A stretch of DNA of 57,985 nucleotides from an uncultured Bacteroidia bacterium (GTDB lineage Bacteria; Bacteroidota; Bacteroidia; Bacteroidales; UBA932), in NCBI GenBank assembly GCA_902801885.1, contig CADCJX010000015.1, forward strand, positions 19,161 through 77,145. The letters are read 5' to 3'. The position numbers and the translations under genes are program-made. The notes beneath the pieces are model-generated. The model searched no databases. It saw only the letters and a list, made by a program, of their open reading frames with translations, and was not told the origin of the DNA. Position 1 is the stretch's first letter; every line of letters begins with the position of its first letter. Shown here piece after piece: positions 1-57,985 of the stretch.

Positions 1-156
1 GAGCTGATTTCCGAAGAGAACATTTCCCTGATCGAACAACTGCCGGAGGAAATGGAACCGGAAGCCAGGGCCGAAGTGCTCAAGGAGTACTACGGAAACC
101 TTCTCGACGGCCTGGAAAGGATAAGGGAACGGCAGCAAAAGAACATCCGGATCTAA
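1..156 (+). CDS. 3' end of an unrecognised gene (partial)
   Basis: The frame is open from base 1 to a TAA at 154-156, giving the last 51 residues of a protein whose start lies outside the window. The tail is rich in Glu, Leu and Arg, looks helical, and ends in KNIRI. I see no motif that identifies a family. It lies 42 bases upstream of the DUF2807 gene on the same strand and could be co-transcribed with it. No promoter box is visible in the gap. Confidence 0.6.
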   Translation, partial: ELISEENISLIEQLPEEMEPEARAEVLKEYYGNLLDGLERIRERQQKNIRI

Positions 157-198
157 CGTAAAGATAATATTCAAGTAAAATCATAAAACCTCAAGAAC

Positions 199-1107
199 AT
201 GAAAAAGTTAATCATTGCAATGGCAGCCATGATGATGGCCTTCGCCAGCCTGGCTGCAGCAGAAACTACGAGCGACAAGTACGTCACCAAGGACTATGAC
301 CTAAAAGACTTCACCGGCATCGTTGCCAGCGGAATCTACGACATCCAACTCCAGAAATCCAACACCTGGAAAGTCAGCATCTCCGTTCCTGACGCACTCG
401 AGGAATATCTTGACGTAAGGGTCACCAACGGAAAGCTTGTCCTGGCCATGAAGCAGGTTCCTGTGAAGATCAGCAAGAACTACACCCACTGGACCCTCAC
501 GGCCAAGGTTGCCATGCCCGTACTCAAGAGCCTGAACATGAGCGGGGCCACTAAATTCTCCTGCGATGACACTTTCGACATCGGCGACGGAACGTTCAAA
601 ATGGAAATCAGCGGTGCTTCAAAGGCCAACGGCCTGAACATCAAGGGAAGAGACCTTGACATGGAGATGAGCGGAGCGACCTCCGGCAGCATCAAGGGCT
701 CATTTGTAACTGCCGACATAGAGATGAGCGGTGCAGCGAAATGCAATTTTGACATCGACGCTGAAGAATTGGATCAGGAAGTCAACGGTGCCGCAAAGGC
801 TTACCACAACGGTAACTTCTATTCAATAAAATTGGAAGCATCGGGGGCCGGAGTGTTCTCCTACAAGAATGCAGCTGAGAGCATGACTTTCGAAGCCTCG
901 GGTGCAGCGAAGGTTGAGACGTCAAAAGCTATGATCAAGAATGTCAGGGCCAGCATCTCAGGAGCCTCATACTGCGAAGTCAACGCCCTCTCGAACCTCA
1001 TCGTCGAAGCTACCGGCGCCTCCAGCCTAAGGTATGTCGACAACGAAGACATGGACCTGAACATCCGCTCTATCAGCCGCGGTGCCTCTGTGGCAAAGAT
1101 GAAATAA
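199..1107 (+). CDS. DUF2807 / head GIN domain exported protein
   Basis: 302 aa. A signal peptide is clear (residues 1-21, MKK then a hydrophobic core ending SLAAA), so the protein is exported. The rest matches the head-GIN/DUF2807 family of Bacteroidota, predicted right-handed beta-solenoid proteins once called putative autotransporter adhesins. The hallmark is a regularly spaced SGA or NGA triplet (MSGATK, ISGASK, MSGATS, MSGAAK, NGAAKA, ASGAGV, ASGAAK, ISGASY, ATGASS), about one per 20 residues, which marks the turns of the solenoid. The start ATG at 199 begins the signal peptide. Function is unknown for the family; a cell-surface role is inferred. It is followed by a hairpin terminator. 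Confidence 0.88.
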   Translation: MKKLIIAMAAMMMAFASLAAAETTSDKYVTKDYDLKDFTGIVASGIYDIQLQKSNTWKVSISVPDALEEYLDVRVTNGKLVLAMKQVPVKISKNYTHWTLTAKVAMPVLKSLNMSGATKFSCDDTFDIGDGTFKMEISGASKANGLNIKGRDLDMEMSGATSGSIKGSFVTADIEMSGAAKCNFDIDAEELDQEVNGAAKAYHNGNFYSIKLEASGAGVFSYKNAAESMTFEASGAAKVETSKAMIKNVRASISGASYCEVNALSNLIVEATGASSLRYVDNEDMDLNIRSISRGASVAKMK

Positions 1108-1134
1108 CAGGACCACCAAGACTTCATAAAAACG

Positions 1135-1164
1135 ACAATGCATGGGCAGAAACCCATGCATTGT
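1135..1164. terminator. Bidirectional hairpin terminator between convergent genes
   Basis: A perfect 12-base inverted repeat (ACAATGCATGGG / CCCATGCATTGT, arms 1135-1146 and 1153-1164, six-base loop) lies between the convergent DUF2807 gene and the 121-aa gene. Read on the minus strand the stem is followed by CGTTTTTATG, a short T tract, so it best serves the minus-strand gene; on the plus strand the tail is weaker (TCGTTAATATATT). Confidence 0.75.
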
Positions 1165-1188
1165 TCGTTAATATATTCAGAGAGAGAG

Positions 1189-1554
1189 CTAATTGTCTCC
1201 TCCGTCGTCATCCCCGCCGTACTGGGAGATGTTGTCGTCGGGAAGGGTCGAATCGGCCGCTGCGTCAGCAGAGGATCCTGCCACTTCCTCGTTCTCGGCA
1301 TCCTCTTCACCTTCAAGCCACCTTTCGAGGGCCTCGGCGTCATCGGTCTTAAGCTTGATCTTCACAAGATAGATTGAATCCGGAGTTTCGATGGTGACAG
1401 CATTGAACGGGGTACCGTCCGGCTTGGTGTATTTGACAAGGTCGGGAAGGTAATCACTGAACCCTTTGGGATATTTCTCATTGAAGATGGCAGCGAGTTC
1501 CTCTGACATGTTCTCGTAGCTGACCACGTGCCTTTTCCTTGTGTCTGGAGCCAT
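1189..1554 (-). CDS. Conserved Bacteroidales hypothetical protein with acidic tail
   Basis: 121 aa, no signal peptide or membrane segment. The N-terminal 80 residues look folded (YENMSEELAAIFNEKYPKGF, then a beta-rich part with AVTIETPDSIYLVKIKLK). The last 40 residues are strongly acidic and low in complexity, ending in GGDDDGGDN. The folded half resembles a small cytosolic protein I recall as conserved across Bacteroidales without assigned function. It is 70 bases downstream of the YgiQ gene on the same strand, so it may be the last gene of the rpoD-argS-YgiQ unit. The acidic tail suggests a nucleic-acid mimic or a charged linker, but that is only inference. Confidence 0.75.
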   Translation of the reverse strand: MAPDTRKRHVVSYENMSEELAAIFNEKYPKGFSDYLPDLVKYTKPDGTPFNAVTIETPDSIYLVKIKLKTDDAEALERWLEGEEDAENEEVAGSSADAAADSTLPDDNISQYGGDDDGGDN

Positions 1555-1624
1555 ATGAGTAATTTTAGTTCGTCTGTTTGCGGTGCAATATTAAGACTTT
1601 TTTCTGAATTGCAACACACTGGAA

Positions 1625-3340
1625 CTACTTTTTTCTGAAGAAAAATGATTTCTGTCGTTTTTTGCGTTCCGGATCGCGTTCCACAAAGACAGGTTTGAGG
1701 TTTCTGGGGTCAAGTCCGGTGTAGTACATGACAGACGAAGTGGTCATGGGGGTGGGCGTGAAATCCTGTACCTGGTCCATGAATATTCCCTTCAAGGCCG
1801 GATGACGGGAAAGGTTCTCCATGTCTTTCATGGTGCAGCCCGGATGGGATGAGATGAAATACGGGACTATCCCTGTCCTTCGTCCGTTCTCGGCACAGAT
1901 CCTGTCGAATTCATGGCGAAGCCTCTCGAATAGTTTGAAGGACGGCTTTCCAAGGTATTGCAGGACCCTGTCCTCGGTGTGCTCGGGAGCGACTTTCAGG
2001 CGGCCGGAAGTGTGATCCAGGATCAAAGTCTTGAGATAGGGCCTGGAAGTCTGGTCCACATAGCCCTTCTCATCAAGGAAGAGGTCGTAGCGGATGCCGC
2101 TGCCGATGTAGGAATGCCTGACCCCCGGGACAGAATCAACAGCCTTGTACAATTCGAGCAGTTTCTGGTGGGAGCGGTCCATGTTGGGGCAGACTGCAGG
2201 GAAAAGGCAGGATTTCCTGCGGCATTTCTCGCAAAGTTCCTGGTTCTTTCCACGCATCATGTACATGTTGGCCGTAGGAGCACCTAGGTCAGAAATATTC
2301 CCGGAAAACTCAGGCATGGCTGCGAGTTTGCGTACCTCAGCCACTATGGATTCCTTGGAACGGGACTGGATGAACTTGCCCTGGTGGGCAGCTATCGTGC
2401 AGAAATTGCAGCCTCCGAAGCATCCCCTGTGCGTGATGATCGAGTCCTTGATCATGTCATAGGCAGGAATCCTCTTGCCTTTGTAGCGAGGATGCGGTCG
2501 CTTGGTGAAAGGCAGGTCCCAGAAAGAATCCATCTCCTCCGTCGTGGATGGAGGGTAAGGTGGATTGATCTGGACATATCCGTCCCCTACCGGCTCGATG
2601 ATAGTCGCCGGATGCATCATGTTGGCATGGGTCTCGATCAGGTGGAAATTCTCCGCAACAGCCTTCTTGTCGGCCAGGCATTCCTCATAGGAATGCAGCA
2701 CCAGAGGGTCCTTGACCTTCCATTTGCCGCTCATCCTGAATGCAATCTGCGGAATCTGGTGGATGGAGTGAGGATTCCTCATGTCCTCGATAGCCCTGGT
2801 GAGTTCTAGCATAGGCTTCTCCCCCATCCCATAGCACAGGTAATCGGCAGGACACCACTCCAGGATGGAAGGAAGCAGACTGTCCTTCCAGTAGTCGTAG
2901 TGGGTAAGGCGGCGCAGCGAGGCCTCCACTCCACCGATCACGACAGGCACTTCAGGATACAGGTCCTTCAGGATCTTGGTGTAGACGCTGACGGCATAGT
3001 CAGGCCTGGCGCCAGCCTTCCCCTCGGGAGTGTAGGCGTCGTCATGACGGAGACGCTTTCCTGCCGTGTAGTGGTTGACCATGGAATCCATGGCTCCTGA
3101 ATTGACAGCAAAATACAGTCGCGGAGCGCCGAGCTTCTTGAAATCACGAAGGTCGTCCCTCCAGTTAGGCTGGGGGACGACCGCTATGCGATAACCGAAT
3201 TTCTGGAGCCAGCGGGAAATGCAGGCTGTTCCGAACGACGGATGGTCCACGAAGGCATCACCCGTGAAGAAGATTATGTCGATGTAGTCCCATCCGAGGG
3301 CCTCGACTTCCTTCTTCGAAGTCGGAAACATGTAATCCAT
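1625..3340 (-). CDS. YgiQ family radical SAM protein
   Basis: 571 aa. The radical-SAM cluster motif Cx3Cx2C is present as CFGGCNFC at about residue 310, preceded by an N-terminal domain of the YgiQ type (start MFPTSKKEVEALGWDYIDIIFFTGDAFVDH; note GGVEASLRR and YGMGEKP). A second Cys-rich segment (CEKCRRKSCLFPAVCPN) after the SAM core and the segment RHSYIGSGIRYDLF are typical of the family. The reaction is unknown. It is shorter than the E. coli protein (about 740 aa) because the C-terminal extension is reduced. Its ATG lies one base after the argS stop, so it is in an operon with argS and rpoD. Confidence 0.92.
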   Translation of the reverse strand: MDYMFPTSKKEVEALGWDYIDIIFFTGDAFVDHPSFGTACISRWLQKFGYRIAVVPQPNWRDDLRDFKKLGAPRLYFAVNSGAMDSMVNHYTAGKRLRHDDAYTPEGKAGARPDYAVSVYTKILKDLYPEVPVVIGGVEASLRRLTHYDYWKDSLLPSILEWCPADYLCYGMGEKPMLELTRAIEDMRNPHSIHQIPQIAFRMSGKWKVKDPLVLHSYEECLADKKAVAENFHLIETHANMMHPATIIEPVGDGYVQINPPYPPSTTEEMDSFWDLPFTKRPHPRYKGKRIPAYDMIKDSIITHRGCFGGCNFCTIAAHQGKFIQSRSKESIVAEVRKLAAMPEFSGNISDLGAPTANMYMMRGKNQELCEKCRRKSCLFPAVCPNMDRSHQKLLELYKAVDSVPGVRHSYIGSGIRYDLFLDEKGYVDQTSRPYLKTLILDHTSGRLKVAPEHTEDRVLQYLGKPSFKLFERLRHEFDRICAENGRRTGIVPYFISSHPGCTMKDMENLSRHPALKGIFMDQVQDFTPTPMTTSSVMYYTGLDPRNLKPVFVERDPERKKRQKSFFFRKK

Positions 3341-3341
3341 C

Positions 3342-5129
3342 CTACATCCTTTCAGGGAGTTCGATTCCTAGGATACCCATTGCCCTGCGGAGAACGGCGG
3401 ACAAGGTGTCGATGAGCACGAGACGGGCCTGGAGCATGGAGGGATCCTCCTCCTTCAGGATCGGAGTCTCATGGTAGTACTGGTTGAACTCCTTCGCGAG
3501 GTCGTAGGCGTAATTGGCAATGACTGCCGGTGAATATGCTCCAGCGCCTTCGGCCACCTTGGAGGGGAAGAGGTTAAGGAGCTTTATGAGCCTGATTTCC
3601 TTTGCGCTGAGTTCGACTGAGGGAATATTCCCGGAGCTGTACTCCACTCCCCTTTCAGCCGCCTTGCGAAGGATCGAACGGATCCTCGCATGGGTGTACT
3701 GGATGAAGGGGCCGGTGTTGCCGTTGAAGTCGATCGACTCCTTTGGATTGAAGAGCATGGTCTTCTTGGGATCAACCTTGATTATGAAGTACTTCAGGGC
3801 ACCGAGACCTATCATATGGTAGAGTTTCTCCTTCTCTTCCTCGCTCATGTCGGCGAGTTTGCCGGATTCCTCCGAAGTCGCCTTTGCTTCCTCGTACATC
3901 TTCTGGATGAGATCGTCTGCATCGACAACCGTTCCCTCGCGGGACTTCATCTTACCTTCCGGAAGCTCCACCATTCCGTAGGAAAGGTGGAAGATATTCT
4001 GGGCCCATGAGAAACCGAGTTTACCGAGGATGAGCTTCAGGACCTGGAAATGGTAGTTCTGCTCATCTCCCACGACGTAAACATGGGAATCGAGATTATA
4101 TTCAGCAAAACGCCTCTCTGCCGTACCAAGGTCCTGGGTAATGTAGACAGAGGTACCATCGGAACGTAGAAGCAGCTTGCGGTCAAGGCCGTCGGCGGTG
4201 AGGTCGCACCAGACTGAACCGTCTGGATCCTGGACAAAGACGCCCATATCAAGTCCCTTCTGCACAAGCGACTTGCCCAGCAGGTAGGTCTGGCTCTCAT
4301 AGTAGACCTTGTCAAAGGATATTCCAAGGGACTTGTAGGTCAAATCGAAACCATCGAGCACCCACTTGTTCATCCTGGCCCAGAGGTCGCGGACCTCGGG
4401 ATCGCCAGCCTCCCACTTCTGGAGCATCTCATGGGCCTCCTTGAGGCAAGGAGCCTCCTTCTTGGCCTGCTCCTTGTCCATTCCGCCCGCTACGAGCTCT
4501 TCGACTTCCTTTGTGAATATGTCGTTGAAAGCCACGTACATGTCGCCGACAAGGTGGTCGCCCTTCTTTCCTGAAGACTCCGGTGTCGCACCGTTTCCAA
4601 CCTTGAGCCAGGCAAGCATTGACTTGCAGATGTGGACTCCACGGTCATTGACCAGGGTGGTCTTTATTACATTGTTGCCGCTGGCCTTCAGGAGCCTCGA
4701 AACGGAATCTCCAAGGAGGTTGTTCCTGATGTGGCCCAGGTGGAGGGGCTTGTTGGTGTTGGGGGAACTGAACTCTATCATCACGTTCCTGCCGGTCGAT
4801 GGCAGGTAACCGAAAGTCTCGTCAGAGGCTATTTCGCTGAAGAGTTCATTCCAGTATATGTTGGAGAACAGGAGGTTGAGAAAACCCTTGACGCAATTGA
4901 AGCCCGAGATCTCGGGAACATTTGCGACAAGCCACTCGCCTATCGCCTTTCCTGTGTTTTCAGGTGTGGAACGGGACACACGTAAAAGAGGGAAGACGAC
5001 CAGTGTGTAGTCGCCTTCGAACTCTTTCCTTGTCACGCTCACCTGCAGCGCCGATGCTTCGACGTCCGCTCCGTATAGTGCCTTGATTGCTTCTGAAGCC
5101 TTCGAGGCGATGAACATGTCCGGGGTCAT
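3342..5129 (-). CDS. argS: Arginyl-tRNA synthetase
   Basis: 595 aa class I synthetase that charges tRNA-Arg in the cytosol. It has the N-terminal additional domain (residues 1-110), the HIGH signature as HLGHIRNN after SSPNTNKPLH (about residue 130), the KMSKS loop in the form GKMKSREG (about residue 395), and a helical anticodon-binding domain with the usual ending (SAVLRRAMGILGIELPERM). Length fits the family. The ATG abuts the stop of the sigma factor gene with no gap, so translation is probably coupled and both are transcribed together. Confidence 0.97.
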   Translation of the reverse strand: MTPDMFIASKASEAIKALYGADVEASALQVSVTRKEFEGDYTLVVFPLLRVSRSTPENTGKAIGEWLVANVPEISGFNCVKGFLNLLFSNIYWNELFSEIASDETFGYLPSTGRNVMIEFSSPNTNKPLHLGHIRNNLLGDSVSRLLKASGNNVIKTTLVNDRGVHICKSMLAWLKVGNGATPESSGKKGDHLVGDMYVAFNDIFTKEVEELVAGGMDKEQAKKEAPCLKEAHEMLQKWEAGDPEVRDLWARMNKWVLDGFDLTYKSLGISFDKVYYESQTYLLGKSLVQKGLDMGVFVQDPDGSVWCDLTADGLDRKLLLRSDGTSVYITQDLGTAERRFAEYNLDSHVYVVGDEQNYHFQVLKLILGKLGFSWAQNIFHLSYGMVELPEGKMKSREGTVVDADDLIQKMYEEAKATSEESGKLADMSEEEKEKLYHMIGLGALKYFIIKVDPKKTMLFNPKESIDFNGNTGPFIQYTHARIRSILRKAAERGVEYSSGNIPSVELSAKEIRLIKLLNLFPSKVAEGAGAYSPAVIANYAYDLAKEFNQYYHETPILKEEDPSMLQARLVLIDTLSAVLRRAMGILGIELPERM

Positions 5130-5990
5130 CTATCCGAGATAGGTTTTGAGAAGTTTGCTTGCTGATGGTTTCTTAAGTTTGCGGATGGCCTTTTCCTTGA
5201 TCTGGCGGACACGCTCCCTTGTGAGGTCGAGCCTCTCGCCGATTTCCTCGAGAGTCATCTCCTGGCAGCCGATGCCGAAGAAACTCTTGATGATCTCACG
5301 CTCGCGGGCAGTGAGGATCTGGAGAGACCTTTCGATCTCAGTGCTGAGGGATTCGTTTACAAGGCCTCTGTCGGCCATAGGAGAATCGTCATTGGGAATG
5401 ACGTCTAGAAGGCTGTTGTCCTCGCCTTCCACGAAAGGAGCATCGACGGAGACATGCCTTCCGGAGACCCTGAGGGTGTCGGAAATCTTGTCCTGGGGAA
5501 TGTCGATCATCTCGGAAAGCTCCTCGTTGGATGGAGCCCTCTCGTTCTTCTGCTCGAACTGTGAAAGAGCCTTGTTGATCTTGTTGAGTGAGCCTACCTG
5601 GTTGAGAGGGAGCCTCACGATCCTGGACTGCTCGGCCAGAGCCTGCAGGATTGACTGGCGGATCCACCAGACCGCATAGGAGATGAATTTGAATCCCCTG
5701 GTCTCGTCGAATTTCTCGGCGGCCTTGATAAGGCCGAGGTTACCTTCGTTGATAAGGTCGGGAAGGCTGAGGCCCTGGTTCTGGTACTGCTTCGCAACAG
5801 AGACTACGAACCTCAGGTTAGCCCTTGTGAGCTTTTCGAGAGCCGCCTGGTCACCCTTGCGGATCCTCTGTGACAGCTCGACTTCCTCTTCTGGAGAAAC
5901 CAACTCTTCGCGTCCGATTTCCTGGAGATACTTGTCCAAAGAGGCGCTTTCGCGGTTGGTGATCGATTTAGTGATCTTAAGTTGCCTCAT
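5130..5990 (-). CDS. rpoD: Primary RNA polymerase sigma factor (RpoD/SigA)
   Basis: 286 aa, the short housekeeping sigma typical of Bacteroidota, without region 1.1. Region 1.2 is [25 protein letters not shown]; region 2 includes [35 protein letters not shown] and [10 protein letters not shown]; region 4.2 has the helix-turn-helix [24 protein letters not shown]. It would recognise the TAnnTTTG -7 boxes found in this window. The ATG is near the T tract of the htrA terminator, and I found no TAnnTTTG box in the 75-base gap, so its promoter is unclear. First gene of the unit with argS and YgiQ. Confidence 0.96.
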
Positions 5991-5997
5991 ATATTTT

Positions 5998-6043
5998 CTA
6001 AAAAAATATTCCCTGACAAGACTGCATGAGCCTTGTCAGGGAA
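5998..6043 (-). terminator. Rho-independent terminator of htrA
   Basis: A perfect 12-base stem (TTCCCTGACAAG 6009-6020 / CTTGTCAGGGAA 6032-6043) with an 11-base loop is followed on the minus strand by ATATTTTTTTAG. It sits just after the htrA stop and immediately before the rpoD start, insulating one from the other. Confidence 0.88.
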
Positions 6044-6065
6044 CAAAGTCTTCAAGCAGCTTGTG

Positions 6066-7550
6066 CTATTCCTTTCCGAAGCCGAAGAATGCCTTCCTGC
6101 CGTTGGCGGTTACGCCTTCGACGTAGACGGACCTCTTGGCGGCCTTGGCGATGTCAATGACATCCTGAGGTTTGGTGACGGCCTGGTCGTTGACGTAGGT
6201 AATGACCATTCCCTCGGAAGCTCCTGCCTCAAGCATCTTGCCCGTGCTGACCGAAGTCACGAGGACTCCGCCCTTGAGACCCAACCTGTCGAGCGTCTCC
6301 TTCGGGGCTTCCTTGAGGACTGCGCCGTAGAAAGCGATCTCACCTTCAGCAACTACCGTCCCTGTCTCAGTCGAACTACCCTGGAACGTGACCTCTATGG
6401 TCTTTTCCTTGCCTTCCCTGAGGATGGTGAGCTTGGCCTTGTCTCCCGGATGGTACGAATTGACCTTCACCTGGACTGCCGATCCGTTCTTCATCTTGGC
6501 GCCGTCAATGGCCAGAAGCACATCGCCTTTCTTGACACCAGCCTTGTCGGCTGAACCACCTTTGACAACCTCACCAATATATACGCCGTCCAGCGAAGAA
6601 AGTTTCATTTTTTTCGTCATGTCGTCGACGGATTCATATTCAAGGCTCTTGGCAAGGCCTTCGGTCAGGTCTGACATCTGGATGCCGAGGACTGCCCTCT
6701 TGACGGAACCGAAGTCGATGAGGTCGCCGACGATCTTCTTGACGATATTCACAGGCACTGCGAATGAATAGCCCGAATAGGATCCTGTCTGGGAGACTAT
6801 AGCCGTGTTGATACCGACCAGTTCACCTGTCTTGTTGACAAGGGCGCCACCTGAGTTGCCGGGATTGACAGCTGCATCGGTCTGGATGAAGGACTCGATC
6901 TGGAGGGACACTTTCTCACGGGGATCATGTGCCATCTGGCGGCCCTTTGCACTGACGATACCGGCAGTGATGGTACCCCTCAGCTGATAGCCCATGGGGC
7001 TGCCGACTGCAAGGACCCACTCTCCCAGACGAAGCTTGTCAGAGTCGCCGAAAGGAAGGGTTGCCAGACCCTGTGCGTCGATCTTGATAAGGGCGATATC
7101 CGTGGCCGGATCAGTTCCGATAATGGTAGCGTCGTAGGTCTTGTTGTTATTAAGGGTGACGCTTATCTTGGTAGCATTGGCTACCACGTGGTTGTTGGTC
7201 ACTATGTAGCCGTCCGGACGGATGATCACACCGGAACCGCTGCCCTGGACCTGCCTGGACTGGGGAGCGCTCTCGCCGAAGAAGAAACGGTAGAAGGGAT
7301 CGTCGATCTGGTACTGCTGGGTCGCTGTGACTTCAACGTACACGACGGCATCGACTGCAGCCTCTGCCGCGTAGGTGAGGTCAGGATAGTCCGTATCCGC
7401 CAGATTGACAGTCTTGGTGACCGAATTGGTAACCGGACTTGCCACTTTGTCCGAATTGACGGTTGCTGCCTTGAGCACGCCGTAGGCTGCCAACACGCTG
7501 AGTAGCACTGAAAGCAGCACTGTAATAAATCCTTTTTTCATTGCTGACAT
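6066..7550 (-). CDS. Do/DegQ (HtrA) family periplasmic serine protease
   Basis: 494 aa from the ATG at 7550, chosen because it gives a clean signal anchor (MSAMKKGFITVLLSVLLSVLAAYG); an ATG at 7541 is an alternative, while the frame open further upstream has no export signal at its start. The trypsin-like domain carries the triad His in TNNHVVAN, Asp in ATDIALIKI and Ser in GNSGGALV. Two PDZ domains follow (starts near GVYIGEVVKGG and GGVLVTSVSTGK). The family degrades misfolded envelope proteins and acts as a chaperone. It is a single-gene unit closed by a terminator and divergent from dnaN; I saw no clear TAnnTTTG box for it. Confidence 0.95.
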   Translation of the reverse strand: MSAMKKGFITVLLSVLLSVLAAYGVLKAATVNSDKVASPVTNSVTKTVNLADTDYPDLTYAAEAAVDAVVYVEVTATQQYQIDDPFYRFFFGESAPQSRQVQGSGSGVIIRPDGYIVTNNHVVANATKISVTLNNNKTYDATIIGTDPATDIALIKIDAQGLATLPFGDSDKLRLGEWVLAVGSPMGYQLRGTITAGIVSAKGRQMAHDPREKVSLQIESFIQTDAAVNPGNSGGALVNKTGELVGINTAIVSQTGSYSGYSFAVPVNIVKKIVGDLIDFGSVKRAVLGIQMSDLTEGLAKSLEYESVDDMTKKMKLSSLDGVYIGEVVKGGSADKAGVKKGDVLLAIDGAKMKNGSAVQVKVNSYHPGDKAKLTILREGKEKTIEVTFQGSSTETGTVVAEGEIAFYGAVLKEAPKETLDRLGLKGGVLVTSVSTGKMLEAGASEGMVITYVNDQAVTKPQDVIDIAKAAKRSVYVEGVTANGRKAFFGFGKE

Positions 7551-7632
7551 ATTATTTCGTTCAATTAATATTCCGGCGTTTGATTTTTCAAATAAGATGC
7601 CAAGGAATTCGGGAATATTCACAGATTATTCT

Positions 7633-7640
7633 TATATTTG
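7633..7640 (+). promoter_or_regulatory. Probable -7 box of dnaN (TATATTTG)
   Basis: TATATTTG matches the Bacteroidota -7 consensus TAnnTTTG in the intergenic region between htrA and dnaN, about 55 bases before the dnaN ATG. No TTTG -33 box is seen at the usual spacing. Confidence 0.6.
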
Positions 7641-7694
7641 TAATTACGGTCGACTAAACCGCTGAAACAATAGACGAAATTAAAAATTCATGAT

Positions 7695-8816
7695 ATGAAA
7701 TTCAACGTATCCAGCACAGAACTGCTCAAGGGACTGATGAATATTTCAAAGGCTGTCCCGGCCAAGTCTGCCCTGCCGATCCTGGAGAACTTCCTCTTCG
7801 ACCTCAAGGGCAACATCCTCGAAGTAACCGCTTCGGATTCCGAGCTTACCCTCAGGACCGAGATCGAGGTCGACACCACGGAAGAAGAAGGCAGGATCGC
7901 CGTCCCCGCAAGGCACATAATCGACCTTCTGAAGGAACTTCCCGACCAGCCGGTCAGTCTCAGGACATCCAGCGACAGTTCCATCGAGTGCACCTGGACA
8001 AGCGGTAATTCCGTACTCCCCTTCTTCCCTGCCGAGGACTATCCCGAGATCAAGGGTACCGGAGAGGACGCGGAGAAGATTGATTTCCCTGCTGAGAGCC
8101 TCATCGAAGGCATCAACAGCACTGTCTACGCCACTGCAGACGACGAGATCAGGCCCGCGATGAACGGTATATTCTTCGACTTCGGTCCGGAGTCCACGAC
8201 CCTCGTCGCCTCCGACTCCCATAAGCTGATCTGCTACACCTCGAAGGATGCCAAGGCTCCCGGAAAGTGCTCATTCATCCTGCACAAGAAGCCGGCTAAC
8301 GTCCTCAAGTCGATCCTCGACAAGGAAGACGGCAACGTCGAGATCACCTTTGATTCGAGTACCGTGGTCTTCACCTTCGGCAGGACGACCATGGTCTGCA
8401 GGCTGATCGTTGGCAAGTATCCCAAGTACCGCGACGTGATCCCCCAGAACAATTCTTCAGTCCTGAAGATCGACAGGGTCCAGTTCCTGAACACTGTCCG
8501 CCGCGTGGCCGTCTGCGCCAACAAGGCTTCCAACCACATCAAGCTGGATCTCAAGCCTGGCCAGATGGAGATTACCGCCCAGGATCTTGGTTTCGCCATC
8601 GCCGCCTACGAGAAGGTCAGCTGCGACTACAACGGTGACGAGCTCGCAATCGGATTCAAGTCGACCTTCCTCGGCGAGATTCTCGCGAACATGAACTGCG
8701 AGACAGTCGTCATGAAGTTCGCAGATGCCCGCAGGGCCGCTCTCATCGTTCCTTCCGAGGAAGACGCCGAAAGCGACAAGATCTGTGGCATCCTGATGCC
8801 TATAATGGTCCAGTAG
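7695..8816 (+). CDS. dnaN: DNA polymerase III beta sliding clamp
   Basis: 373 aa, the usual length. The three clamp domains are recognisable: N-terminal start MKFNVSSTELLKGLMNISKAVP, middle domain ETSVYATADDEIRPAMNGIFF-like segment, and C-terminal end with MNCETVVMKFADARRAALIVPSE and the closing hydrophobic ILMPIMVQ that matches the ILMPM-type tail of clamps. It forms the dimeric ring that tethers the replicative polymerase to DNA. Here it is not beside dnaA; the neighbour downstream is a DnaQ-like exonuclease 19 bases away, which suggests a two-gene replication or repair unit. Confidence 0.97.
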   Translation: MKFNVSSTELLKGLMNISKAVPAKSALPILENFLFDLKGNILEVTASDSELTLRTEIEVDTTEEEGRIAVPARHIIDLLKELPDQPVSLRTSSDSSIECTWTSGNSVLPFFPAEDYPEIKGTGEDAEKIDFPAESLIEGINSTVYATADDEIRPAMNGIFFDFGPESTTLVASDSHKLICYTSKDAKAPGKCSFILHKKPANVLKSILDKEDGNVEITFDSSTVVFTFGRTTMVCRLIVGKYPKYRDVIPQNNSSVLKIDRVQFLNTVRRVAVCANKASNHIKLDLKPGQMEITAQDLGFAIAAYEKVSCDYNGDELAIGFKSTFLGEILANMNCETVVMKFADARRAALIVPSEEDAESDKICGILMPIMVQ

Positions 8817-8835
8817 ACTCCATAATCAATTAGCT

Positions 8836-9822
8836 GTGGAACTTTCATTGAAAAGGCCCCTGCTGTTCTTCGACATCGAGAGCACGGGGCTCAATATCGT
8901 TAATGACTGCATCGTCGAACTCAGTTTCGTCAAGGTTTTCCCTGACGGCCACCACGAGACGAAGACCTGGCGTGTCTTTCCTTATGACTATGTAAACAAT
9001 TGCCAGAAGCCTATGGATCCGAGGGCCAGCGAGGTCAACGGAATCAAGGATCAAGATCTAGTCGGGGAAAAGAAGTTCATCGAGATTGCGCCTGAAGTTG
9101 TCGAATGGTTGCGCGACAGCGACCTGGCAGGCTTCAATTCAGCAAAGTTCGACCTGCCACTTCTCTCGGAGGAAATCGAGAGGGTAAGGGCATATTGTCT
9201 CAGAAGGATAGGAGATCCGCGGACTCCTGAAGCCAACAAGGAGAAGGCGAATGAGATGATGGACAAGATCGACATAGATCTCCATTCTAAGCAGATGGTC
9301 GATGTGCAGACCATCTACCACTACATGGAGCCGCGTAACCTCCGGGCTGCCTACAGGTTCTACTGCGGTGGGAAGGACTTCGAGAATGCCCATTCTGCGG
9401 AGGCTGACACCATGGCCACCTATGAGGTCCTGAAAGGGCAGCTGGAGATGTACAAGCAGCCTGACAAGTACCATGAAGTAGTACTGAAGAACGATGTCGA
9501 TTTCCTCTCTGGGGTCGCGGGTCGTCCAAGGACCATAGACTACGCCGGAAGGTTGGTCTATGGAAAGAATGACGAGCCTACCATCAGTTTCGGAAAGCAC
9601 AAGGGACGTACGGCCAGGGAGGTCTATGAGACGGAACCGGCCTATTTCGCCTGGATCGAGAACGGCGAATTCACCATGGACACCAAGAGGCAGTTCTCCC
9701 GCCTCAAGGAACAGTTCGACAGGGAGAAGAAGGAAGCAAGGAGCAAGCCGCTCGAGGGTGAGGCTCTTAGCGAGGCTCTCGCGAAGCTTCAAGGGAAGTT
9801 TCAAGGTGGTAAATTATTCTGA
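8836..9822 (+). CDS. DnaQ-like DEDDh 3'-5' exonuclease with C-terminal DUF3820-like domain
   Basis: 328 aa, start GTG at 8836. Exo I is FFDIESTGL (Asp, Glu), Exo II lies in AGFNSAKFDLPLL, and Exo III is HSAEAD, so the DEDDh set is complete. The last third (ISFGKHKGRTAREVYETEPAYFAWI) matches the small DUF3820 type domain often found behind such exonucleases. Probably a proofreading or repair nuclease, cytosolic; its place directly behind dnaN supports association with the replisome. The start codon is followed at once by the exonuclease fold, and no better start exists upstream. Confidence 0.9.
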   Translation: MELSLKRPLLFFDIESTGLNIVNDCIVELSFVKVFPDGHHETKTWRVFPYDYVNNCQKPMDPRASEVNGIKDQDLVGEKKFIEIAPEVVEWLRDSDLAGFNSAKFDLPLLSEEIERVRAYCLRRIGDPRTPEANKEKANEMMDKIDIDLHSKQMVDVQTIYHYMEPRNLRAAYRFYCGGKDFENAHSAEADTMATYEVLKGQLEMYKQPDKYHEVVLKNDVDFLSGVAGRPRTIDYAGRLVYGKNDEPTISFGKHKGRTAREVYETEPAYFAWIENGEFTMDTKRQFSRLKEQFDREKKEARSKPLEGEALSEALAKLQGKFQGGKLF

Positions 9823-11292
9823 ATGAAGGCGCTTCCACATGCCGTTTTGTTTTTGGCCGTGCTTTGCTCAATGTTAGGATGCAAAGCAGACGGAGACAAG
9901 GGCGGCCATGTGGACGATAGCGTACCTCAATTCCTTTCGCTTGCTGAGCGACCTGGCGGTGGCTGGGTTGCTGTTTCAGTCTCCCCCTTCGACGGTTCTC
10001 GTGACACCTTGGTCATTGATCATCCGCTCACGAACCTCATCGTCATGAGCACCTCCCATGTCGGCTTCCTCGACGCACTCGATGCCCTCGACTGCGTCTC
10101 CGGCGTCTCTGGACTCGATTTTATCTATACCAACCCTGACGCAACGAATATGCCGTCAGGCTCTGACCCATATTCCTTGGCCGTAATGCACAGTGGTTCG
10201 GACGCCTCGCTGCGCGAGGCCCCACCGATCGCTTCACATCGTTCCGCTCCGGTCCCCCCTCTAGTGCCGAGGGTGGCATTGTCCTCACACACTGTGCCTT
10301 ACGGCCAGAATCATGAAAGTGTTGTGAATAATAGTGGCGCACTGTCGTCAGGTCTGGCAAGTCCAGACCGTAGCCACCCTCGGCTCGTAAGAGGGAGGGG
10401 CCCGCTCGCGAAGCGAGTGGGAGGGGCCGAGCGAAGCGAGGAGTCTGGACTGTCAGGGCCTGACGACGGAAGCAAATCGTCCGAACCACCAATATCTTCT
10501 GACAGAGGTATATTTTCACCGCCAGCCGACGTCGGCTACGACGCGGCGCCGGACTACGAGAAGATCGTGGCACTGAAGCCGGACGTGGTGCTGACATACG
10601 CGGTATCAGGGGCAAAATCACCCTTTGTGACGAAACTCACTCAACTTGGCATCAAGGTCTTCATCGTCAACGAACACCTTGAAAGACATCCCCTTGCACG
10701 AGCCTCCTACATCCGCCTCTTCGGCGCACTCACCGGCAGGATGCCCGAAGCCGATTCAATCTTCAACTCCGTCAAGGACGCATATTCATCAATCGCCGGC
10801 TCGGTCGATAACGCCGATCTGCCGAGACGGAAGGTGCTCCTGAATATTCCATACAACGACCAATGGTTCGTCCCCTCGACAGACAGCTACCTGACCTCCC
10901 TCATCAGGGACGCAGGCGGTGATGTCCTCGGTTGTGAAGAAGGCCGGGCAGCATCTACGGTGATGCCGGTCGAGAAAGCATATTCATTGAGCAAGGAGGC
11001 CGACTGCTGGCTCAATGTAGGCTGGTGCACCACCCTCTCCCAGCTGCTAGGAGTGAACCCAGTCTTCGAAGACATGGTAAGGAACATCCAGGACAATGCC
11101 CTCAAGCTAGGCTACGGCAGTTACCCTGTGATCTGGAACGACAACAAGAGGGTGAACGCCAAAGGAGGCAACGACATCTGGCAGAGCGGAGTAGCAAGGC
11201 CGGACCTGCTACTTAAGGACCTTGTCACCGTACTGCATCCCGACAACCAGGGAGAAGCCGCCGAAACGATCTACTACAGACAGATAAATTAA
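9823..11292 (+). CDS. ABC transporter solute-binding lipoprotein (BtuF/FepB type) with in-frame palindromic inserts
   Basis: 489 aa. An N-terminal export signal ends in MLGCKADG, a degenerate lipobox, so it is probably a lipoprotein. The fold is the type-III metal-chelate/cobalamin binding protein: first lobe with MSTSHVGFLDALDALDCVSGVSGLDFIY, then DVGYDAAPDYEKIVALKPDVVLTYAV, second lobe from about residue 265. Between them, about residues 113-233, lies a Pro/Ser/Arg-rich stretch with no place in the fold, encoded by two inverted palindromic elements (see repeats at 10179 and 10344). Without it the length would be near the family's usual 370. The frame is kept. No permease or ATPase gene is nearby. 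Starts directly after the exonuclease stop. Confidence 0.88.
   Translation: MKALPHAVLFLAVLCSMLGCKADGDKGGHVDDSVPQFLSLAERPGGGWVAVSVSPFDGSRDTLVIDHPLTNLIVMSTSHVGFLDALDALDCVSGVSGLDFIYTNPDATNMPSGSDPYSLAVMHSGSDASLREAPPIASHRSAPVPPLVPRVALSSHTVPYGQNHESVVNNSGALSSGLASPDRSHPRLVRGRGPLAKRVGGAERSEESGLSGPDDGSKSSEPPISSDRGIFSPPADVGYDAAPDYEKIVALKPDVVLTYAVSGAKSPFVTKLTQLGIKVFIVNEHLERHPLARASYIRLFGALTGRMPEADSIFNSVKDAYSSIAGSVDNADLPRRKVLLNIPYNDQWFVPSTDSYLTSLIRDAGGDVLGCEEGRAASTVMPVEKAYSLSKEADCWLNVGWCTTLSQLLGVNPVFEDMVRNIQDNALKLGYGSYPVIWNDNKRVNAKGGNDIWQSGVARPDLLLKDLVTVLHPDNQGEAAETIYYRQIN
10179..10306 (+). repeat. In-frame palindromic element, copy A1
   Basis: Arms GGCCGTAATGCACAGTG (10179-10195) and CACTGTGCCTTACGGCC (10290-10306) pair with one mismatch, with weaker pairing continuing outward to about 10169. 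Between them lies a 92-base core (10196-10287) identical at 88 positions to the core at 35329-35420 in recQ. The core starts GTTCGGACGCCTCGC, contains a 7-base hairpin (GCCTCGC-TGC-GCGAGGC, 10204-10220) and ends GGGTGGCATTGTCCTCA. Two bases separate core and right arm, as in recQ. It is translated in frame as SGSDASLREAPP and onward. Confidence 0.85.
10344..10467 (-). repeat. In-frame palindromic element, copy A2 (inverted, divergent)
   Basis: Arms of 25 bases, 10344-10368 and 10443-10467, are inverted copies with few mismatches (GTCGTCAGG...GTCCAGAC against GTCTGGAC...CCTGACGAC). The 74-base core, read on the minus strand, aligns with copy A1: shared are GCCACCCTCGGC, the GAGGG-GGGG stretch and the AAGCGAG / CGAAGCGAGG blocks. 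The orientation is opposite to A1. It is translated in frame (RGRGPLAKRVGGAERSEES). The left arm resembles host sequence at 10153-10167 (CCGTCAGGCTCTGACC). Confidence 0.75.
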
Positions 11293-11306
11293 AATCAAAC
11301 GACGAT

Positions 11307-12557
11307 ATGGGAAAATACAATTTCGACGAAATGACCGAAAGACGCGGGACCAACTGCGTCAAATGGGATGCTGAAAGCCCCGCAGGTCCGATTGGAGAGG
11401 ATGTCATCCCCCTCTGGGTAGCCGACATGGATTTCAAGGTGGCTCCGGAGATCACGAAAGCCCTGAGAGACAGGGTTGACCAGGGAATATTCGGATACAC
11501 CCATATTCCAGACAGTTATTATGAGAGCGCCATCCGCTGGTGGGAGCGCCGCCGCGGCTGGCACACCGAGAAAGACTGGTACCTTCCCGTAGCAGGCATA
11601 GTACCAGCCATGTCGATAGTGATCAAGGCACTGACGGCTTACGAGCTGGACACTGAAGGAAACGTAGTTGAGAAACCGAACGGAGGTAAGGGACCTAACG
11701 GGGAGCTCCCCAAGGTAATCATCCAGACTCCGGCCTACAACTGCTTCTTCTCATCCGTGCGCAACGACGTCTGCGAACTGGCTGCAAATGCCCTGATCTA
11801 CGACACTGAGGGCGACCAGGCCACCTGGTACCTGGATTTCGAAGACCTTGAAAAGAAGGCCGCGGATCCGATGACAAAAGTCTTGCTATTCTGCAACCCT
11901 CACAACCCTTGCGGAAGGGTATGGCCCAAGGAAGACCTGAAGAAGGTCGCCGAGATCTGCAGGAGGAACAATGTCATAGTGATAAGTGATGAGATCCACT
12001 GCGAACTTGAGATGCCCGGCTACCATTTCACACCTATGGCCACGATCGACCAGGACAACACCATCACGATGAACTCCCCCAGCAAATCATTCAACATCGC
12101 AGGACTTGGAATATCCAACATCGTCACGAACAATCCGACTTGGAGGAAGCTTATCGACAAGGTTATCAATCTCTGGGAGCACTGCGACCTGAATCCTTTC
12201 GGAGTACTTGCCCTGCAAGCAGCCTACGATGAGGGCGAACCATGGCTCGACGAGCTCAAGGAATATCTTTACGGCAACTATCAACTCCTTATGAACTACT
12301 TCGAGCGTGAGCTTCCACAGTTCCCGGTCAGCAAGCTTGAGGGAACTTATCTCGTCTGGGTGGATGTAAGTGCCTTGAAAATGCCGTCCATGGAGATTGA
12401 GAAGAGCTTGATCGAAGAAGAAAAAGTCTGGATAAACGGTGGTACGATGTACGGACGTGACGGCTTCGTTAGGATCAACCTCGCCTGCCCCAGGGCCAGG
12501 CTTGAAGATGGCCTGAAGAGAATCGTCAAGGGATTCAACAGACTGCTCACCAAATAA
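11307..12557 (+). CDS. PatB/MalY family PLP-dependent C-S lyase / aminotransferase
   Basis: 416 aa fold-type I PLP enzyme. Family marks: MGKYNFDEMTERRGTNCVKWD at the start, then PLWVADMDFKVAPEI, the YDTEGD and FCNPHNPCGRVW segments, ISDEIHCEL with the Asp that holds the pyridine nitrogen, and the PLP lysine in SPSKSFNIAGL. Members are mostly cystathionine beta-lyases (cystathionine to homocysteine, pyruvate and ammonia), so a role in methionine synthesis is likely; that is of interest because metY/metH are damaged at 57.2 kb. It starts 14 bases after the solute-binding gene and is 8 bases from the M64 gene. Confidence 0.92.
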   Translation: MGKYNFDEMTERRGTNCVKWDAESPAGPIGEDVIPLWVADMDFKVAPEITKALRDRVDQGIFGYTHIPDSYYESAIRWWERRRGWHTEKDWYLPVAGIVPAMSIVIKALTAYELDTEGNVVEKPNGGKGPNGELPKVIIQTPAYNCFFSSVRNDVCELAANALIYDTEGDQATWYLDFEDLEKKAADPMTKVLLFCNPHNPCGRVWPKEDLKKVAEICRRNNVIVISDEIHCELEMPGYHFTPMATIDQDNTITMNSPSKSFNIAGLGISNIVTNNPTWRKLIDKVINLWEHCDLNPFGVLALQAAYDEGEPWLDELKEYLYGNYQLLMNYFERELPQFPVSKLEGTYLVWVDVSALKMPSMEIEKSLIEEEKVWINGGTMYGRDGFVRINLACPRARLEDGLKRIVKGFNRLLTK

Positions 12558-12565
12558 TTATCAAC

Positions 12566-13882
12566 ATGAAAAGGATAGCCATCTTGCTGGCAGCCATGGC
12601 AATGGCTCTCAGCGCGAACTCCCAGGACCGAACCCTGAGGGTTAACTACATATTCAGCGGCACTGCCAAGGAGCAGGAGATCTCGGTCGCCGAGCTCTGC
12701 TCATTCGAAGGCTGGGCCGGAAGGAGGGTCAACATGGACAAACTCCCCCTCCGCGGCAACGGTCAGATTATCATGGAAGGAAGGAGCACCAAGGATGGAG
12801 ACTTCGACAAGGTCCTCTACAAGACTTCTTTCTCCACACTTTTCCAGGAGTGGCAGGCTACAGAGGAGGCCACGACCACCAGGAAGGCTTTCGAAAACGT
12901 ATTCCTTCTCCCCATGCCGGAAGAAGTGGCCAGGATCACAGTGAGACTGTTCGACTTCCACGACAACGTCTCCTGCGAGCTGAAGCATGTCGTGAAACCT
13001 GACGACATACTCATAAGGCCGACAGGAGGCAGCACAACCCCTCACGAATGGATCTGGAAAGGTGGTGATGACCTCAATGCCGACCTGGACGCAGAGCACA
13101 GGATCGACGTTGCGATAGTCGCAGAGGGTTATACTGAAGAAGAGATGGACACCTTCATGGCAGATGCAAGGGAAGCAATGGCAAGCCTCTGGGCGCATGA
13201 GCCTTTCGGAACATATAAGGACAGGTTCAACATCGTCTGCGTCAAGTCGGCTTCCAAGGAGACCAACGTGAGCGTGCCGCGGAAGAATAGCTGGAAGGAC
13301 ACCGCCGTCGGATCACACTTCGACACCTTCTACTCGAACAGGTACCTCACGACCCTCCACCTGTTCCGCCTGCATGACATCCTTGCCGGAATCCCCTACG
13401 AGCACATAATCATCCTCGCCAACACCGCAACCTACGGTGGCGGAGGAATCTACAATTCCTACACCCTCACCACAGCACATCATTCCGGTTTCAGACCGGT
13501 CGTGGTCCATGAATTCGGTCACAGCTTCGCAGGCCTGGCAGATGAATATTTTTATGACGACCAGTACGAGGAACAGTACTATCCAGACACTGAGCCCTGG
13601 GAGCAGAACATCACCACCATGAAGGACTTCTCATCGAAATGGGAGGACATGGTGGGCAAGAAATTCTCAAACCAGAAAAGTTCAATCGACTGGAAGGGCA
13701 AGAAAAAGAATCCCGGGAAGATCACCGTCGGGACCTACGAGGGCGGAGGCTACCAGAGCAAGGGCGTCTGGAGAGGCAGCCTGGACTGCAGGATGAATAC
13801 AAACAGTTATCCGGCCTTTTGCCCCGTTTGCCAGAGAGCAATAAGCCGGATGATAGAATTCTATACGGAAGAAACTGACTAG
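12566..13882 (+). CDS. M64 family (IgA peptidase-like) metallopeptidase
   Basis: 438 aa. Signal peptide at residues 1-20 (MKRIAILLAAMAMALSANSQ). An N-terminal beta domain of the M64_N type is followed by the catalytic domain, with the zinc motif VVHEFGHSFAGLADEY (HExxH plus the downstream Asp/Glu) at about residue 315. The DVAIVAEGYTEEEMDTF segment is characteristic of the family. Named after Clostridium ramosum IgA protease, but Bacteroidota members are uncharacterised, so the substrate is unknown. Likely periplasmic or outer-surface. Its stop overlaps the convergent glutathione peroxidase stop by four bases. Confidence 0.92.
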   Translation: MKRIAILLAAMAMALSANSQDRTLRVNYIFSGTAKEQEISVAELCSFEGWAGRRVNMDKLPLRGNGQIIMEGRSTKDGDFDKVLYKTSFSTLFQEWQATEEATTTRKAFENVFLLPMPEEVARITVRLFDFHDNVSCELKHVVKPDDILIRPTGGSTTPHEWIWKGGDDLNADLDAEHRIDVAIVAEGYTEEEMDTFMADAREAMASLWAHEPFGTYKDRFNIVCVKSASKETNVSVPRKNSWKDTAVGSHFDTFYSNRYLTTLHLFRLHDILAGIPYEHIIILANTATYGGGGIYNSYTLTTAHHSGFRPVVVHEFGHSFAGLADEYFYDDQYEEQYYPDTEPWEQNITTMKDFSSKWEDMVGKKFSNQKSSIDWKGKKKNPGKITVGTYEGGGYQSKGVWRGSLDCRMNTNSYPAFCPVCQRAISRMIEFYTEETD

Positions 13883-14487
13883 TAGAGCTTTGAGCTCACT
13901 ACGGTGCTGACAAAGTTCATACTGACAGTGGGCTCGAAGCGGGCTACGACTTCACCCTTTGAATCGACCAGGAACTTGGTAAAGTTCCATTTTACATCCG
14001 GTTTGGATGCGTAGTCAGGATCCTGCTTCTTCATCATGTTATCCATGAACTGAGCCTGCTGGCCATTACCGAAGCCCTTGAATCCCTGCTTTGATTTCAG
14101 GTAGGCGAAGAGAGGGCTTTCGTTTTCTCCGTTGACATCGATCTTGTCGAACTGGGGGAAGGTCGTGCTGTACTTCGAGGTACAGAACTCATGTATCGAT
14201 GCGATGTCACCTGGAGCCTGGCCACCGAACTGGTTGCAGGGGAAATCGAGGATCACAAGACCCTTGTCCTTGTACTTCTCATAAAGAGCCTGAAGCTCTT
14301 CGTACTGTGGAGTGAAGCCGCACTTTGTGGCGGTGTTGACGATGAGGAGTACCTTTCCCTTGTACTCGGAAAGGGAAACTTCCTTTCCATCCATGTTCTT
14401 AACCTTGAAGTCATAGATGCTCTGGGCGCTCATTGAGATGCCCATAAGGGTGGCAGCAACAGCAGCGACTAATAATTTCAATTTCAT
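13879..14487 (-). CDS. Glutathione peroxidase family thiol peroxidase, exported
   Basis: 202 aa. Signal peptide at residues 1-21 (MKLKLLVAAVAATLMGISMSA). Catalytic residues are in order: Cys in NTATKCGFTPQY (codon TGC, so Cys and not Sec), Gln in FPCNQFGGQAPGD, and Trp in VKWNFTKFLV. It reduces peroxides, probably with thioredoxin-like donors rather than glutathione, and the signal peptide places it in the periplasm. Divergence of target: the second Cys of the resolving type is present in the FPCNQF segment. It lies 36 bases downstream of nothing on its strand other than the GH3 gene, which follows. Confidence 0.93.
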   Translation of the reverse strand: MKLKLLVAAVAATLMGISMSAQSIYDFKVKNMDGKEVSLSEYKGKVLLIVNTATKCGFTPQYEELQALYEKYKDKGLVILDFPCNQFGGQAPGDIASIHEFCTSKYSTTFPQFDKIDVNGENESPLFAYLKSKQGFKGFGNGQQAQFMDNMMKKQDPDYASKPDVKWNFTKFLVDSKGEVVARFEPTVSMNFVSTVVSSKLY

Positions 14488-14522
14488 TTTGTCCGAATTA
14501 TAACTTTACAACTTACTGCAAA

Positions 14523-16829
14523 TCAAATACCATTGTCAACTATAGGGTAAGAAGCCTTGACCGACCATGTCTTAGCCTTCTTCATCTTGTAAGGTGCCGA
14601 ACGGCGGATGTCGCAGACGTTTCCGCCGAACATGACATCATAGACGCCAGCCGGAGCCTCCCAGGAATTCGTAGCATCATTGAAGGATGCCAGTGAGTAA
14701 TCGTCGATATGCATCGTAAGAGTCTGGCTTTCGCCGGGGGCCAGAAGCCTGGTCTTGGCAAAAGCGCGGAGTTCTCTTACAGGCTTTTCCAAGCCTCCGT
14801 CCGGAGCCTGGACGTAGACTTCGACGACCTCCTTTCCAGCAACTGATCCGGTATTGGTAATAGTCACTGATGCATCAAAGCCATCTGAAGAAGCTTTGAC
14901 GACAGGGGTTGAATAGTTGAACGAAGTGTAGCTCAGTCCATAACCGAAGGGATAGGAGACATCTACTCCCCTGGTCACGAAATGACGGTACCCGACCCAG
15001 ATGCCTTCTGAATAGTCGGTGTAGTCGACATCTTTCTGAGGTGCCCTGCGTCCAAATGGCATACGAACTTGCTGACCCTGATAATTATAGGGGAAATTGG
15101 CAGATGACGGATGGTCGATGAAATTGACCGGGAAAGTCATCGGAAGCTTGCCTGAAGGATTGACCTTGCCGGTCATGACATCGGCGATTGCATTGGCTCC
15201 TTCCTGACCCGGAGACCAAGGAAGGATGATCGCGTCAGCCAGGCCTTTCCATGACGCAGTCTCAATGACACCGCCAATATTCAGGATCACAATGACCTTC
15301 TTCCCTTTGGCACGGAAAGTAGTGCTGACATTCTGAAGGAGTTCCCTCTCGACAGATGTCAGTTCAAAATCATCCATCTGCTTGCGATCTGCTGCTTCTC
15401 CTGCATTACGGCCAAGGACGACAATGGCCAAGTCATTGACTTCTGCCTCCTTACTGATGGCTGCGGCAGGAATGGATGACTCGGCTATCCTTGGAACATT
15501 GAAGAAAGACCTTCCGGCACCAGGAGTCAGTGCCTTGAGCGCATCATCGTAGGATTTGTAATTCTTGTAATAGTTTTTCAGGGTCTTATCAAGGGTGAAT
15601 CCGGCGCTTTCCAAGGCATCTTCCATATTCACAACATAGGCTTTGTTCACATTACCGGAACCTGTGCCTCCGGCAATGAAGTCTATGGAAGTTACACCGT
15701 AAAGGGCGACTTTTTCATTCCCTTTCAGAGGAAGGGTCTCCTTCTCGTTGCGAAGCAGGACGAGGGACTCGCCGGCAGCCTCGCGGGCAACCATGGCATG
15801 GGCCTTGAGATCCGGAGCATCGGAATTCTTATATCCCTTGAAATGAGGGGTCTTCACGACGTATTTCAGCATGTTCCGGACATTCCTGTCGATTTCCGCC
15901 TCGGAAAGGGTTCCTTCCTTGACGGCGTTTACGATACGGTCGATTTCCCTCTGGTTTCCGGGCTCCATCAGGTCATTGCCGGATTTGGCCGACTTCACGG
16001 TGTTCTCCTTACTGCCCCAGTCCGTCATCACTATTCCGTCAAAGCCCCACTCGTCGCGCAGTGTAGTAGTCAGGAGTTCCTCCTTCTGCTGGGTGTACTC
16101 ACCGTTGAGCTTGTTATATGACGACATGACAGTCCAGGGCTTTCCCTCCTTCACGGCTATCTCGAAATTCTTCAGATAGATTTCACGGAGGGCCCTGGGG
16201 CTGATCCTGGAGTCGTTTTCATTACGGTTGGTCTCCTGGTTGTTGGCAGCATAATGCTTGATTGAAGTTCCTACACCGTTGCTCTGGATGCCGCGGACAT
16301 AGGCCGCAGCCATCTTGCCGGAAAGGAGAGGATCTTCGGAAAAATATTCGAAATTACGGCCGCAGAGCGGGTTCCTGTGAATATTCATTCCTGGAGCGAG
16401 CAGGACGTCGACCCCATATTCCAGAACCTCGTTTCCCATCGCCGTAGTGACTTTCTCCACGAGGTCGATATCCCACGAACTTGCCAGCAGGGTTCCTACC
16501 GGGAAGCCGGTGGCGTAGAATGTCTTGTCCGTGCCCTGCCTGGTAGGGCTGATCCTGACTCCTGCGGGACCGTCAGCCAGGACGGTTCCGGGAATTCCAA
16601 GACGTTCTATTGGCCTTGTGTTGCCGGCAGCACCGGGGACCTGGGCAATCATGCCGGAGGTAACGCCTTCCACCATCGCCGCCTTTGCACCACCTACAAG
16701 AAGAGTGGCCTTTTCCTGAAGCGTCATGGCCTTCAAGACTTCATCAATGTTGTCAGAAGCGAGCTTAGGCTGGGCATAGGAGAAGACAGCCGTCCCTACG
16801 AATGCCAGAATGGTAAATAATCTTTTCAT
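14523..16829 (-). CDS. Glycoside hydrolase family 3 beta-glucosidase
   Basis: 768 aa from the ATG at 16829, which starts a signal peptide (MKRLFTILAFVGTAVFSYAQ); a TTG four codons upstream is less likely. The GH3 N-terminal barrel carries the nucleophile Asp in GIVMTDWGS and substrate-site residues in GRNFEYFSEDPLLSG and SIKHYAANNQETNRN. The C-terminal alpha/beta domain (LVLLRNEKETLPLKG) and a fibronectin-III-like end domain (VVEVYVQAPDG...LASFNDATNSWEAPAGVYDVMFG) complete the usual layout. Predicted to release glucose or xylose from beta-linked oligosaccharides in the periplasm. Downstream of the WalJ-like gene with an 18-base gap. Confidence 0.95.
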   Translation of the reverse strand: MKRLFTILAFVGTAVFSYAQPKLASDNIDEVLKAMTLQEKATLLVGGAKAAMVEGVTSGMIAQVPGAAGNTRPIERLGIPGTVLADGPAGVRISPTRQGTDKTFYATGFPVGTLLASSWDIDLVEKVTTAMGNEVLEYGVDVLLAPGMNIHRNPLCGRNFEYFSEDPLLSGKMAAAYVRGIQSNGVGTSIKHYAANNQETNRNENDSRISPRALREIYLKNFEIAVKEGKPWTVMSSYNKLNGEYTQQKEELLTTTLRDEWGFDGIVMTDWGSKENTVKSAKSGNDLMEPGNQREIDRIVNAVKEGTLSEAEIDRNVRNMLKYVVKTPHFKGYKNSDAPDLKAHAMVAREAAGESLVLLRNEKETLPLKGNEKVALYGVTSIDFIAGGTGSGNVNKAYVVNMEDALESAGFTLDKTLKNYYKNYKSYDDALKALTPGAGRSFFNVPRIAESSIPAAAISKEAEVNDLAIVVLGRNAGEAADRKQMDDFELTSVERELLQNVSTTFRAKGKKVIVILNIGGVIETASWKGLADAIILPWSPGQEGANAIADVMTGKVNPSGKLPMTFPVNFIDHPSSANFPYNYQGQQVRMPFGRRAPQKDVDYTDYSEGIWVGYRHFVTRGVDVSYPFGYGLSYTSFNYSTPVVKASSDGFDASVTITNTGSVAGKEVVEVYVQAPDGGLEKPVRELRAFAKTRLLAPGESQTLTMHIDDYSLASFNDATNSWEAPAGVYDVMFGGNVCDIRRSAPYKMKKAKTWSVKASYPIVDNGI

Positions 16830-16847
16830 GAGTGTAATCAAATGCAG

Positions 16848-17699
16848 TTATTCTGCAATATAGTGATAAATGTCGTAAAAACAAGACGGCGTCGAACGGG
16901 GAAGAGTCTGCAGGTTAGTCACATCCTTGGCCGTACAACCGTTACCTGCATCGATCGAACGGAGGGCTTCCGCCGAAGCCTCGAAAGCAAGTGACGGAGT
17001 GTTGTTGTTTTCACTGAGGTGGCAGAGGAATATATTCCTGAGCCCCGGATGCCAGATCCGCCTGACGGCCGATGCACATTCGTCATTGCTGAGATGACCG
17101 TTACCCTTGCAGATCCTCATCTTAAGCTGATGGGTGTAGGGGCCACCGATCAGCATCCCCATGTCGTAGTTGGACTCGATAACGACCGAATCCGACTGTG
17201 AAGCATATTCAAGAGCCTCGTCAGTCACCCTTCCGGCATCTGTCATGAGGAAGAAACGGATCCCGTGCCAGGTAATGAAGTAGCCCACCGTCTGGGTTGC
17301 GTCATGAGGGACAATGAACGGACGGACAACGGGGCAATCTGCTTCAGGCAAGTCAGGGAGCAGCTTAAGGAGGGTCTGCCCATCATCAAGGACACGACGG
17401 CATGGAGCGATCCAGTCACGGGTGAAAGTGTGGGCTGAAAGGGCGTCATGCAGCACTGCAGTTGCGTAGACTGGTTTCGCAAGATGCTTGCACCACGCTC
17501 CAAGATGACGGATATGGTCCAGATGGTCGTGGGTCACAAGGACAGCCTGGAAAGAATCCAGACTGAATCCACGCTCTGTCAAAGTTTTCTTGAGCCTGCG
17601 GAGGCTTACACCCGCATCTATGACCAAACCGGCCTTGCCGTCTGAAAGGAAATAACAGTTGCCGCAGCTTCCGCTGGAGAGACTCATGAACTTCAGCAT
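16848..17699 (-). CDS. Metallo-beta-lactamase fold hydrolase, YycJ/WalJ type
   Basis: 283 aa. The start (MLKFMSLSSGSCGNCYFLSDG) and the metal motif VTHDHLDHIRHLG are diagnostic for the WalJ/YycJ branch; further ligands lie in LMTDAGRVTD and CHLSENNNTPSLA. Homologues are thought to be cytosolic nucleases or hydrolases tied to replication and cell-wall control in Firmicutes, but function here is unproven. The ATG overlaps the last base of the TPR gene stop at 17699, so the two are coupled. Confidence 0.9.
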   Translation of the reverse strand: MLKFMSLSSGSCGNCYFLSDGKAGLVIDAGVSLRRLKKTLTERGFSLDSFQAVLVTHDHLDHIRHLGAWCKHLAKPVYATAVLHDALSAHTFTRDWIAPCRRVLDDGQTLLKLLPDLPEADCPVVRPFIVPHDATQTVGYFITWHGIRFFLMTDAGRVTDEALEYASQSDSVVIESNYDMGMLIGGPYTHQLKMRICKGNGHLSNDECASAVRRIWHPGLRNIFLCHLSENNNTPSLAFEASAEALRSIDAGNGCTAKDVTNLQTLPRSTPSCFYDIYHYIAE

Positions 17700-19729
17700 C
17701 AGTTCTGTTCCTCCTCGCAGTACTTTGAGATCACACTGTAGGCGTCGCCTACTCCCAGCTCACCGGCACGGGAAAGGTCGATGCAGCCTTTCTCCTTATC
17801 CTTCAGATAGATGAGGACGAGTCCCCTGTTATAGAAAGCATCTCCCATGTAAGGGAAGACATCGATTGCCTTGGTGTAGCTGTCGACGGATTCGACGAAC
17901 TTGGATGAAAGACAGTACAGATTGCCTAGGTTGAAATAGATGTACGGTACTCCGGGGAGGAGCTTGTCTGCCGAAAGCATGTCATCGATGGCTTCCGAAT
18001 AGTCATAAGTACTGCTCACCTGGTCACGAACCCTGGCCCTCGTAGTACCCTGGTCATCCATTGTAAGGGTCTGGACACTGTTTTCGATCGAAGAGATGAA
18101 GTCAATCATCTCCGCCCTCAGCACCCCGCGATTGAGATAATAGAACGCCTTGTAGTACTCTGAATATTTTCCTTGGGGAGCAGCATTCACGGCGGCATCA
18201 AACTGCTGGAGCGCGGTCGCGAACTGCTTCGACTGGACGCTGTACAGGCCTCGGATGAACTGCCTGTCAGCCTCGGTAAGTGACTTGGGATCTCCCGCCG
18301 CAAGGTAGGAATCACCGTAGATCGATGCATCGATGCCATTATCGAACTTCGGCTTCACAATGGAATCGGAATTGGATATAGTCATGACGATCGGGGAATC
18401 GGAGATGAACTTATCGATCAGGAGATTCTCGTAACGGTGCCGCAGGGCGATGTTCTGGTTGTCCCGCTCGGCAGACAGGCTGAACTTGTACAGAGGTTTC
18501 AGGCGGATGTTGATGTCCCTGTTCTGGAGGAGTTCGTTGTCGAAGCCTTTCTTCGCAAAATCAGCGTCCAAGGCGATAAGCGAACTGTATTTCTTGGTCG
18601 TGTCGGCGAAAGACCCCTCATCCGTAAGGTTCTTGGCACGGTAGTCCCGTACTTTTTTCTGAGCGGTGTCGTAGTCCTGCTTGGAGGACTTGGTCCGCCC
18701 GAGCATGATTTTGACATAGGAGCGGTTCAGATAGGCTTTCGCGAAATCAGGATAGAGTTCGATTGCCTTGTCATAGTCGTCCAGGGCATCCAACCATCGT
18801 CCCATCTGCACGAAATAGGAGGCTCGGTTGTAGTAGGCCAGGACGTTGTCAGGATTGATGTTTATGACATGGTCCATGTCGGCCAGGGCATCCTCGAAAT
18901 TACCCACCTGTGCACTGATGAGACTCCTGTTATAGAGGGTCAGGGCATTGCCGGGTTCGTCTCGCAGAACCCTGTTCAGGTCGGCCATGGCAGCATTGTA
19001 GTTATTCTGGTCGTAGTACATCAGGGCCCTGTTGAAATAGGCGAAAGTGTTAGTGGTGTCAAGGGAGATCGCCTTGTTCATGTCTGAAATGGCGTCGTCA
19101 AAGTTCTTTTGCAGAGCATGGACACGCCCGCGCCTAATGTAGCCCTCAGGATCGAAACGGTCCAGGCTGATAGCCACATTGTAGTCGGAAAGCGCTTTCG
19201 TCGTGTCAGACAGGAAGAGATATGTGGCTCCGCGGTTAAGGTAGGCGGAAGGATCCTTCGGTTCCTTCTTTATGTACCTGTTGAAATCTTCAACAGCCTT
19301 GTCGAACTGCTGGGCGAGGAAATAGGTCACTCCCCTGCTGTAATACAGGCCGACCAGCCCTGGGCGAAGCTTCATCGCCGTGTCCAAATCCCCGAGAGCC
19401 TCATCGTATTTACCTGAACGGCTGAGGGTTATCGCTCGGAAATGATATCCGTTGGTGAAAACCGGATTAATCTTCACGGAAGAATCGAAATCGGTCTGGG
19501 CACCTCTTATGTCACCGAGGTTGTATTTGGCGATTCCACGGTAGAAATAGATCCAGCAATCGGCAGTGTCAAGCCTGGCAAGGATATTGAACTGACCGAT
19601 AGCATCGGAATACCTTCCCTCGGCGAGGGCCTGCCGCCCCCTGAACATGAACACATCCTTGTCGTACTGGGCATGGACTGCCGCAGAAACGCACAAGAGA
19701 AGCATCAGGGAAAGCAGAAACCTTTTCAC
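17699..19729 (-). CDS. Exported tetratricopeptide repeat protein
   Basis: 676 aa, GTG start at 19729 followed by a signal peptide (MKRFLLSLMLLLCVSAAVHAQ). At least ten TPR units run from about residue 25 to 345 (for example AIGQFNILARLD, AQTDFDSSVKINP, ALGDLDTAMKLRP, AVEDFNRYIKKEP), a less regular middle of about 150 residues follows, and further TPRs close the protein (FATALQQFDAAVNAAP, FVESVDSYTKAIDVFP). It is a periplasmic or outer-membrane-associated scaffold by inference. Translation coupled to the WalJ-like gene; a TATCTTTG promoter box lies upstream. Confidence 0.9.
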   Translation of the reverse strand: MKRFLLSLMLLLCVSAAVHAQYDKDVFMFRGRQALAEGRYSDAIGQFNILARLDTADCWIYFYRGIAKYNLGDIRGAQTDFDSSVKINPVFTNGYHFRAITLSRSGKYDEALGDLDTAMKLRPGLVGLYYSRGVTYFLAQQFDKAVEDFNRYIKKEPKDPSAYLNRGATYLFLSDTTKALSDYNVAISLDRFDPEGYIRRGRVHALQKNFDDAISDMNKAISLDTTNTFAYFNRALMYYDQNNYNAAMADLNRVLRDEPGNALTLYNRSLISAQVGNFEDALADMDHVININPDNVLAYYNRASYFVQMGRWLDALDDYDKAIELYPDFAKAYLNRSYVKIMLGRTKSSKQDYDTAQKKVRDYRAKNLTDEGSFADTTKKYSSLIALDADFAKKGFDNELLQNRDINIRLKPLYKFSLSAERDNQNIALRHRYENLLIDKFISDSPIVMTISNSDSIVKPKFDNGIDASIYGDSYLAAGDPKSLTEADRQFIRGLYSVQSKQFATALQQFDAAVNAAPQGKYSEYYKAFYYLNRGVLRAEMIDFISSIENSVQTLTMDDQGTTRARVRDQVSSTYDYSEAIDDMLSADKLLPGVPYIYFNLGNLYCLSSKFVESVDSYTKAIDVFPYMGDAFYNRGLVLIYLKDKEKGCIDLSRAGELGVGDAYSVISKYCEEEQN

Positions 19730-19762
19730 GTCGATTTATTTTATAATAAAGGGTAAAATTCC

Positions 19763-19770
19763 TATTTTTG
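19763..19770 (+). promoter_or_regulatory. Probable -7 box of the M28-exporter operon (TATTTTTG)
   Basis: TATTTTTG fits TAnnTTTG. Transcription would begin around 19775, which excludes a TTG at 19768 as the start codon and favours the TTG at 19801. It lies back to back with the minus-strand box at 19778-19785. Confidence 0.55.
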
Positions 19771-19777
19771 TCAATTG

Positions 19778-19785
19778 CAAAGATA
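19778..19785 (-). promoter_or_regulatory. Probable -7 box of the TPR-WalJ-GH3 unit (TATCTTTG)
   Basis: On the minus strand TATCTTTG fits TAnnTTTG, giving a leader of roughly 45 bases before the GTG at 19729. The two divergent boxes are 7 bases apart, so the promoters must exclude each other in space. Confidence 0.55.
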
Positions 19786-19800
19786 AACATTTATCGTGCC

Positions 19801-20805
19801 TTGAAGACGATTTCACGCATTTTTTTGATATACATCCTCCTCTCCTGCCAGTTATCAGGGCTCATGGCACAGGACAAGGGAGTCAAGATGATACCTTCCG
19901 GCAGGAATGCCGAAAGGGTTGTTTCAGCAGAACAACTTGAGCGGCAGGTCGAGTTCCTGACCGACACCCTGATTAAGGGAAGGGCCACCGGTAGTTACGG
20001 GGCGAACGAGACAGCTTTCTGGATCGCACGCCAGTTCCGTGAGGCTGGTCTGAGGCAATTCGGAGAAAGTTGGAGCCGTTCCTTCAACGTAGGCAGCGAG
20101 ATAGGACATAACGTGATGGGATTCATGCCCGGCAAACGCCAGGGAGGCAAGGAGATGTACGTCCTCGTGACCGCCCACTACGACAGTCACGGTGTGATAG
20201 AAGGCACTCTCTATCCCGGAGCTGACAGCAATGCTTCCGGTGTAGTGGCCATGGTCAACATCGCAAGGATGTTCGCCAAGATGAAGGATCTTGGCAGGTC
20301 CTATGGCAAGAACCTGATATTCGTAGGTCTCGATGCCAGGGAAAGGAATTCGTTAGGGGCCGAAGCCCTCTGGAACGACATCGAAAGCGGAAGGCTGAAG
20401 GATCCGGGGACCGGAGAGACGATCACTCCCGCGAAGATCCATTCCGTAGTCGTCCTGGACATCCTGGGCAGCACCCTTTCCCCAATCCATAAGGGAAAGA
20501 AGGACTATCTCATCATGCTCAGCGGTGGCAACTACGCTTATGACCTGCAAAGGGCTAACGAGAATCCCGGCCTTGGCCTGGACCTTGGATTCGACTACTA
20601 CGGCAGCGAAGGATTCACCGACATGTTCCGCGCGAGGGTAGGAGACCAGAAGATATTCAGCCAGGAAGGAGCTTTCTGCGTAGTTTTCACTTCCGGTATC
20701 ACGATGAAGACCAACAAGGTCGAAGACGATTACCTCAGCCTTAACTATGATATTTTCAAGAGAAGGATATTCCTGATCTTCCACTGGCTCACCAAAGTGC
20801 TCTGA
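19801..20805 (+). CDS. M28 family peptidase homologue, probably catalytically impaired
   Basis: 334 aa from a TTG at 19801, chosen because it begins a signal peptide (MKTISRIFLIYILLSCQLSG) and lies downstream of the promoter box; no ATG exists before the mature part. The aminopeptidase fold is clear: VTAHYDSHG, YPGADSNASGVVAMVN, FVGLDARERNSLGAEAL, VLDILGS. However, the EE pair that carries the catalytic base and a zinc ligand reads RE here, and the C-terminal ligand segment (usually YHTPxD) reads KTNKVEDD with no His. First zinc ligands are kept. It may be an inactive binding protein. First gene of a six-gene operon. Confidence 0.82.
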   Translation: MKTISRIFLIYILLSCQLSGLMAQDKGVKMIPSGRNAERVVSAEQLERQVEFLTDTLIKGRATGSYGANETAFWIARQFREAGLRQFGESWSRSFNVGSEIGHNVMGFMPGKRQGGKEMYVLVTAHYDSHGVIEGTLYPGADSNASGVVAMVNIARMFAKMKDLGRSYGKNLIFVGLDARERNSLGAEALWNDIESGRLKDPGTGETITPAKIHSVVVLDILGSTLSPIHKGKKDYLIMLSGGNYAYDLQRANENPGLGLDLGFDYYGSEGFTDMFRARVGDQKIFSQEGAFCVVFTSGITMKTNKVEDDYLSLNYDIFKRRIFLIFHWLTKVL

Positions 20806-20807
20806 CG

Positions 20808-22658
20808 ATGAAAGAATTCATGAGAATGATGAGGCGCTACATCGCGCCCTTCAAGAAATACCTTTGGGGATCGGTCGTGCTGAACATCCTTTCGGCGGTG
20901 TTCAACATCTTCTCTTTTGCCATGATAGTTCCCATGCTGAGGATCCTGTTCCGCATGACCGACAAGACCTATGTCTTCACTCCCTGGAACGAAGTCTGGC
21001 ACATGCCTCTGAAGGACATGGGCAACTCCCTGATGCAGAACGTCTACTATGCTCTGGAATCGAACATCGCCCAATACGGGGAGATAAAAGTCCTGCTTGC
21101 CCTGTGCATCTTCCTGATAGTGATGACTGCCCTGAAGACGGCCTGTTATTTCGGCTCTTCGGCAGTGATGATCCCTATCAGGACCGGCATAGTGAAAAAC
21201 CTCAGGATGAAGATCTACAACAAGATCCTCTCCCTGCCCCTCGGTTTCTTCTCCGAGGAAAAGAAGGGGGACATCATAGCCAGGATGAGCGGTGACGTCC
21301 AGGAAGTGGAAACCTCAGTCGCCGGTTCCCTGGAAATGCTCATCAAGAATCCGATCCTGATCCTGATCTACTTCGTCGCCCTCATATTCATAAGCTGGCA
21401 GATGACCGCCTTCACAGTACTCTTCGCTCCGCTGATGATCTGGGTGATGGGAGTCATCGGAAGGAACCTCAAACGCAAATCCCTTGACGTCCAGACTCTT
21501 TGGAGTGATGTGATGTCCCAGGTCGAGGAAACGCTCGGGGGACTCAGGATCATAAAGGCCTTCATTGCTGAAAAGAAGATGTCAGGGCGCTTCGAAAACG
21601 TGACGGAAGCCATGAGGAAGAAGACCAGCCGGGTGACCATGCGACAGGCCCTCGCCCACCCTGTGAGCGAGTTCCTCGGGACATTGCTCATCACGATAGC
21701 ACTGTTCTTCGGAGGTACCCTTATCCTGAAGGGACACTCCATGATCGATGCTCCGATCTTCATCTACTACATGGTGATCCTCTACAGCATCATCAACCCT
21801 ATCAAGGATTTCGCGAAAGCAGGCTACGCCATTCCCAAGGGCATGGCCTCCATGGAGAGGATCAACAAGATACTGGACGCCGAGAACAACATCAAGGAAA
21901 GCTCCTCACCTGTTCCGCTCGCTGGCTTCAAAGATAAGATCTCATTCAAGGATGTTACCTTCCGCTACCCTGACGGATCGAAGAACGTGCTGGACGATGT
22001 GAGCCTGGATATTCCTAAAGGGAAGATGATTGCCATCGTCGGGGCATCCGGTGCCGGCAAGACCACCCTGGTCGACCTTATTCCCCGGTTCTACGACCCC
22101 GAGTCCGGCGTGATCAGCATAGATGGGACTCCGGTCCAGGATGTGAAGCTTTCAGACCTCAGGAACCTCATAGGTAACGTCAACCAGGAATCCATCCTGT
22201 TCAATGACACGATATTCAACAACATAGCTTTCGGAGTCGAGAATGCCACCATGGAACAGGTAATCGAGGCTGCCAAGATTGCCAATGCCCACGATTTCAT
22301 CATGGAGAAGGAAGGCGGCTACCAGTTCAACATCGGCGACCGTGGAGTCAAGCTCTCCGGAGGCCAGAGACAGAGGATAAGCATCGCCAGGGCTATCCTT
22401 AAGAATCCTCCTATCCTGATCCTCGACGAGGCTACAGCCTCGCTGGACACCGAGTCTGAAAAGACCGTCCAGGAAGCTCTGGACAGGCTGATGTCCACCA
22501 GGACCACGATAGCCATCGCCCATAGGCTTTCAACGATCCGAGGAGCTGATGAAATAATAGTGATGGACGAAGGACGGATCGTCGAAAGAGGGCGACACGA
22601 CGAGCTTCTGGCACTCGGCGGACACTATCGCAAACTTACTGACATGCAGGCACTTTAG
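20808..22658 (+). CDS. ABC exporter, fused permease-ATPase (MsbA-like)
   Basis: 616 aa half-transporter. Six membrane segments fill residues 15-325 (for example LWGSVVLNILSAVFNIFSFA and FLGTLLITIALFFGG). The ATPase domain has Walker A GASGAGKTT (about residue 412), Q-loop NVNQESILF, signature LSGGQRQRIS (about 515), Walker B LILDEATASLD and the switch His in AIAHRLS. It resembles lipid A/lipid flippases of the MsbA group; substrate is not certain. It starts 2 bases after the M28-like gene and is followed within 4 bases by the CBM9-like gene. Confidence 0.93.
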   Translation: MKEFMRMMRRYIAPFKKYLWGSVVLNILSAVFNIFSFAMIVPMLRILFRMTDKTYVFTPWNEVWHMPLKDMGNSLMQNVYYALESNIAQYGEIKVLLALCIFLIVMTALKTACYFGSSAVMIPIRTGIVKNLRMKIYNKILSLPLGFFSEEKKGDIIARMSGDVQEVETSVAGSLEMLIKNPILILIYFVALIFISWQMTAFTVLFAPLMIWVMGVIGRNLKRKSLDVQTLWSDVMSQVEETLGGLRIIKAFIAEKKMSGRFENVTEAMRKKTSRVTMRQALAHPVSEFLGTLLITIALFFGGTLILKGHSMIDAPIFIYYMVILYSIINPIKDFAKAGYAIPKGMASMERINKILDAENNIKESSSPVPLAGFKDKISFKDVTFRYPDGSKNVLDDVSLDIPKGKMIAIVGASGAGKTTLVDLIPRFYDPESGVISIDGTPVQDVKLSDLRNLIGNVNQESILFNDTIFNNIAFGVENATMEQVIEAAKIANAHDFIMEKEGGYQFNIGDRGVKLSGGQRQRISIARAILKNPPILILDEATASLDTESEKTVQEALDRLMSTRTTIAIAHRLSTIRGADEIIVMDEGRIVERGRHDELLALGGHYRKLTDMQAL

Positions 22659-22662
22659 GAAT

Positions 22663-23319
22663 ATGAAGACTACCAAAAGAATAATTGTTCCACTCATTGA
22701 AGGGCTCGAGAACATGGGCCAGGAAGAACTGGACCTCGCCATGGAGATGAAGGGTTCCAAATTCGCCGTTGCCAGCATCAACTGGCCGAAGCAGTTCCCT
22801 TATGCTCCTGACTGCAACGGGGCTATTGCCAGAAGCAAGGATTACCTTGCTGTCATCTACCATGTCCGGGGACTCGATCTCAGGGCGACTGCGATGGAGG
22901 ACAACGGGAACAGCTGGGAAGACAGTTGCTGCGAATTCTTTGTGACAGATCCGTACGACGGTACCTACTACAATTTCGAACTGACGTGCATAGGGTCCTT
23001 GCTTGCTTCCAAGCGGACCAGCCGGATCAACAGCGAGATGATCCCGGCGGAGGTGCTCAAGAGAGTTATCCGCCATTCAACCCTGAAGCATGGCCCACTC
23101 GATGAGAAGGACAGCATATTCAGTTGGACTGTTGCCATGCTTATTCCTTTCGACATGATAGGGATGAATCCTTCCAGCCTCCCGGTCAGCGTACGTGGCA
23201 ATTTCTACAAGTGCGGCGACCTGACCGCCCATCCGCATTTCCTTAGCTGGAATCCTGTGGACACCCCGAAGCCAGACTTCCACAGACCTGAATTCTTTGG
23301 TGAACTCATTTTTGGTTAG
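22663..23319 (+). CDS. Carbohydrate-binding family 9-like protein
   Basis: 218 aa, no signal peptide. The pattern (VASINWPKQFPYAPDCNGAIARSKDYLAVIYHV, WEDSCCEFFV, YYNFELTCIGSLLASKR, GNFYKCGD, HFLSWNPV) is that of the CBM9-like domain proteins common in Bacteroidota, in which a beta-sandwich may bind a sugar end. Ligand unknown. Tightly packed in the operon between the ABC exporter and VanZ genes (4- and 3-base gaps). Confidence 0.85.
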   Translation: MKTTKRIIVPLIEGLENMGQEELDLAMEMKGSKFAVASINWPKQFPYAPDCNGAIARSKDYLAVIYHVRGLDLRATAMEDNGNSWEDSCCEFFVTDPYDGTYYNFELTCIGSLLASKRTSRINSEMIPAEVLKRVIRHSTLKHGPLDEKDSIFSWTVAMLIPFDMIGMNPSSLPVSVRGNFYKCGDLTAHPHFLSWNPVDTPKPDFHRPEFFGELIFG

Positions 23320-23322
23320 ATC

Positions 23323-23724
23323 ATGCAAAAGCGCAACATCATCGGGCTCATCCTGCTCCTGGTCTATCTGGGAGCTGTTGCCTGGTGCTGCTTCGGCCAT
23401 TTTGACAATCTACCAAGCGTCCAGAAAGAGTTCTTCGGAATCCCGACCGACAAGATCGTCCATTTCATATTGTTCCTTCCGTTCCCGGTCCTGTCTTTCT
23501 GGGCTTTTGACTACAAGGCTGGAAAACCATGGAAGAGCGTGCTCCTGGTCTTCATCCTTTTCCTCCTGGGATGCATCATTGCTGCAGCGACTGAAATCGG
23601 ACAGTACTATACGTCTTACAGGAGTTCCGATCCGAGGGACTTCGCGTCTGACATCCTGGCCCTTGCGATTTCATCAGTCGCTATCATCGTGATTTACTTT
23701 TCTTGTCATAAAAGGAACTCCTAG
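23323..23724 (+). CDS. VanZ family membrane protein
   Basis: 133 aa with four predicted membrane segments (IIGLILLLVYLGAVAWCCF, IVHFILFLPFPVLSFWAF, VLLVFILFLLGCIIAAATE, FASDILALAISSVAIIVIYF). The Lys-Ile-Val-His segment in TDKIVHFILF and the acidic ATEIGQYYT with SSDPRDFASDILA are typical VanZ motifs. The function of the family outside the teicoplanin resistance cluster is unknown. The next ATG follows its stop with no gap. Confidence 0.9.
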   Translation: MQKRNIIGLILLLVYLGAVAWCCFGHFDNLPSVQKEFFGIPTDKIVHFILFLPFPVLSFWAFDYKAGKPWKSVLLVFILFLLGCIIAAATEIGQYYTSYRSSDPRDFASDILALAISSVAIIVIYFSCHKRNS

Positions 23725-26700
23725 ATGAGAAGGAAGGTACTTCTGTCCGTTATCTTGATCACGGTCTTTTCTTCCTGGGCCAATGCACAGAAGGTCAATG
23801 ACTTCAAGTCTACGATCGATTCCATCCAGGTCAGGATGGAGGAACGGACTACCGTCAAGGTCGACCTCAAGCTCAAAAAAGTGGTTCCAAGGGACAACTA
23901 CCTGGATTTCTATTTTACCAACACCCTGGGGGACTATCCATGGAGAAGGACCGACATCAGCTGGTTCAAATCCAGGTTGAAAGAAGTACTGCCAGCAAAA
24001 TGGAGGGCCAGGTCCGTCGGAAATATCTTTGTCGGCAACAACAAGCTGGACACCTATGTCATGCCACCTGTAGACGACAGCGGAAAACCCATATCTGCCA
24101 TGTTCAGGACAAAGGACAGACGAGGCCAGGATCCATTTATCCGGGAAATCGGCGGACAGTCCTTCGACAAAGGGCTTTCCGGTCGCACTGTCGCCTTATG
24201 GCAGAGTCACGGTCGTTTTTTCGATGAAAAGACACAACGGTGGAAATGGCAGAGGGCTCCCCTCTTCCAGACAGTCGAGGATATGTACACCCAGAGTTAC
24301 GTCCTCCCCTTCCTCATCCCGATGTTGGAAAATGCAGGTGCCTATGTGATGACACCAAGGGAGAGGGATCCGCAGAGAAACGAAATAATCGCCGATAACG
24401 ACAATGCTTTCAAGGAAGGACGCGGAGAAGATGTCAGGACTGAAGGAAAATACTCTGAATCAGGGAAATGGTCTGTCGCAGGAGGCGGTTTCGCCGATTA
24501 TAAAGCCATCTACACCGGCCGGGACAATCCTTTCCGTGCCGGGACTTCCAGACAAGCCTCCTGCCTCGACGGGAAAGCATCTGCAAGATGGACGCCGGAA
24601 ATCCCTGAAAGGGGGGAATATTCAGTCTACATCTCTTACAAGTCACTTCCTAACAGTACCGAAAACGCACATTACTCCGTCAAGCATCTCGGCGGGACGA
24701 GTGAATACCTTGTCAACCAGAAGATGGGCGGAGGAACCTGGATCTACCTGGGAACCTTTGAGTTCGATGCCGGAACGGATGGTTACGTGACCCTGGACAA
24801 CGATCTGCCGGAAGGTCTCGCCCATAAGGTCAATTCCGTAATCACAGCGGATGCCGTCCGGTTTGGAGGCGGCATGGGCAAGATAGCACGTGGGACTGCA
24901 GAACAGGACACAAGCGAATTCGTCACATCCGGTCTTCCCTCATTTGCGGAAGGAGCCTTCTACTGGATGCAATGGGCGGGGGCCGACACTACCATCCTGA
25001 ACCTTCACGAAGACGACTACACTTCTGACTTTGCTGACAGGGGCGCCTGGGTCGGCTGGATGTCCGGAGGTTCCAGGACAAATCCGAAATCCGAGGGACT
25101 TGGAATCCCTGTGGACCTTTCATTTGCGATGCACTCGGATGCCGGTATAACCCCGAACGATTCGACTGTAGGCACTCTCGCTATCTACACCTTGAAGTGC
25201 GAAGGAGAAGACAAGCTCCCGACCGGAGAGAGCAGGTGGCAGCATCGCATGTATGCCGATTTCGTGCAAACCCAGGTCGTTGACGACATCAGGGCTTGTT
25301 TCAACCAGGAATGGAGCAGAAGGGGCTTGTGGGACAGGTCCTACAGCGAGGCACGTACCACGACAGTTCCGGGGATGATCCTGGAGCTGCTGTCACACCA
25401 GAATTTTGCGGACATGAAGCATGGACTCGACCCATCGTTCAGGTTCGTAGCCAGCAGGGCTGTCTACAAAGGGATGCTCAAGTACCTCAGCAGCAGGTAT
25501 GGATTTGAATATGAAGTCCAACCGCTTCGCGTGAATTCCTTCGCCACCTCATTCAGGATTCCGCCTGTAGCAGGGAATGCAGCCCAGATCAGGTTGAGCT
25601 GGGCCCCGAGCCTGGATTCACTGGAAAGGACGGCTGTTCCCAAAGGATATATCCTTCAGACCAGGATTGATGACGGAGCTTTCGATTCAGGAGAGATAAT
25701 CGATGTTAAGACAGCCGGAGGCAGATGTTTCTATGACATGACCATACGCCCCGGGAAAATCTACAGTTTCCGGATCATAGCCTTCAATGATGGAGGACGG
25801 AGTTTCCCTTCAGAAGTGCTCAGCATAGGCGTTCCTGCGAGGGGAAAAGGGAAAAGCGTGCTGGTCGTGAACAATTTCACCAGGCTCTCAGCTCCCGCCT
25901 GGTTCGACACTCCTGAATATGCCGGGTTCAGCAATGAACTTGACGCCGGAATGCCTTACATCAGGGAAATCAATTTCATCGGCCCTCAAAAGGAATTCAG
26001 GAGGAACCTGCTCTGGGAGGATGATGACAATCCCGGCTTCGGAGCTTCCTCAAGCGAATACGCAGGTAGGATCATACCTGGCAACACCTTCGACTTCACT
26101 TACATCCACGGCAAGGCTATCTTCGCTTCAGGGCATCCATTCCATTCCGCCAGCCGCGACGCTTTCACAGCAGGTCTTTCATTGGAAAAAGGTGATTATG
26201 CTCTTGACCTGATCTGCGGCAAGCAGGTTGCCACTCCGTTTGGTGACGGATCCTCGGCCGTCAGGCACGAGGTATTCCCGAAAAACCTGCAGGCTGCTCT
26301 CCGGGACTTCACCGAAGGAGGCGGCAGCATCATGGTCTCTGGATCATACATCGGGACTGACGTGTGGGACAGGGTGTATCCTATCGGGATTGACTCATTA
26401 AAAAGGTCTGAATCAATCGATTTTATCCAGGAGGTACTTGGGTTCAAAGCCATGACCAATTACGCAACGAGCGGAAACGAGTTGTGGCCTATGAAGAATG
26501 AATCCCTTGACTTGGGAGCCAAGCTGGGGAAGATGGAATTCTGGAAGGAAATCAACGGGAAAATCTATAACGTAGAGAATCCTGACGGTCTCCTCCCTGC
26601 TTCAGAGAAATCACACACTTTCCTGAGATACACCGACACCAACATCTCCGCCGCGACTTGCTTCGATTCGGAAGGTTATAGGACAGCCTGCCTTGGCTTC

Positions 26701-26781
26701 CCGCTGGAAGTACTTAAGAGACAGGAGGACATCAATGCTTTGGTAGAAGAAATCCTTTCATATTTCGAGAGACAACCATGA
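23725..26781 (+). CDS. Golvesin-domain exported protein ('xanthan lyase' type)
   Basis: 1018 aa with a signal peptide (residues 1-21, ending SSWANAQ). Residues about 130-210 and 400-620 resemble a zinc-amidase-like fold (VALWQSHGRFF, LEMLLSHQNFADMKHGLDP style segment, ILELLSHQNFAD), interrupted by a golvesin C-terminal-like beta domain at about 250-390 (ARWTPEIPERGEYSVYISY, SVKHLGGTSEYLVNQKMGG). A fibronectin-III-like part follows (RIDDGAFDSGEII, KIYSFRIIAFNDGGRSFPS), then a long C-terminal domain with ALRDFTEGGGSIMVSGSYIG. Databases usually label it xanthan lyase, without proof; N-acetylmuramoyl-amidase activity is an equal possibility. Stop overlaps the next start by four bases. Confidence 0.85.
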   Translation: MRRKVLLSVILITVFSSWANAQKVNDFKSTIDSIQVRMEERTTVKVDLKLKKVVPRDNYLDFYFTNTLGDYPWRRTDISWFKSRLKEVLPAKWRARSVGNIFVGNNKLDTYVMPPVDDSGKPISAMFRTKDRRGQDPFIREIGGQSFDKGLSGRTVALWQSHGRFFDEKTQRWKWQRAPLFQTVEDMYTQSYVLPFLIPMLENAGAYVMTPRERDPQRNEIIADNDNAFKEGRGEDVRTEGKYSESGKWSVAGGGFADYKAIYTGRDNPFRAGTSRQASCLDGKASARWTPEIPERGEYSVYISYKSLPNSTENAHYSVKHLGGTSEYLVNQKMGGGTWIYLGTFEFDAGTDGYVTLDNDLPEGLAHKVNSVITADAVRFGGGMGKIARGTAEQDTSEFVTSGLPSFAEGAFYWMQWAGADTTILNLHEDDYTSDFADRGAWVGWMSGGSRTNPKSEGLGIPVDLSFAMHSDAGITPNDSTVGTLAIYTLKCEGEDKLPTGESRWQHRMYADFVQTQVVDDIRACFNQEWSRRGLWDRSYSEARTTTVPGMILELLSHQNFADMKHGLDPSFRFVASRAVYKGMLKYLSSRYGFEYEVQPLRVNSFATSFRIPPVAGNAAQIRLSWAPSLDSLERTAVPKGYILQTRIDDGAFDSGEIIDVKTAGGRCFYDMTIRPGKIYSFRIIAFNDGGRSFPSEVLSIGVPARGKGKSVLVVNNFTRLSAPAWFDTPEYAGFSNELDAGMPYIREINFIGPQKEFRRNLLWEDDDNPGFGASSSEYAGRIIPGNTFDFTYIHGKAIFASGHPFHSASRDAFTAGLSLEKGDYALDLICGKQVATPFGDGSSAVRHEVFPKNLQAALRDFTEGGGSIMVSGSYIGTDVWDRVYPIGIDSLKRSESIDFIQEVLGFKAMTNYATSGNELWPMKNESLDLGAKLGKMEFWKEINGKIYNVENPDGLLPASEKSHTFLRYTDTNISAATCFDSEGYRTACLGFPLEVLKRQEDINALVEEILSYFERQP

Positions 26782-28058
26782 CAGAACGCGAATCAGAAAT
26801 CATCGAACTGCTCCATAAGGAGGTTAAACCGGCTCTCGGGTGCACTGAGCCAATCGCTGTCGCCCTTGCTGCGGCAAAAGCATCTGAGATCCTCGATGCT
26901 CCTGCTGCAGAAGTTGCAGTGGAAGTGTCAGGGAATATCCTGAAGAACGGCATGGGAGTAGGTATCCCAGGTACGGACATGATCGGACTTAACATCGCAG
27001 CTGCGCTTGGAGCGATCTGCGGGAAGAGCGTATACGGTCTTGAGGTGCTGAAAGACCTCACTCCTGATGACGTGGAGAAGGCTAAAAAGATGGTGGCAGA
27101 AAATATGGTGAGCATAAGCCTGGCCAACACTAGCAAGCTTCTCTACGTAAAGGTCACGGTCCGGAACAGGAATGATGAAGCCTGGACCGTTATCGAAGAC
27201 GATCACGACAAGATAGTTGAAACAGGTCATAACGGCGAAATTTGCAACTTGCGCAACGGCTGTGACGGAAAAGCTCCCACTGATAAGTCAACATTAGACT
27301 ATAAGCTCACGGTCAAGGAGATATATTCATTCACCAAAAGTGTAGCTTACGATGACATAAAGTTCATCCTTGGCGACCGTGACCTAAATCTCGCCCTGGC
27401 ACGCGAGGGTCTCGAAGGATCTTACGGTCTAGGAGTAGGCAAGGCGATCAGGGAGAACCAGCATGAGATCTTCGGAGATGATTTCATGTCTTTTGCAATG
27501 GGCATGACGGCAGCTGCTTCGGACGCCAGGATGGCTGGCTGCAAACTCCCGGCGATGAGCAATTCAGGAAGCGGTAACCAGGGTATCACAGTCAGTATGC
27601 CTGTAATAACCTATGCTATCAAGTACGATGTAGACGACGAAAGACTTGCCCGAGCCCTCATACTCAGCAATCTTGTCGCCATACACATAAAGGGTTATCT
27701 CGGGAAGCTTTCTGCCCTCTGCGGCTGTGTCATTGCATCGACCGGTTCTGCCTGCGGCATCGTCTACCTTCAGGGAGGGAGTTATGATCAGATCTGCGCG
27801 ACAATCAAGAACATGATCGGCAACATCACCGGCATGGTCTGCGACGGGGCAAAGGTTGGCTGCGCGATGAAGGTGGCCTCGGGAGTGTCCTGTGCCATAC
27901 AGTCGGCGGTCCTGGCCCTCAGGGGGAAATGCGTCTGCGAGACTGACGGCATCATCGACAAGGACATAGAAAAAACGATCCGGAATCTCGGAGAGATAGG
28001 ATCGTTTGGAATGAAAACCACGGATCAGTTGATCCAGCGGATAATGGTCTGCAAGTAA
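26778..28058 (+). CDS. L-cysteine desulfidase family protein (CyuA/YhaM, UPF0597)
   Basis: 426 aa. The family start EVKPALGCTEPIAVALAAAKASEIL includes the Cys that binds the 4Fe-4S cluster; the other cluster Cys residues lie in the C-terminal half (GCVIASTGSACGIVYLQGG and MVCDGAKVGCAMKVASG). These enzymes break L-cysteine into sulfide, pyruvate and ammonia in the cytosol. It overlaps the preceding gene (ATGA), so it ends the six-gene operon even though its metabolic role is unrelated to the envelope genes before it. Convergent with alkaline phosphatase, one base between the stops. Confidence 0.93.
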   Translation: MTERESEIIELLHKEVKPALGCTEPIAVALAAAKASEILDAPAAEVAVEVSGNILKNGMGVGIPGTDMIGLNIAAALGAICGKSVYGLEVLKDLTPDDVEKAKKMVAENMVSISLANTSKLLYVKVTVRNRNDEAWTVIEDDHDKIVETGHNGEICNLRNGCDGKAPTDKSTLDYKLTVKEIYSFTKSVAYDDIKFILGDRDLNLALAREGLEGSYGLGVGKAIRENQHEIFGDDFMSFAMGMTAAASDARMAGCKLPAMSNSGSGNQGITVSMPVITYAIKYDVDDERLARALILSNLVAIHIKGYLGKLSALCGCVIASTGSACGIVYLQGGSYDQICATIKNMIGNITGMVCDGAKVGCAMKVASGVSCAIQSAVLALRGKCVCETDGIIDKDIEKTIRNLGEIGSFGMKTTDQLIQRIMVCK

Positions 28059-28059
28059 A

Positions 28060-29160
28060 TTACTTCCTGTCGATAAGGAGGGCCTTGATCCTAGCGAAGA
28101 TCTCAGTGTTCTCCATGACCTGGCCGAACCTCCATGCAGAAGCTCCGTAAGCGAAGATAGGGACTGGACTTGCTGAGTGTCCGGTCGTAGAGTACTTGAC
28201 CTCTATTCCGCTCTCGCCCTTTGTGAAATCCTTGCTTCCGGAAAGAAGGGTGACTCCTCCGGTCTCATGGTCGGCTGTTATCACCACCAAGGTACCCTTG
28301 TGGGTATCGGCATAGTCGAAGGCTGCATTTACCATCTTATCGAATTCCTCCATTTCCCAAGTCAGTTGCTCAGTGTTGTTGGCATGGGCAGCATGGTCGA
28401 TATGCGAGCCTTCGATCATGGCGAAGAAGCCTTTCTTGTTCTTCCCGAGTATGTCCAAGGTGTGAAGAGTCGCATCGGTCAGGAAATCAGTGTCCCTTTC
28501 AATAGCCATCGGATAGCTCTCATCAGAGAAAAGGCCAAGGATAGGGGTCTTGTCGGTCACATAGAATTCCTCCGGGGAGGAAACATAGGTAAAACCTGCC
28601 TCGACTGCCTTGTCTATCATGTTCTCAGGGACATACTTCTCTTCTACGAAATACTTGCGGCCGCCGCCTACAAGCACGTCAGGCCTCATCTTGAAGAGAT
28701 CCTCGATAATGCCTTTGCGGTCTCCCCTATTCTTGACATGGGCGAAGAAGGCTCCTGGAGTGGCGTCAAGGACATAGGAAGTGACAACTATTCCTGTAGA
28801 AAGCCCTTTTTCCTTTGCAAGTTCAGCAATGCTGGCGGGTTTCGAGCCATCGGGAAGCATACCTAGCATGCTGTTGTTGGTCTTGTGACCGGTTGCCATC
28901 GCTGTTCCTGAAGCAGCTGAGTCAGTCACCCTGTTGTTGGCAGAGTAAGTCTTGCTGACACCTACGAACTGGGCCCTGTCGAAACAGGTCGGGGCGTAAT
29001 TCTGGTCAATCATCCAAGATGAGCAGGCACCGAGACCCATGCCGTCACCGATGATAAGGATAACGTTCTTTACTTTTTCATCCTTGGGAGCTTTGTCAGT
29101 TGAAAACATCGGCGCAAAAGGAATCAATGCGACAATGATGGAAATGAGAATTCTCTTCAT
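28060..29160 (-). CDS. Alkaline phosphatase
   Basis: 366 aa from the ATG at 29160, which starts a signal peptide (MKRILISIIVALIPFAPMF); the reading frame further upstream lies over the promoter box and is not translated. Active-site Ser is in RVTDSAASGTAMATGHKT; metal ligands include the Asp in LIIGDGMGLG, ASHIDHAAHANN-like EGSHIDHAAH, TADHETGG and the His in STTGHSASPVPIFAYG. A periplasmic phosphomonoesterase. A TATATTTG box lies 17 bases before the start codon. Confidence 0.95.
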   Translation of the reverse strand: MKRILISIIVALIPFAPMFSTDKAPKDEKVKNVILIIGDGMGLGACSSWMIDQNYAPTCFDRAQFVGVSKTYSANNRVTDSAASGTAMATGHKTNNSMLGMLPDGSKPASIAELAKEKGLSTGIVVTSYVLDATPGAFFAHVKNRGDRKGIIEDLFKMRPDVLVGGGRKYFVEEKYVPENMIDKAVEAGFTYVSSPEEFYVTDKTPILGLFSDESYPMAIERDTDFLTDATLHTLDILGKNKKGFFAMIEGSHIDHAAHANNTEQLTWEMEEFDKMVNAAFDYADTHKGTLVVITADHETGGVTLLSGSKDFTKGESGIEVKYSTTGHSASPVPIFAYGASAWRFGQVMENTEIFARIKALLIDRK

Positions 29161-29177
29161 CTTCAAATAATTTTCGC

Positions 29178-29185
29178 CAAATATA
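29178..29185 (-). promoter_or_regulatory. Probable -7 box of alkaline phosphatase (TATATTTG)
   Basis: TATATTTG on the minus strand, 17 bases from the ATG at 29160. It supports that ATG over an upstream start. No clear -33 TTTG at 19-21 bases. Confidence 0.6.
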
Positions 29186-29232
29186 GGAAAAAAGACCGGA
29201 TTATTCGTATCTTGTCCCAAACGGACGACACT

Positions 29233-30468
29233 ATGAGACTCAAAGTATTATTATTGTCATTACTGGTCAGTTTCAGCGCGATAGCGCAGACTGAACCTCA
29301 GATGCTCCGGTTCTCTGCAAGCGGTACGGTTGTAGATTCAGAGGACGGCCGTGCCTTGCAATATGTCAACGTGACAGTTCCGGGACAGCAATATGCGACC
29401 GTGACCAACTCCGAAGGAGGTTTCACTATCAAGACTTCAGAAGAACCCGAGTGGATAGATTTCAATCTTCTCGGTTATAAGACGGCAAGGGCGGTTTTCC
29501 CTAAAGACGGTTCCCCGGTAAAGGTCAGGATGGAAAAGAACAGGCTGACCCTTAATGAAGCCATTGTGGTTTCCGGAGATCCGTACAAGATCATGGATGA
29601 GGCAATCCGGAAGATCAAGAACAACTACCCCTCAACGCCCGACCTTTTCGAATGCTTCTACCGCGAAACCATCCAGAAAAGGCACCGCTACATCTTCATT
29701 TCCGAGGCTGTAGGAAGGATGTTCAAGACTTCCTACTCCCGCGAGAGCATATTCGGAGACAGGATTACGATCGACAAGAGCAGGGTGCTCGTCAGCCCCG
29801 ACAAGAAGGACACCTTGTCGGTCAAGGTTGCCGGAGGCCCCACTCAGGCCGTGGACCTGGACATCGTCAAGAACAATGAACTCCTGACTGTAAAGGAATT
29901 AAGCAATTACACCCTGGAGATGGAGACACCTGCAATGATCGGTGACCGCCTTCAGTTTGCCATCAGGCTCATCCCCACCATCATGCAGCCCTACCCTCTC
30001 TACGAAGGAGTTGTCTACATCGATCGTGAGACCCTGGCATTCACCAGGTTCGACCTGAAATTCGACATGAGGGACAAGGACAAGGTCACCAGGCTCATCC
30101 TGGTCAGCAAGCCCGCCGGACTGAGATTCACCCCGACTGAGGTTTCGCTCAGGTACGACTACTCTACTTCGGAAGGGGTCACGAGGGTCAGCTATGTCAG
30201 GACCAGCATGCGATTCAAATGCGACTGGAAGAAAAAGCTCCTCAGGACTGATTTCACAGCCATCAGTGAACTCGTTACGACAGACAGGAAGCCAGGAGAT
30301 GTCGACATGATTCCAAGGAAGGAGTCATTCAGCAACCGTGATGCCCTCTCGGACAAGGCAGCCATAGACTTCGATCCTGAATTTTGGAAGGACTACAACA
30401 TCATAGAACCTACAGAAAGCCTGGACAGGGCTATAGGCAGGATCAAGCGGCAGACTGACAGAAAATGA
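29233..30468 (+). CDS. CarboxypepD_reg-like exported protein (DUF5686-like)
   Basis: 411 aa from the ATG at 29233 (signal peptide MRLKVLLLSLLVSFSAIAQ). Residues about 30-105 form a carboxypeptidase regulatory-like beta-sandwich (ASGTVVDSEDGRALQYVNVTV, NSEGGFTIKTS). The rest begins with ALNEAIVVSGDP-like LNEAIVVSGDPYKIMDEAI and NYPSTPDLFECFYRET, seen in Bacteroidota outer-membrane-associated proteins, and has a beta-rich lipoprotein-carrier-like part (DGVVYIDRETLAFTRFDLKF type). No TonB plug is present, so it is not a receptor; role unknown. A degenerate TATCTTG box lies about 20 bases upstream. Confidence 0.82.
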   Translation: MRLKVLLLSLLVSFSAIAQTEPQMLRFSASGTVVDSEDGRALQYVNVTVPGQQYATVTNSEGGFTIKTSEEPEWIDFNLLGYKTARAVFPKDGSPVKVRMEKNRLTLNEAIVVSGDPYKIMDEAIRKIKNNYPSTPDLFECFYRETIQKRHRYIFISEAVGRMFKTSYSRESIFGDRITIDKSRVLVSPDKKDTLSVKVAGGPTQAVDLDIVKNNELLTVKELSNYTLEMETPAMIGDRLQFAIRLIPTIMQPYPLYEGVVYIDRETLAFTRFDLKFDMRDKDKVTRLILVSKPAGLRFTPTEVSLRYDYSTSEGVTRVSYVRTSMRFKCDWKKKLLRTDFTAISELVTTDRKPGDVDMIPRKESFSNRDALSDKAAIDFDPEFWKDYNIIEPTESLDRAIGRIKRQTDRK

Positions 30469-30469
30469 G

Positions 30470-30477
30470 TATATTTG
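30470..30477 (+). promoter_or_regulatory. Probable -7 box of the methyltransferase-folB-mtaB unit (TATATTTG)
   Basis: TATATTTG lies just after the stop of the previous gene and only seven bases before the ATG at 30485. Transcription from it would give a leader of one to three bases. Confidence 0.55.
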
Positions 30478-30484
30478 TCGTGAA

Positions 30485-31207
30485 ATGGCAAACGGCAGAT
30501 TATTCCTCATTCCATCTCCACTTGGAGACAACGATCCTGCGGAAGTGATCCCGCAGAAAGTTCTGGAAACCATACAGCACATTGACAAGTACGTGGCAGA
30601 AGAGACGCGTACCGTCAGGCGTTATCTCTCTTCCGCTGGTCTCAAAGGCAGGATCGGAGGCCTTGAATTCCGTGAACTGAACGAACACACCAAACCGGAG
30701 GAAGTAGAATCCCTGTTGGAAATGTTCAGCTCCCCGGATGGCGAACCCTGCGATGTAGGCCTCATCTCAGAAGCCGGTCTTCCTGCCGTGGCAGATCCCG
30801 GAGCACAACTCGTCGCCCTTTGCCACCGGCATGGAATCCAGGTTATCCCCTTGGTAGGTCCTTCTTCGCTGATGCTTGCCCTGATGGGATCAGGGCTGAA
30901 CGGACAGAGTTTCGCATTCCGGGGCTATCTTCCCGCCAAGGCGGATGAAAGGAAAAAGGCGATAAGGGAAATCGAGAAACAGTCAGCACAACTTAAACAG
31001 ACAGAAATTTTCATAGAAACCCCTTACAGGAACGATTCCATGTTCATGGACCTGATTGCGACTTTGCAGCCAGGCACCTTGCTCTGCTACGCAGCGAACC
31101 TTACCCTTCCTGACGAAACGATTATGACGAAGACAGTCAAGCAATGGCGCTCCACTCCTCCCTCGATCGGGAAGCGGCCATGCGTATTCCTTCTTCTGGC
31201 CAAATAG
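30485..31207 (+). CDS. RsmI-like SAM-dependent (tetrapyrrole methylase fold) methyltransferase
   Basis: 240 aa. The fold marks are GRLFLIPSPLGDNDPAEVIP at the start, AEETRTVRRYL, DVGLISEAGLPAVADPGAQLV and the SAM-loop VIPLVGPSSLMLALMGSGLNGQSFAFRGYLP. This is the shortened RsmI paralogue found in Bacteroidota next to or apart from true RsmI (16S rRNA C1402 2'-O-methyltransferase); the first motif reads IPSPLGD rather than the TPIGN of RsmI. rRNA as substrate is inference. First gene of a unit with folB, mtaB and a metallohydrolase. Confidence 0.88.
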   Translation: MANGRLFLIPSPLGDNDPAEVIPQKVLETIQHIDKYVAEETRTVRRYLSSAGLKGRIGGLEFRELNEHTKPEEVESLLEMFSSPDGEPCDVGLISEAGLPAVADPGAQLVALCHRHGIQVIPLVGPSSLMLALMGSGLNGQSFAFRGYLPAKADERKKAIREIEKQSAQLKQTEIFIETPYRNDSMFMDLIATLQPGTLLCYAANLTLPDETIMTKTVKQWRSTPPSIGKRPCVFLLLAK

Positions 31208-31214
31208 ATTATCC

Positions 31215-31625
31215 ATGAATATGCTTATAGACAGTGATATGACCATAGAACTCGTGGGGATGGAATTCCACTCCTTCCACGGTTGCCTGGAAGAGGAGCG
31301 CAAGGAAGGGAATACATTCCTGGTGGATTTCCGCGGGAAAGCCGATCTAAGTAAGGCTGCCAGTACTGATGACCTCGAGGATACGGTAGACTACAGCAAG
31401 ATTTACGACATTGTGGCCTCCGAGATGGAAAAGCCGTCCAATCTCCTGGAGAATGTAGCCGGAAGGATCGTGGATGCTATTGAAAGGTCCGGGATGAAAT
31501 TCTGGTTCGTCCAGGTAAGGGTTTCGAAGAAGAATCCTCCGGTCGGTGGAATATGCTCATGGTCCAGGGTCACTGCCACCAATGGTACCGAGAGTTTCAA
31601 AGGCAGTTTCAACGAGGGACTCTGA
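31215..31625 (+). CDS. folB: Dihydroneopterin aldolase
   Basis: 136 aa. FolB marks: IELVGMEFHSFHGCLEEERKEGN with the catalytic-site Glu, FLVDFRGKADLSKAASTDDLEDTVDYSKIYDIV, LLENVAGRIVDAI and the Lys/Pro end VSKKNPPVGG. It splits dihydroneopterin to 6-hydroxymethyl-dihydropterin and glycolaldehyde in folate synthesis. Seven bases after the methyltransferase gene and two before mtaB. The ATG at 31215 could be replaced by a later one (31221), with no effect on the domain. Confidence 0.94.
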   Translation: MNMLIDSDMTIELVGMEFHSFHGCLEEERKEGNTFLVDFRGKADLSKAASTDDLEDTVDYSKIYDIVASEMEKPSNLLENVAGRIVDAIERSGMKFWFVQVRVSKKNPPVGGICSWSRVTATNGTESFKGSFNEGL

Positions 31626-31627
31626 AG

Positions 31628-33025
31628 ATGAAGATAGCGTTTCTTACACTTGGCTGCAAGCTCAATTACGCGGAGACCTCCACTTACGAGAGGGGGTTCG
31701 TAGCTGCAGGAATGGAGGTGGTGGACTGGGAGGAAAAGGCTGATGTGTATCTGGTGAACACATGCTCAGTGACAGAGCGGGCTGAGAAGAAGTGCCGCAA
31801 TGTCATAAGAAAGGTGCACAGGGTGTCGCCAGAGGCGAAGATCATAGTGACGGGGTGCTATGCGGAGTTGAGACGGGCTGAGTTGGAGGCAATCGAAGGG
31901 GTTGCAGCTGTCTTCGGTGCTGCTGAAAAGACCCGCGTTGTCCCAGACACTTTGTCCATTATCAGAGACTCATTCTGGCAGAATGGTCAAGCCATGCCGG
32001 AGGAGGGTGTTGCCCCCGAAGGGCCTGGCCGCCCGTGGCCAGGTGAACGGGAGGGGCCCAGAGCGAACGAAGTGAGCGATGGGAGGGATTTACCCGTCGG
32101 GGGTAACACCCTCCTCCGGCAAAAGAACATTCTTCCGGCATACTCTTCTGAGGAGAGGACACGGTCGTTCCTGAAGGTACAGGACGGCTGCAACAACTTC
32201 TGTGCATATTGCACCGTTCCTTACGCCCGCGGCACCTCCAGGAACATCCCCATCGCCACCGCCGTTGCCCAGGCAAAGGAAATCGCCGCCACAGGCATCA
32301 AGGAAGTAGTAATCACAGGAGTTAACACCGGCGACTACGGAAGGACAACAGGAGAGAGTTTCCTCGATCTTCTGAAACGGCTGAATGACGTTGAAGGAAT
32401 CGAACGCTACAGGATATCCTCCATAGAGCCAAACCTGATCACGGAAGAAATCATTGACTGGATCGCATCAGGCACCAAGTTCCAGCCTCACTTCCATATT
32501 CCGCTGCAGTCCGGGTCAGATCAGATCCTCCAGCGTGTACGCCGCCGCTATACCACGGACTTCTTTGCAGAAAGGATCGATTACATCCGTTCCGTCATGG
32601 ATCCCCGTCCTGGAGAACCAGAGGCCAACCTCAAGCCATTCGTATTCTTCGGGATAGACGTAATAGCAGGTCTGCCCGGAGAAACTGACGAACTGTTCGA
32701 GGAAACATATTCATTCCTGAAGGAGAGGGTCAGGCCGGCATTCATCCACATATTCCCCTACTCCAGGCGGCCGGGCACCGTCGCTGCCGGTTGGAAGGAC
32801 CAGGTCAGGGATTCCGTCAAGACAGAAAGGGTGGCAAGGCTTGAATCCCTTTGCGAAGAGCTCCATTCAGACTTCGTCTTGAAGAATAAAGGAAGGATCT
32901 CAAAGGTCCTCTGGGAATCTGATGTCAAGGACGGAATGATGGGAGGTTATTCGGGGAACTATATCAGGGTAACGAGGCCTTATGATCCGGGGAAGGTCAA
33001 CACAATAGAAGACATTATCTTATGA
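31628..33025 (+). CDS. mtaB: t6A37 tRNA methylthiotransferase MtaB with in-frame palindromic insert
   Basis: 465 aa from the ATG at 31628, which begins the conserved MKIAFLTLGCKLNYAET; the frame upstream overlaps folB and is not used. It has the UPF0004 domain with three cluster Cys (GCKLN, NTCSVT, GCYAE), the radical-SAM domain with CNNFCAYCTVPYARG, and a C-terminal TRAM-like end. It adds a methylthio group to t6A at position 37 of tRNA. Residues about 123-164, between the two domains, are Gly/Pro/Glu-rich and encoded by a palindromic element (31996-32120). Overlaps the next gene by four bases. Confidence 0.93.
   Translation: MKIAFLTLGCKLNYAETSTYERGFVAAGMEVVDWEEKADVYLVNTCSVTERAEKKCRNVIRKVHRVSPEAKIIVTGCYAELRRAELEAIEGVAAVFGAAEKTRVVPDTLSIIRDSFWQNGQAMPEEGVAPEGPGRPWPGEREGPRANEVSDGRDLPVGGNTLLRQKNILPAYSSEERTRSFLKVQDGCNNFCAYCTVPYARGTSRNIPIATAVAQAKEIAATGIKEVVITGVNTGDYGRTTGESFLDLLKRLNDVEGIERYRISSIEPNLITEEIIDWIASGTKFQPHFHIPLQSGSDQILQRVRRRYTTDFFAERIDYIRSVMDPRPGEPEANLKPFVFFGIDVIAGLPGETDELFEETYSFLKERVRPAFIHIFPYSRRPGTVAAGWKDQVRDSVKTERVARLESLCEELHSDFVLKNKGRISKVLWESDVKDGMMGGYSGNYIRVTRPYDPGKVNTIEDIIL
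31996..32120 (+). repeat. In-frame palindromic element, copy B, in mtaB
   Basis: 23-base arms, GCCGGAGGAGGGTGTTGCCC... (31996-32018) and its inverse (32098-32120), differ at one position. Inside is a perfect hairpin CCTGGCC-GCCCGT-GGCCAGG (32024-32043) and a core part GGGAGGGGCCCAGAGCGAAC...GATGGGAGGG that aligns with copies A2 and C (shared CGAACGAAGTGAGCG, GAGGGG). It is translated in frame as EGPGRPWPGEREGPRANEVSD and onward. Confidence 0.75.
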
Positions 33026-33960
33026 CGGGAGGAAAAGCAAGACTTACGTTCCTGGGTACAGGCACTTCCCAGGGAGTCCCGATAATCGGATGCCAGTGCC
33101 CTGTCTGCAGGTCAGAAGACAGCAGGGACAAACGCTTCAGGGCTTCCGTCTTCGTGGAATACTGCGGATTGTACATCCTGGTCGACGCCGGCCCCGATTT
33201 CAGGATGCAGATGCTGTCCCACGGCTTATGTCATCTAGATGCCATTCTGCTCACCCACAACCACAAGGACCACACGGGAGGCCTTGACGACGTCAGGTCG
33301 CTTAACTACATCGACCGACGCGCAAGCGAGATCTACTGCGAAAAGAATGTGCTTGAGGACCTGATCCGGGAATATCCTTACGTGTTCAAATTCCCTAAGT
33401 ACCCCGGAGCTCCTGAATGGCACCTGCATGTCATAGATGAAAACCCTTTCGTTATCAGGAAGGACATTTCCAGCAAGGAACTTGTCTGGATACACGATGT
33501 CGGTTACCACTACCGCCTCCCCGACGGTTCCCTGATCCCTACCGCAAGGTCACTTGAAGACATGATCGAATATGAAACAGCACCCGGGCCTGAAGACGAG
33601 GCTGTTATAATCCCGATACGCGGACTTCATGACCGACTCCCGGTACTCGGATTCAGGTTCGGTGACATAGCTTACATAACGGACATGAGTTCCATCCCGG
33701 AGAGTGAGTTCTCCAAGCTTGAAGGCTTGAAACACCTTACGCTCAACACAGTAAGTTACAATAGGCATCATTCCCACTTCAGCCTTGACGAGACCCTTGA
33801 ACTTGCCGACAGGATCAGGCCGGAACACACCTGGCTCACCCACCTCTCACACACTTTCCCGGTGCATGAACAGTTCTGCAAGGATCTTGAACGAATGTGT
33901 TCGAAAAGGAATATCCACTCTATCGTCCAGCCGGCTTGGGATGGACTCGTGATTGACTAA
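33022..33960 (+). CDS. Metallo-beta-lactamase fold hydrolase (PhnP/RNase Z-like)
   Basis: 312 aa. Motifs: FLGTGTSQGVPIIGCQCPVCRS at the start, ILLTHNHKDHTGGLDDVRSLNY for metal binding, DMSSIPES, and the late His in THLSHTF. The Cys-containing start resembles PhnP-type phosphodiesterases, where a structural zinc is held by such Cys, so a cyclic-phosphate diesterase is possible. Overlaps mtaB by four bases, last gene of the unit. Its stop overlaps the stop of the convergent phosphoesterase. Confidence 0.9.
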   Translation: MTGGKARLTFLGTGTSQGVPIIGCQCPVCRSEDSRDKRFRASVFVEYCGLYILVDAGPDFRMQMLSHGLCHLDAILLTHNHKDHTGGLDDVRSLNYIDRRASEIYCEKNVLEDLIREYPYVFKFPKYPGAPEWHLHVIDENPFVIRKDISSKELVWIHDVGYHYRLPDGSLIPTARSLEDMIEYETAPGPEDEAVIIPIRGLHDRLPVLGFRFGDIAYITDMSSIPESEFSKLEGLKHLTLNTVSYNRHHSHFSLDETLELADRIRPEHTWLTHLSHTFPVHEQFCKDLERMCSKRNIHSIVQPAWDGLVID

Positions 33961-35036
33961 TTGTGCAGTCTCAGGACAATGTACTCCGACCTGGTGCCGA
34001 CGCGGAACTTTCCTCCCCAGATGCCCAGACCGGAGCTGATGTAATACCGGGTGTTTCCACGCTGGTGAGATCCGAAAGCTTTCTCGTACATCGCATCGGT
34101 CACCCAATTGCCGGGCCAGACCTGACCATGATGGGTATGACCGCTGAACTGGAAGTCTATTCCGGCCTCTTCAGCCTCTTCCAGATGGTAGGGCTGATGA
34201 TCCAGGAGAATCGTGAAAAGTGAGTCCTTGGTGGATAAGACCTGAAGTGAAGCCCTTGAGCGGTTGGTCCTGTCATCACGGCCTATTATCCTGATTCCGA
34301 AGTCCTCCACGGAATAATCACGCAGCAACCGGATTCCGGCTTCTTCGTAAAACTTTTCTGAGCCTTCTTCTCCGGAGATATATTCATGATTCCCGAGGCA
34401 TGAATATACAGGAGCCTTGATGCTTCGGAATACTTCACTGTAATTGCCGTCAAGCACCGGACGGATAGCGCCGTCGAGGATGTCGCCGGCAAAGAGGACC
34501 AAGTCCGGATTCTCTGCATTGATAAGACCGACCCAGCGGGATAGTTCTTCCTTGCGGTTGTGATAGCCGGCATGAAGGTCGCTTGCCATGACGATTGTCA
34601 GCGGGCGTTCAAGCGGCTTTTCAGTCTTTATGTCGAAGAACTCACGGTACTTATGCTTATAGTGGATGTTTCCATAGACAAGGATCACTGAGATAGCACC
34701 GACAACGGTCAATGTGCCAGCCCAAGAATCTCTCAGGAAGCCTGAAGGGACTATCCGGAATAATCTTCCCAGGGACAGTACAGCAAAGATGATAAGGGCA
34801 TAAAGGAAGAATATCATCCACGAGGTTCCGATCTCGTAAGTGGCAGTTGCAAGGGGCATTGGCATCCTGTCACCGCACATGAAATGAGGGAAGATGACAA
34901 GGAAAGCCAAGATGTAGACTGAAACGGACAGCCACTTTCCACATATCGGGAATGGTAGGATCCTCCAGAAACGCCAGGAGGTCCACGCGATGCATCCAAC
35001 AAGGATGATCAGAGTCATGATGAAACCACTACGCAT
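33957..35036 (-). CDS. Membrane metallophosphoesterase
   Basis: 359 aa. Four membrane segments in the first 140 residues (for example GFIMTLIILVGCIAWTSW, WMIFFLYALIIFAVLSLG, GTLTVVGAISVILVYG) precede a calcineurin-like domain with all metal motifs: MASDLHAGYHN, LFAGDILDGA, CLGNHEYISG, LLDHQPYHL and FSGHTHHGQVWPG. Related to YkuE-type enzymes; the ending YYISSGLGIWGGKFRVGTRSEYIVL is typical. The substrate may be a phospholipid headgroup such as UDP-diacylglucosamine-like compounds, but this is inference. Confidence 0.92.
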   Translation of the reverse strand: MRSGFIMTLIILVGCIAWTSWRFWRILPFPICGKWLSVSVYILAFLVIFPHFMCGDRMPMPLATATYEIGTSWMIFFLYALIIFAVLSLGRLFRIVPSGFLRDSWAGTLTVVGAISVILVYGNIHYKHKYREFFDIKTEKPLERPLTIVMASDLHAGYHNRKEELSRWVGLINAENPDLVLFAGDILDGAIRPVLDGNYSEVFRSIKAPVYSCLGNHEYISGEEGSEKFYEEAGIRLLRDYSVEDFGIRIIGRDDRTNRSRASLQVLSTKDSLFTILLDHQPYHLEEAEEAGIDFQFSGHTHHGQVWPGNWVTDAMYEKAFGSHQRGNTRYYISSGLGIWGGKFRVGTRSEYIVLRLHN

Positions 35037-35065
35037 CTTTCATTGTGTTTCTGATGGCAACCATC

Positions 35066-37165
35066 TCAGTCATTATAGACCGGGACTTCACCGTCATCGA
35101 TCAGCTGGCGAAGAATCTCCAGATAATCAGTCGAATAAAATTTCGAAGGATTGTCAAATTCAGCTACTATCTCCGTAATAGAATAATCTCCACCCTTTCC
35201 TTTGATGAACTCCACCAGCTTTCTTCTGGTGTACTGCCTCACAGTCGCTTCTGACCTCCCGGCACTTCTATCAAACTGCCCGGCAATTCCTTCTAGCTGC
35301 ACAGACGTTCCTTCAAACTGCCCCGGCAGTTCGGACGCCTCGCTCCGCGAGGCCCCACCGCTCGCTCCACTTCGTTCCGCTCCGGTCCCCCCTCTAGTGC
35401 CGAGGGTGGCATTGTCCTCATCTGCCGGGCAGTTTGAAGGAACTACCTGATGATATGGAAAGCCCGCAGCCTTGGAGCGGCAGACGTCACAAGTGCCGCA
35501 GTCGGAAGATTCTGTCTGGCCAAAGTATCGCAGCAGGAAACGCGAGCGGCACTCGTCGGTCTCGGAGGCATATTCAAGCATGGCCTGCGAACGGTCATGG
35601 TAGCTGTCTTTCAGCATGGCGAACCTTTTTGGCATCAAGTCCAGGTTTCCCGGTCTCAAGCGGTCATGATGCAGGAAAACCACATCGGAATGGGCTGCCG
35701 GCACATAGGAAATGACGTGTTCTAGAGACAGCGAATAAAGAAGCTGACGCAATTGAGGTACAGTGGTTCCAAGGCGTCCTGCAAGATATTCCTCATCCAC
35801 GGTCTGGAGGAATGAGAAGATCCCGGTGTAAGAACGCATGAGCACTTCCAGGAGGGACGCCAGTTCCTGACTAGGCAAGTCAATGTCGTAAAGCGACTTC
35901 CGGTCGACGGAGATGCGCACCTTCGTAGGGATGTCGACTTCTTCCGAAAAAGTTATGTGGCCGGTCCTCTCAAGGTACTTCATGGAATAAAACACTGGCG
36001 CACGCTGTAAACCATAGGTCTTGCAAAAGTCCTCGAGGGAGAACTTCAGCTGGCGGCCGATACCGGCATCGTAAGGTATTTCGAAAAAGGCATGTAGCTT
36101 CTGGTAAACATCCGCTATGAAGTCAAGAGATGGGAAAGAGACATTTTCGATCTGGCCCAGTCTCCTGACATCGATACCGTTCCAAAGAAGGAGGGCATAG
36201 GAACGCTTTCCGTCGCGCCCTGCCCTGCCGGCCTCCTGGAAATAGGCTTCAGGACTGTCAGGAAGATCGTAATGAGCCACGAAACGAACGTCCGGCTTGT
36301 CGATCCCCATTCCGAAGGCATTCGTACAGACCATTACCTGGATCTTGCCTTCCTTCCATGCTGCCTGACGTTCTGAGCGCGCAGCCTGTCCAAGACCAGC
36401 ATGATAGTATGAAGCGTCTATCCCTTCAGACCTTAGCATCGAAGAGAGTTCCTCGCACTTCCGACGGTTCCTGGCATAGATAATTCCGCTACCGGACACT
36501 CCCTTGCAGATGTTGACTATCTGGGAATATTTATCCTCGACATTTCGGACAATATAACTGAGGTTTGGCCTCTCGAAACCACTTCTCAGGACATTATTTT
36601 CCTTGAATGACAATTTGTCCATGATGTCCTCCGCCACTGCAGGAGTGGCAGTGGCAGTAAGCGCGATCACAGGGGCACCGATACGTTCACGCAGATCACC
36701 GATCTTAAGGTAGTCCGGCCGGAAGTCATAGCCCCACTGAGAGATGCAATGGGCCTCGTCTACAACGATGTAGCTTACATCCATGACTTCCAGATAAGAC
36801 TGGAAAAGCCTGGTAGCGATCCGCTCAGGAGAAAGGTAGAGAAATTTATAGTCACCGTAAGCAGCATTGTTAAGAGCCAGGTCCACCTCATGACGCGACA
36901 TTCCGGCATGGACGGCGATGGCCCTCACTCCCCTACGTTCCAGGTTCTGCACCTGGTCTTTCATCAAGGCGATCAGCGGGGTCACCACAAGGGTAAGCCC
37001 CTCCGCCATGATGCCAGGCACCTGGAAACAGACTGACTTGCCACCGCCTGTCGGCATGATAGCCAGGACGTCCTTCCCCTCCAAAGCTGAGTTGATGATC
37101 TCCTCCTGCATCGGACGGAAACCATCGTAGCCCCAGTATTCCTTCAACACTTCGACCGGCAACAT
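35066..37165 (-). CDS. recQ: ATP-dependent DNA helicase RecQ with in-frame palindromic insert
   Basis: 699 aa from the ATG at 37165 (MLPVEVLKEYWGYDGFRPMQEEII); the longer open frame has no conserved sequence and overlaps the promoter. Helicase motifs: MPTGGGKS (about residue 40), VVDEAHCISQWGYDFRPDY, TATATPAV, NAFGMGIDKPDVRFVAHYDLP and QEAGRAGRDG. The zinc Cys set is in CRSRFLLRYFG and CGTCDVC. After the zinc region, residues about 574-620 are a foreign Gly/Ser/Ala/Arg stretch from a palindromic element, then three heptads (QFEGTSV, QLEGIAG, QFDRSAG), then a conserved C-terminal domain (RKLVEFIKGKGGDYSITEIV). Divergent from pckA. Confidence 0.94.
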   Translation of the reverse strand: MLPVEVLKEYWGYDGFRPMQEEIINSALEGKDVLAIMPTGGGKSVCFQVPGIMAEGLTLVVTPLIALMKDQVQNLERRGVRAIAVHAGMSRHEVDLALNNAAYGDYKFLYLSPERIATRLFQSYLEVMDVSYIVVDEAHCISQWGYDFRPDYLKIGDLRERIGAPVIALTATATPAVAEDIMDKLSFKENNVLRSGFERPNLSYIVRNVEDKYSQIVNICKGVSGSGIIYARNRRKCEELSSMLRSEGIDASYYHAGLGQAARSERQAAWKEGKIQVMVCTNAFGMGIDKPDVRFVAHYDLPDSPEAYFQEAGRAGRDGKRSYALLLWNGIDVRRLGQIENVSFPSLDFIADVYQKLHAFFEIPYDAGIGRQLKFSLEDFCKTYGLQRAPVFYSMKYLERTGHITFSEEVDIPTKVRISVDRKSLYDIDLPSQELASLLEVLMRSYTGIFSFLQTVDEEYLAGRLGTTVPQLRQLLYSLSLEHVISYVPAAHSDVVFLHHDRLRPGNLDLMPKRFAMLKDSYHDRSQAMLEYASETDECRSRFLLRYFGQTESSDCGTCDVCRSKAAGFPYHQVVPSNCPADEDNATLGTRGGTGAERSGASGGASRSEASELPGQFEGTSVQLEGIAGQFDRSAGRSEATVRQYTRRKLVEFIKGKGGDYSITEIVAEFDNPSKFYSTDYLEILRQLIDDGEVPVYND
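35258..35320 (-). repeat. 21-base tandem repeat in recQ (three units)
   Basis: Three 21-base units, 35258-35278, 35279-35299 and 35300-35320, each starting CCCGGCA or a variant and ending AACTG or GCTG, encode the heptads QFDRSAG, QLEGIAG and QFEGTSV on the minus strand. The left arm of palindromic element C (35307-35328) overlaps the third unit and the next unit start, and the right arm is an inverted copy of the same sequence. Confidence 0.8.
35307..35443 (+). repeat. In-frame palindromic element, copy C, in recQ
   Basis: Left arm GTTCCTTCAAACTGCCCCGG... (35307-35328) and right arm (35423-35443, TGCCGGGCAGTTTGAAGGAA...) pair with a single extra base. The 92-base core (35329-35420) differs from copy A1 at only four positions, while the arms are unrelated to those of A1. 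Core hairpin GCCTCGC-TCC-GCGAGGC is at 35337-35353. recQ reads the element antisense to A1, as DNATLGTRGGTGAERSGASG and onward, without a stop. Confidence 0.88.
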
Positions 37166-37246
37166 ATTTAAAATTTTAAATCGTTTTATCACAACACTTT
37201 GCGAGGCTGCATGGCAAATAATTTGCAGTGAGAAACAAAGCTTTAA

Positions 37247-37254
37247 CAAATGTA
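37247..37254 (-). promoter_or_regulatory. Probable -7 box of recQ (TACATTTG)
   Basis: TACATTTG on the minus strand fits TAnnTTTG and gives a leader of about 75 bases before the ATG at 37165. It lies 22 bases from the divergent pckA box. Confidence 0.5.
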
Positions 37255-37276
37255 CGAAAAATACCATATTTTTACG

Positions 37277-37284
37277 TAAATTTG
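37277..37284 (+). promoter_or_regulatory. Probable -7 box of pckA (TAAATTTG)
   Basis: TAAATTTG fits TAnnTTTG; transcription would start near 37289 and leave a 50-base, A/T-rich leader before the ATG at 37339. Confidence 0.6.
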
Positions 37285-37338
37285 CCGCGCATTAAAGAAA
37301 GCAAGTTTAACTCAATAATTTTTTAAATTTATTCAATT

Positions 37339-38943
37339 ATGTCAAAGATGGATTTACGCAAGTACGGTATCAAGAAAGTAAAGGAAGTCCTTTACAATCC
37401 TACCTATGAAGTTCTCTACAACGAGGAGACCAAGCCCGAACTCACCGGCTACGAGAAGGGACAGGTTACCGAACTTGGCGCAATCAACGTTATGACTGGC
37501 GTGTTCACCGGACGTTCCCCCAAGGACAAGTACATCGTCATGGACAAGAACTCCAAGGACACCGTATGGTGGAACACTCCTGAATATCCCAACGACAACC
37601 ACGAGATGTCCCAGGCTGTGTGGAAAGAGGTCAAGAAGCTCGCTCAGGACCAGCTCTCCGGTAAGAGGCTTTTCGTTGTCGATGGTTTCTGCGGTACCCA
37701 CAAGGACACCAGGATGAAGGTCCGTTTCATCATGGAGGTTGCATGGCAGGCCCATTTCGTGACCAACATGTTCATCCGTCCCAAGAACCAGGCTGAGTTT
37801 GACCAGGATCCTGACTTCGTCGTCTACTGCGCTTCAAAGGCAAAGGTCGACAACTACAAGGAGCTCGGCCTCCGCAGCGACACCTGCGTTGCATTCAACG
37901 TTACTTCCCGTGAGCAGGTCATCCTCAACACCTGGTACGGTGGTGAGATGAAGAAGGGTATGTTCTCCATGATGAACTACTACCTTCCTCTCAAGGGCAT
38001 CGCTGCAATGCACTGCTCCGCCAACACTGACATGAACGGTGAGAACACCGCCATCTTCTTCGGTCTCTCCGGAACCGGCAAGACCACCCTCTCCACCGAT
38101 CCTAAGCGCAAGCTCATCGGCGATGACGAGCACGGTTGGGACAACAAGGGTGTCTTCAATTTCGAAGGCGGCTGCTACGCCAAGGTCATCAAGCTCGACA
38201 AGGAGTCCGAACCTGATATCTACAACGCCATCCGTCGTGACGCCCTCCTCGAGAACGTCACCGTAGATGCTGAAGGCAAGATCGACTTCAATGACAAGAG
38301 TGTCACCGAGAATACCCGCGTAAGCTATCCTATCTACCACATCAACAACATCGTACGTCCCGACAGCCACGGTCCCGCAGCAAAGCAGGTCATCTTCCTG
38401 TCAGCCGACGCTTTCGGTGTCCTTCCTCCGGTCTCAATCCTTGATTCCGAGCAGACGAAGTACTACTTCCTCTCCGGCTTCACCGCCAAGCTCGCAGGAA
38501 CAGAGCGCGGTATCACCGAGCCCACTCCTACCTTCTCCGCCTGCTTCGGCCAGGCCTTCCTTGAGCTCCACCCGACCAAGTACGCCGAGGAACTCGTCAA
38601 GAGGATGAAGAAGAGCGGTGCAAAGGCTTACCTCGTGAACACCGGCTGGAATGGTACCGGCAAGAGGATCTCGATCCGCGACACCCGTGGTATCATCGAC
38701 GCCATCCTCAACCACAGCATCGACGCCGCCCCGACCAAGAAGATCCCGTTCTTCAACTTCACCGTCCCTACCAAGCTCGAAGGAGTTGACACCGGCATCC
38801 TCGATCCTCGCGACACCTATGCAGATCCCGCACAGTGGGAGGAGAAGGCCAAGGATCTCGCAGGAAGGTTCATCAAGAACTTCCACAAGTACGAGTCCAA
38901 CCGCGCTGGAAAGGCCCTCGTAAAGGCTGGTCCCCAGCTCTAG
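37339..38943 (+). CDS. pckA: Phosphoenolpyruvate carboxykinase (ATP)
   Basis: 534 aa, normal length. Motifs: [13 protein letters not shown], the kinase-1a P-loop [11 protein letters not shown] (about residue 242), [11 protein letters not shown] for metal binding, and [13 protein letters not shown]. It interconverts oxaloacetate and PEP; in gut Bacteroidota it mostly runs towards oxaloacetate, fixing CO2 on the way to succinate and propionate while making ATP. Single-gene unit with its own promoter and terminator; codon use is strongly biased to C-ending codons, as expected for a highly expressed gene. Confidence 0.97.
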
Positions 38944-38970
38944 GCTTTTTCTGGAATAGATAAACGAACC

Positions 38971-39010
38971 CAAGGCTGCCCGACTGTCGGACAGCCTTGA
39001 TTTATTTTTT
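38971..39010 (+). terminator. Rho-independent terminator of pckA
   Basis: CAAGGCTG (38971-38978) pairs with CAGCCTTG (38992-38999), and the inner CCGA/TCGG extends the stem. ATTTATTTTTT follows. The T tract runs directly into the -7 box of the next gene. Confidence 0.88.
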
Positions 39011-39011
39011 G

Positions 39012-39019
39012 TATATTTG
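39012..39019 (+). promoter_or_regulatory. Probable -7 box of the YqeY gene (TATATTTG)
   Basis: TATATTTG begins right after the T tract of the pckA terminator and lies 23 bases before the ATG at 39043. Confidence 0.6.
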
Positions 39020-39042
39020 TCTTAGATAATAACAACACTATC

Positions 39043-39492
39043 ATGGCACTCGAACAACAGATCCAGGAAGACATCAAGGTCGCGATGAAGACAAAGGATG
39101 CCGTAGCCCTTGCAGCCACAAGGGCGATAAAAGGTGAGATTCTCCTATTCAAGACTTCAGAAGGAGGCACGAAGGACGTCACTGACGGGGATATCCTCAA
39201 GATGATCCAGAAGCTCGTCAAGCAGCGCAAGGAAGCCGCAGAACAGTTTGTGGCGGCAGGCCGCCAGGAACTTGCAGACAATGAGCTGGCTGAGGCTGCC
39301 GTGATGGAGAAATACCTTCCCAAACAGCTGAGCGAAGCCGAAGTCGAGGAAAAGGTCAAAGAGATAATCGCCCAGGTCGGAGCCAGTTCGATCAAAGACA
39401 TGGGTAAGGTGATGGGTGTCGCCAACAAAGCCCTGGCAGGCCTTTCTGACGGCAGGACGATCTCCACGGTCGTTAAAAGACTTCTTTCCTAG
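39043..39492 (+). CDS. GatB/YqeY domain protein
   Basis: 149 aa. Helical YqeY domain: start ALEQQIQEDIKVAMKTKDAVALAATRAIKGEIL, middle LVKQRKEAAEQFVAAGRQELADNELAE, and end MGKVMGVANKALAGLSDGRTISTVVKRLL. The domain resembles the tail of the GatB amidotransferase subunit that grips tRNA, so a tRNA-linked role is often proposed, unproven. Convergent with the fusion gene, eight bases between stops. Confidence 0.94.
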   Translation: MALEQQIQEDIKVAMKTKDAVALAATRAIKGEILLFKTSEGGTKDVTDGDILKMIQKLVKQRKEAAEQFVAAGRQELADNELAEAAVMEKYLPKQLSEAEVEEKVKEIIAQVGASSIKDMGKVMGVANKALAGLSDGRTISTVVKRLLS

Positions 39493-39500
39493 AGAGAATC

Positions 39501-41492
39501 TTATTTGTAGACTTTCCTTATCAACTTCAGTTTCTCTCCGTATGGAGGCTTGAGAAGATCGAAGTTGAACCAGGAAGACTTGTAAAGGACGGACTTCTGA
39601 TGCGAGAATGTATCGAAGCCCGTCTTTCCATGATAGGCACCCATCCCGGAGTTTCCCACTCCTCCGAACGGGAGGTTCTCATTGCCGAGGTGCATGATGG
39701 TCTCATTGACGCAGCCTCCTCCAAAGGATACCTGCGACAGGACTTTCCTGACATCCCCGCGATTCCTTGAGAATATGTACAATGAGAGGGGTTTCTCTCC
39801 TGCCTTTACCTTATCGATCACTTCGGACTGCAAATCCTTGAAGACGATGACCGGTAGCACGGGTCCGAATATCTCTTCCTGCATGGAAGGGTCGTCCCAG
39901 CTGCAGTTGTCAATTACCGTCGGGGAAATATAGTTGATCGACGCATCAGTGTAGCCGCCAATGACAGGACGGCCTTCAGGAATGAGAGAGGCAACTCGGT
40001 CGAAATGGCGTCTGGTGGCCATGAGAGTCATTTCAGAAGGCCTGGAAGAGATGTCTCCGAAATACTCATGAATAACTTCCTTCATGTTGGCGATGAACTC
40101 CTGATGGACACTTTCATGGACAAGGACATAATCGGGGGCGACACAGGTCTGGCCAGCATTCAAGAACTTGCCTTTAGCAATCCTTTCACATGCCAGGCGG
40201 ACCGGAGCGCTCTCACAGACTATAGCCGGACTTTTGCCTCCAAGTTCGAGGGTGACCGGAGTAAGGTGCTTCGAGGCTGCTTCCATCACTATCTTTCCCA
40301 CTCTCGGGCTGCCGGTGAAGAATATGTAATCGTATCTTCCGGACAGCATCTCCTCATTGGAGACAGAGTCCTCCAGCACCTCGACCACTTCGGAGGAGAA
40401 CACAGCACGGAGCATGTTTCCCAGGACCCGCGAGACATTCGGCGTCTGGCGGGAGGGCTTCACAACAGCTGTATTGCCTGCTGCCAATGCTATTGCAAGC
40501 GGGGCGACAACGAGGTTGAGCGGATAATTGAAAGGTCCGACTATAAGCACCTTCCCATAAGGTTCGAATATGATCCTGCTCCTGCCTGGCCACAGGACGA
40601 AAGGCGTAGGTACCGCCTTTGGCTGCATCCAGTCACGCAGATGGGAAAGGATGTACCCGATGCCGGTATAGACGTAGCCTATCTCGGTTGTGTAGGCTTC
40701 GAACGCTCCCTTGCCGAAATCCTTGTCAAAGGCTTCCACGAATTCATCTTCATGAGCTTTAAGACCATCTTGAAGGGCATAGAGCCTGCGGACCCTGACA
40801 CCATATTCAGTCTTCTCAAGTTCCCTTACCTCCTCGAAAGCGAGGGTAAATGCAACAACTGCCTGGGCAAGGATATAGGTCGACATCACTATGAACCCAC
40901 GCTGAGGCACCCTCAAATCCGTAAAAGCCCCGATTGCAACAAAGGTGTCAGAGAATGCAAATACTGCAAAGCCTAGGGCGACGAGAAAGTACAGCGGACA
41001 CTTCCTGTCCACGGCCGCCACTATGCATGCATGGATCAGGAAGGCAAAAGCACAGGCATAGAGCGTCACGGCTGTCTTCATGAATCCTTCCACCGGGAAC
41101 TTTCCTGCGAGGGAAACCACACCTGCAATAAGGCATGCGAGCAGAAGCAATGAGAATATCTTTCCTGAAATACCCTTGACTTTCCAGGGCGCAGGGATTG
41201 AGCAGAAATAGAATACGTGACCAATCAGGAATGCCAGCATACCCGCAAGGAACCATCCTGTGCCTCCTACCATCAGCAGAACGTCGCCAATGGCACCGAA
41301 AAGGAGGGCAAGGATAATGGTCTTCACCCGTGGTCCCCTGACTCCATGGTCTTTCATGAGAAGCCAGACGGAGAGTGCCAGCAAGGGCATCAGCAATGGT
41401 TTTGACAAATCGGTCATGACGTTGCTGCCTAGCAGCTGACCGGACAGGTTCAGTGCCGCCGGAACGAGGAATAAGTATTTCAGAAGCTTCAT
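39501..41492 (-). CDS. Fusion: YhhN/TMEM86 lysoplasmalogenase + class-3 aldehyde dehydrogenase
   Basis: 663 aa from the ATG at 41492 (ATG 41516 is an alternative). Residues about 1-215 are a multi-helix membrane domain of the YhhN/TMEM86 family (KPLLMPLLALSVWLL, FGAIGDVLLMVGG, FLIGHVFYFCSI, GFAVFAFSDTFVAI, MSTYILAQAVVAFTLAF). Residues about 220-655 are a nearly complete class-3 (fatty) aldehyde dehydrogenase: GPFNYPLNLVVAPLAIALAAGN, FFTGSPRVGKIV, catalytic Glu in VTLELGGKSP and Cys in FLNAGQTCVAPDYVL, then EEIFGPVLPV and NLPFGGVGNSGMG. YhhN enzymes hydrolyse the vinyl ether of lysoplasmalogen and release a fatty aldehyde, the substrate of such dehydrogenases. One continuous frame, no stop or frameshift at the join. 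Confidence 0.9.
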   Translation of the reverse strand: MKLLKYLFLVPAALNLSGQLLGSNVMTDLSKPLLMPLLALSVWLLMKDHGVRGPRVKTIILALLFGAIGDVLLMVGGTGWFLAGMLAFLIGHVFYFCSIPAPWKVKGISGKIFSLLLLACLIAGVVSLAGKFPVEGFMKTAVTLYACAFAFLIHACIVAAVDRKCPLYFLVALGFAVFAFSDTFVAIGAFTDLRVPQRGFIVMSTYILAQAVVAFTLAFEEVRELEKTEYGVRVRRLYALQDGLKAHEDEFVEAFDKDFGKGAFEAYTTEIGYVYTGIGYILSHLRDWMQPKAVPTPFVLWPGRSRIIFEPYGKVLIVGPFNYPLNLVVAPLAIALAAGNTAVVKPSRQTPNVSRVLGNMLRAVFSSEVVEVLEDSVSNEEMLSGRYDYIFFTGSPRVGKIVMEAASKHLTPVTLELGGKSPAIVCESAPVRLACERIAKGKFLNAGQTCVAPDYVLVHESVHQEFIANMKEVIHEYFGDISSRPSEMTLMATRRHFDRVASLIPEGRPVIGGYTDASINYISPTVIDNCSWDDPSMQEEIFGPVLPVIVFKDLQSEVIDKVKAGEKPLSLYIFSRNRGDVRKVLSQVSFGGGCVNETIMHLGNENLPFGGVGNSGMGAYHGKTGFDTFSHQKSVLYKSSWFNFDLLKPPYGEKLKLIRKVYK

Positions 41493-41497
41493 ATTCT

Positions 41498-41505
41498 CAA
41501 AGTTA
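41498..41505 (-). promoter_or_regulatory. -7 box five bases before the fusion gene ATG (TAACTTTG)
   Basis: On the minus strand TAACTTTG-N5-ATG. If used, the transcript starts at or within a base or two of the ATG at 41492, so the mRNA would be leaderless and translation would begin there rather than at 41516. Confidence 0.5.
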
Positions 41506-41725
41506 ATGAATTCCATGGTTTTTGTCGACACTTTCCGTCATTATGTCGAATAAAGTACTACGGAACGAAGGATACTCTTATATTCACAAAGATTCATTAC
41601 TGTTCCTGTCTCAAAACAGGAGTGGCCCTTCCAGGCCAACTATTACGAGAACGCCGCAGGACTGCATCGTCACTCGAAGCCAACAACATTTCCCTCCACG
41701 GAGGCAGGAACATTTTAAAAATGAT

Positions 41726-41733
41726 TAACTTTG
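41726..41733 (+). promoter_or_regulatory. -7 box five bases before the histidine kinase ATG (TAACTTTG)
   Basis: TAACTTTG-CCATA-ATG, the same box and spacing as at 41498. It favours the ATG at 41739 over 41721. The rest of the 41517-41725 interval shows no convincing gene, only two weak hairpins (CCTGT/ACAGG near 41610 and CCTCC/GGAGG near 41695). Confidence 0.55.
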
Positions 41734-41738
41734 CCATA

Positions 41739-42878
41739 ATGAGCAAGAAGAATGGCTCCAGGGACTTCACCTGGTTGATTCACATAGCGATCTGGGCAGT
41801 GATTTTCAGTACCCCGCTGTTTTCCCCAAGACCGGGACATCCGCTTCATGGAGGGGTGGACTACGCACGTTTCATTCCTACATTCATCTCTTTCCTGGTA
41901 ATATTCTACGCAAACTATCTATTTCTGATCAAGAAGTACCTCTACAAGAAAGACTTCGGGCTGTTCATCCTGTGGAACATCCTTCTGATAGCAGTGGTCA
42001 GCCTGCTGGTCCATCTTTCATTCAAGTTCTTCGTCCCCATGGGCCCGGAAGGTCAGATGCCTCCCGGATCAATTCAAGGGCCGGGGCCACGTCCAGGACC
42101 CGGGCACGGACCAAGGCCCCCTGAACTGCAAATGCCTCACAAGGAAATCTTCGACAAGATCGGCCATCTCGGACGCAATACCCTGATCTATATAGGGATC
42201 GTGTCAGTCGCTATTGCATTGAAGATGACGGAAAGGTGGTACAAGGATGAAAACAAAAGGAAGGAAATGGAGAAAGCTACTGCAGAAGCGGAGCTTGCCG
42301 CCCTCAAGAGCCAGGTCAACCCTCACTTCCTTTTCAACACGCTGAATAACATCTATTCCCTGATACAGATCGACCAGGACAAGGCCCAGGAAGCAGTCCA
42401 CGATCTCAGCGGGCTGATGCGGCATGTCCTTTATGAGAGCGAGAGGCCGACAGTGCCCCTTGCCAGCGAGACTGCCTTCCTTCAAGACTACATCAAACTG
42501 ATGAGCATGCGTTGTTCTCCAGACGTACGGCTCGAAATAAATCTTCCAGAGACGCCGTCCGACATACAGATCGCGCCGATGCTTTTCCTCCCTTTGGTCG
42601 AAAACGCTTTCAAACACGGCATAGCTGACGGTGAGGAATCCTTCATAAAGGTCGATCTTCATGAGGAGGGCGGCTTTGTGTCATGCCTGGTTGAGAACAG
42701 CAACCATCCTAAGGATGACAGGGACAGAAGCGGTTCCGGCATCGGAATCCAGAACCTATGCCGTCGCCTTGAGATGCTTTATCCAGGAAACCATTCATTT
42801 GAATATGGTACGGCGCAGGATGTCTACCGTTGCCTGCTCAGGATCAACACAACCAATCCAGATACTTCCAAGACATGA
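41739..42878 (+). CDS. LytS-type sensor histidine kinase
   Basis: 379 aa. Four membrane segments in the first 160 residues (FTWLIHIAIWAVIFSTPLF, FIPTFISFLVIFYANYLFL, GLFILWNILLIAVVSLLVHL, TLIYIGIVSVAIAL). Between the third and fourth is a Pro/Gly-rich loop (PPGSIQGPGPRPGPGHGPRP), predicted outside the membrane. The kinase core has the phospho-acceptor His in LKSQVNPHFLFNTLNN, and the ATP-binding part has MLFLPLVENAFKHGI and GSGIGIQNLCRRLEMLY. No separate sensor domain. Its TGA overlaps the ATG of the response regulator, so the pair is coupled. Confidence 0.93.
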   Translation: MSKKNGSRDFTWLIHIAIWAVIFSTPLFSPRPGHPLHGGVDYARFIPTFISFLVIFYANYLFLIKKYLYKKDFGLFILWNILLIAVVSLLVHLSFKFFVPMGPEGQMPPGSIQGPGPRPGPGHGPRPPELQMPHKEIFDKIGHLGRNTLIYIGIVSVAIALKMTERWYKDENKRKEMEKATAEAELAALKSQVNPHFLFNTLNNIYSLIQIDQDKAQEAVHDLSGLMRHVLYESERPTVPLASETAFLQDYIKLMSMRCSPDVRLEINLPETPSDIQIAPMLFLPLVENAFKHGIADGEESFIKVDLHEEGGFVSCLVENSNHPKDDRDRSGSGIGIQNLCRRLEMLYPGNHSFEYGTAQDVYRCLLRINTTNPDTSKT

Positions 42879-43585
42879 ACACGATAAGCTGCATAATAAT
42901 AGACGATGAGCCGCTGGCAGTAAAGTTGATGGAGTCTTACGTTCAAAAGACCCCGTTCCTCGACTTGAAAGGGTCTTTTACAAGCGGAAGCTCCGCATTT
43001 TCTTTCGTCCATGACAACCCCGTGGATCTTCTGTTCTGCGACATCCAGATGCCGGGACTGAGCGGCATGGATCTTTCGAAGATGCTGCCTGAAACTACCA
43101 AGGTCATATTCACGACGGCTTTCAGCCAGTATGCCATAGAAGGCTTCAAGGTCCATGCCCTGGACTATCTCCTGAAGCCAATCTCCTACGACGATTTCCT
43201 CGCCTCCGCCAACCACACCTATAAAGTCCTCAACATCTCAACGGCGGCTGCGCCAAGGAGCATATTCGTGAAGACGGAGTACCGGCTGCAGCAGATAGAA
43301 CTGGACAACATCGCCTTCATCGAAGGTTTCAAGGACTACGTCAGGATCCATCTCGCAGACGGCTCAGCCCCCGTGCTATCGTTGATGCGCATGAAAGCCC
43401 TTGAAGAGCAGCTGCCTGCCGACAGGTTCGTACGCGTGCAGAAATCCTATATCGTCCAGATCCAGAAGATCGAGGCGATAGAAAGGAGTCACATAATCAT
43501 AGGGAAAGACAGGATTCCTATTGGTGAGACCTATCAGGAAGCCCTGTTCACTGCCTTAGCCGGATCTTCCCTCCTTCCGAAATAA
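42875..43585 (+). CDS. LytTR family response regulator
   Basis: 236 aa from the ATG at 42875 (MNTISCIIIDDEPLA), overlapping the kinase stop. Receiver domain: IIDDEP acidic pair, phospho-acceptor Asp in LLFCDIQMPGLSG, Thr in VIFTTAFSQYA and Lys in DYLLKPI. Residues about 130-235 are a LytTR DNA-binding domain (FVKTEYRLQQIELDNIAFIEGFKDYVRI, RFVRVQKSYIVQIQKIEAIE). Such pairs often control membrane or export genes; the target here is unknown. Its 3' end overlaps the convergent purN gene by 38 bases. Confidence 0.94.
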   Translation: MNTISCIIIDDEPLAVKLMESYVQKTPFLDLKGSFTSGSSAFSFVHDNPVDLLFCDIQMPGLSGMDLSKMLPETTKVIFTTAFSQYAIEGFKVHALDYLLKPISYDDFLASANHTYKVLNISTAAAPRSIFVKTEYRLQQIELDNIAFIEGFKDYVRIHLADGSAPVLSLMRMKALEEQLPADRFVRVQKSYIVQIQKIEAIERSHIIIGKDRIPIGETYQEALFTALAGSSLLPK

Positions 43586-44141
43586 GCAGTTCCTCGATCA
43601 CCTGCGGGAAGTGCTCCATCTCAAGGACGTGTTCCTTGGCAGCGATATCATCAGGAGTATCTCCCTGGGAAATCGGTGTACTGAACTGGGCGATGATGTC
43701 GCCTCCATCCACTTCCCTGCTCACCCAGTGGACCGTCATACCGGTCTCCTTCTCCCTTGCCGCCTTGACCGCCTCATGGACGTGATGGCCGTACATCCCG
43801 ATTCCGCCGAACTTGGGAAGCAGGGCCGGATGCAGGTTGATCATGCGGTGTTCATATTCATCGATAAGAAAGCCAGGGATGACTAGCAGGAAGCCGGCAA
43901 GGACGATAAAGTCCACTGAATATTCCTTCAGGAGCGGAAGGATCACGTCAGGATCGTTGAGGCCCGACTTAGGAACGACCTTGACCGATACTCCGAGCCT
44001 TTCGGCCTTCTCGATGGCACCGACTCCGGCCTTGTTGCTGATCACAAGCACCGGACGTGCTACCTCGGATCCATCGAAGTACTTTATTATGTTTTCGCAA
44101 TTTGTCCCGCCACCTGAGACAAAGATAGCCATGTTCACCAT
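43548..44141 (-). CDS. purN: Phosphoribosylglycinamide formyltransferase
   Basis: 197 aa. Family marks: AIFVSGGGTNCENIIKYF at the start, VVPKSGLN, VLAGFLLVIPGFLIDEYEHRMINLHPALLPKFGG with the catalytic Asn-His-Asp arrangement, and TVHWVSREVDGGDIIAQ. It transfers formyl from 10-formyl-THF to GAR in purine synthesis. In the usual GNISGRGSN-like first loop this copy reads VSGGGTN. The start could be 44141 or 44132 (both ATG). It lies four bases from the MscS gene stop. Confidence 0.93.
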   Translation of the reverse strand: MVNMAIFVSGGGTNCENIIKYFDGSEVARPVLVISNKAGVGAIEKAERLGVSVKVVPKSGLNDPDVILPLLKEYSVDFIVLAGFLLVIPGFLIDEYEHRMINLHPALLPKFGGIGMYGHHVHEAVKAAREKETGMTVHWVSREVDGGDIIAQFSTPISQGDTPDDIAAKEHVLEMEHFPQVIEELLISEGGKIRLRQ

Positions 44142-44145
44142 AGTA

Positions 44146-46776
44146 TTATTCCTTTATGTGTACATCCCTTTGAGGGAAAGGTATTTCTATTCCATTCTCC
44201 GCCAATGACTTGTAGATAAGTTCATTAGCCTTGGCCACATAGGCAAAGCGCAGGTCGACCAGAACGTACTGCTTTACCATGAGATCCACGCTGCTGTCGC
44301 CGAATCCGTTGACCGTCACCTGGATTCCGTAGCTTGGCTTCACAGTGTCCCTGCCGAACTTATCGGGCCGGCAGAGAGGCTTCAAGGCTTTGAGAAGCAC
44401 CTTGCGTGCCTTATCCACATCCGTACCGTAAGCAACACCCACCGGTAGGGCGACATATTCATAGGAATCGCTCTTGGTGAGGTTCTTGAAGGTCTTGGAG
44501 AAGAGGGTACTGTTAGGGAAGGCAATAAGGCTGCCGTCAATTGCCTTGATGGTTGTGGTCTGGTAGCTGATGTTGTCAACGGTTCCGCGGATTCCGTCAC
44601 ATTCAAGGGTATCTCCTACCCTCAACCTTCCAGACATGAGCTGGACTCCGTAGAAGAAATTGTTCAGGATGTCCTTCATTGCGAATCCAAGGCCGGCAGC
44701 CAGACCGGTTATGACCATGTTAAGTGACTTCGTGGGGATCTTGAGCAATCCAATCGTCACGATAACGTACATGCCCCAGACAAGGAGCCAGATCACATTG
44801 TTGGCCAAAGTCAGGTTGACTTCATTATCCCTTAGCAGACCGGTTCCAGACTTGGCGATTGCTCCGCGTACCCTGAAGATACGATACAGTGAGCGGGCAG
44901 CATATTCAATGTAACGGAAGACAAAGAACAGCCCGACAGCCAGAAGGACCTTGTACATAGACAGGGTGATGAAATCAGTGTCCAGGAAAGGATAGAGAAG
45001 GGCTGTCTTGCAGATCTCGGTGAGGTCGAAAACCCTGGAAGCGAAGAAGAGGCAGCCGGGAATAGAGACCAGGATCAGCAGAGGGATCAGCACCATGTCG
45101 AGAAGATCGTAGATCCAGGTTACGAGGAAGAAGGAGCCTTTGTCATTGCCGACTTCAGCCATGTGGTTGATCCTGTAGGCCCTGACCCTCTTGTCAACTA
45201 CCTTGCGGCGGTACTTGCGGACAAGTTCCTTCACCGCAAGGATAAGGTGCAGGACTGTGAGCTGGAATATCCACCAGATATAAAGCTGGAGTCCCATAAG
45301 TACGTAACCCAGTACAGACAGGATGAAAGTGATGACTGTCACCACAATCGATGCGACTGCAAGGGACCTGTCCGTCCCCGGGACATTGTCGGAATACTTG
45401 TGGAAAACAGAAGTCTGCCATAGGCCGAAAAGCAGGAGGACCGGGGGGAAGACCAACGTAATCAAGCTGTTCGGAATGAATATTATCCTGAAGGCGATGA
45501 CAAGGAGGCCAAGCATCATGACAGGGGTGTACAACTTAAGACCGTTGTCGATCTGGGCACCTGTGAACCTAATCAGCATGGAAGTCAGCACTGCAATCAG
45601 CAGCAAGGAGAATTCCACCAGCAGAGTCGACGCCATCAGGTAGAAATGCGTACCGATCTTAGGCGAAAGACCTGCCACGACAATGATCAGGACAAAGAGG
45701 ATAACAGCTGCCAGAAGGATGAAAGCGAACTGGCGGCTGATGAAGCCTTGGGTCTTGAACCTGCCCACCCGCTTCTTAAGGGACGTTATGACCAGATAGC
45801 TCAAGAGGGCTGCAATTGCGAGGTAGACCAGGATGATGAATGAGAATCCCAGTACAATCGGTCCCCTCCACTCACTCTTGACAGTCTCATTGAAATAGTC
45901 GCGGGAATACTTGTCATTGAAATCCCGGAACGCCCTCCTGGAGGACTGGCCGAGATGGGTCAGGATGTACCAGTAGTTTCTCTGCCCTTCTACGAAAATC
46001 TTCTTCTGGACAAGCTTGTATCGCTCCTGGGCGTAGTCATAAGCTTCTTTGAGACGCTGGTCGGTAACTTCGTAATGTCCGCTGTCTTCGACCATGTGGT
46101 CCCTTATGTCAGTGAACATCTTCAGGAGCTTGGAAGCAAAGAAGACACAACTGTCCCTGTCAATCCTGGAAAGGCTGTCAAGCTGGAAATCTATGTGCTC
46201 ATGGACCTCCTCAGCATGAAGGTGCCCGGAATGGTCAGGATCATTGTCATGGAAAGCCGCATATGAAAGATTGGGAAGCAGGTTTACATGGAAAGTCAGC
46301 GCCAGGACGTCTATCAATGAAGGCCCGAGGCTGTCCGGACGTTCCTCAAGTTCAGGAGGTATGGCTTTCAGGGCCTTTACCAGACGGTCATAACGATCGA
46401 TTTCCACATCGAAGTAGGAAATGATGTTGTCATAGGGCATCCGCCTCTGGGTGAAGGTCCTGTACTGGTCCGTCACCTGCCTCAAGGCGTAGGTAAGGTC
46501 GAAGGTGAAGTCCTGTTTCTGCGAATATAGCATGAGCGAAAGCTCATTGCAGCTGTTGACAAGGTTTATCAGTTCCTCATGCTGGCCCTCATCCTGTTTT
46601 TCGAAGGCAAGCTGGCTCATTTCCATCTCATTGAAGGCTTTCCCCAATTCGTACCTGAGGACCCTGAGGGTCTGGGCAAGGTCTTTCTCATTGAAGACGG
46701 CCCACGAACTGTTCACCGGGATGAACAGAAGGGAAACCATGAGAAGGAAGGGCAGTATTTTTCTTTTTTTGAACAT
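44146..46776 (-). CDS. Large mechanosensitive channel (MscS family)
   Basis: 876 aa. Signal peptide (KILPFLLMVSLLFIPVNSSWA), then about 290 helical periplasmic residues, then about ten membrane segments, as in MscK/YbdG-like giants. The pore-lining helix and beta domain carry the MscS signature: MVITGLAAGLGFAMKDILNNF, SGRLRVGDTLECDGIRGTVDNISYQTTTI and AFPNSTLFSKTFKN, at about residues 665-735. It opens under membrane tension and protects against osmotic downshift. Four bases after the M23 gene and presumably in one transcript with it. Confidence 0.93.
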   Translation of the reverse strand: MFKKRKILPFLLMVSLLFIPVNSSWAVFNEKDLAQTLRVLRYELGKAFNEMEMSQLAFEKQDEGQHEELINLVNSCNELSLMLYSQKQDFTFDLTYALRQVTDQYRTFTQRRMPYDNIISYFDVEIDRYDRLVKALKAIPPELEERPDSLGPSLIDVLALTFHVNLLPNLSYAAFHDNDPDHSGHLHAEEVHEHIDFQLDSLSRIDRDSCVFFASKLLKMFTDIRDHMVEDSGHYEVTDQRLKEAYDYAQERYKLVQKKIFVEGQRNYWYILTHLGQSSRRAFRDFNDKYSRDYFNETVKSEWRGPIVLGFSFIILVYLAIAALLSYLVITSLKKRVGRFKTQGFISRQFAFILLAAVILFVLIIVVAGLSPKIGTHFYLMASTLLVEFSLLLIAVLTSMLIRFTGAQIDNGLKLYTPVMMLGLLVIAFRIIFIPNSLITLVFPPVLLLFGLWQTSVFHKYSDNVPGTDRSLAVASIVVTVITFILSVLGYVLMGLQLYIWWIFQLTVLHLILAVKELVRKYRRKVVDKRVRAYRINHMAEVGNDKGSFFLVTWIYDLLDMVLIPLLILVSIPGCLFFASRVFDLTEICKTALLYPFLDTDFITLSMYKVLLAVGLFFVFRYIEYAARSLYRIFRVRGAIAKSGTGLLRDNEVNLTLANNVIWLLVWGMYVIVTIGLLKIPTKSLNMVITGLAAGLGFAMKDILNNFFYGVQLMSGRLRVGDTLECDGIRGTVDNISYQTTTIKAIDGSLIAFPNSTLFSKTFKNLTKSDSYEYVALPVGVAYGTDVDKARKVLLKALKPLCRPDKFGRDTVKPSYGIQVTVNGFGDSSVDLMVKQYVLVDLRFAYVAKANELIYKSLAENGIEIPFPQRDVHIKE

Positions 46777-46780
46777 ATTC

Positions 46781-47998
46781 CTATCTAACAGTCAATGAAT
46801 CTATTATGTGTTTATATCGGATGTATGCAGAATCCAGGGCCGCCAGGTTCTCGGGACGGATAGGATCGGCAGAAGGAGAATCAAGTTTGAGAGGATTCAC
46901 AGGCGTACCGTCTTTCCAGACCCTGAAATCCAGATGAGGGCCGGTAGCCACACCGGTGGCGCCGACATAACCGATAACATCTCCCTGATGGACATGAACG
47001 CCCTCCTTTATCCCTTTGGCATAGCCGGAAAGATGCATGTAAGACGTTGTGTAGGAAGAATTGTGACGGATCTTCACTGTCTTGCCACCTCCGTTCGTCC
47101 AACCTGCACTAAGCACGGTTCCATCTCCGATAGTCATGACCGGAGTCCCTGTAGGAGCGGCATAATCAACTGCAGTGTGGGGGCGTACCTTGCCAGTGAC
47201 AGGATGCCGGCGATTGTAAGAGAAACCGGAACTTATCCTCGTGAACTTGAGAGGGGCCTTTAGGAAAGCCTTCCTCAGGCTCTCACCATCCTGCTTCCAG
47301 TACATGTTGCCACCGTCTCCCTGATCGTAAAGGATAGCAGGCACAACGTCGTCTCCACTGATAAATTCGGCATAGAAGACTGAGTCAACGGCTATTACCT
47401 CTCCGTCGCAGGTAGTTTGCCCGTACAGGACCTTGAACCTGTCTCCGGTCTGCAGGGCAAAGAAATCAACTGACCACGCATAGATGTCCGCAAGAGAGAC
47501 AATCAAAAGAGTCGGTGCCCCAGCTGCGGTCATGTCATTCCAAAGGGATGAGGTGATAGTGACATCAGCATATTCCCTGGTAGTCTCGACAGGTCTGGAA
47601 TAGTTCCATACGGACAGCGAATCAGCAGTCTTGAAAACCGTCCGGTGAATCTTGTCGTGCTCATAGATGACATATTCAAGGGAAGATCCATAGTAGGCTT
47701 TGACAGTGTTGCCTGCACGCATCTTCCTGACATCGAAGACAGTGTCACAAGCATTTGCAAGCATCAGCGCCTGCCCATGGTCCATCCCGAGGCGGGTCAT
47801 CAAGGCAGTGAATGTCTCACCTTCCCTGACCTTTCCCTCCACCACATCCAAATAATCTGATTGGAAGCCCTCAGGTGGAAGGATGGGAATATCCTCTTCC
47901 ACGACAGGAGGTACCTCCCTGTTTCTGCAACCGGGAAGGATGGATACGGCGGCAAGGATGAAAGAAACAAAAAGATATTCAAGAATCTTCTTTGCCAT
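46781..47998 (-). CDS. M23 family metallopeptidase, lipoprotein
   Basis: 405 aa from the ATG at 47998. N-terminal signal with lipobox SILPGC, so it is lipid-anchored. A LysM-like or G5-type middle (EGKVREGETFTALMTRLGMD) is followed by the peptidase domain with SSGFSYNRRHPVTGKVRPHTAVDYAAPTG, YMHLSGYAKG and GATGVATGPHLDFRVW, in which the HxxxD and HxH zinc ligands are intact. Such enzymes cut peptidoglycan cross-links during growth or division. A TAAATTTG box lies exactly five bases before the ATG. Confidence 0.94.
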   Translation of the reverse strand: MAKKILEYLFVSFILAAVSILPGCRNREVPPVVEEDIPILPPEGFQSDYLDVVEGKVREGETFTALMTRLGMDHGQALMLANACDTVFDVRKMRAGNTVKAYYGSSLEYVIYEHDKIHRTVFKTADSLSVWNYSRPVETTREYADVTITSSLWNDMTAAGAPTLLIVSLADIYAWSVDFFALQTGDRFKVLYGQTTCDGEVIAVDSVFYAEFISGDDVVPAILYDQGDGGNMYWKQDGESLRKAFLKAPLKFTRISSGFSYNRRHPVTGKVRPHTAVDYAAPTGTPVMTIGDGTVLSAGWTNGGGKTVKIRHNSSYTTSYMHLSGYAKGIKEGVHVHQGDVIGYVGATGVATGPHLDFRVWKDGTPVNPLKLDSPSADPIRPENLAALDSAYIRYKHIIDSLTVR

Positions 47999-48003
47999 AA
48001 ACG

Positions 48004-48011
48004 CAAATTTA
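48004..48011 (-). promoter_or_regulatory. -7 box five bases before the M23 ATG (TAAATTTG)
   Basis: On the minus strand TAAATTTG-CGTTT-ATG. Third case of the box at this exact spacing, so a leaderless transcript is likely. It also lies inside the 84-base region divergent from the TonB-plug gene. Confidence 0.6.
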
Positions 48012-48082
48012 ATAAAAACCCCTTCCAAGTCGAAGGAAGAAGGCAAAAAAACTCCCAACTTAGCGGCAAACCTGCAAGAATC

Positions 48083-50026
48083 ATGAAAAACTTCCGACCG
48101 ATAGTCACAGCATTCCTCCTGGCTGTCTCACTGAATGCCGCAGCCCAATCCAAGAAAGACACCACACTGGTGATCAAGGAATCCGTCATTTCCGACATCC
48201 GGACATCGAGGATCCCGAAGGCTGGGACAGGTGTCATCGAAATTCCTGAAGCAATGGTCAAAGGGACACCTGCATTGCTGGGTGAACCGGACCTTATGAA
48301 AACCTTGCAACTTTTACCCGGGGTTCAAAGCGGTACGGAAGGATTCTCTGGAATATACATCCGCGGAGGAAGCCCGGACGAGAACCTGATCCTGCTCGAC
48401 GGCATACCTCTCATGAGCCCGGGTCACATGCTGGGTTTGTTTTCCGTGTTCCAGGACGAAGCGGTCGAAAAAGCCATTCTCTACAAAGGATCATTTCCTG
48501 CACGTTATGGAGGAAGGGTGTCCGGGGTGATTGATGTGAGGTCTGCTGAAGGGAACATGAAAAGGATCAAAGGTAGCATAGGAATCGGGGTACTGAGCGA
48601 CAAGTTTCATATAGACGGTCCGGTCTTGAAGGGAAGATCCGCATTCTCGGTCAGCGGACGTGGGATGCACACTCTTCTTACAGACGGTCTCCTGAAAGCA
48701 GTCAGTTTTCCCGCCAATTACTATTTTGATGACCTGGATGCCAAGGTCACGCACCGCATAGGCGAAAGGGACCTCATAACATGCGGCTATTTCACAGGCA
48801 AGGACCACCTGTACTATAAAGAGGATGGAGACAGGACCGACATCAGCTGGGGGAACAAGGCAGGTTACATAAAATGGAAGAGAATCACCGGCAACGGTCT
48901 GGAATGTGAGTTTACCGCCGGGACAAGCGACTACGCAATGGACACCGGTTTCCTGTCAAGGGACTCGACTTCGGAGAAGTACCGCACAGGAATGAAAGAT
49001 CTGGTAGTAAGAACCGACGTGACAGTCGGTCACCATGACAGTCATGAGTTCTCTTCCGGTGCAGGGATCACTAGGCATAGATTCCTTCCGAAAGGGTCCG
49101 GTGTTGAGTTCTCACTTTATGCAGAAGATGAAATGGACTTAAGGAAGTCACTGAAATTAAATGTTGGGCTGAGGACCTCCACCTTTATTTCTTCCGGAAA
49201 GGTCTTCCTTTCACCAGAACCGAGGGTGAGTTTTTCATGGGCCCCATCAGGAGTTATGCAGATGAAGGTCGCATATTCCAGGATGTCCCAATACATCCAT
49301 CTGCTCTCTCCCACCCTTACGACTCTTCCGGTAGACATCTGGGTCCCAGTCACAAAGAAAATCAGGCCAGTCCGTACGGACCAGTTAAATGCCGGAGTGG
49401 TACTGGAAGGAAAGACAGCCTGGAGCCTTTCTGTCGAAGGCTACCTGAAAGCGATGGCTAATGTCGTAGAATACAATGACGGGATCGTATTCATCGAAGA
49501 CTTCGACACCTGGGAAGACCAGGTCAGCAGCGGGATCGGACGTTCGGCTGGTCTGGAATTACTGGCCAGGAAACACACGGGAAAGACAACAGGATGGATC
49601 GGCTACACTCTTTCCCGAAGCGAAAGAAGATTCCCCGACGGATCCATCAGCGGAGGACACTGGTACCCATGCCGTTATGACAGCCGGCATGCGATAACGG
49701 CCGTACTTGATCACAGATTCAGGGATAAATGGAGCGCAACGATCTCATGGACATATACGAGCGGAGGCGCAATGACACTTCCCTCCGATGACGGGAGCAT
49801 CCCGGAGAGAGGTAATTATCGGCTACCTCCAAGTCACAGGATGGATGTAGGGATAAGGCATGCCAAAGGCAAGGGAACCTGGAATTTCGGAATATACAAC
49901 GTCTATAACAGGAAGAACCCGAACATCGTCCTTTACACTTCGGGAGAAGAAGACGGTCCGGGTTCCGTAAAAAAGGTATGTATCCTGCCGATTATTCCTT
50001 CGGTCAGTTACTCTAGAGTTTTTTGA
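48083..50026 (+). CDS. TonB-dependent receptor-like outer membrane protein with plug domain
   Basis: 647 aa from the ATG at 48083 (signal peptide MKNFRPIVTAFLLAVSLNAAAQ); the longer frame over the divergent gene is not used. Plug domain: TPALLGEPDLMKTLQLLPGVQSG, IYIRGGSPDENLILLDGIPLM, FPARYGGRVSGVIDVRS. A beta-barrel follows up to an aromatic terminal strand ending SYSRVF. It lacks the N-terminal CarboxypepD domain of SusC-type receptors and is small for the family. No SusD partner is adjacent. Substrate unknown. Ends with a 14-base overlap with the convergent gamma-subunit gene. Confidence 0.9.
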   Translation: MKNFRPIVTAFLLAVSLNAAAQSKKDTTLVIKESVISDIRTSRIPKAGTGVIEIPEAMVKGTPALLGEPDLMKTLQLLPGVQSGTEGFSGIYIRGGSPDENLILLDGIPLMSPGHMLGLFSVFQDEAVEKAILYKGSFPARYGGRVSGVIDVRSAEGNMKRIKGSIGIGVLSDKFHIDGPVLKGRSAFSVSGRGMHTLLTDGLLKAVSFPANYYFDDLDAKVTHRIGERDLITCGYFTGKDHLYYKEDGDRTDISWGNKAGYIKWKRITGNGLECEFTAGTSDYAMDTGFLSRDSTSEKYRTGMKDLVVRTDVTVGHHDSHEFSSGAGITRHRFLPKGSGVEFSLYAEDEMDLRKSLKLNVGLRTSTFISSGKVFLSPEPRVSFSWAPSGVMQMKVAYSRMSQYIHLLSPTLTTLPVDIWVPVTKKIRPVRTDQLNAGVVLEGKTAWSLSVEGYLKAMANVVEYNDGIVFIEDFDTWEDQVSSGIGRSAGLELLARKHTGKTTGWIGYTLSRSERRFPDGSISGGHWYPCRYDSRHAITAVLDHRFRDKWSATISWTYTSGGAMTLPSDDGSIPERGNYRLPPSHRMDVGIRHAKGKGTWNFGIYNVYNRKNPNIVLYTSGEEDGPGSVKKVCILPIIPSVSYSRVF

Positions 50027-50555
50027 TGATCTCCATTCCTTTCCTGATGGCCTCCTCATTCTTTGGGATGAGGTGGTGATGGCGCTCGGGAAGGGTCTTG
50101 CGCAGAGCGGCAAGTACGCTTTCAATCTTAACGACAGGGTGGATCTTGAGGAGTCCGCCCAGAACGATCATGTTGAAAGTCTTTATGAGATTCATCTCGG
50201 CCGCGGCATCCATGGCATCGATCCTGTAGATGTTGATGTCTGGCCTTGTCGGAGGTTCACTGATGCCGTAACCGTCGTAGATGATGGTTCCTCCCGGCTT
50301 GACCTTGGGCTCAAACTTCTCAAGGGATGGCTGGTTCAGCACTATGGCCGTGTCGTAGCTGGATAGGATCGGTGAAGAAACCGGATCGTCGCTGACGATG
50401 ACCGTAACGTTGGCAGTTCCGCCACGCTGTTCCGGACCATAAGCCGGCATCCATGTAACTTCCTTGCCTTCCATAAGACCTGCATAAGCCAGGATCTTAC
50501 CCATCGAGAGGACACCCTGTCCTCCGAATCCTGCAATTATAATTTCTTCTGTCAT
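50013..50555 (-). CDS. 2-oxoacid:ferredoxin oxidoreductase, gamma subunit
   Basis: 180 aa. The gamma fold is marked by IIAGFGGQGVLSMGKILAYAGL, MPAYGPEQRGGTANVTV and AFNTFNMIVLGG-like IKTFNMIVLGGLLK. It belongs with the alpha and beta subunits upstream; together they oxidise a 2-oxoacid to acyl-CoA and CO2 with reduction of ferredoxin. Last gene of the seven-gene operon, 12 bases after the beta gene. Confidence 0.92.
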   Translation of the reverse strand: MTEEIIIAGFGGQGVLSMGKILAYAGLMEGKEVTWMPAYGPEQRGGTANVTVIVSDDPVSSPILSSYDTAIVLNQPSLEKFEPKVKPGGTIIYDGYGISEPPTRPDINIYRIDAMDAAAEMNLIKTFNMIVLGGLLKIHPVVKIESVLAALRKTLPERHHHLIPKNEEAIRKGMEIIKKL

Positions 50556-50567
50556 GGCCTTTACGAT

Positions 50568-51341
50568 TTATTTGTCTGCACCTGCATCCTTGAGGTCTCC
50601 AAGATGATAGAACTCGAACATGTTCTCTTCCATCCACTTATTGGCTTTCTCTGGACTCATCTTCCATCCTGAGTTGCAGGTGGAAACGATCTCGACGAGA
50701 TTGGATCCCTTGCCCTGCATGGAATACTCAAAGGCCTTCCTGATCGCTTTCTTCGCACGATTGATGGCAGCGACCGTGTGGACTGCCTGGCGGGTCACAT
50801 AGCATGTTCCGTCCAGGGTAGCCGCGATCTCAGTGACTTTCAAAGGGTAACCGTGGAGACTCACTTCCCTGCCGTAAGGGCAGGTCGCCGTCTTCATGCC
50901 GAGAAGGGTTGTCGGGGCCATCTGGCCGCCGGTCATTCCGTAGATGGCATTGTTGATGAAGATGATGGTGATGTTCTCTGCGCGGTTGAGAGCATGTATG
51001 GTCTCCGCAGTTCCGATGCAGGCAAGGTCACCGTCTCCCTGGTAGGTGAAGACCAGCCTGTCCGGCCAGAGCCTCTTGGTCGCACTGGCGAGTGCCGGAG
51101 CCCTTCCGTGGGCAGCCTCCTGCCAGTCGACATCGATGTACTTGTAGGCGAAAACCGCACATCCGACGGGCGAGATCGCGATCGTCTTTTCCGTCATCTC
51201 CATTTCCTCGATGACCTCAGACACGAGTTTATGCACTACACCGTGGCTGCAGCCGGGGCAGTAATGCATCGGAGTGTCATTCAACAGGGTAGGCTTGTGA
51301 TAGACTACCTGTCCTTTCTCTATTATTTCTTCTCTTGTCAT
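50568..51341 (-). CDS. 2-oxoacid:ferredoxin oxidoreductase, beta (TPP) subunit
   Basis: 257 aa. Thiamine-pyrophosphate motif GDGDLACIGTAETIHALNRAENITIIFINN (G-D-G through N-N), the cluster Cys in YCPGCSHG, and HGRAPALASATKR. The ending of the beta subunit is VEIVSTCNSGWKMSPEKAN. In Bacteroidota this set is annotated as 2-oxoisovalerate (Vor) or 2-oxoglutarate (Kor) oxidoreductase; the operon partners ilvE and buk favour branched-chain 2-oxoacids. Eleven bases after alpha. Confidence 0.92.
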   Translation of the reverse strand: MTREEIIEKGQVVYHKPTLLNDTPMHYCPGCSHGVVHKLVSEVIEEMEMTEKTIAISPVGCAVFAYKYIDVDWQEAAHGRAPALASATKRLWPDRLVFTYQGDGDLACIGTAETIHALNRAENITIIFINNAIYGMTGGQMAPTTLLGMKTATCPYGREVSLHGYPLKVTEIAATLDGTCYVTRQAVHTVAAINRAKKAIRKAFEYSMQGKGSNLVEIVSTCNSGWKMSPEKANKWMEENMFEFYHLGDLKDAGADK

Positions 51342-51352
51342 GGCTTCAAGGT

Positions 51353-52432
51353 TTAGAATGAACGTTTAAGGGCATCGACAACCTCATCCGGATCAGGGAT
51401 GATACCACCGAGACGGCCGAAATGACGCACGGGCACCTTACCTTCGACAGCGAGACGGATGTCTTCAACCATCTGTCCTGCGTTGATCTCGAGTGACAGG
51501 ATGCCTTTCACTCTTTCGGCAAGTTTCTGGACTTCCTTCGTAGGGAAAGGCCACAGGGTGATAGGACGGAGAAGACCGACCTTGATGCCCTGTGAACGGG
51601 CAATCTCTATGCTCTTCTTGGCAATACGGGCTGCGGATCCGAAAGCGACTATTGCGTAGTCGGCATCGTCGAGCATGAACTCTTCGAAACGGACTTCCTT
51701 CTCTTCTATCTCGCGGTACTTAGCCTGGATGCGAAGGTTGATCACTTCCATCTCCTCGGAACGGAGCTCGAGGGAAGTAATGATGTTGGGCTTCCTTCCG
51801 CCTACACGGCCGGTCGTGGCCCAGGGGCATTCCTTGATGATTTCTTCCTCTGTGCGGCGGGGTTTGAAAGGAGGAAGGACGACCTTCTCCATCATCTGCC
51901 CGATGGCACCGTCGGCAAGAATCATGGCAGGATTGCGGTAACGGAAAGCGAGGGTAAAGGCAAGATCCACGAAATCAGCCATTTCCTGGACTGACGCAGG
52001 GGCAAGGACGATCAGGTGATAGTCTCCATGTCCACCGCCCTTGCAGGCCTGGAAATAGTCTGACTGGCTGGGCTGGATGGTGCCGAGACCAGGTCCGCCG
52101 CGCATGACGTCCACGATAAGGGCCGGAAGTTCGGCTCCTGCCATGTAGGAGATGCCCTCCTGCATCAGGCTGATGCCAGGACTTGAAGAAGAAGTCATGA
52201 CCTTCTTTCCGGTGCTTGCACCGCCGTAGACCATGTTGATTGAGGATACTTCGCTTTCAGCCTGGAGTACTACCATACCGGTCGTCTCCCAGGGCTTCTC
52301 TGCGGCAAGGGTCTCGAGCACTTCGGACTGAGGGGTGATAGGATAGCCGAAATAGCCGTCGCAACCACAGCGGATCGCTGCATGGGCAATGGCCTCATTG
52401 CCCTTCATCAATGTGATTTCCTGATCTGCCAT
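51353..52432 (-). CDS. vorB: 2-oxoacid:ferredoxin oxidoreductase, alpha subunit (VorB type)
   Basis: 359 aa. Markers: LMKGNEAIAHAAIRCGCDGYFGYPITPQSEVLE, INMVYGGASTGKKVMTSSSSPGISLM, the GGPGLGTIQPSQSDYFQA loop and the C-terminal transketolase-like domain (LLRPITLWPFPTKEV). This is the form usually named 3-methyl-2-oxobutanoate dehydrogenase VorB in Bacteroides; specificity for 2-oxoglutarate cannot be excluded from sequence. Three bases separate it from the ferredoxin gene. Confidence 0.93.
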   Translation of the reverse strand: MADQEITLMKGNEAIAHAAIRCGCDGYFGYPITPQSEVLETLAAEKPWETTGMVVLQAESEVSSINMVYGGASTGKKVMTSSSSPGISLMQEGISYMAGAELPALIVDVMRGGPGLGTIQPSQSDYFQACKGGGHGDYHLIVLAPASVQEMADFVDLAFTLAFRYRNPAMILADGAIGQMMEKVVLPPFKPRRTEEEIIKECPWATTGRVGGRKPNIITSLELRSEEMEVINLRIQAKYREIEEKEVRFEEFMLDDADYAIVAFGSAARIAKKSIEIARSQGIKVGLLRPITLWPFPTKEVQKLAERVKGILSLEINAGQMVEDIRLAVEGKVPVRHFGRLGGIIPDPDEVVDALKRSF

Positions 52433-52435
52433 AGC

Positions 52436-52666
52436 TTATTCAGTTTTAAGACGGTAAACAGTAATGCAGCCATCTGGGCACACTGTCGCGCAGGAAGCGC
52501 AACCGGTGCAGGTGTCTGCAAGAACCTCATGGGCGAAGTTGTAGCCCTTACGGTTCACTTCCTTGGTGGTCAGAGCAAGGACGTCAAGCGGACAGGCGAC
52601 AACACAGAGATTGCACCCCTTGCATCTCTCGGTGTCGACGACGGTCGCTCCTTTCATTTTAGCCAT
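52436..52666 (-). CDS. 2x[4Fe-4S] ferredoxin subunit of the 2-oxoacid oxidoreductase
   Basis: 76 aa. Two complete CxxCxxCxxxCP motifs: CKGCNLCVVACP and CTGCASCATVCP. It carries electrons from the TPP subunit to soluble ferredoxin. Position directly before the alpha gene makes the subunit assignment firm. Confidence 0.95.
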   Translation of the reverse strand: MAKMKGATVVDTERCKGCNLCVVACPLDVLALTTKEVNRKGYNFAHEVLADTCTGCASCATVCPDGCITVYRLKTE

Positions 52667-52681
52667 AATTCCTTATATAAA

Positions 52682-52957
52682 TTATTGATTGTACATATCC
52701 TTGTTGTAGAAGTCCAGGATGTCGTTGGCAATGCTGTAGGCATTCCGGGCCGGGCTTTCCGGATTGATCTCCATGGCCTCAAGATAATTGTTGATGGCCC
52801 CCTGCCAGTCCCCAAGCTTCCTATGGGCATTGCCCAGGAGATAGTAAGCCCTGTCAGAAGGAACGACAGCTGCGGAAATATATTCATCAAGCAGCCTGAT
52901 CGCCTCTTCGATCCTTCCATCCTGGAGGATGACTTCTATCTCATCTAAACTTGGCAT
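52682..52957 (-). CDS. Small tetratricopeptide repeat protein
   Basis: 91 aa, no signal peptide. Two TPR units are visible: DEIEVILQDGRIEEAIRLLDEYI and AYYLLGNAHRKLGDWQGAINNYLEAMEINPES. It sits inside the operon between ilvE (3-base gap) and the ferredoxin (15-base gap). A role in assembly of the oxidoreductase is possible from position only. Confidence 0.9.
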   Translation of the reverse strand: MPSLDEIEVILQDGRIEEAIRLLDEYISAAVVPSDRAYYLLGNAHRKLGDWQGAINNYLEAMEINPESPARNAYSIANDILDFYNKDMYNQ

Positions 52958-52960
52958 GGA

Positions 52961-54007
52961 CTATTCGTCAATGAACAGGCACCAGCCGCGGGGATCCTCT
53001 TCCAATCCCTTCTGGATGCCAATTATCTTCCAATAAAGCTTTTCGCTGATTGGACCGCACTTGTCCGGAGAACCGATGTTGTAGCGGCGGGTGACCTCCT
53101 CCCCTTCAAGAGTCGGTTTGTCGTCAATAGCGCAGATCGGAGTGATGACAACAGCAGTGCCGCAGGAATTCACTTCGTCAAACTCTGCGAGTTCCTCTAC
53201 GTGGATAGGGCGCATCTCAACCTTTAGTCCCATGTCTTCGGCAACGGTACGCAGGCTTGCGTTGGTAATCGAAGGAAGGACACTGTGGGACAGCGGTGTG
53301 ACATAGGTGTCACCCTTGATGGCGAAGAAGTTGGAGGAACCGAACTCTTCGATGGTAGTTTTGGTCGCCGAATCCAGGAACAGGAGTTCGCGATAGCCCT
53401 GCCCATGAGCAATGTTGTAGGCATGGAGGGACTGGGCATAGTTAGCTCCGAGCTTGTAGCAGCCTGAGCCGAATGTGGAAGCACGGTCGTAATTCCTTGA
53501 AAGGACGGCCGTTCCGGGTGTCAGGCTCTTGTCACCTGAATATGTTCCAACGGGTGAGCACATGACGGCAAACATCACGTCCTTGGCAGAATGGATTCCG
53601 AGCTGGGGATTGATTCCGAACAAGGTGGGCCTGAGGTAAAGGGATGCCCCGGAAGCCTCATAGGGAGGGAGGTATTCCAGATTCGCCTTGACGCATCGCA
53701 CGCACATGTCGATGAACATCTCGACTGAAGGTGCGGGCATGTCAAGATAAGCGGCGCTGTCCGCCATCCTCTTGGCATTCATGTCCGGGCGGAAGAGCCT
53801 GATCTTCCCGTCCACTCCCCTGAAAGCCTTCAAGCCTTCGAAACATGCGGGGGCATAATGGAAGACTCCGGCGAACGAACTCAGGGGAATATTGAAATCC
53901 TCTGTTTCAACCGGTTCTTCCCACTTGCCGTCAATGCAACGGCTGTATATAAGTGTCTTGGTCTGAGTATAGCTGAAAGACAGCTTGCTCCAATCTAAAT
54001 TAACCAT
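52961..54007 (-). CDS. ilvE: Branched-chain amino acid aminotransferase
   Basis: 348 aa from the ATG at 54007 (MVNLDWSKLSFSYTQTKTL); the frame upstream would start at TTG and overlap buk. Fold-type IV PLP enzyme: YAPACFEGLKAFRG, RPDMNAKRMADSA, YLRPTLFG, PLP lysine in GCYKLGANYAQSLHA, EEFGSSNFFAI and SITNASLRTVAEDMG. It links Val/Leu/Ile to their 2-oxoacids. In this operon it probably works in the catabolic direction, feeding the Vor complex. Confidence 0.95.
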   Translation of the reverse strand: MVNLDWSKLSFSYTQTKTLIYSRCIDGKWEEPVETEDFNIPLSSFAGVFHYAPACFEGLKAFRGVDGKIRLFRPDMNAKRMADSAAYLDMPAPSVEMFIDMCVRCVKANLEYLPPYEASGASLYLRPTLFGINPQLGIHSAKDVMFAVMCSPVGTYSGDKSLTPGTAVLSRNYDRASTFGSGCYKLGANYAQSLHAYNIAHGQGYRELLFLDSATKTTIEEFGSSNFFAIKGDTYVTPLSHSVLPSITNASLRTVAEDMGLKVEMRPIHVEELAEFDEVNSCGTAVVITPICAIDDKPTLEGEEVTRRYNIGSPDKCGPISEKLYWKIIGIQKGLEEDPRGWCLFIDE

Positions 54008-54026
54008 ATCTGTAGTTTTAGAGAGT

Positions 54027-55178
54027 TCAATCTTCAATCAGATGATCCTTGTTGTAGGTGTGGATCTTCGTCTTTCCGGAAAGGATGATGTAACCGTTCT
54101 CGGCAAGGCTGTTTATTTCGTCTTCACCGGGGAAGACTTCCACAGGTGCAATGAATCCGATCTTTGCCTTTATTGCTTCCATCAGTTTCTTGCTATGGGC
54201 TATCCCGCCAGTCAGGAGGATGGCATCAACCTTACCATCCGCAGTAGCTGACATGGCAGCGATGTATTTGCAGATGTTCAGGACATAAGCCTTGAGGAAA
54301 GTTATCGCCAATTCGTTGCCTGCGTCAGCCATGTTCTCGACATCGATCATGCTGTTGGTTCCGAAATAGGCTACGGCTCCTCCCCTTCCGACAAGTTTCT
54401 TCTTGATTTCTTCCTTGGTGTACTTACCGCTGAAACACATGTCGATAAGTTCGAAAGGAGGGCAGCAGCCAGCCCGCTCAGGGGTGATGGGGCCGTCTCC
54501 TCCGAGACCATGGTTCACGTCGAGCACCCTGCCGTTGCGATGGAGCGAGATGGTAGCACCACCACCCATGTGGGCGACTACGACGGTGACGTCGTTGGTC
54601 GCATGGCCGTGCTCGCGCAGGTATCTTCTTACTATTGCCCTGGAATTCAAGGCATGGAAAAGGGTCTTGCGGGTGAATTCCGGGATACCTCCCATCCTGC
54701 ATTCAGGAAGCATCTCGTCTGCCATAGGCGGATCGGCGACATAGGCCGTAGTCTTCCCGAAGCGGGGTTCAAGCCCTTTGGAGTCGCGTATCTCGTTGAT
54801 CTCCTTTGCAATGTCATCAGCGAGGATAGCGCTGAGGTTGCAGGCATGGTTGCCGTCGCGGCAGCTCAGAAGGACGTCCCTCATGTCCTGGTTGACATTG
54901 TAGACACCTGTGATCACCGGTACGAAGAGTCCGCCCCTTGCCATGACGATGTCAACGTCCTCCAGGGGAATCCCCCTCGATCTCATGAAATCCTTGATGG
55001 CCTGAAGGCGCATGTCGCTCTGGTCCATGACGGACTTGTATTTGGCGACGTCTTCTGCGGTGTGTTCAAGCTTCTCATCGAAAACCCTGACACCATCGGA
55101 ATAGTACCCTAGCTTGGTAGTGGTGGAACCAGTGTTGATGATCAGGATATTGCCCTTCTGGGTGTCTGTTTCTTGCAT
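54027..55178 (-). CDS. buk: Butyrate kinase (branched-chain acyl phosphate kinase)
   Basis: 383 aa from the ATG at 55178; the open frame above it begins at TTG inside an AT-rich palindrome. ASKHA kinase motifs: ILIINTGSTTTKLGYY (phosphate 1), VVVAHMGGGATISLHRNGRVLDVNHG (phosphate 2), LLTGGIAHSKKLMEAI (adenosine). It makes ATP from butyryl- or isobutyryl/isovaleryl-phosphate. First gene of the operon buk-ilvE-TPR-vor; the partner phosphotransbutyrylase is not in the window. GGAGGG lies 9 bases before the ATG, one of the few SD-like sequences here. Confidence 0.94.
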   Translation of the reverse strand: MQETDTQKGNILIINTGSTTTKLGYYSDGVRVFDEKLEHTAEDVAKYKSVMDQSDMRLQAIKDFMRSRGIPLEDVDIVMARGGLFVPVITGVYNVNQDMRDVLLSCRDGNHACNLSAILADDIAKEINEIRDSKGLEPRFGKTTAYVADPPMADEMLPECRMGGIPEFTRKTLFHALNSRAIVRRYLREHGHATNDVTVVVAHMGGGATISLHRNGRVLDVNHGLGGDGPITPERAGCCPPFELIDMCFSGKYTKEEIKKKLVGRGGAVAYFGTNSMIDVENMADAGNELAITFLKAYVLNICKYIAAMSATADGKVDAILLTGGIAHSKKLMEAIKAKIGFIAPVEVFPGEDEINSLAENGYIILSGKTKIHTYNKDHLIED

Positions 55179-55193
55179 TCTGTCTATCCCTCC

Positions 55194-55227
55194 AATATAT
55201 TTATTGTATAACGCCAATAAATATATT
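55194..55227. promoter_or_regulatory. AT-rich palindrome upstream of buk (operator candidate)
   Basis: A perfect 13-base inverted repeat, AATATATTTATTG (55194-55206) and CAATAAATATATT (55215-55227), with an 8-base spacer, lies 16-49 bases before the buk ATG. Too A/T-rich for a terminator and without a T tract in the right place. A regulator-binding site is the simplest reading. The remaining intergenic sequence to 55301 shows nothing more. Confidence 0.45.
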
Positions 55228-55301
55228 ACATTTTTTTAACAATTTCAACTGTCTAGTCAAAATATATAACATTTTAATAATCCAAAGGATCAAATTGACA
55301 C

Positions 55302-55997
55302 TTAAGAGCGTTCCGCACCAAGTACAGTGAGGACCGACCCTTCGACTTTGAAGCGGATTTCACATCCTTCGAAAGCCATCGTGTAGACTTTGGCTGGATC
55401 ATCATGGTAAGCAGGTCGGGGATCGAGGGACAGGACCTGGCGGAGGGCATCCAGGTCAAGGCCAGAAGCCTGAAGGCTCTCTGGCATGACCACATCCAGA
55501 ACCGTCCAGCCGGTCGAATCCGTGAATCCGGAGCGGACACCCGGATGGGAGTCGGCATATTCAATATAAGGTTTGATGTCGTAGATAGGTGTTCCGTCCA
55601 TCAGATCGGCCCCGGAGACTTCAATCACAGGTCCTGATGGCTTCCCGTCCGCTCCCTTTGCTTCCAGGTCGATGGAAAGGATCCTGACCGAGGAAAGACC
55701 GAGGCGGTTCGGCCGGAACGGGGACCGACTGGCAAAGACTCCTACCCTTTCGTTGCCCCCTAGCCTGGGAGGACGTACTGTCGCCTTGAACACCTTTTCA
55801 TCCACCTGGGCTTCAGAGAATTCCCAGATCAGCCAAAGGTAGTCAAAGCCTTCAAGGCCGCGTACGGCTTCAGCCGAGCGGAATTCAGGTTCGAAAACTA
55901 TCCTTCCACGAAGGCCGGAAGCAAGTCCTGCCTGCCGGGGAATACCGAACTTCGTGGGAAAAGGAGACCTGAAACGGGCTATGGGCTTTATTTCCAT
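55302..55997 (-). CDS. trmO: tRNA (t6A37)-N6-methyltransferase TrmO
   Basis: 231 aa from the ATG at 55997 (MEIKPIARFRSPFPTKFGIPRQAGL); the ATG at 56012 is an alternative. TrmO/TsaA beta-barrel motifs: IPRQAGLASGLRG, LEGFDYLWLIWEFSE, ERVGVFASRSPFRPNRLGLSSV, GADLMDGTPIYDIKPYIEYAD. It methylates N6 of t6A at tRNA position 37, the same base that MtaB (31628) thiomethylates. Its start lies within the end of the nitroreductase gene. Confidence 0.94.
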   Translation of the reverse strand: MEIKPIARFRSPFPTKFGIPRQAGLASGLRGRIVFEPEFRSAEAVRGLEGFDYLWLIWEFSEAQVDEKVFKATVRPPRLGGNERVGVFASRSPFRPNRLGLSSVRILSIDLEAKGADGKPSGPVIEVSGADLMDGTPIYDIKPYIEYADSHPGVRSGFTDSTGWTVLDVVMPESLQASGLDLDALRQVLSLDPRPAYHDDPAKVYTMAFEGCEIRFKVEGSVLTVLGAERS

Positions 55998-56512
55998 TCC
56001 ACCTGCTCCCATTTGAGCGCGTTCTCGTCATGAGGCTTCCTTTCATCTATAGGATGGCCTATGCCCACCAGGCAGAGGACTGAATATTCATCCTTTATCC
56101 CAAGGATAAGTTTGACCTTTTCCTCAGCTGTCACTCCCTCATCACAGCTCTCGCGCCCGCGAACCTGGCACCAGCAGGATCCCAGGCCGATGTCCTCGGC
56201 CATGTACTGCATTGTGACTGCAGCAATCGCCCCGTCCTCGATCCACATTTCCTGCGCGGCCGGCTCGCCTAGCACGGCAACGACAGCGGCGGCTCCGGAG
56301 ATGAAGGCGGAGCCGTTCGGCCTGATTCCTCCGAGTCCGGAGATCCTTTCGGGGTCGCGGCTCACTATGAAGCGCCATTTCCGAAGGCCCTTGGACGTAG
56401 GGCACATGAGCGCCCCTGAAAGGATGGTCTTCAGCTGCTCGTCCGAAACAGGTTCCGGAGAGAATTTCCTATGGCTGCGGCGCTGCCTGCAAAGTTCCTT
56501 GAATGAGTCCAT
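55988..56512 (-). CDS. Nitroreductase family FMN protein
   Basis: 174 aa. Start CRQRRSHRKFSPEPVSDEQLKTILSGALMCPTSKG with the Arg-Arg-Ser FMN motif, then GLGSCWCQVRGRES and YSVLCLVGIGHPIDERKPHDEN. An FMN oxidoreductase with unknown substrate, short form. Coupled to trmO by a short overlap; a TATATTTG box lies 28 bases upstream of the ATG. Confidence 0.93.
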   Translation of the reverse strand: MDSFKELCRQRRSHRKFSPEPVSDEQLKTILSGALMCPTSKGLRKWRFIVSRDPERISGLGGIRPNGSAFISGAAAVVAVLGEPAAQEMWIEDGAIAAVTMQYMAEDIGLGSCWCQVRGRESCDEGVTAEEKVKLILGIKDEYSVLCLVGIGHPIDERKPHDENALKWEQVEWK

Positions 56513-56540
56513 ATTACTGAATCTTTATTGCCTCATAATA

Positions 56541-56548
56541 CAAATATA
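56541..56548 (-). promoter_or_regulatory. Probable -7 box of nitroreductase-trmO (TATATTTG)
   Basis: TATATTTG on the minus strand, 28 bases before the ATG at 56512, in the gap behind the lrp gene. Confidence 0.6.
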
Positions 56549-56570
56549 GCAATTCGCAGCGAGAATCAGC

Positions 56571-57044
56571 CTACCTCGACGGACGTACAGGAATACCGAA
56601 ATTATTCTTAACCTCTCCCATCACGAAGAAGCTGTTCAGGCCGCCGATGCAATCCAGGTCGCCCATTATCCTCAGGACGAAACGCTGGTATTCCTTCATG
56701 CTTGACACATAGACCTTCATCATGAAATCATAATCACCGGAGATGTTATAGCATTCCCCTACTTCCTCAATGTCCTGGACGGAATCCATGAAGCGCCTGG
56801 CATTCTCGAAAGTATGCTGCTTGAGCTTGATGAAACAAAAGGCGATAAAGGAGCAGTCCAGCCTGTCAGCATCCAACACGGCTGCAAGCTTTTTTATGTA
56901 CCCTTGCTCGCGAAGCCTTTTCACCCGTTCGAATACCGGTGTCGGGGAGAGATGCACCTTGACAGCCAGTTCCTTGTTCGTGACATCAGCATCATCCTGC
57001 AAAGCCCTAAGTATCTCGGCATCCTTTTCATCCAAACCATTCAT
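56571..57044 (-). CDS. Lrp/AsnC family transcriptional regulator
   Basis: 157 aa. N-terminal winged HTH (LRALQDDADVTNKELAVKVHLSPTPVFERVKRLREQGYI) and C-terminal RAM/AsnC_trans_reg ligand domain (HTFENARRFMDSVQDIEEVGECYNISGDYDFMMKVYV). It is divergent from the metY remnant with overlapping promoters, so the natural guess is that it controlled methionine or amino-acid genes there. Effector unknown. Confidence 0.94.
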   Translation of the reverse strand: MNGLDEKDAEILRALQDDADVTNKELAVKVHLSPTPVFERVKRLREQGYIKKLAAVLDADRLDCSFIAFCFIKLKQHTFENARRFMDSVQDIEEVGECYNISGDYDFMMKVYVSSMKEYQRFVLRIMGDLDCIGGLNSFFVMGEVKNNFGIPVRPSR

Positions 57045-57110
57045 AAGAGAAAAATACTTTAATTGTCGTCAAATCCCTAAACTTTAGTACGATTTTACCT
57101 GCAAATAGTC

Positions 57111-57141
57111 CAAATTTAGTTATTCTATCTATTTTTGCAAA
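57111..57141 (-). promoter_or_regulatory. Promoter of the lrp gene (-33 TTTG, -7 TAAATTTG)
   Basis: On the minus strand TTTG (57138-57141) is separated by 19 bases from TAAATTTG (57111-57118), a complete Bacteroidota promoter. The leader to the ATG at 57044 would be about 60 bases. Confidence 0.7.
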
Positions 57142-57177
57142 AATTATTGGAAAAATAACTCAGAGGGAATAACTTTG
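57130..57177 (+). promoter_or_regulatory. Tandem promoter boxes of the metY remnant
   Basis: Two -7 boxes on the plus strand: TATTTTTG (57130-57137) and TAACTTTG (57170-57177). The second has a TTG at 57147-57149 with a 20-base spacer. They overlap the divergent lrp promoter. The leader from the second box is about 35 bases and holds no SAM-riboswitch-like structure that I can see. Confidence 0.65.
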
Positions 57178-57216
57178 CAACAGAAAAGAAAGCGAACTTA
57201 ACATCACCCCAAAACC

Positions 57217-57312
57217 ATGAGCAGTTCCAAACTCCACATCGAAACCCTGGCGATCCATGCAGGCCAGGAGACTCCGGATCCGGTAAGCGACGCACGTCTT
57301 CTATGGTGCTGA
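57217..57312 (+). pseudogene. metY: 5' remnant of metY (O-acetylhomoserine sulfhydrylase)
   Basis: The ATG at 57217 opens 31 codons, MSSSKLHIETLAIHAGQE then TPDPVSDAR, which match the start of O-acetylhomoserine aminocarboxypropyltransferase (usual continuation AVPIYQTTSYVF). After DAR, at about 57295, the sequence switches to methionine synthase in another frame and this frame stops at a TGA at 57310. About 400 residues of metY are missing. It keeps a good promoter, so a 31-residue peptide could still be made. Either a real deletion or a mis-join in the assembly. Confidence 0.75.
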
Positions 57313-57985
57313 TGCATCGTCTTCCGCCGTCCTCGCCAGAGAACTTATGAATGACCGGACGGCCACTGAAAAAAAGCTTCATGGCCAGCAGGAGAAACTC
57401 CGCAGTCTGCGCGAAGAATCAAAAAAGAAGTCCTCGGGCGAAAAGGTTGTCTCCCCGTTCCCGGCTGATAGTTTCATAAAGGGCGATGTCTTCATGAATA
57501 TCCCTGCCCACGAACTTGGCATCAGCGATGTCGAGCCCTACTTCGACTGGAATCTCTTCTACGCCATCTGGGGACTGAAAGCCGGAAAGGGAATGATGGA
57601 ACGCAGGAAGCTGAGGGCAGACGCTGCCAGGGAACTTGACCTCCTAAAAGCAGAAGGCGGAGTCAAGATAACGATAGCTGCACGCTTCGACCAGGCCTGC
57701 TCCAAGGATGACACAATAGTCACGGGATCATATTCATTGCCGATGATGCGCCAGAAAGGAGGGCGCTCGCTCTGCGATTTCGTCCCGCCCGGGGAATATG
57801 GTTTCACAGCCCAGATGGGCATGTTCGCAGTAAGCGTCCACCAGACTGCCGCAGGCAATGGGGCCGAAGGGTTGGACCCGGACGAGATGCTTTCCCGCTC
57901 CGTAAGGTTGACCCTGGCCAAAGCCGGCGGCCGGCTATTCGAGCTGCCCCGACCATACCCTCAAGCGCGACATCCTTTCCCTCCT
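57296..57985 (+). pseudogene. metH: 3' remnant of metH (cobalamin-dependent methionine synthase)
   Basis: From 57296 a second frame encodes the end of the B12-binding domain (VFYGADASSSAVLARELM) and the reactivation domain (FMNIPAHELGISDVEPYFDW, then GSYSLPMMRQKGGRSLCDFV and FAVSVHQ) up to RSVRLTLA at about 57917. There a further shift occurs: the family continues only in the third frame from 57921, as KPAAGYSSCPDHTLKRDI. Some 20-30 residues normally found between the two are absent. The substrate-binding domains are missing. It runs off the window end. Confidence 0.75.

Follow-up and report, generated by a model that had tools for sequence, protein, structure and literature searches.

The window, i.e., the whole stretch of 57,985 nucleotides analysed here, carries small palindromic inserts in three protein genes. 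Cores at positions 10196-10287 (copy A1) and 35329-35420 (copy C) form a direct repeat with 88/92 identical bases (96%); under the search settings applied, no repeat family in the window is longer. A sequence-only reading of this DNA had reported 92-base cores here with 88 bases alike, and both the coordinates and the count were reproduced on recomputation. It had also put each core on a locus-specific stem. Indeed, inverted repeats are found at both loci: at A1, 10178-10195 pairs with 10290-10307 (18 nt, 94% complementary), and at copy C, 35307-35323 pairs with 35427-35443 (17 nt, 100% complementary), the latter stem extending to the core, past a one-base bulge, as CGGCAG/CTGCCG. The open reading frames of a periplasmic binding protein (9823-11292) and of RecQ (35066-37267) are uninterrupted across the inserts. 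Furthermore, the window has two diverged minus-strand copies not listed in the earlier reading: A2, which that reading had probably noticed, to judge from its label A1, and a copy in an MtaB-like gene. The features are as follows.

9823..11292, plus strand: host gene 1, a periplasmic binding protein (PF01497) with A1 and A2 as in-frame inserts (ORF, Pfam)
10178..10195: A1 left arm, locus-specific (inverted-repeat search, I5)
10196..10287, plus strand: A1 core, type 1, element-forward (BLAST, direct repeat, covariance model)
10290..10307: A1 right arm (inverted-repeat search, I5)
10344..10368: A2 left arm (inverted-repeat search, I3)
10363..10449 (approximate), minus strand: A2 core, diverged type, reverse orientation, the model edges overlapping the arms (covariance model, E 1.5e-8)
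10443..10467: A2 right arm (inverted-repeat search, I3)
31553..33025, plus strand: host gene 2, MtaB-like radical SAM protein (PF00919, PF04055; ORF, Pfam)
31995..32121, minus strand: diverged copy in the MtaB-like gene, with arms 31995-32023 and 32093-32121 and core match 32018-32114 (inverted repeat, I1; covariance model E 0.014, weak alone)
35066..37267, minus strand: host gene 3, RecQ helicase, with in-frame copy C downstream of the zinc-binding match (ORF, protein, Pfam)
35307..35328: copy C left arm (inverted repeat, I6; sequence inspection)
35329..35420, plus strand: copy C core, type 1, antisense to recQ (BLAST, direct repeat)
35423..35443: copy C right arm (inverted repeat, sequence inspection)

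The MtaB-like gene of the sister genome G340 has no such insert.

Dispersed copies, core fold and arms

A check proposed with the sequence-only reading was to look for further copies in the genome and in related Bacteroidales, and many were found. The genome of the window (G000; 2.46 Mb, 31 contigs) contains 20 copies by BLAST and 29 matches to a covariance model at E<=0.1, 26 of which are below 1e-4 and the weakest three at E 0.002, 0.014, and 0.054. The model also gives 22 matches in G340 at E<=0.01 and, under the stricter E<=1e-6, 32 in G399 and 12 in G189. Matches occur in 23 of 61 genomes (the own genome and relatives), all 23 in the own genus, and zero were obtained in 24 genomes from other families of the order. 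When the family was sampled, the model matched 108 of 398 genomes at E<=1e-4, and these belong to 5 of 25 genera. Scanning named genomes by pattern gave at least 113 stretches; among the matches listed, the organisms are uncultured Bacteroidales or Bacteroidia, with many names referring to ruminant guts, one to horse faeces, and some to no source. The exact core pattern is absent from the viral contigs, and the A1 core has no BLAST match in plasmid and phage records. Two copies have the P4 motif without the usual CCCACC, both being small internal variants rather than a larger element. On contig C5 of G000, two type 1 copies (L002 and L005) lie 1.8 kb apart in neighbouring arginine-pathway-like genes.

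In an alignment of 20 copies, the core folds into a short closing stem and three hairpins, four helices in all: 96.9% of the cells are in standard pairs, whereas shifting the partners by one to three columns leaves 32-49%. Changes on both sides occur in 6 of the 18 pairs. The arms were studied in 157 distinct copies chosen by the core motif, and left and right arms taken from different copies served as the control. Own-arm complementarity exceeds the 95% level of swapped arms in 155 of the 157, with a median alignment of 29 positions, 93% identity, and a score of 21 (6 for the control); a coarser energy-based test had 114 of 140 copies past the 1% threshold set by swapped arms. Visual inspection groups the inner 5-18 bp into subfamilies, with the outer part particular to the locus, and shows a one-base bulge retained in many arms. 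The earlier claim that arms share no sequence between loci thus holds for A1 and C but not for the larger sample, where this inner part often falls into subfamilies. Copies are located both in genes and between them, and some intergenic stems look like terminator hairpins. Arm mismatches in the 79 copies with one open strand would be wobble pairs in the mRNA in 26 cases and on the other strand in 39. Counted in element orientation over the 157 copies, mismatches are wobble on the given strand in 48 cases and on the opposite strand in 87, a split taken over related, non-independent copies that may reflect inherited bulges.

Host genes, filled sites and empty sites

Ten in-frame hosts of G000 were identified by Pfam: RecQ, FtsK, IPP transferase (MiaA), LytB (IspH), semialdehyde dehydrogenase, class-III aminotransferase, mannose-6-phosphate isomerase, an oxidoreductase with a dihydropyrimidine-dehydrogenase domain, a radical SAM protein, and a binding protein. 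By our reading, the semialdehyde dehydrogenase is ArgC and the oxidoreductase is the glutamate synthase small subunit; host names come from predicted proteins and, beyond the ten checked by Pfam, are likewise our reading. Among 78 copies (29/29 of G000, 20/22 of G340, 17/32 of G399, and 12/12 of G189, the two G340 rows and one G399 row excluded being duplicates or too short), the frame is open through 150 nt on either side in 55, about the same share as in flanking control windows (108/156); as open frames are common in this DNA, this indicates no avoidance of genes rather than a preference for them. The frame-length test is stronger. At filled sites open to translation, the length difference from the sister site is a multiple of three in 20/20 cases, and at the remaining filled sites in 4/14. 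Judged from these lengths, genic insertions appear to be retained where the length is a multiple of three, and since the frame stays open, the insert is predicted to be translated. Tolerance in coding DNA, as had been proposed for A1 and C, is supported, the hosts including RecQ, FtsK, and chorismate synthase (AroC).

Orthologues without the insert exist, which bears out the sequence-only reading in its distinction between the insert and ordinary protein sequence: they are found, for example, in G033 for 7 of the 10 host genes searched, and in G340 for RecQ, IspH, and MtaB. Automated split alignment of the filled sites with the empty ones (24 comparisons, one unalignable) was too noisy in variable linkers for most cases, so closer species pairs were used, namely G000/G340 (20 sites) and G399/RUG13106 (14 sites), and the 34 sites were sorted by eye. 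At two sites (L267 and L358), one arm is native and the other is its inverted copy; at L026 the same holds over the outer 8 bp only. Both arms are missing from the sister site at five (L032, L035, L036, L274, and L346). Opposite L366, the sister site (L372) is a perfect bare hairpin, cttctgccag-a-ctggcagaag, without the core, and insertion into a hairpin and loss of the core fit this site equally well. The sister holds a core remnant or a rearranged copy at three sites (L041, L362, and L281) and a different sequence of similar size at eight (L277, L019, L022, L029, L037, L038, L350, and L364), and the element is in both genomes at six (L371, L369, L367, L352, L360, and L344, the last with other arms). 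Seven are ambiguous by eye (L270, L273, L276, L278, L033, L370, and L348). L266 also has the look of an inverted copy but is probably a loss: because G033 (L067) has homologous arms at that site and the G000 site may be a remnant, L266/L300 was dropped as a third clean case. A possible target-site duplication, tcat, is seen by eye at L036 only.

The two inverted-copy sites are both in chorismate synthase (PF01264). Between G340 and G000, the flanks of this gene are 91/89% identical, and the 108-nt insert of G340 precedes codons for RPGLAPSG that are the same as in G000 and form the right arm. The insert opens with AGGAGCCAGGCCGGCC, 16 bases that reproduce 17 native bases in inverted form, less one base, and the core comes next. 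RPxLA is present in RUG13106, too, so the native arm is old whichever direction the change took. In the second case, the G399 gene has flanks 95/94% identical to those of RUG13106 and an insert of 126 nt preceding native GGTGGCGACC, which is the same in RUG13106; the insert opens with GGTCGCCGCC, followed by inner arm, core, and inner arm. GGTCGCCGCC fits GGTGGCGACC at 9/10 bases as an inverted copy and at 7/10 as a direct copy, and three bases may belong to the border, so this case is weaker: the alignment suggests, less strongly, an inverted copy over 7-10 bases. An inverted copy of native flank over a good length is therefore well seen in the alignments at one site only, that of G340. Weaker alignments suggest inverted copying at ManA against G033, where the left arm aligns to the native linker with a score of 15 (background maximum 9; right arm 6), and at a glycosidase site (L136 against L024). 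In this arm-to-linker test, 6 of 14 comparisons are above background with the sides mixed, and ManA against G017 is not above it. The idea that insertion makes the inverted repeat accordingly stands well for G340 AroC, less strongly for G399 AroC, and as a suggestion for ManA and the glycosidase site, but not as a general rule, given the five sites where both arms are new and the bare hairpin opposite L366.

These exceptions bear on two other explanations. The whole hairpin, arms included, might move as a unit like an ordinary RPE (Rickettsia palindromic element), the arms having diverged afterwards. The five sites where both arms are missing from the sister, together with the inner-arm subfamilies seen by eye, agree with this, and such movement is likely for part of the intergenic copies. 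For the element as a whole, it is doubtful, because four copies of G000 match copy C at 96-98% of the core and yet have different arms at each locus, and because one arm is native at the G340 AroC site. Alternatively, the arms could be the target itself, if the core inserts into loops of pre-existing hairpins such as intergenic terminators or genic palindromes. The bare hairpin of L372 is what such a preference would predict; the stems of intergenic copies such as L030 and L219 have A and T tracts beside them, as bidirectional terminators do, and L038 has its outermost stem in common with G340, where an unrelated palindrome occupies the tip. Against this, no matching hairpin is present at either empty AroC site or at the empty L316 opposite L036, and we consider target preference unlikely, though it may hold for the intergenic class.

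Some sites have a more complicated history. L375 of RUG13106, opposite L362, retains gagggtggcagcgg, a piece of the core, indicating that internal deletion can degrade copies. Different repeats, palindromic or tandem and of the AGATTCTTCACTTCGTTCAGAATGACA type, are found in G340 (L317, L318, L288, and L309) at the same sites as L037, L038, L005, and L019 of G000, and at L038 the outermost stem common to the two genomes is terminator-like while the inner stem and core differ. At an E2-like subunit site, a longer and different GC-rich insertion is common to two genomes (L312 and L376), and other genomes carry the palindromic element in that linker. MiaA of G017 (L111) has a composite insertion of several palindromes, one arm of which is homologous to that of G000.

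Paired change and opposite orientation at the same site

Evolution of the stem was followed in 38 non-redundant same-site pairs with flanks less than 97% identical. Their arm base pairs comprise 773 unchanged, 102 with a single change, and 68 with a double change; a further 67 base pairs in alignment gaps are left out of these counts. Pairing is kept in 52 of the 68 double changes, and about 15 double changes would be expected if the sides had changed independently. Whether arms always covary had been raised as a question with the sequence-only reading: they do so on average, but not always. At the ArgC site of the sister species G000 and G340, the cores are 91% identical and the same 8-bp inner arm is present, while the outer arms differ, each being largely self-complementary, so that 12-14 bp are replaced on both sides.

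Paired change could also come from selection for structure, i.e., an RNA or single-stranded DNA hairpin functioning as a terminator, a processing site, or a transposase recognition site would keep the arms paired with no templated copying. Compensatory changes in both arms and core and the bulge maintained in many arms (by eye) are in line with this, as is the closer resemblance of most same-site pairs in the core than in the flanks, a likeness partly biased by the collection of copies by the core motif. Stepwise selection, however, poorly explains the replacement on both sides at ArgC; wobble pairs are not in excess in the mRNA (26 against 39, as above); and Rfam searches with 19 loci assigned no family, the single match being a chance one far below its gathering score. 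Taken together, selection for structure seems improbable.

The element also lies in opposite orientation at the same site in 12 of the 38 non-redundant pairs. Over all 111 same-site pairs, which are non-independent, 59 are in the same and 52 in opposite orientation. The clearest cases of opposite orientation with homologous arms are L124/L173 (flanks 92% identical), L146/L204, and L031/L275. Opposite pairs whose arms are homologous in element orientation are best read as inversion in place; separate insertions in one tolerant linker may instead lie behind some opposite pairs, since different elements are also seen at one site. A site-specific inverton, in which a recombinase acts on the arms and the core serves as the switch, would account for the frequency of opposite orientations, but the outer arms are unrelated between loci and offer no common recognition sequence, which makes this explanation barely credible. 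Homogenisation of the arms and inversion of the spacer between relatives match the pattern of template-switch palindromes.

Two sites of G000 and G340 differ from their surroundings in identity. At the ManA site (L040/L286), the element and its nearest flanks are nearly identical and the wider flanks are 86-88% identical, a possible recent exchange or conversion. At L039/L285, flank identity is 98% on one side and 90% on the other, which suggests a recombination border.

A proposed fold-back origin of the stem and the relation to known systems

With moderate confidence, we regard the element as a non-autonomous, RPE-like mobile palindrome in which fold-back template switching builds and maintains the stem, a process that would also flip the element. 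A mobile non-autonomous element is what the sequence-only reading had proposed, and dispersed copies as well as filled and empty sites between close species agree with it. The moving unit would be the structured core of about 75-95 nt together with an inner stem of its own, which ranges from a few bp to about 18 bp between subfamilies. Landing could bring an inverted copy of the adjoining host sequence, the native flank and its copy then becoming the two arms of the long stem. The likeliest route would be fold-back synthesis. The two core ends are able to pair (GGAC/GTCC or ACC/GGT), so once the core has been copied, the new 3′ end could snap back on its own strand, copy about 10-20 nt of flank backwards, and then return to the original template, yielding A-rc(B)-core-B. 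The same type of template switch would later re-pair mutated arms and invert the core in place. We infer, then, that one fold-back or template-switch process lies behind the flank copy, the paired arm changes, and the opposite orientation. Several observations run counter to this: single arm changes still outnumber double ones, free correction should have removed the bulge that many arms retain, and both arms are absent from the sister at the five sites mentioned above. A further-reaching version, possible but tentative, is that insertion itself is the fold-back event: the core would join one broken end, prime on itself, and build the stem from target DNA, and this self-made repeat would then stay paired, flip the element, and rewrite linkers of conserved proteins.

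Protein-coding palindromes pose the puzzle of how they spread and why they stay paired. With more than 100 related copies and with filled and empty sites in many sequenced species, single steps become visible here, namely insertion with a flank copy, paired change, and inversion. If the reading is true, a mobile sequence could make use of template switching, usually seen as background mutation, and inserts of at least 36 codons would be tolerated by conserved enzymes, chorismate synthase among them.

No mobilising enzyme was found. Of 16 genomes, 13 have matches to Y1 transposase genes, namely 8/8 copy-rich ones and also 5/8 without model matches, and the core is found at 2 of 22 Y1 loci, 1.1-1.5 kb away; the Y1 transposase was therefore dropped as the mobiliser, with no clear link. 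No larger autonomous element with the same termini was seen at the Y1 loci or in the plasmid, phage, and viral collections. RAYT is linked to REP. The element resembles the REP/RAYT system in being a small multicopy palindrome with Y1 transposase genes in the same genomes, and REP are described as small palindromic repeats with many copies in the portion of PMC3733652 consulted. Unlike REP (20-40 bp), the Bacteroidales element is much longer, and no link to Y1 genes was found.

Among the open-licence papers listed, the best 5-20 of 5 to 4,338 per search and none in one search, no title or opening of an abstract describes the element in Bacteroidales, and we would regard it as a novel variant among protein-coding palindromic elements. 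In the part of PMC2229807 used here, RPE are small palindromic repeats of 105-146 bp, intergenic as well as in frame in conserved protein genes, where they are tolerated. The Bacteroidales element is like RPE and those of Wolbachia in being a small palindrome, both intergenic and in frame. Unlike RPE, which have terminal inverted repeats according to the same part of that paper, its outer arms are locus-specific and, at one or two sites, copied from the host; it often lies in opposite orientations at one site; and its hosts are Bacteroidales. By the swapped-arm control, terminal repeats common to all copies are lacking, inner arms being common within subfamilies, and for this reason the element is set apart from RPE as described there and not classed as one.

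Template-switch mutation is reported to make stems in one step and to re-pair them (PMC8794818, in extract), and in yeast coding DNA to homogenise arms and invert spacers (PMC8604942, in extract). At yeast double-strand breaks, templated inverted copies, mostly of about 5-34 bp, arise via fold-back at microhomology (excerpt of PMC11724301). The Bacteroidales element differs from these fold-back inverted duplications, as no mobile core takes part in the process described in that excerpt. It also differs from quasi-palindrome or template-switch mutation, which acts on existing or chance repeats, in that here a dispersed mobile core seems to seed the process at new sites.
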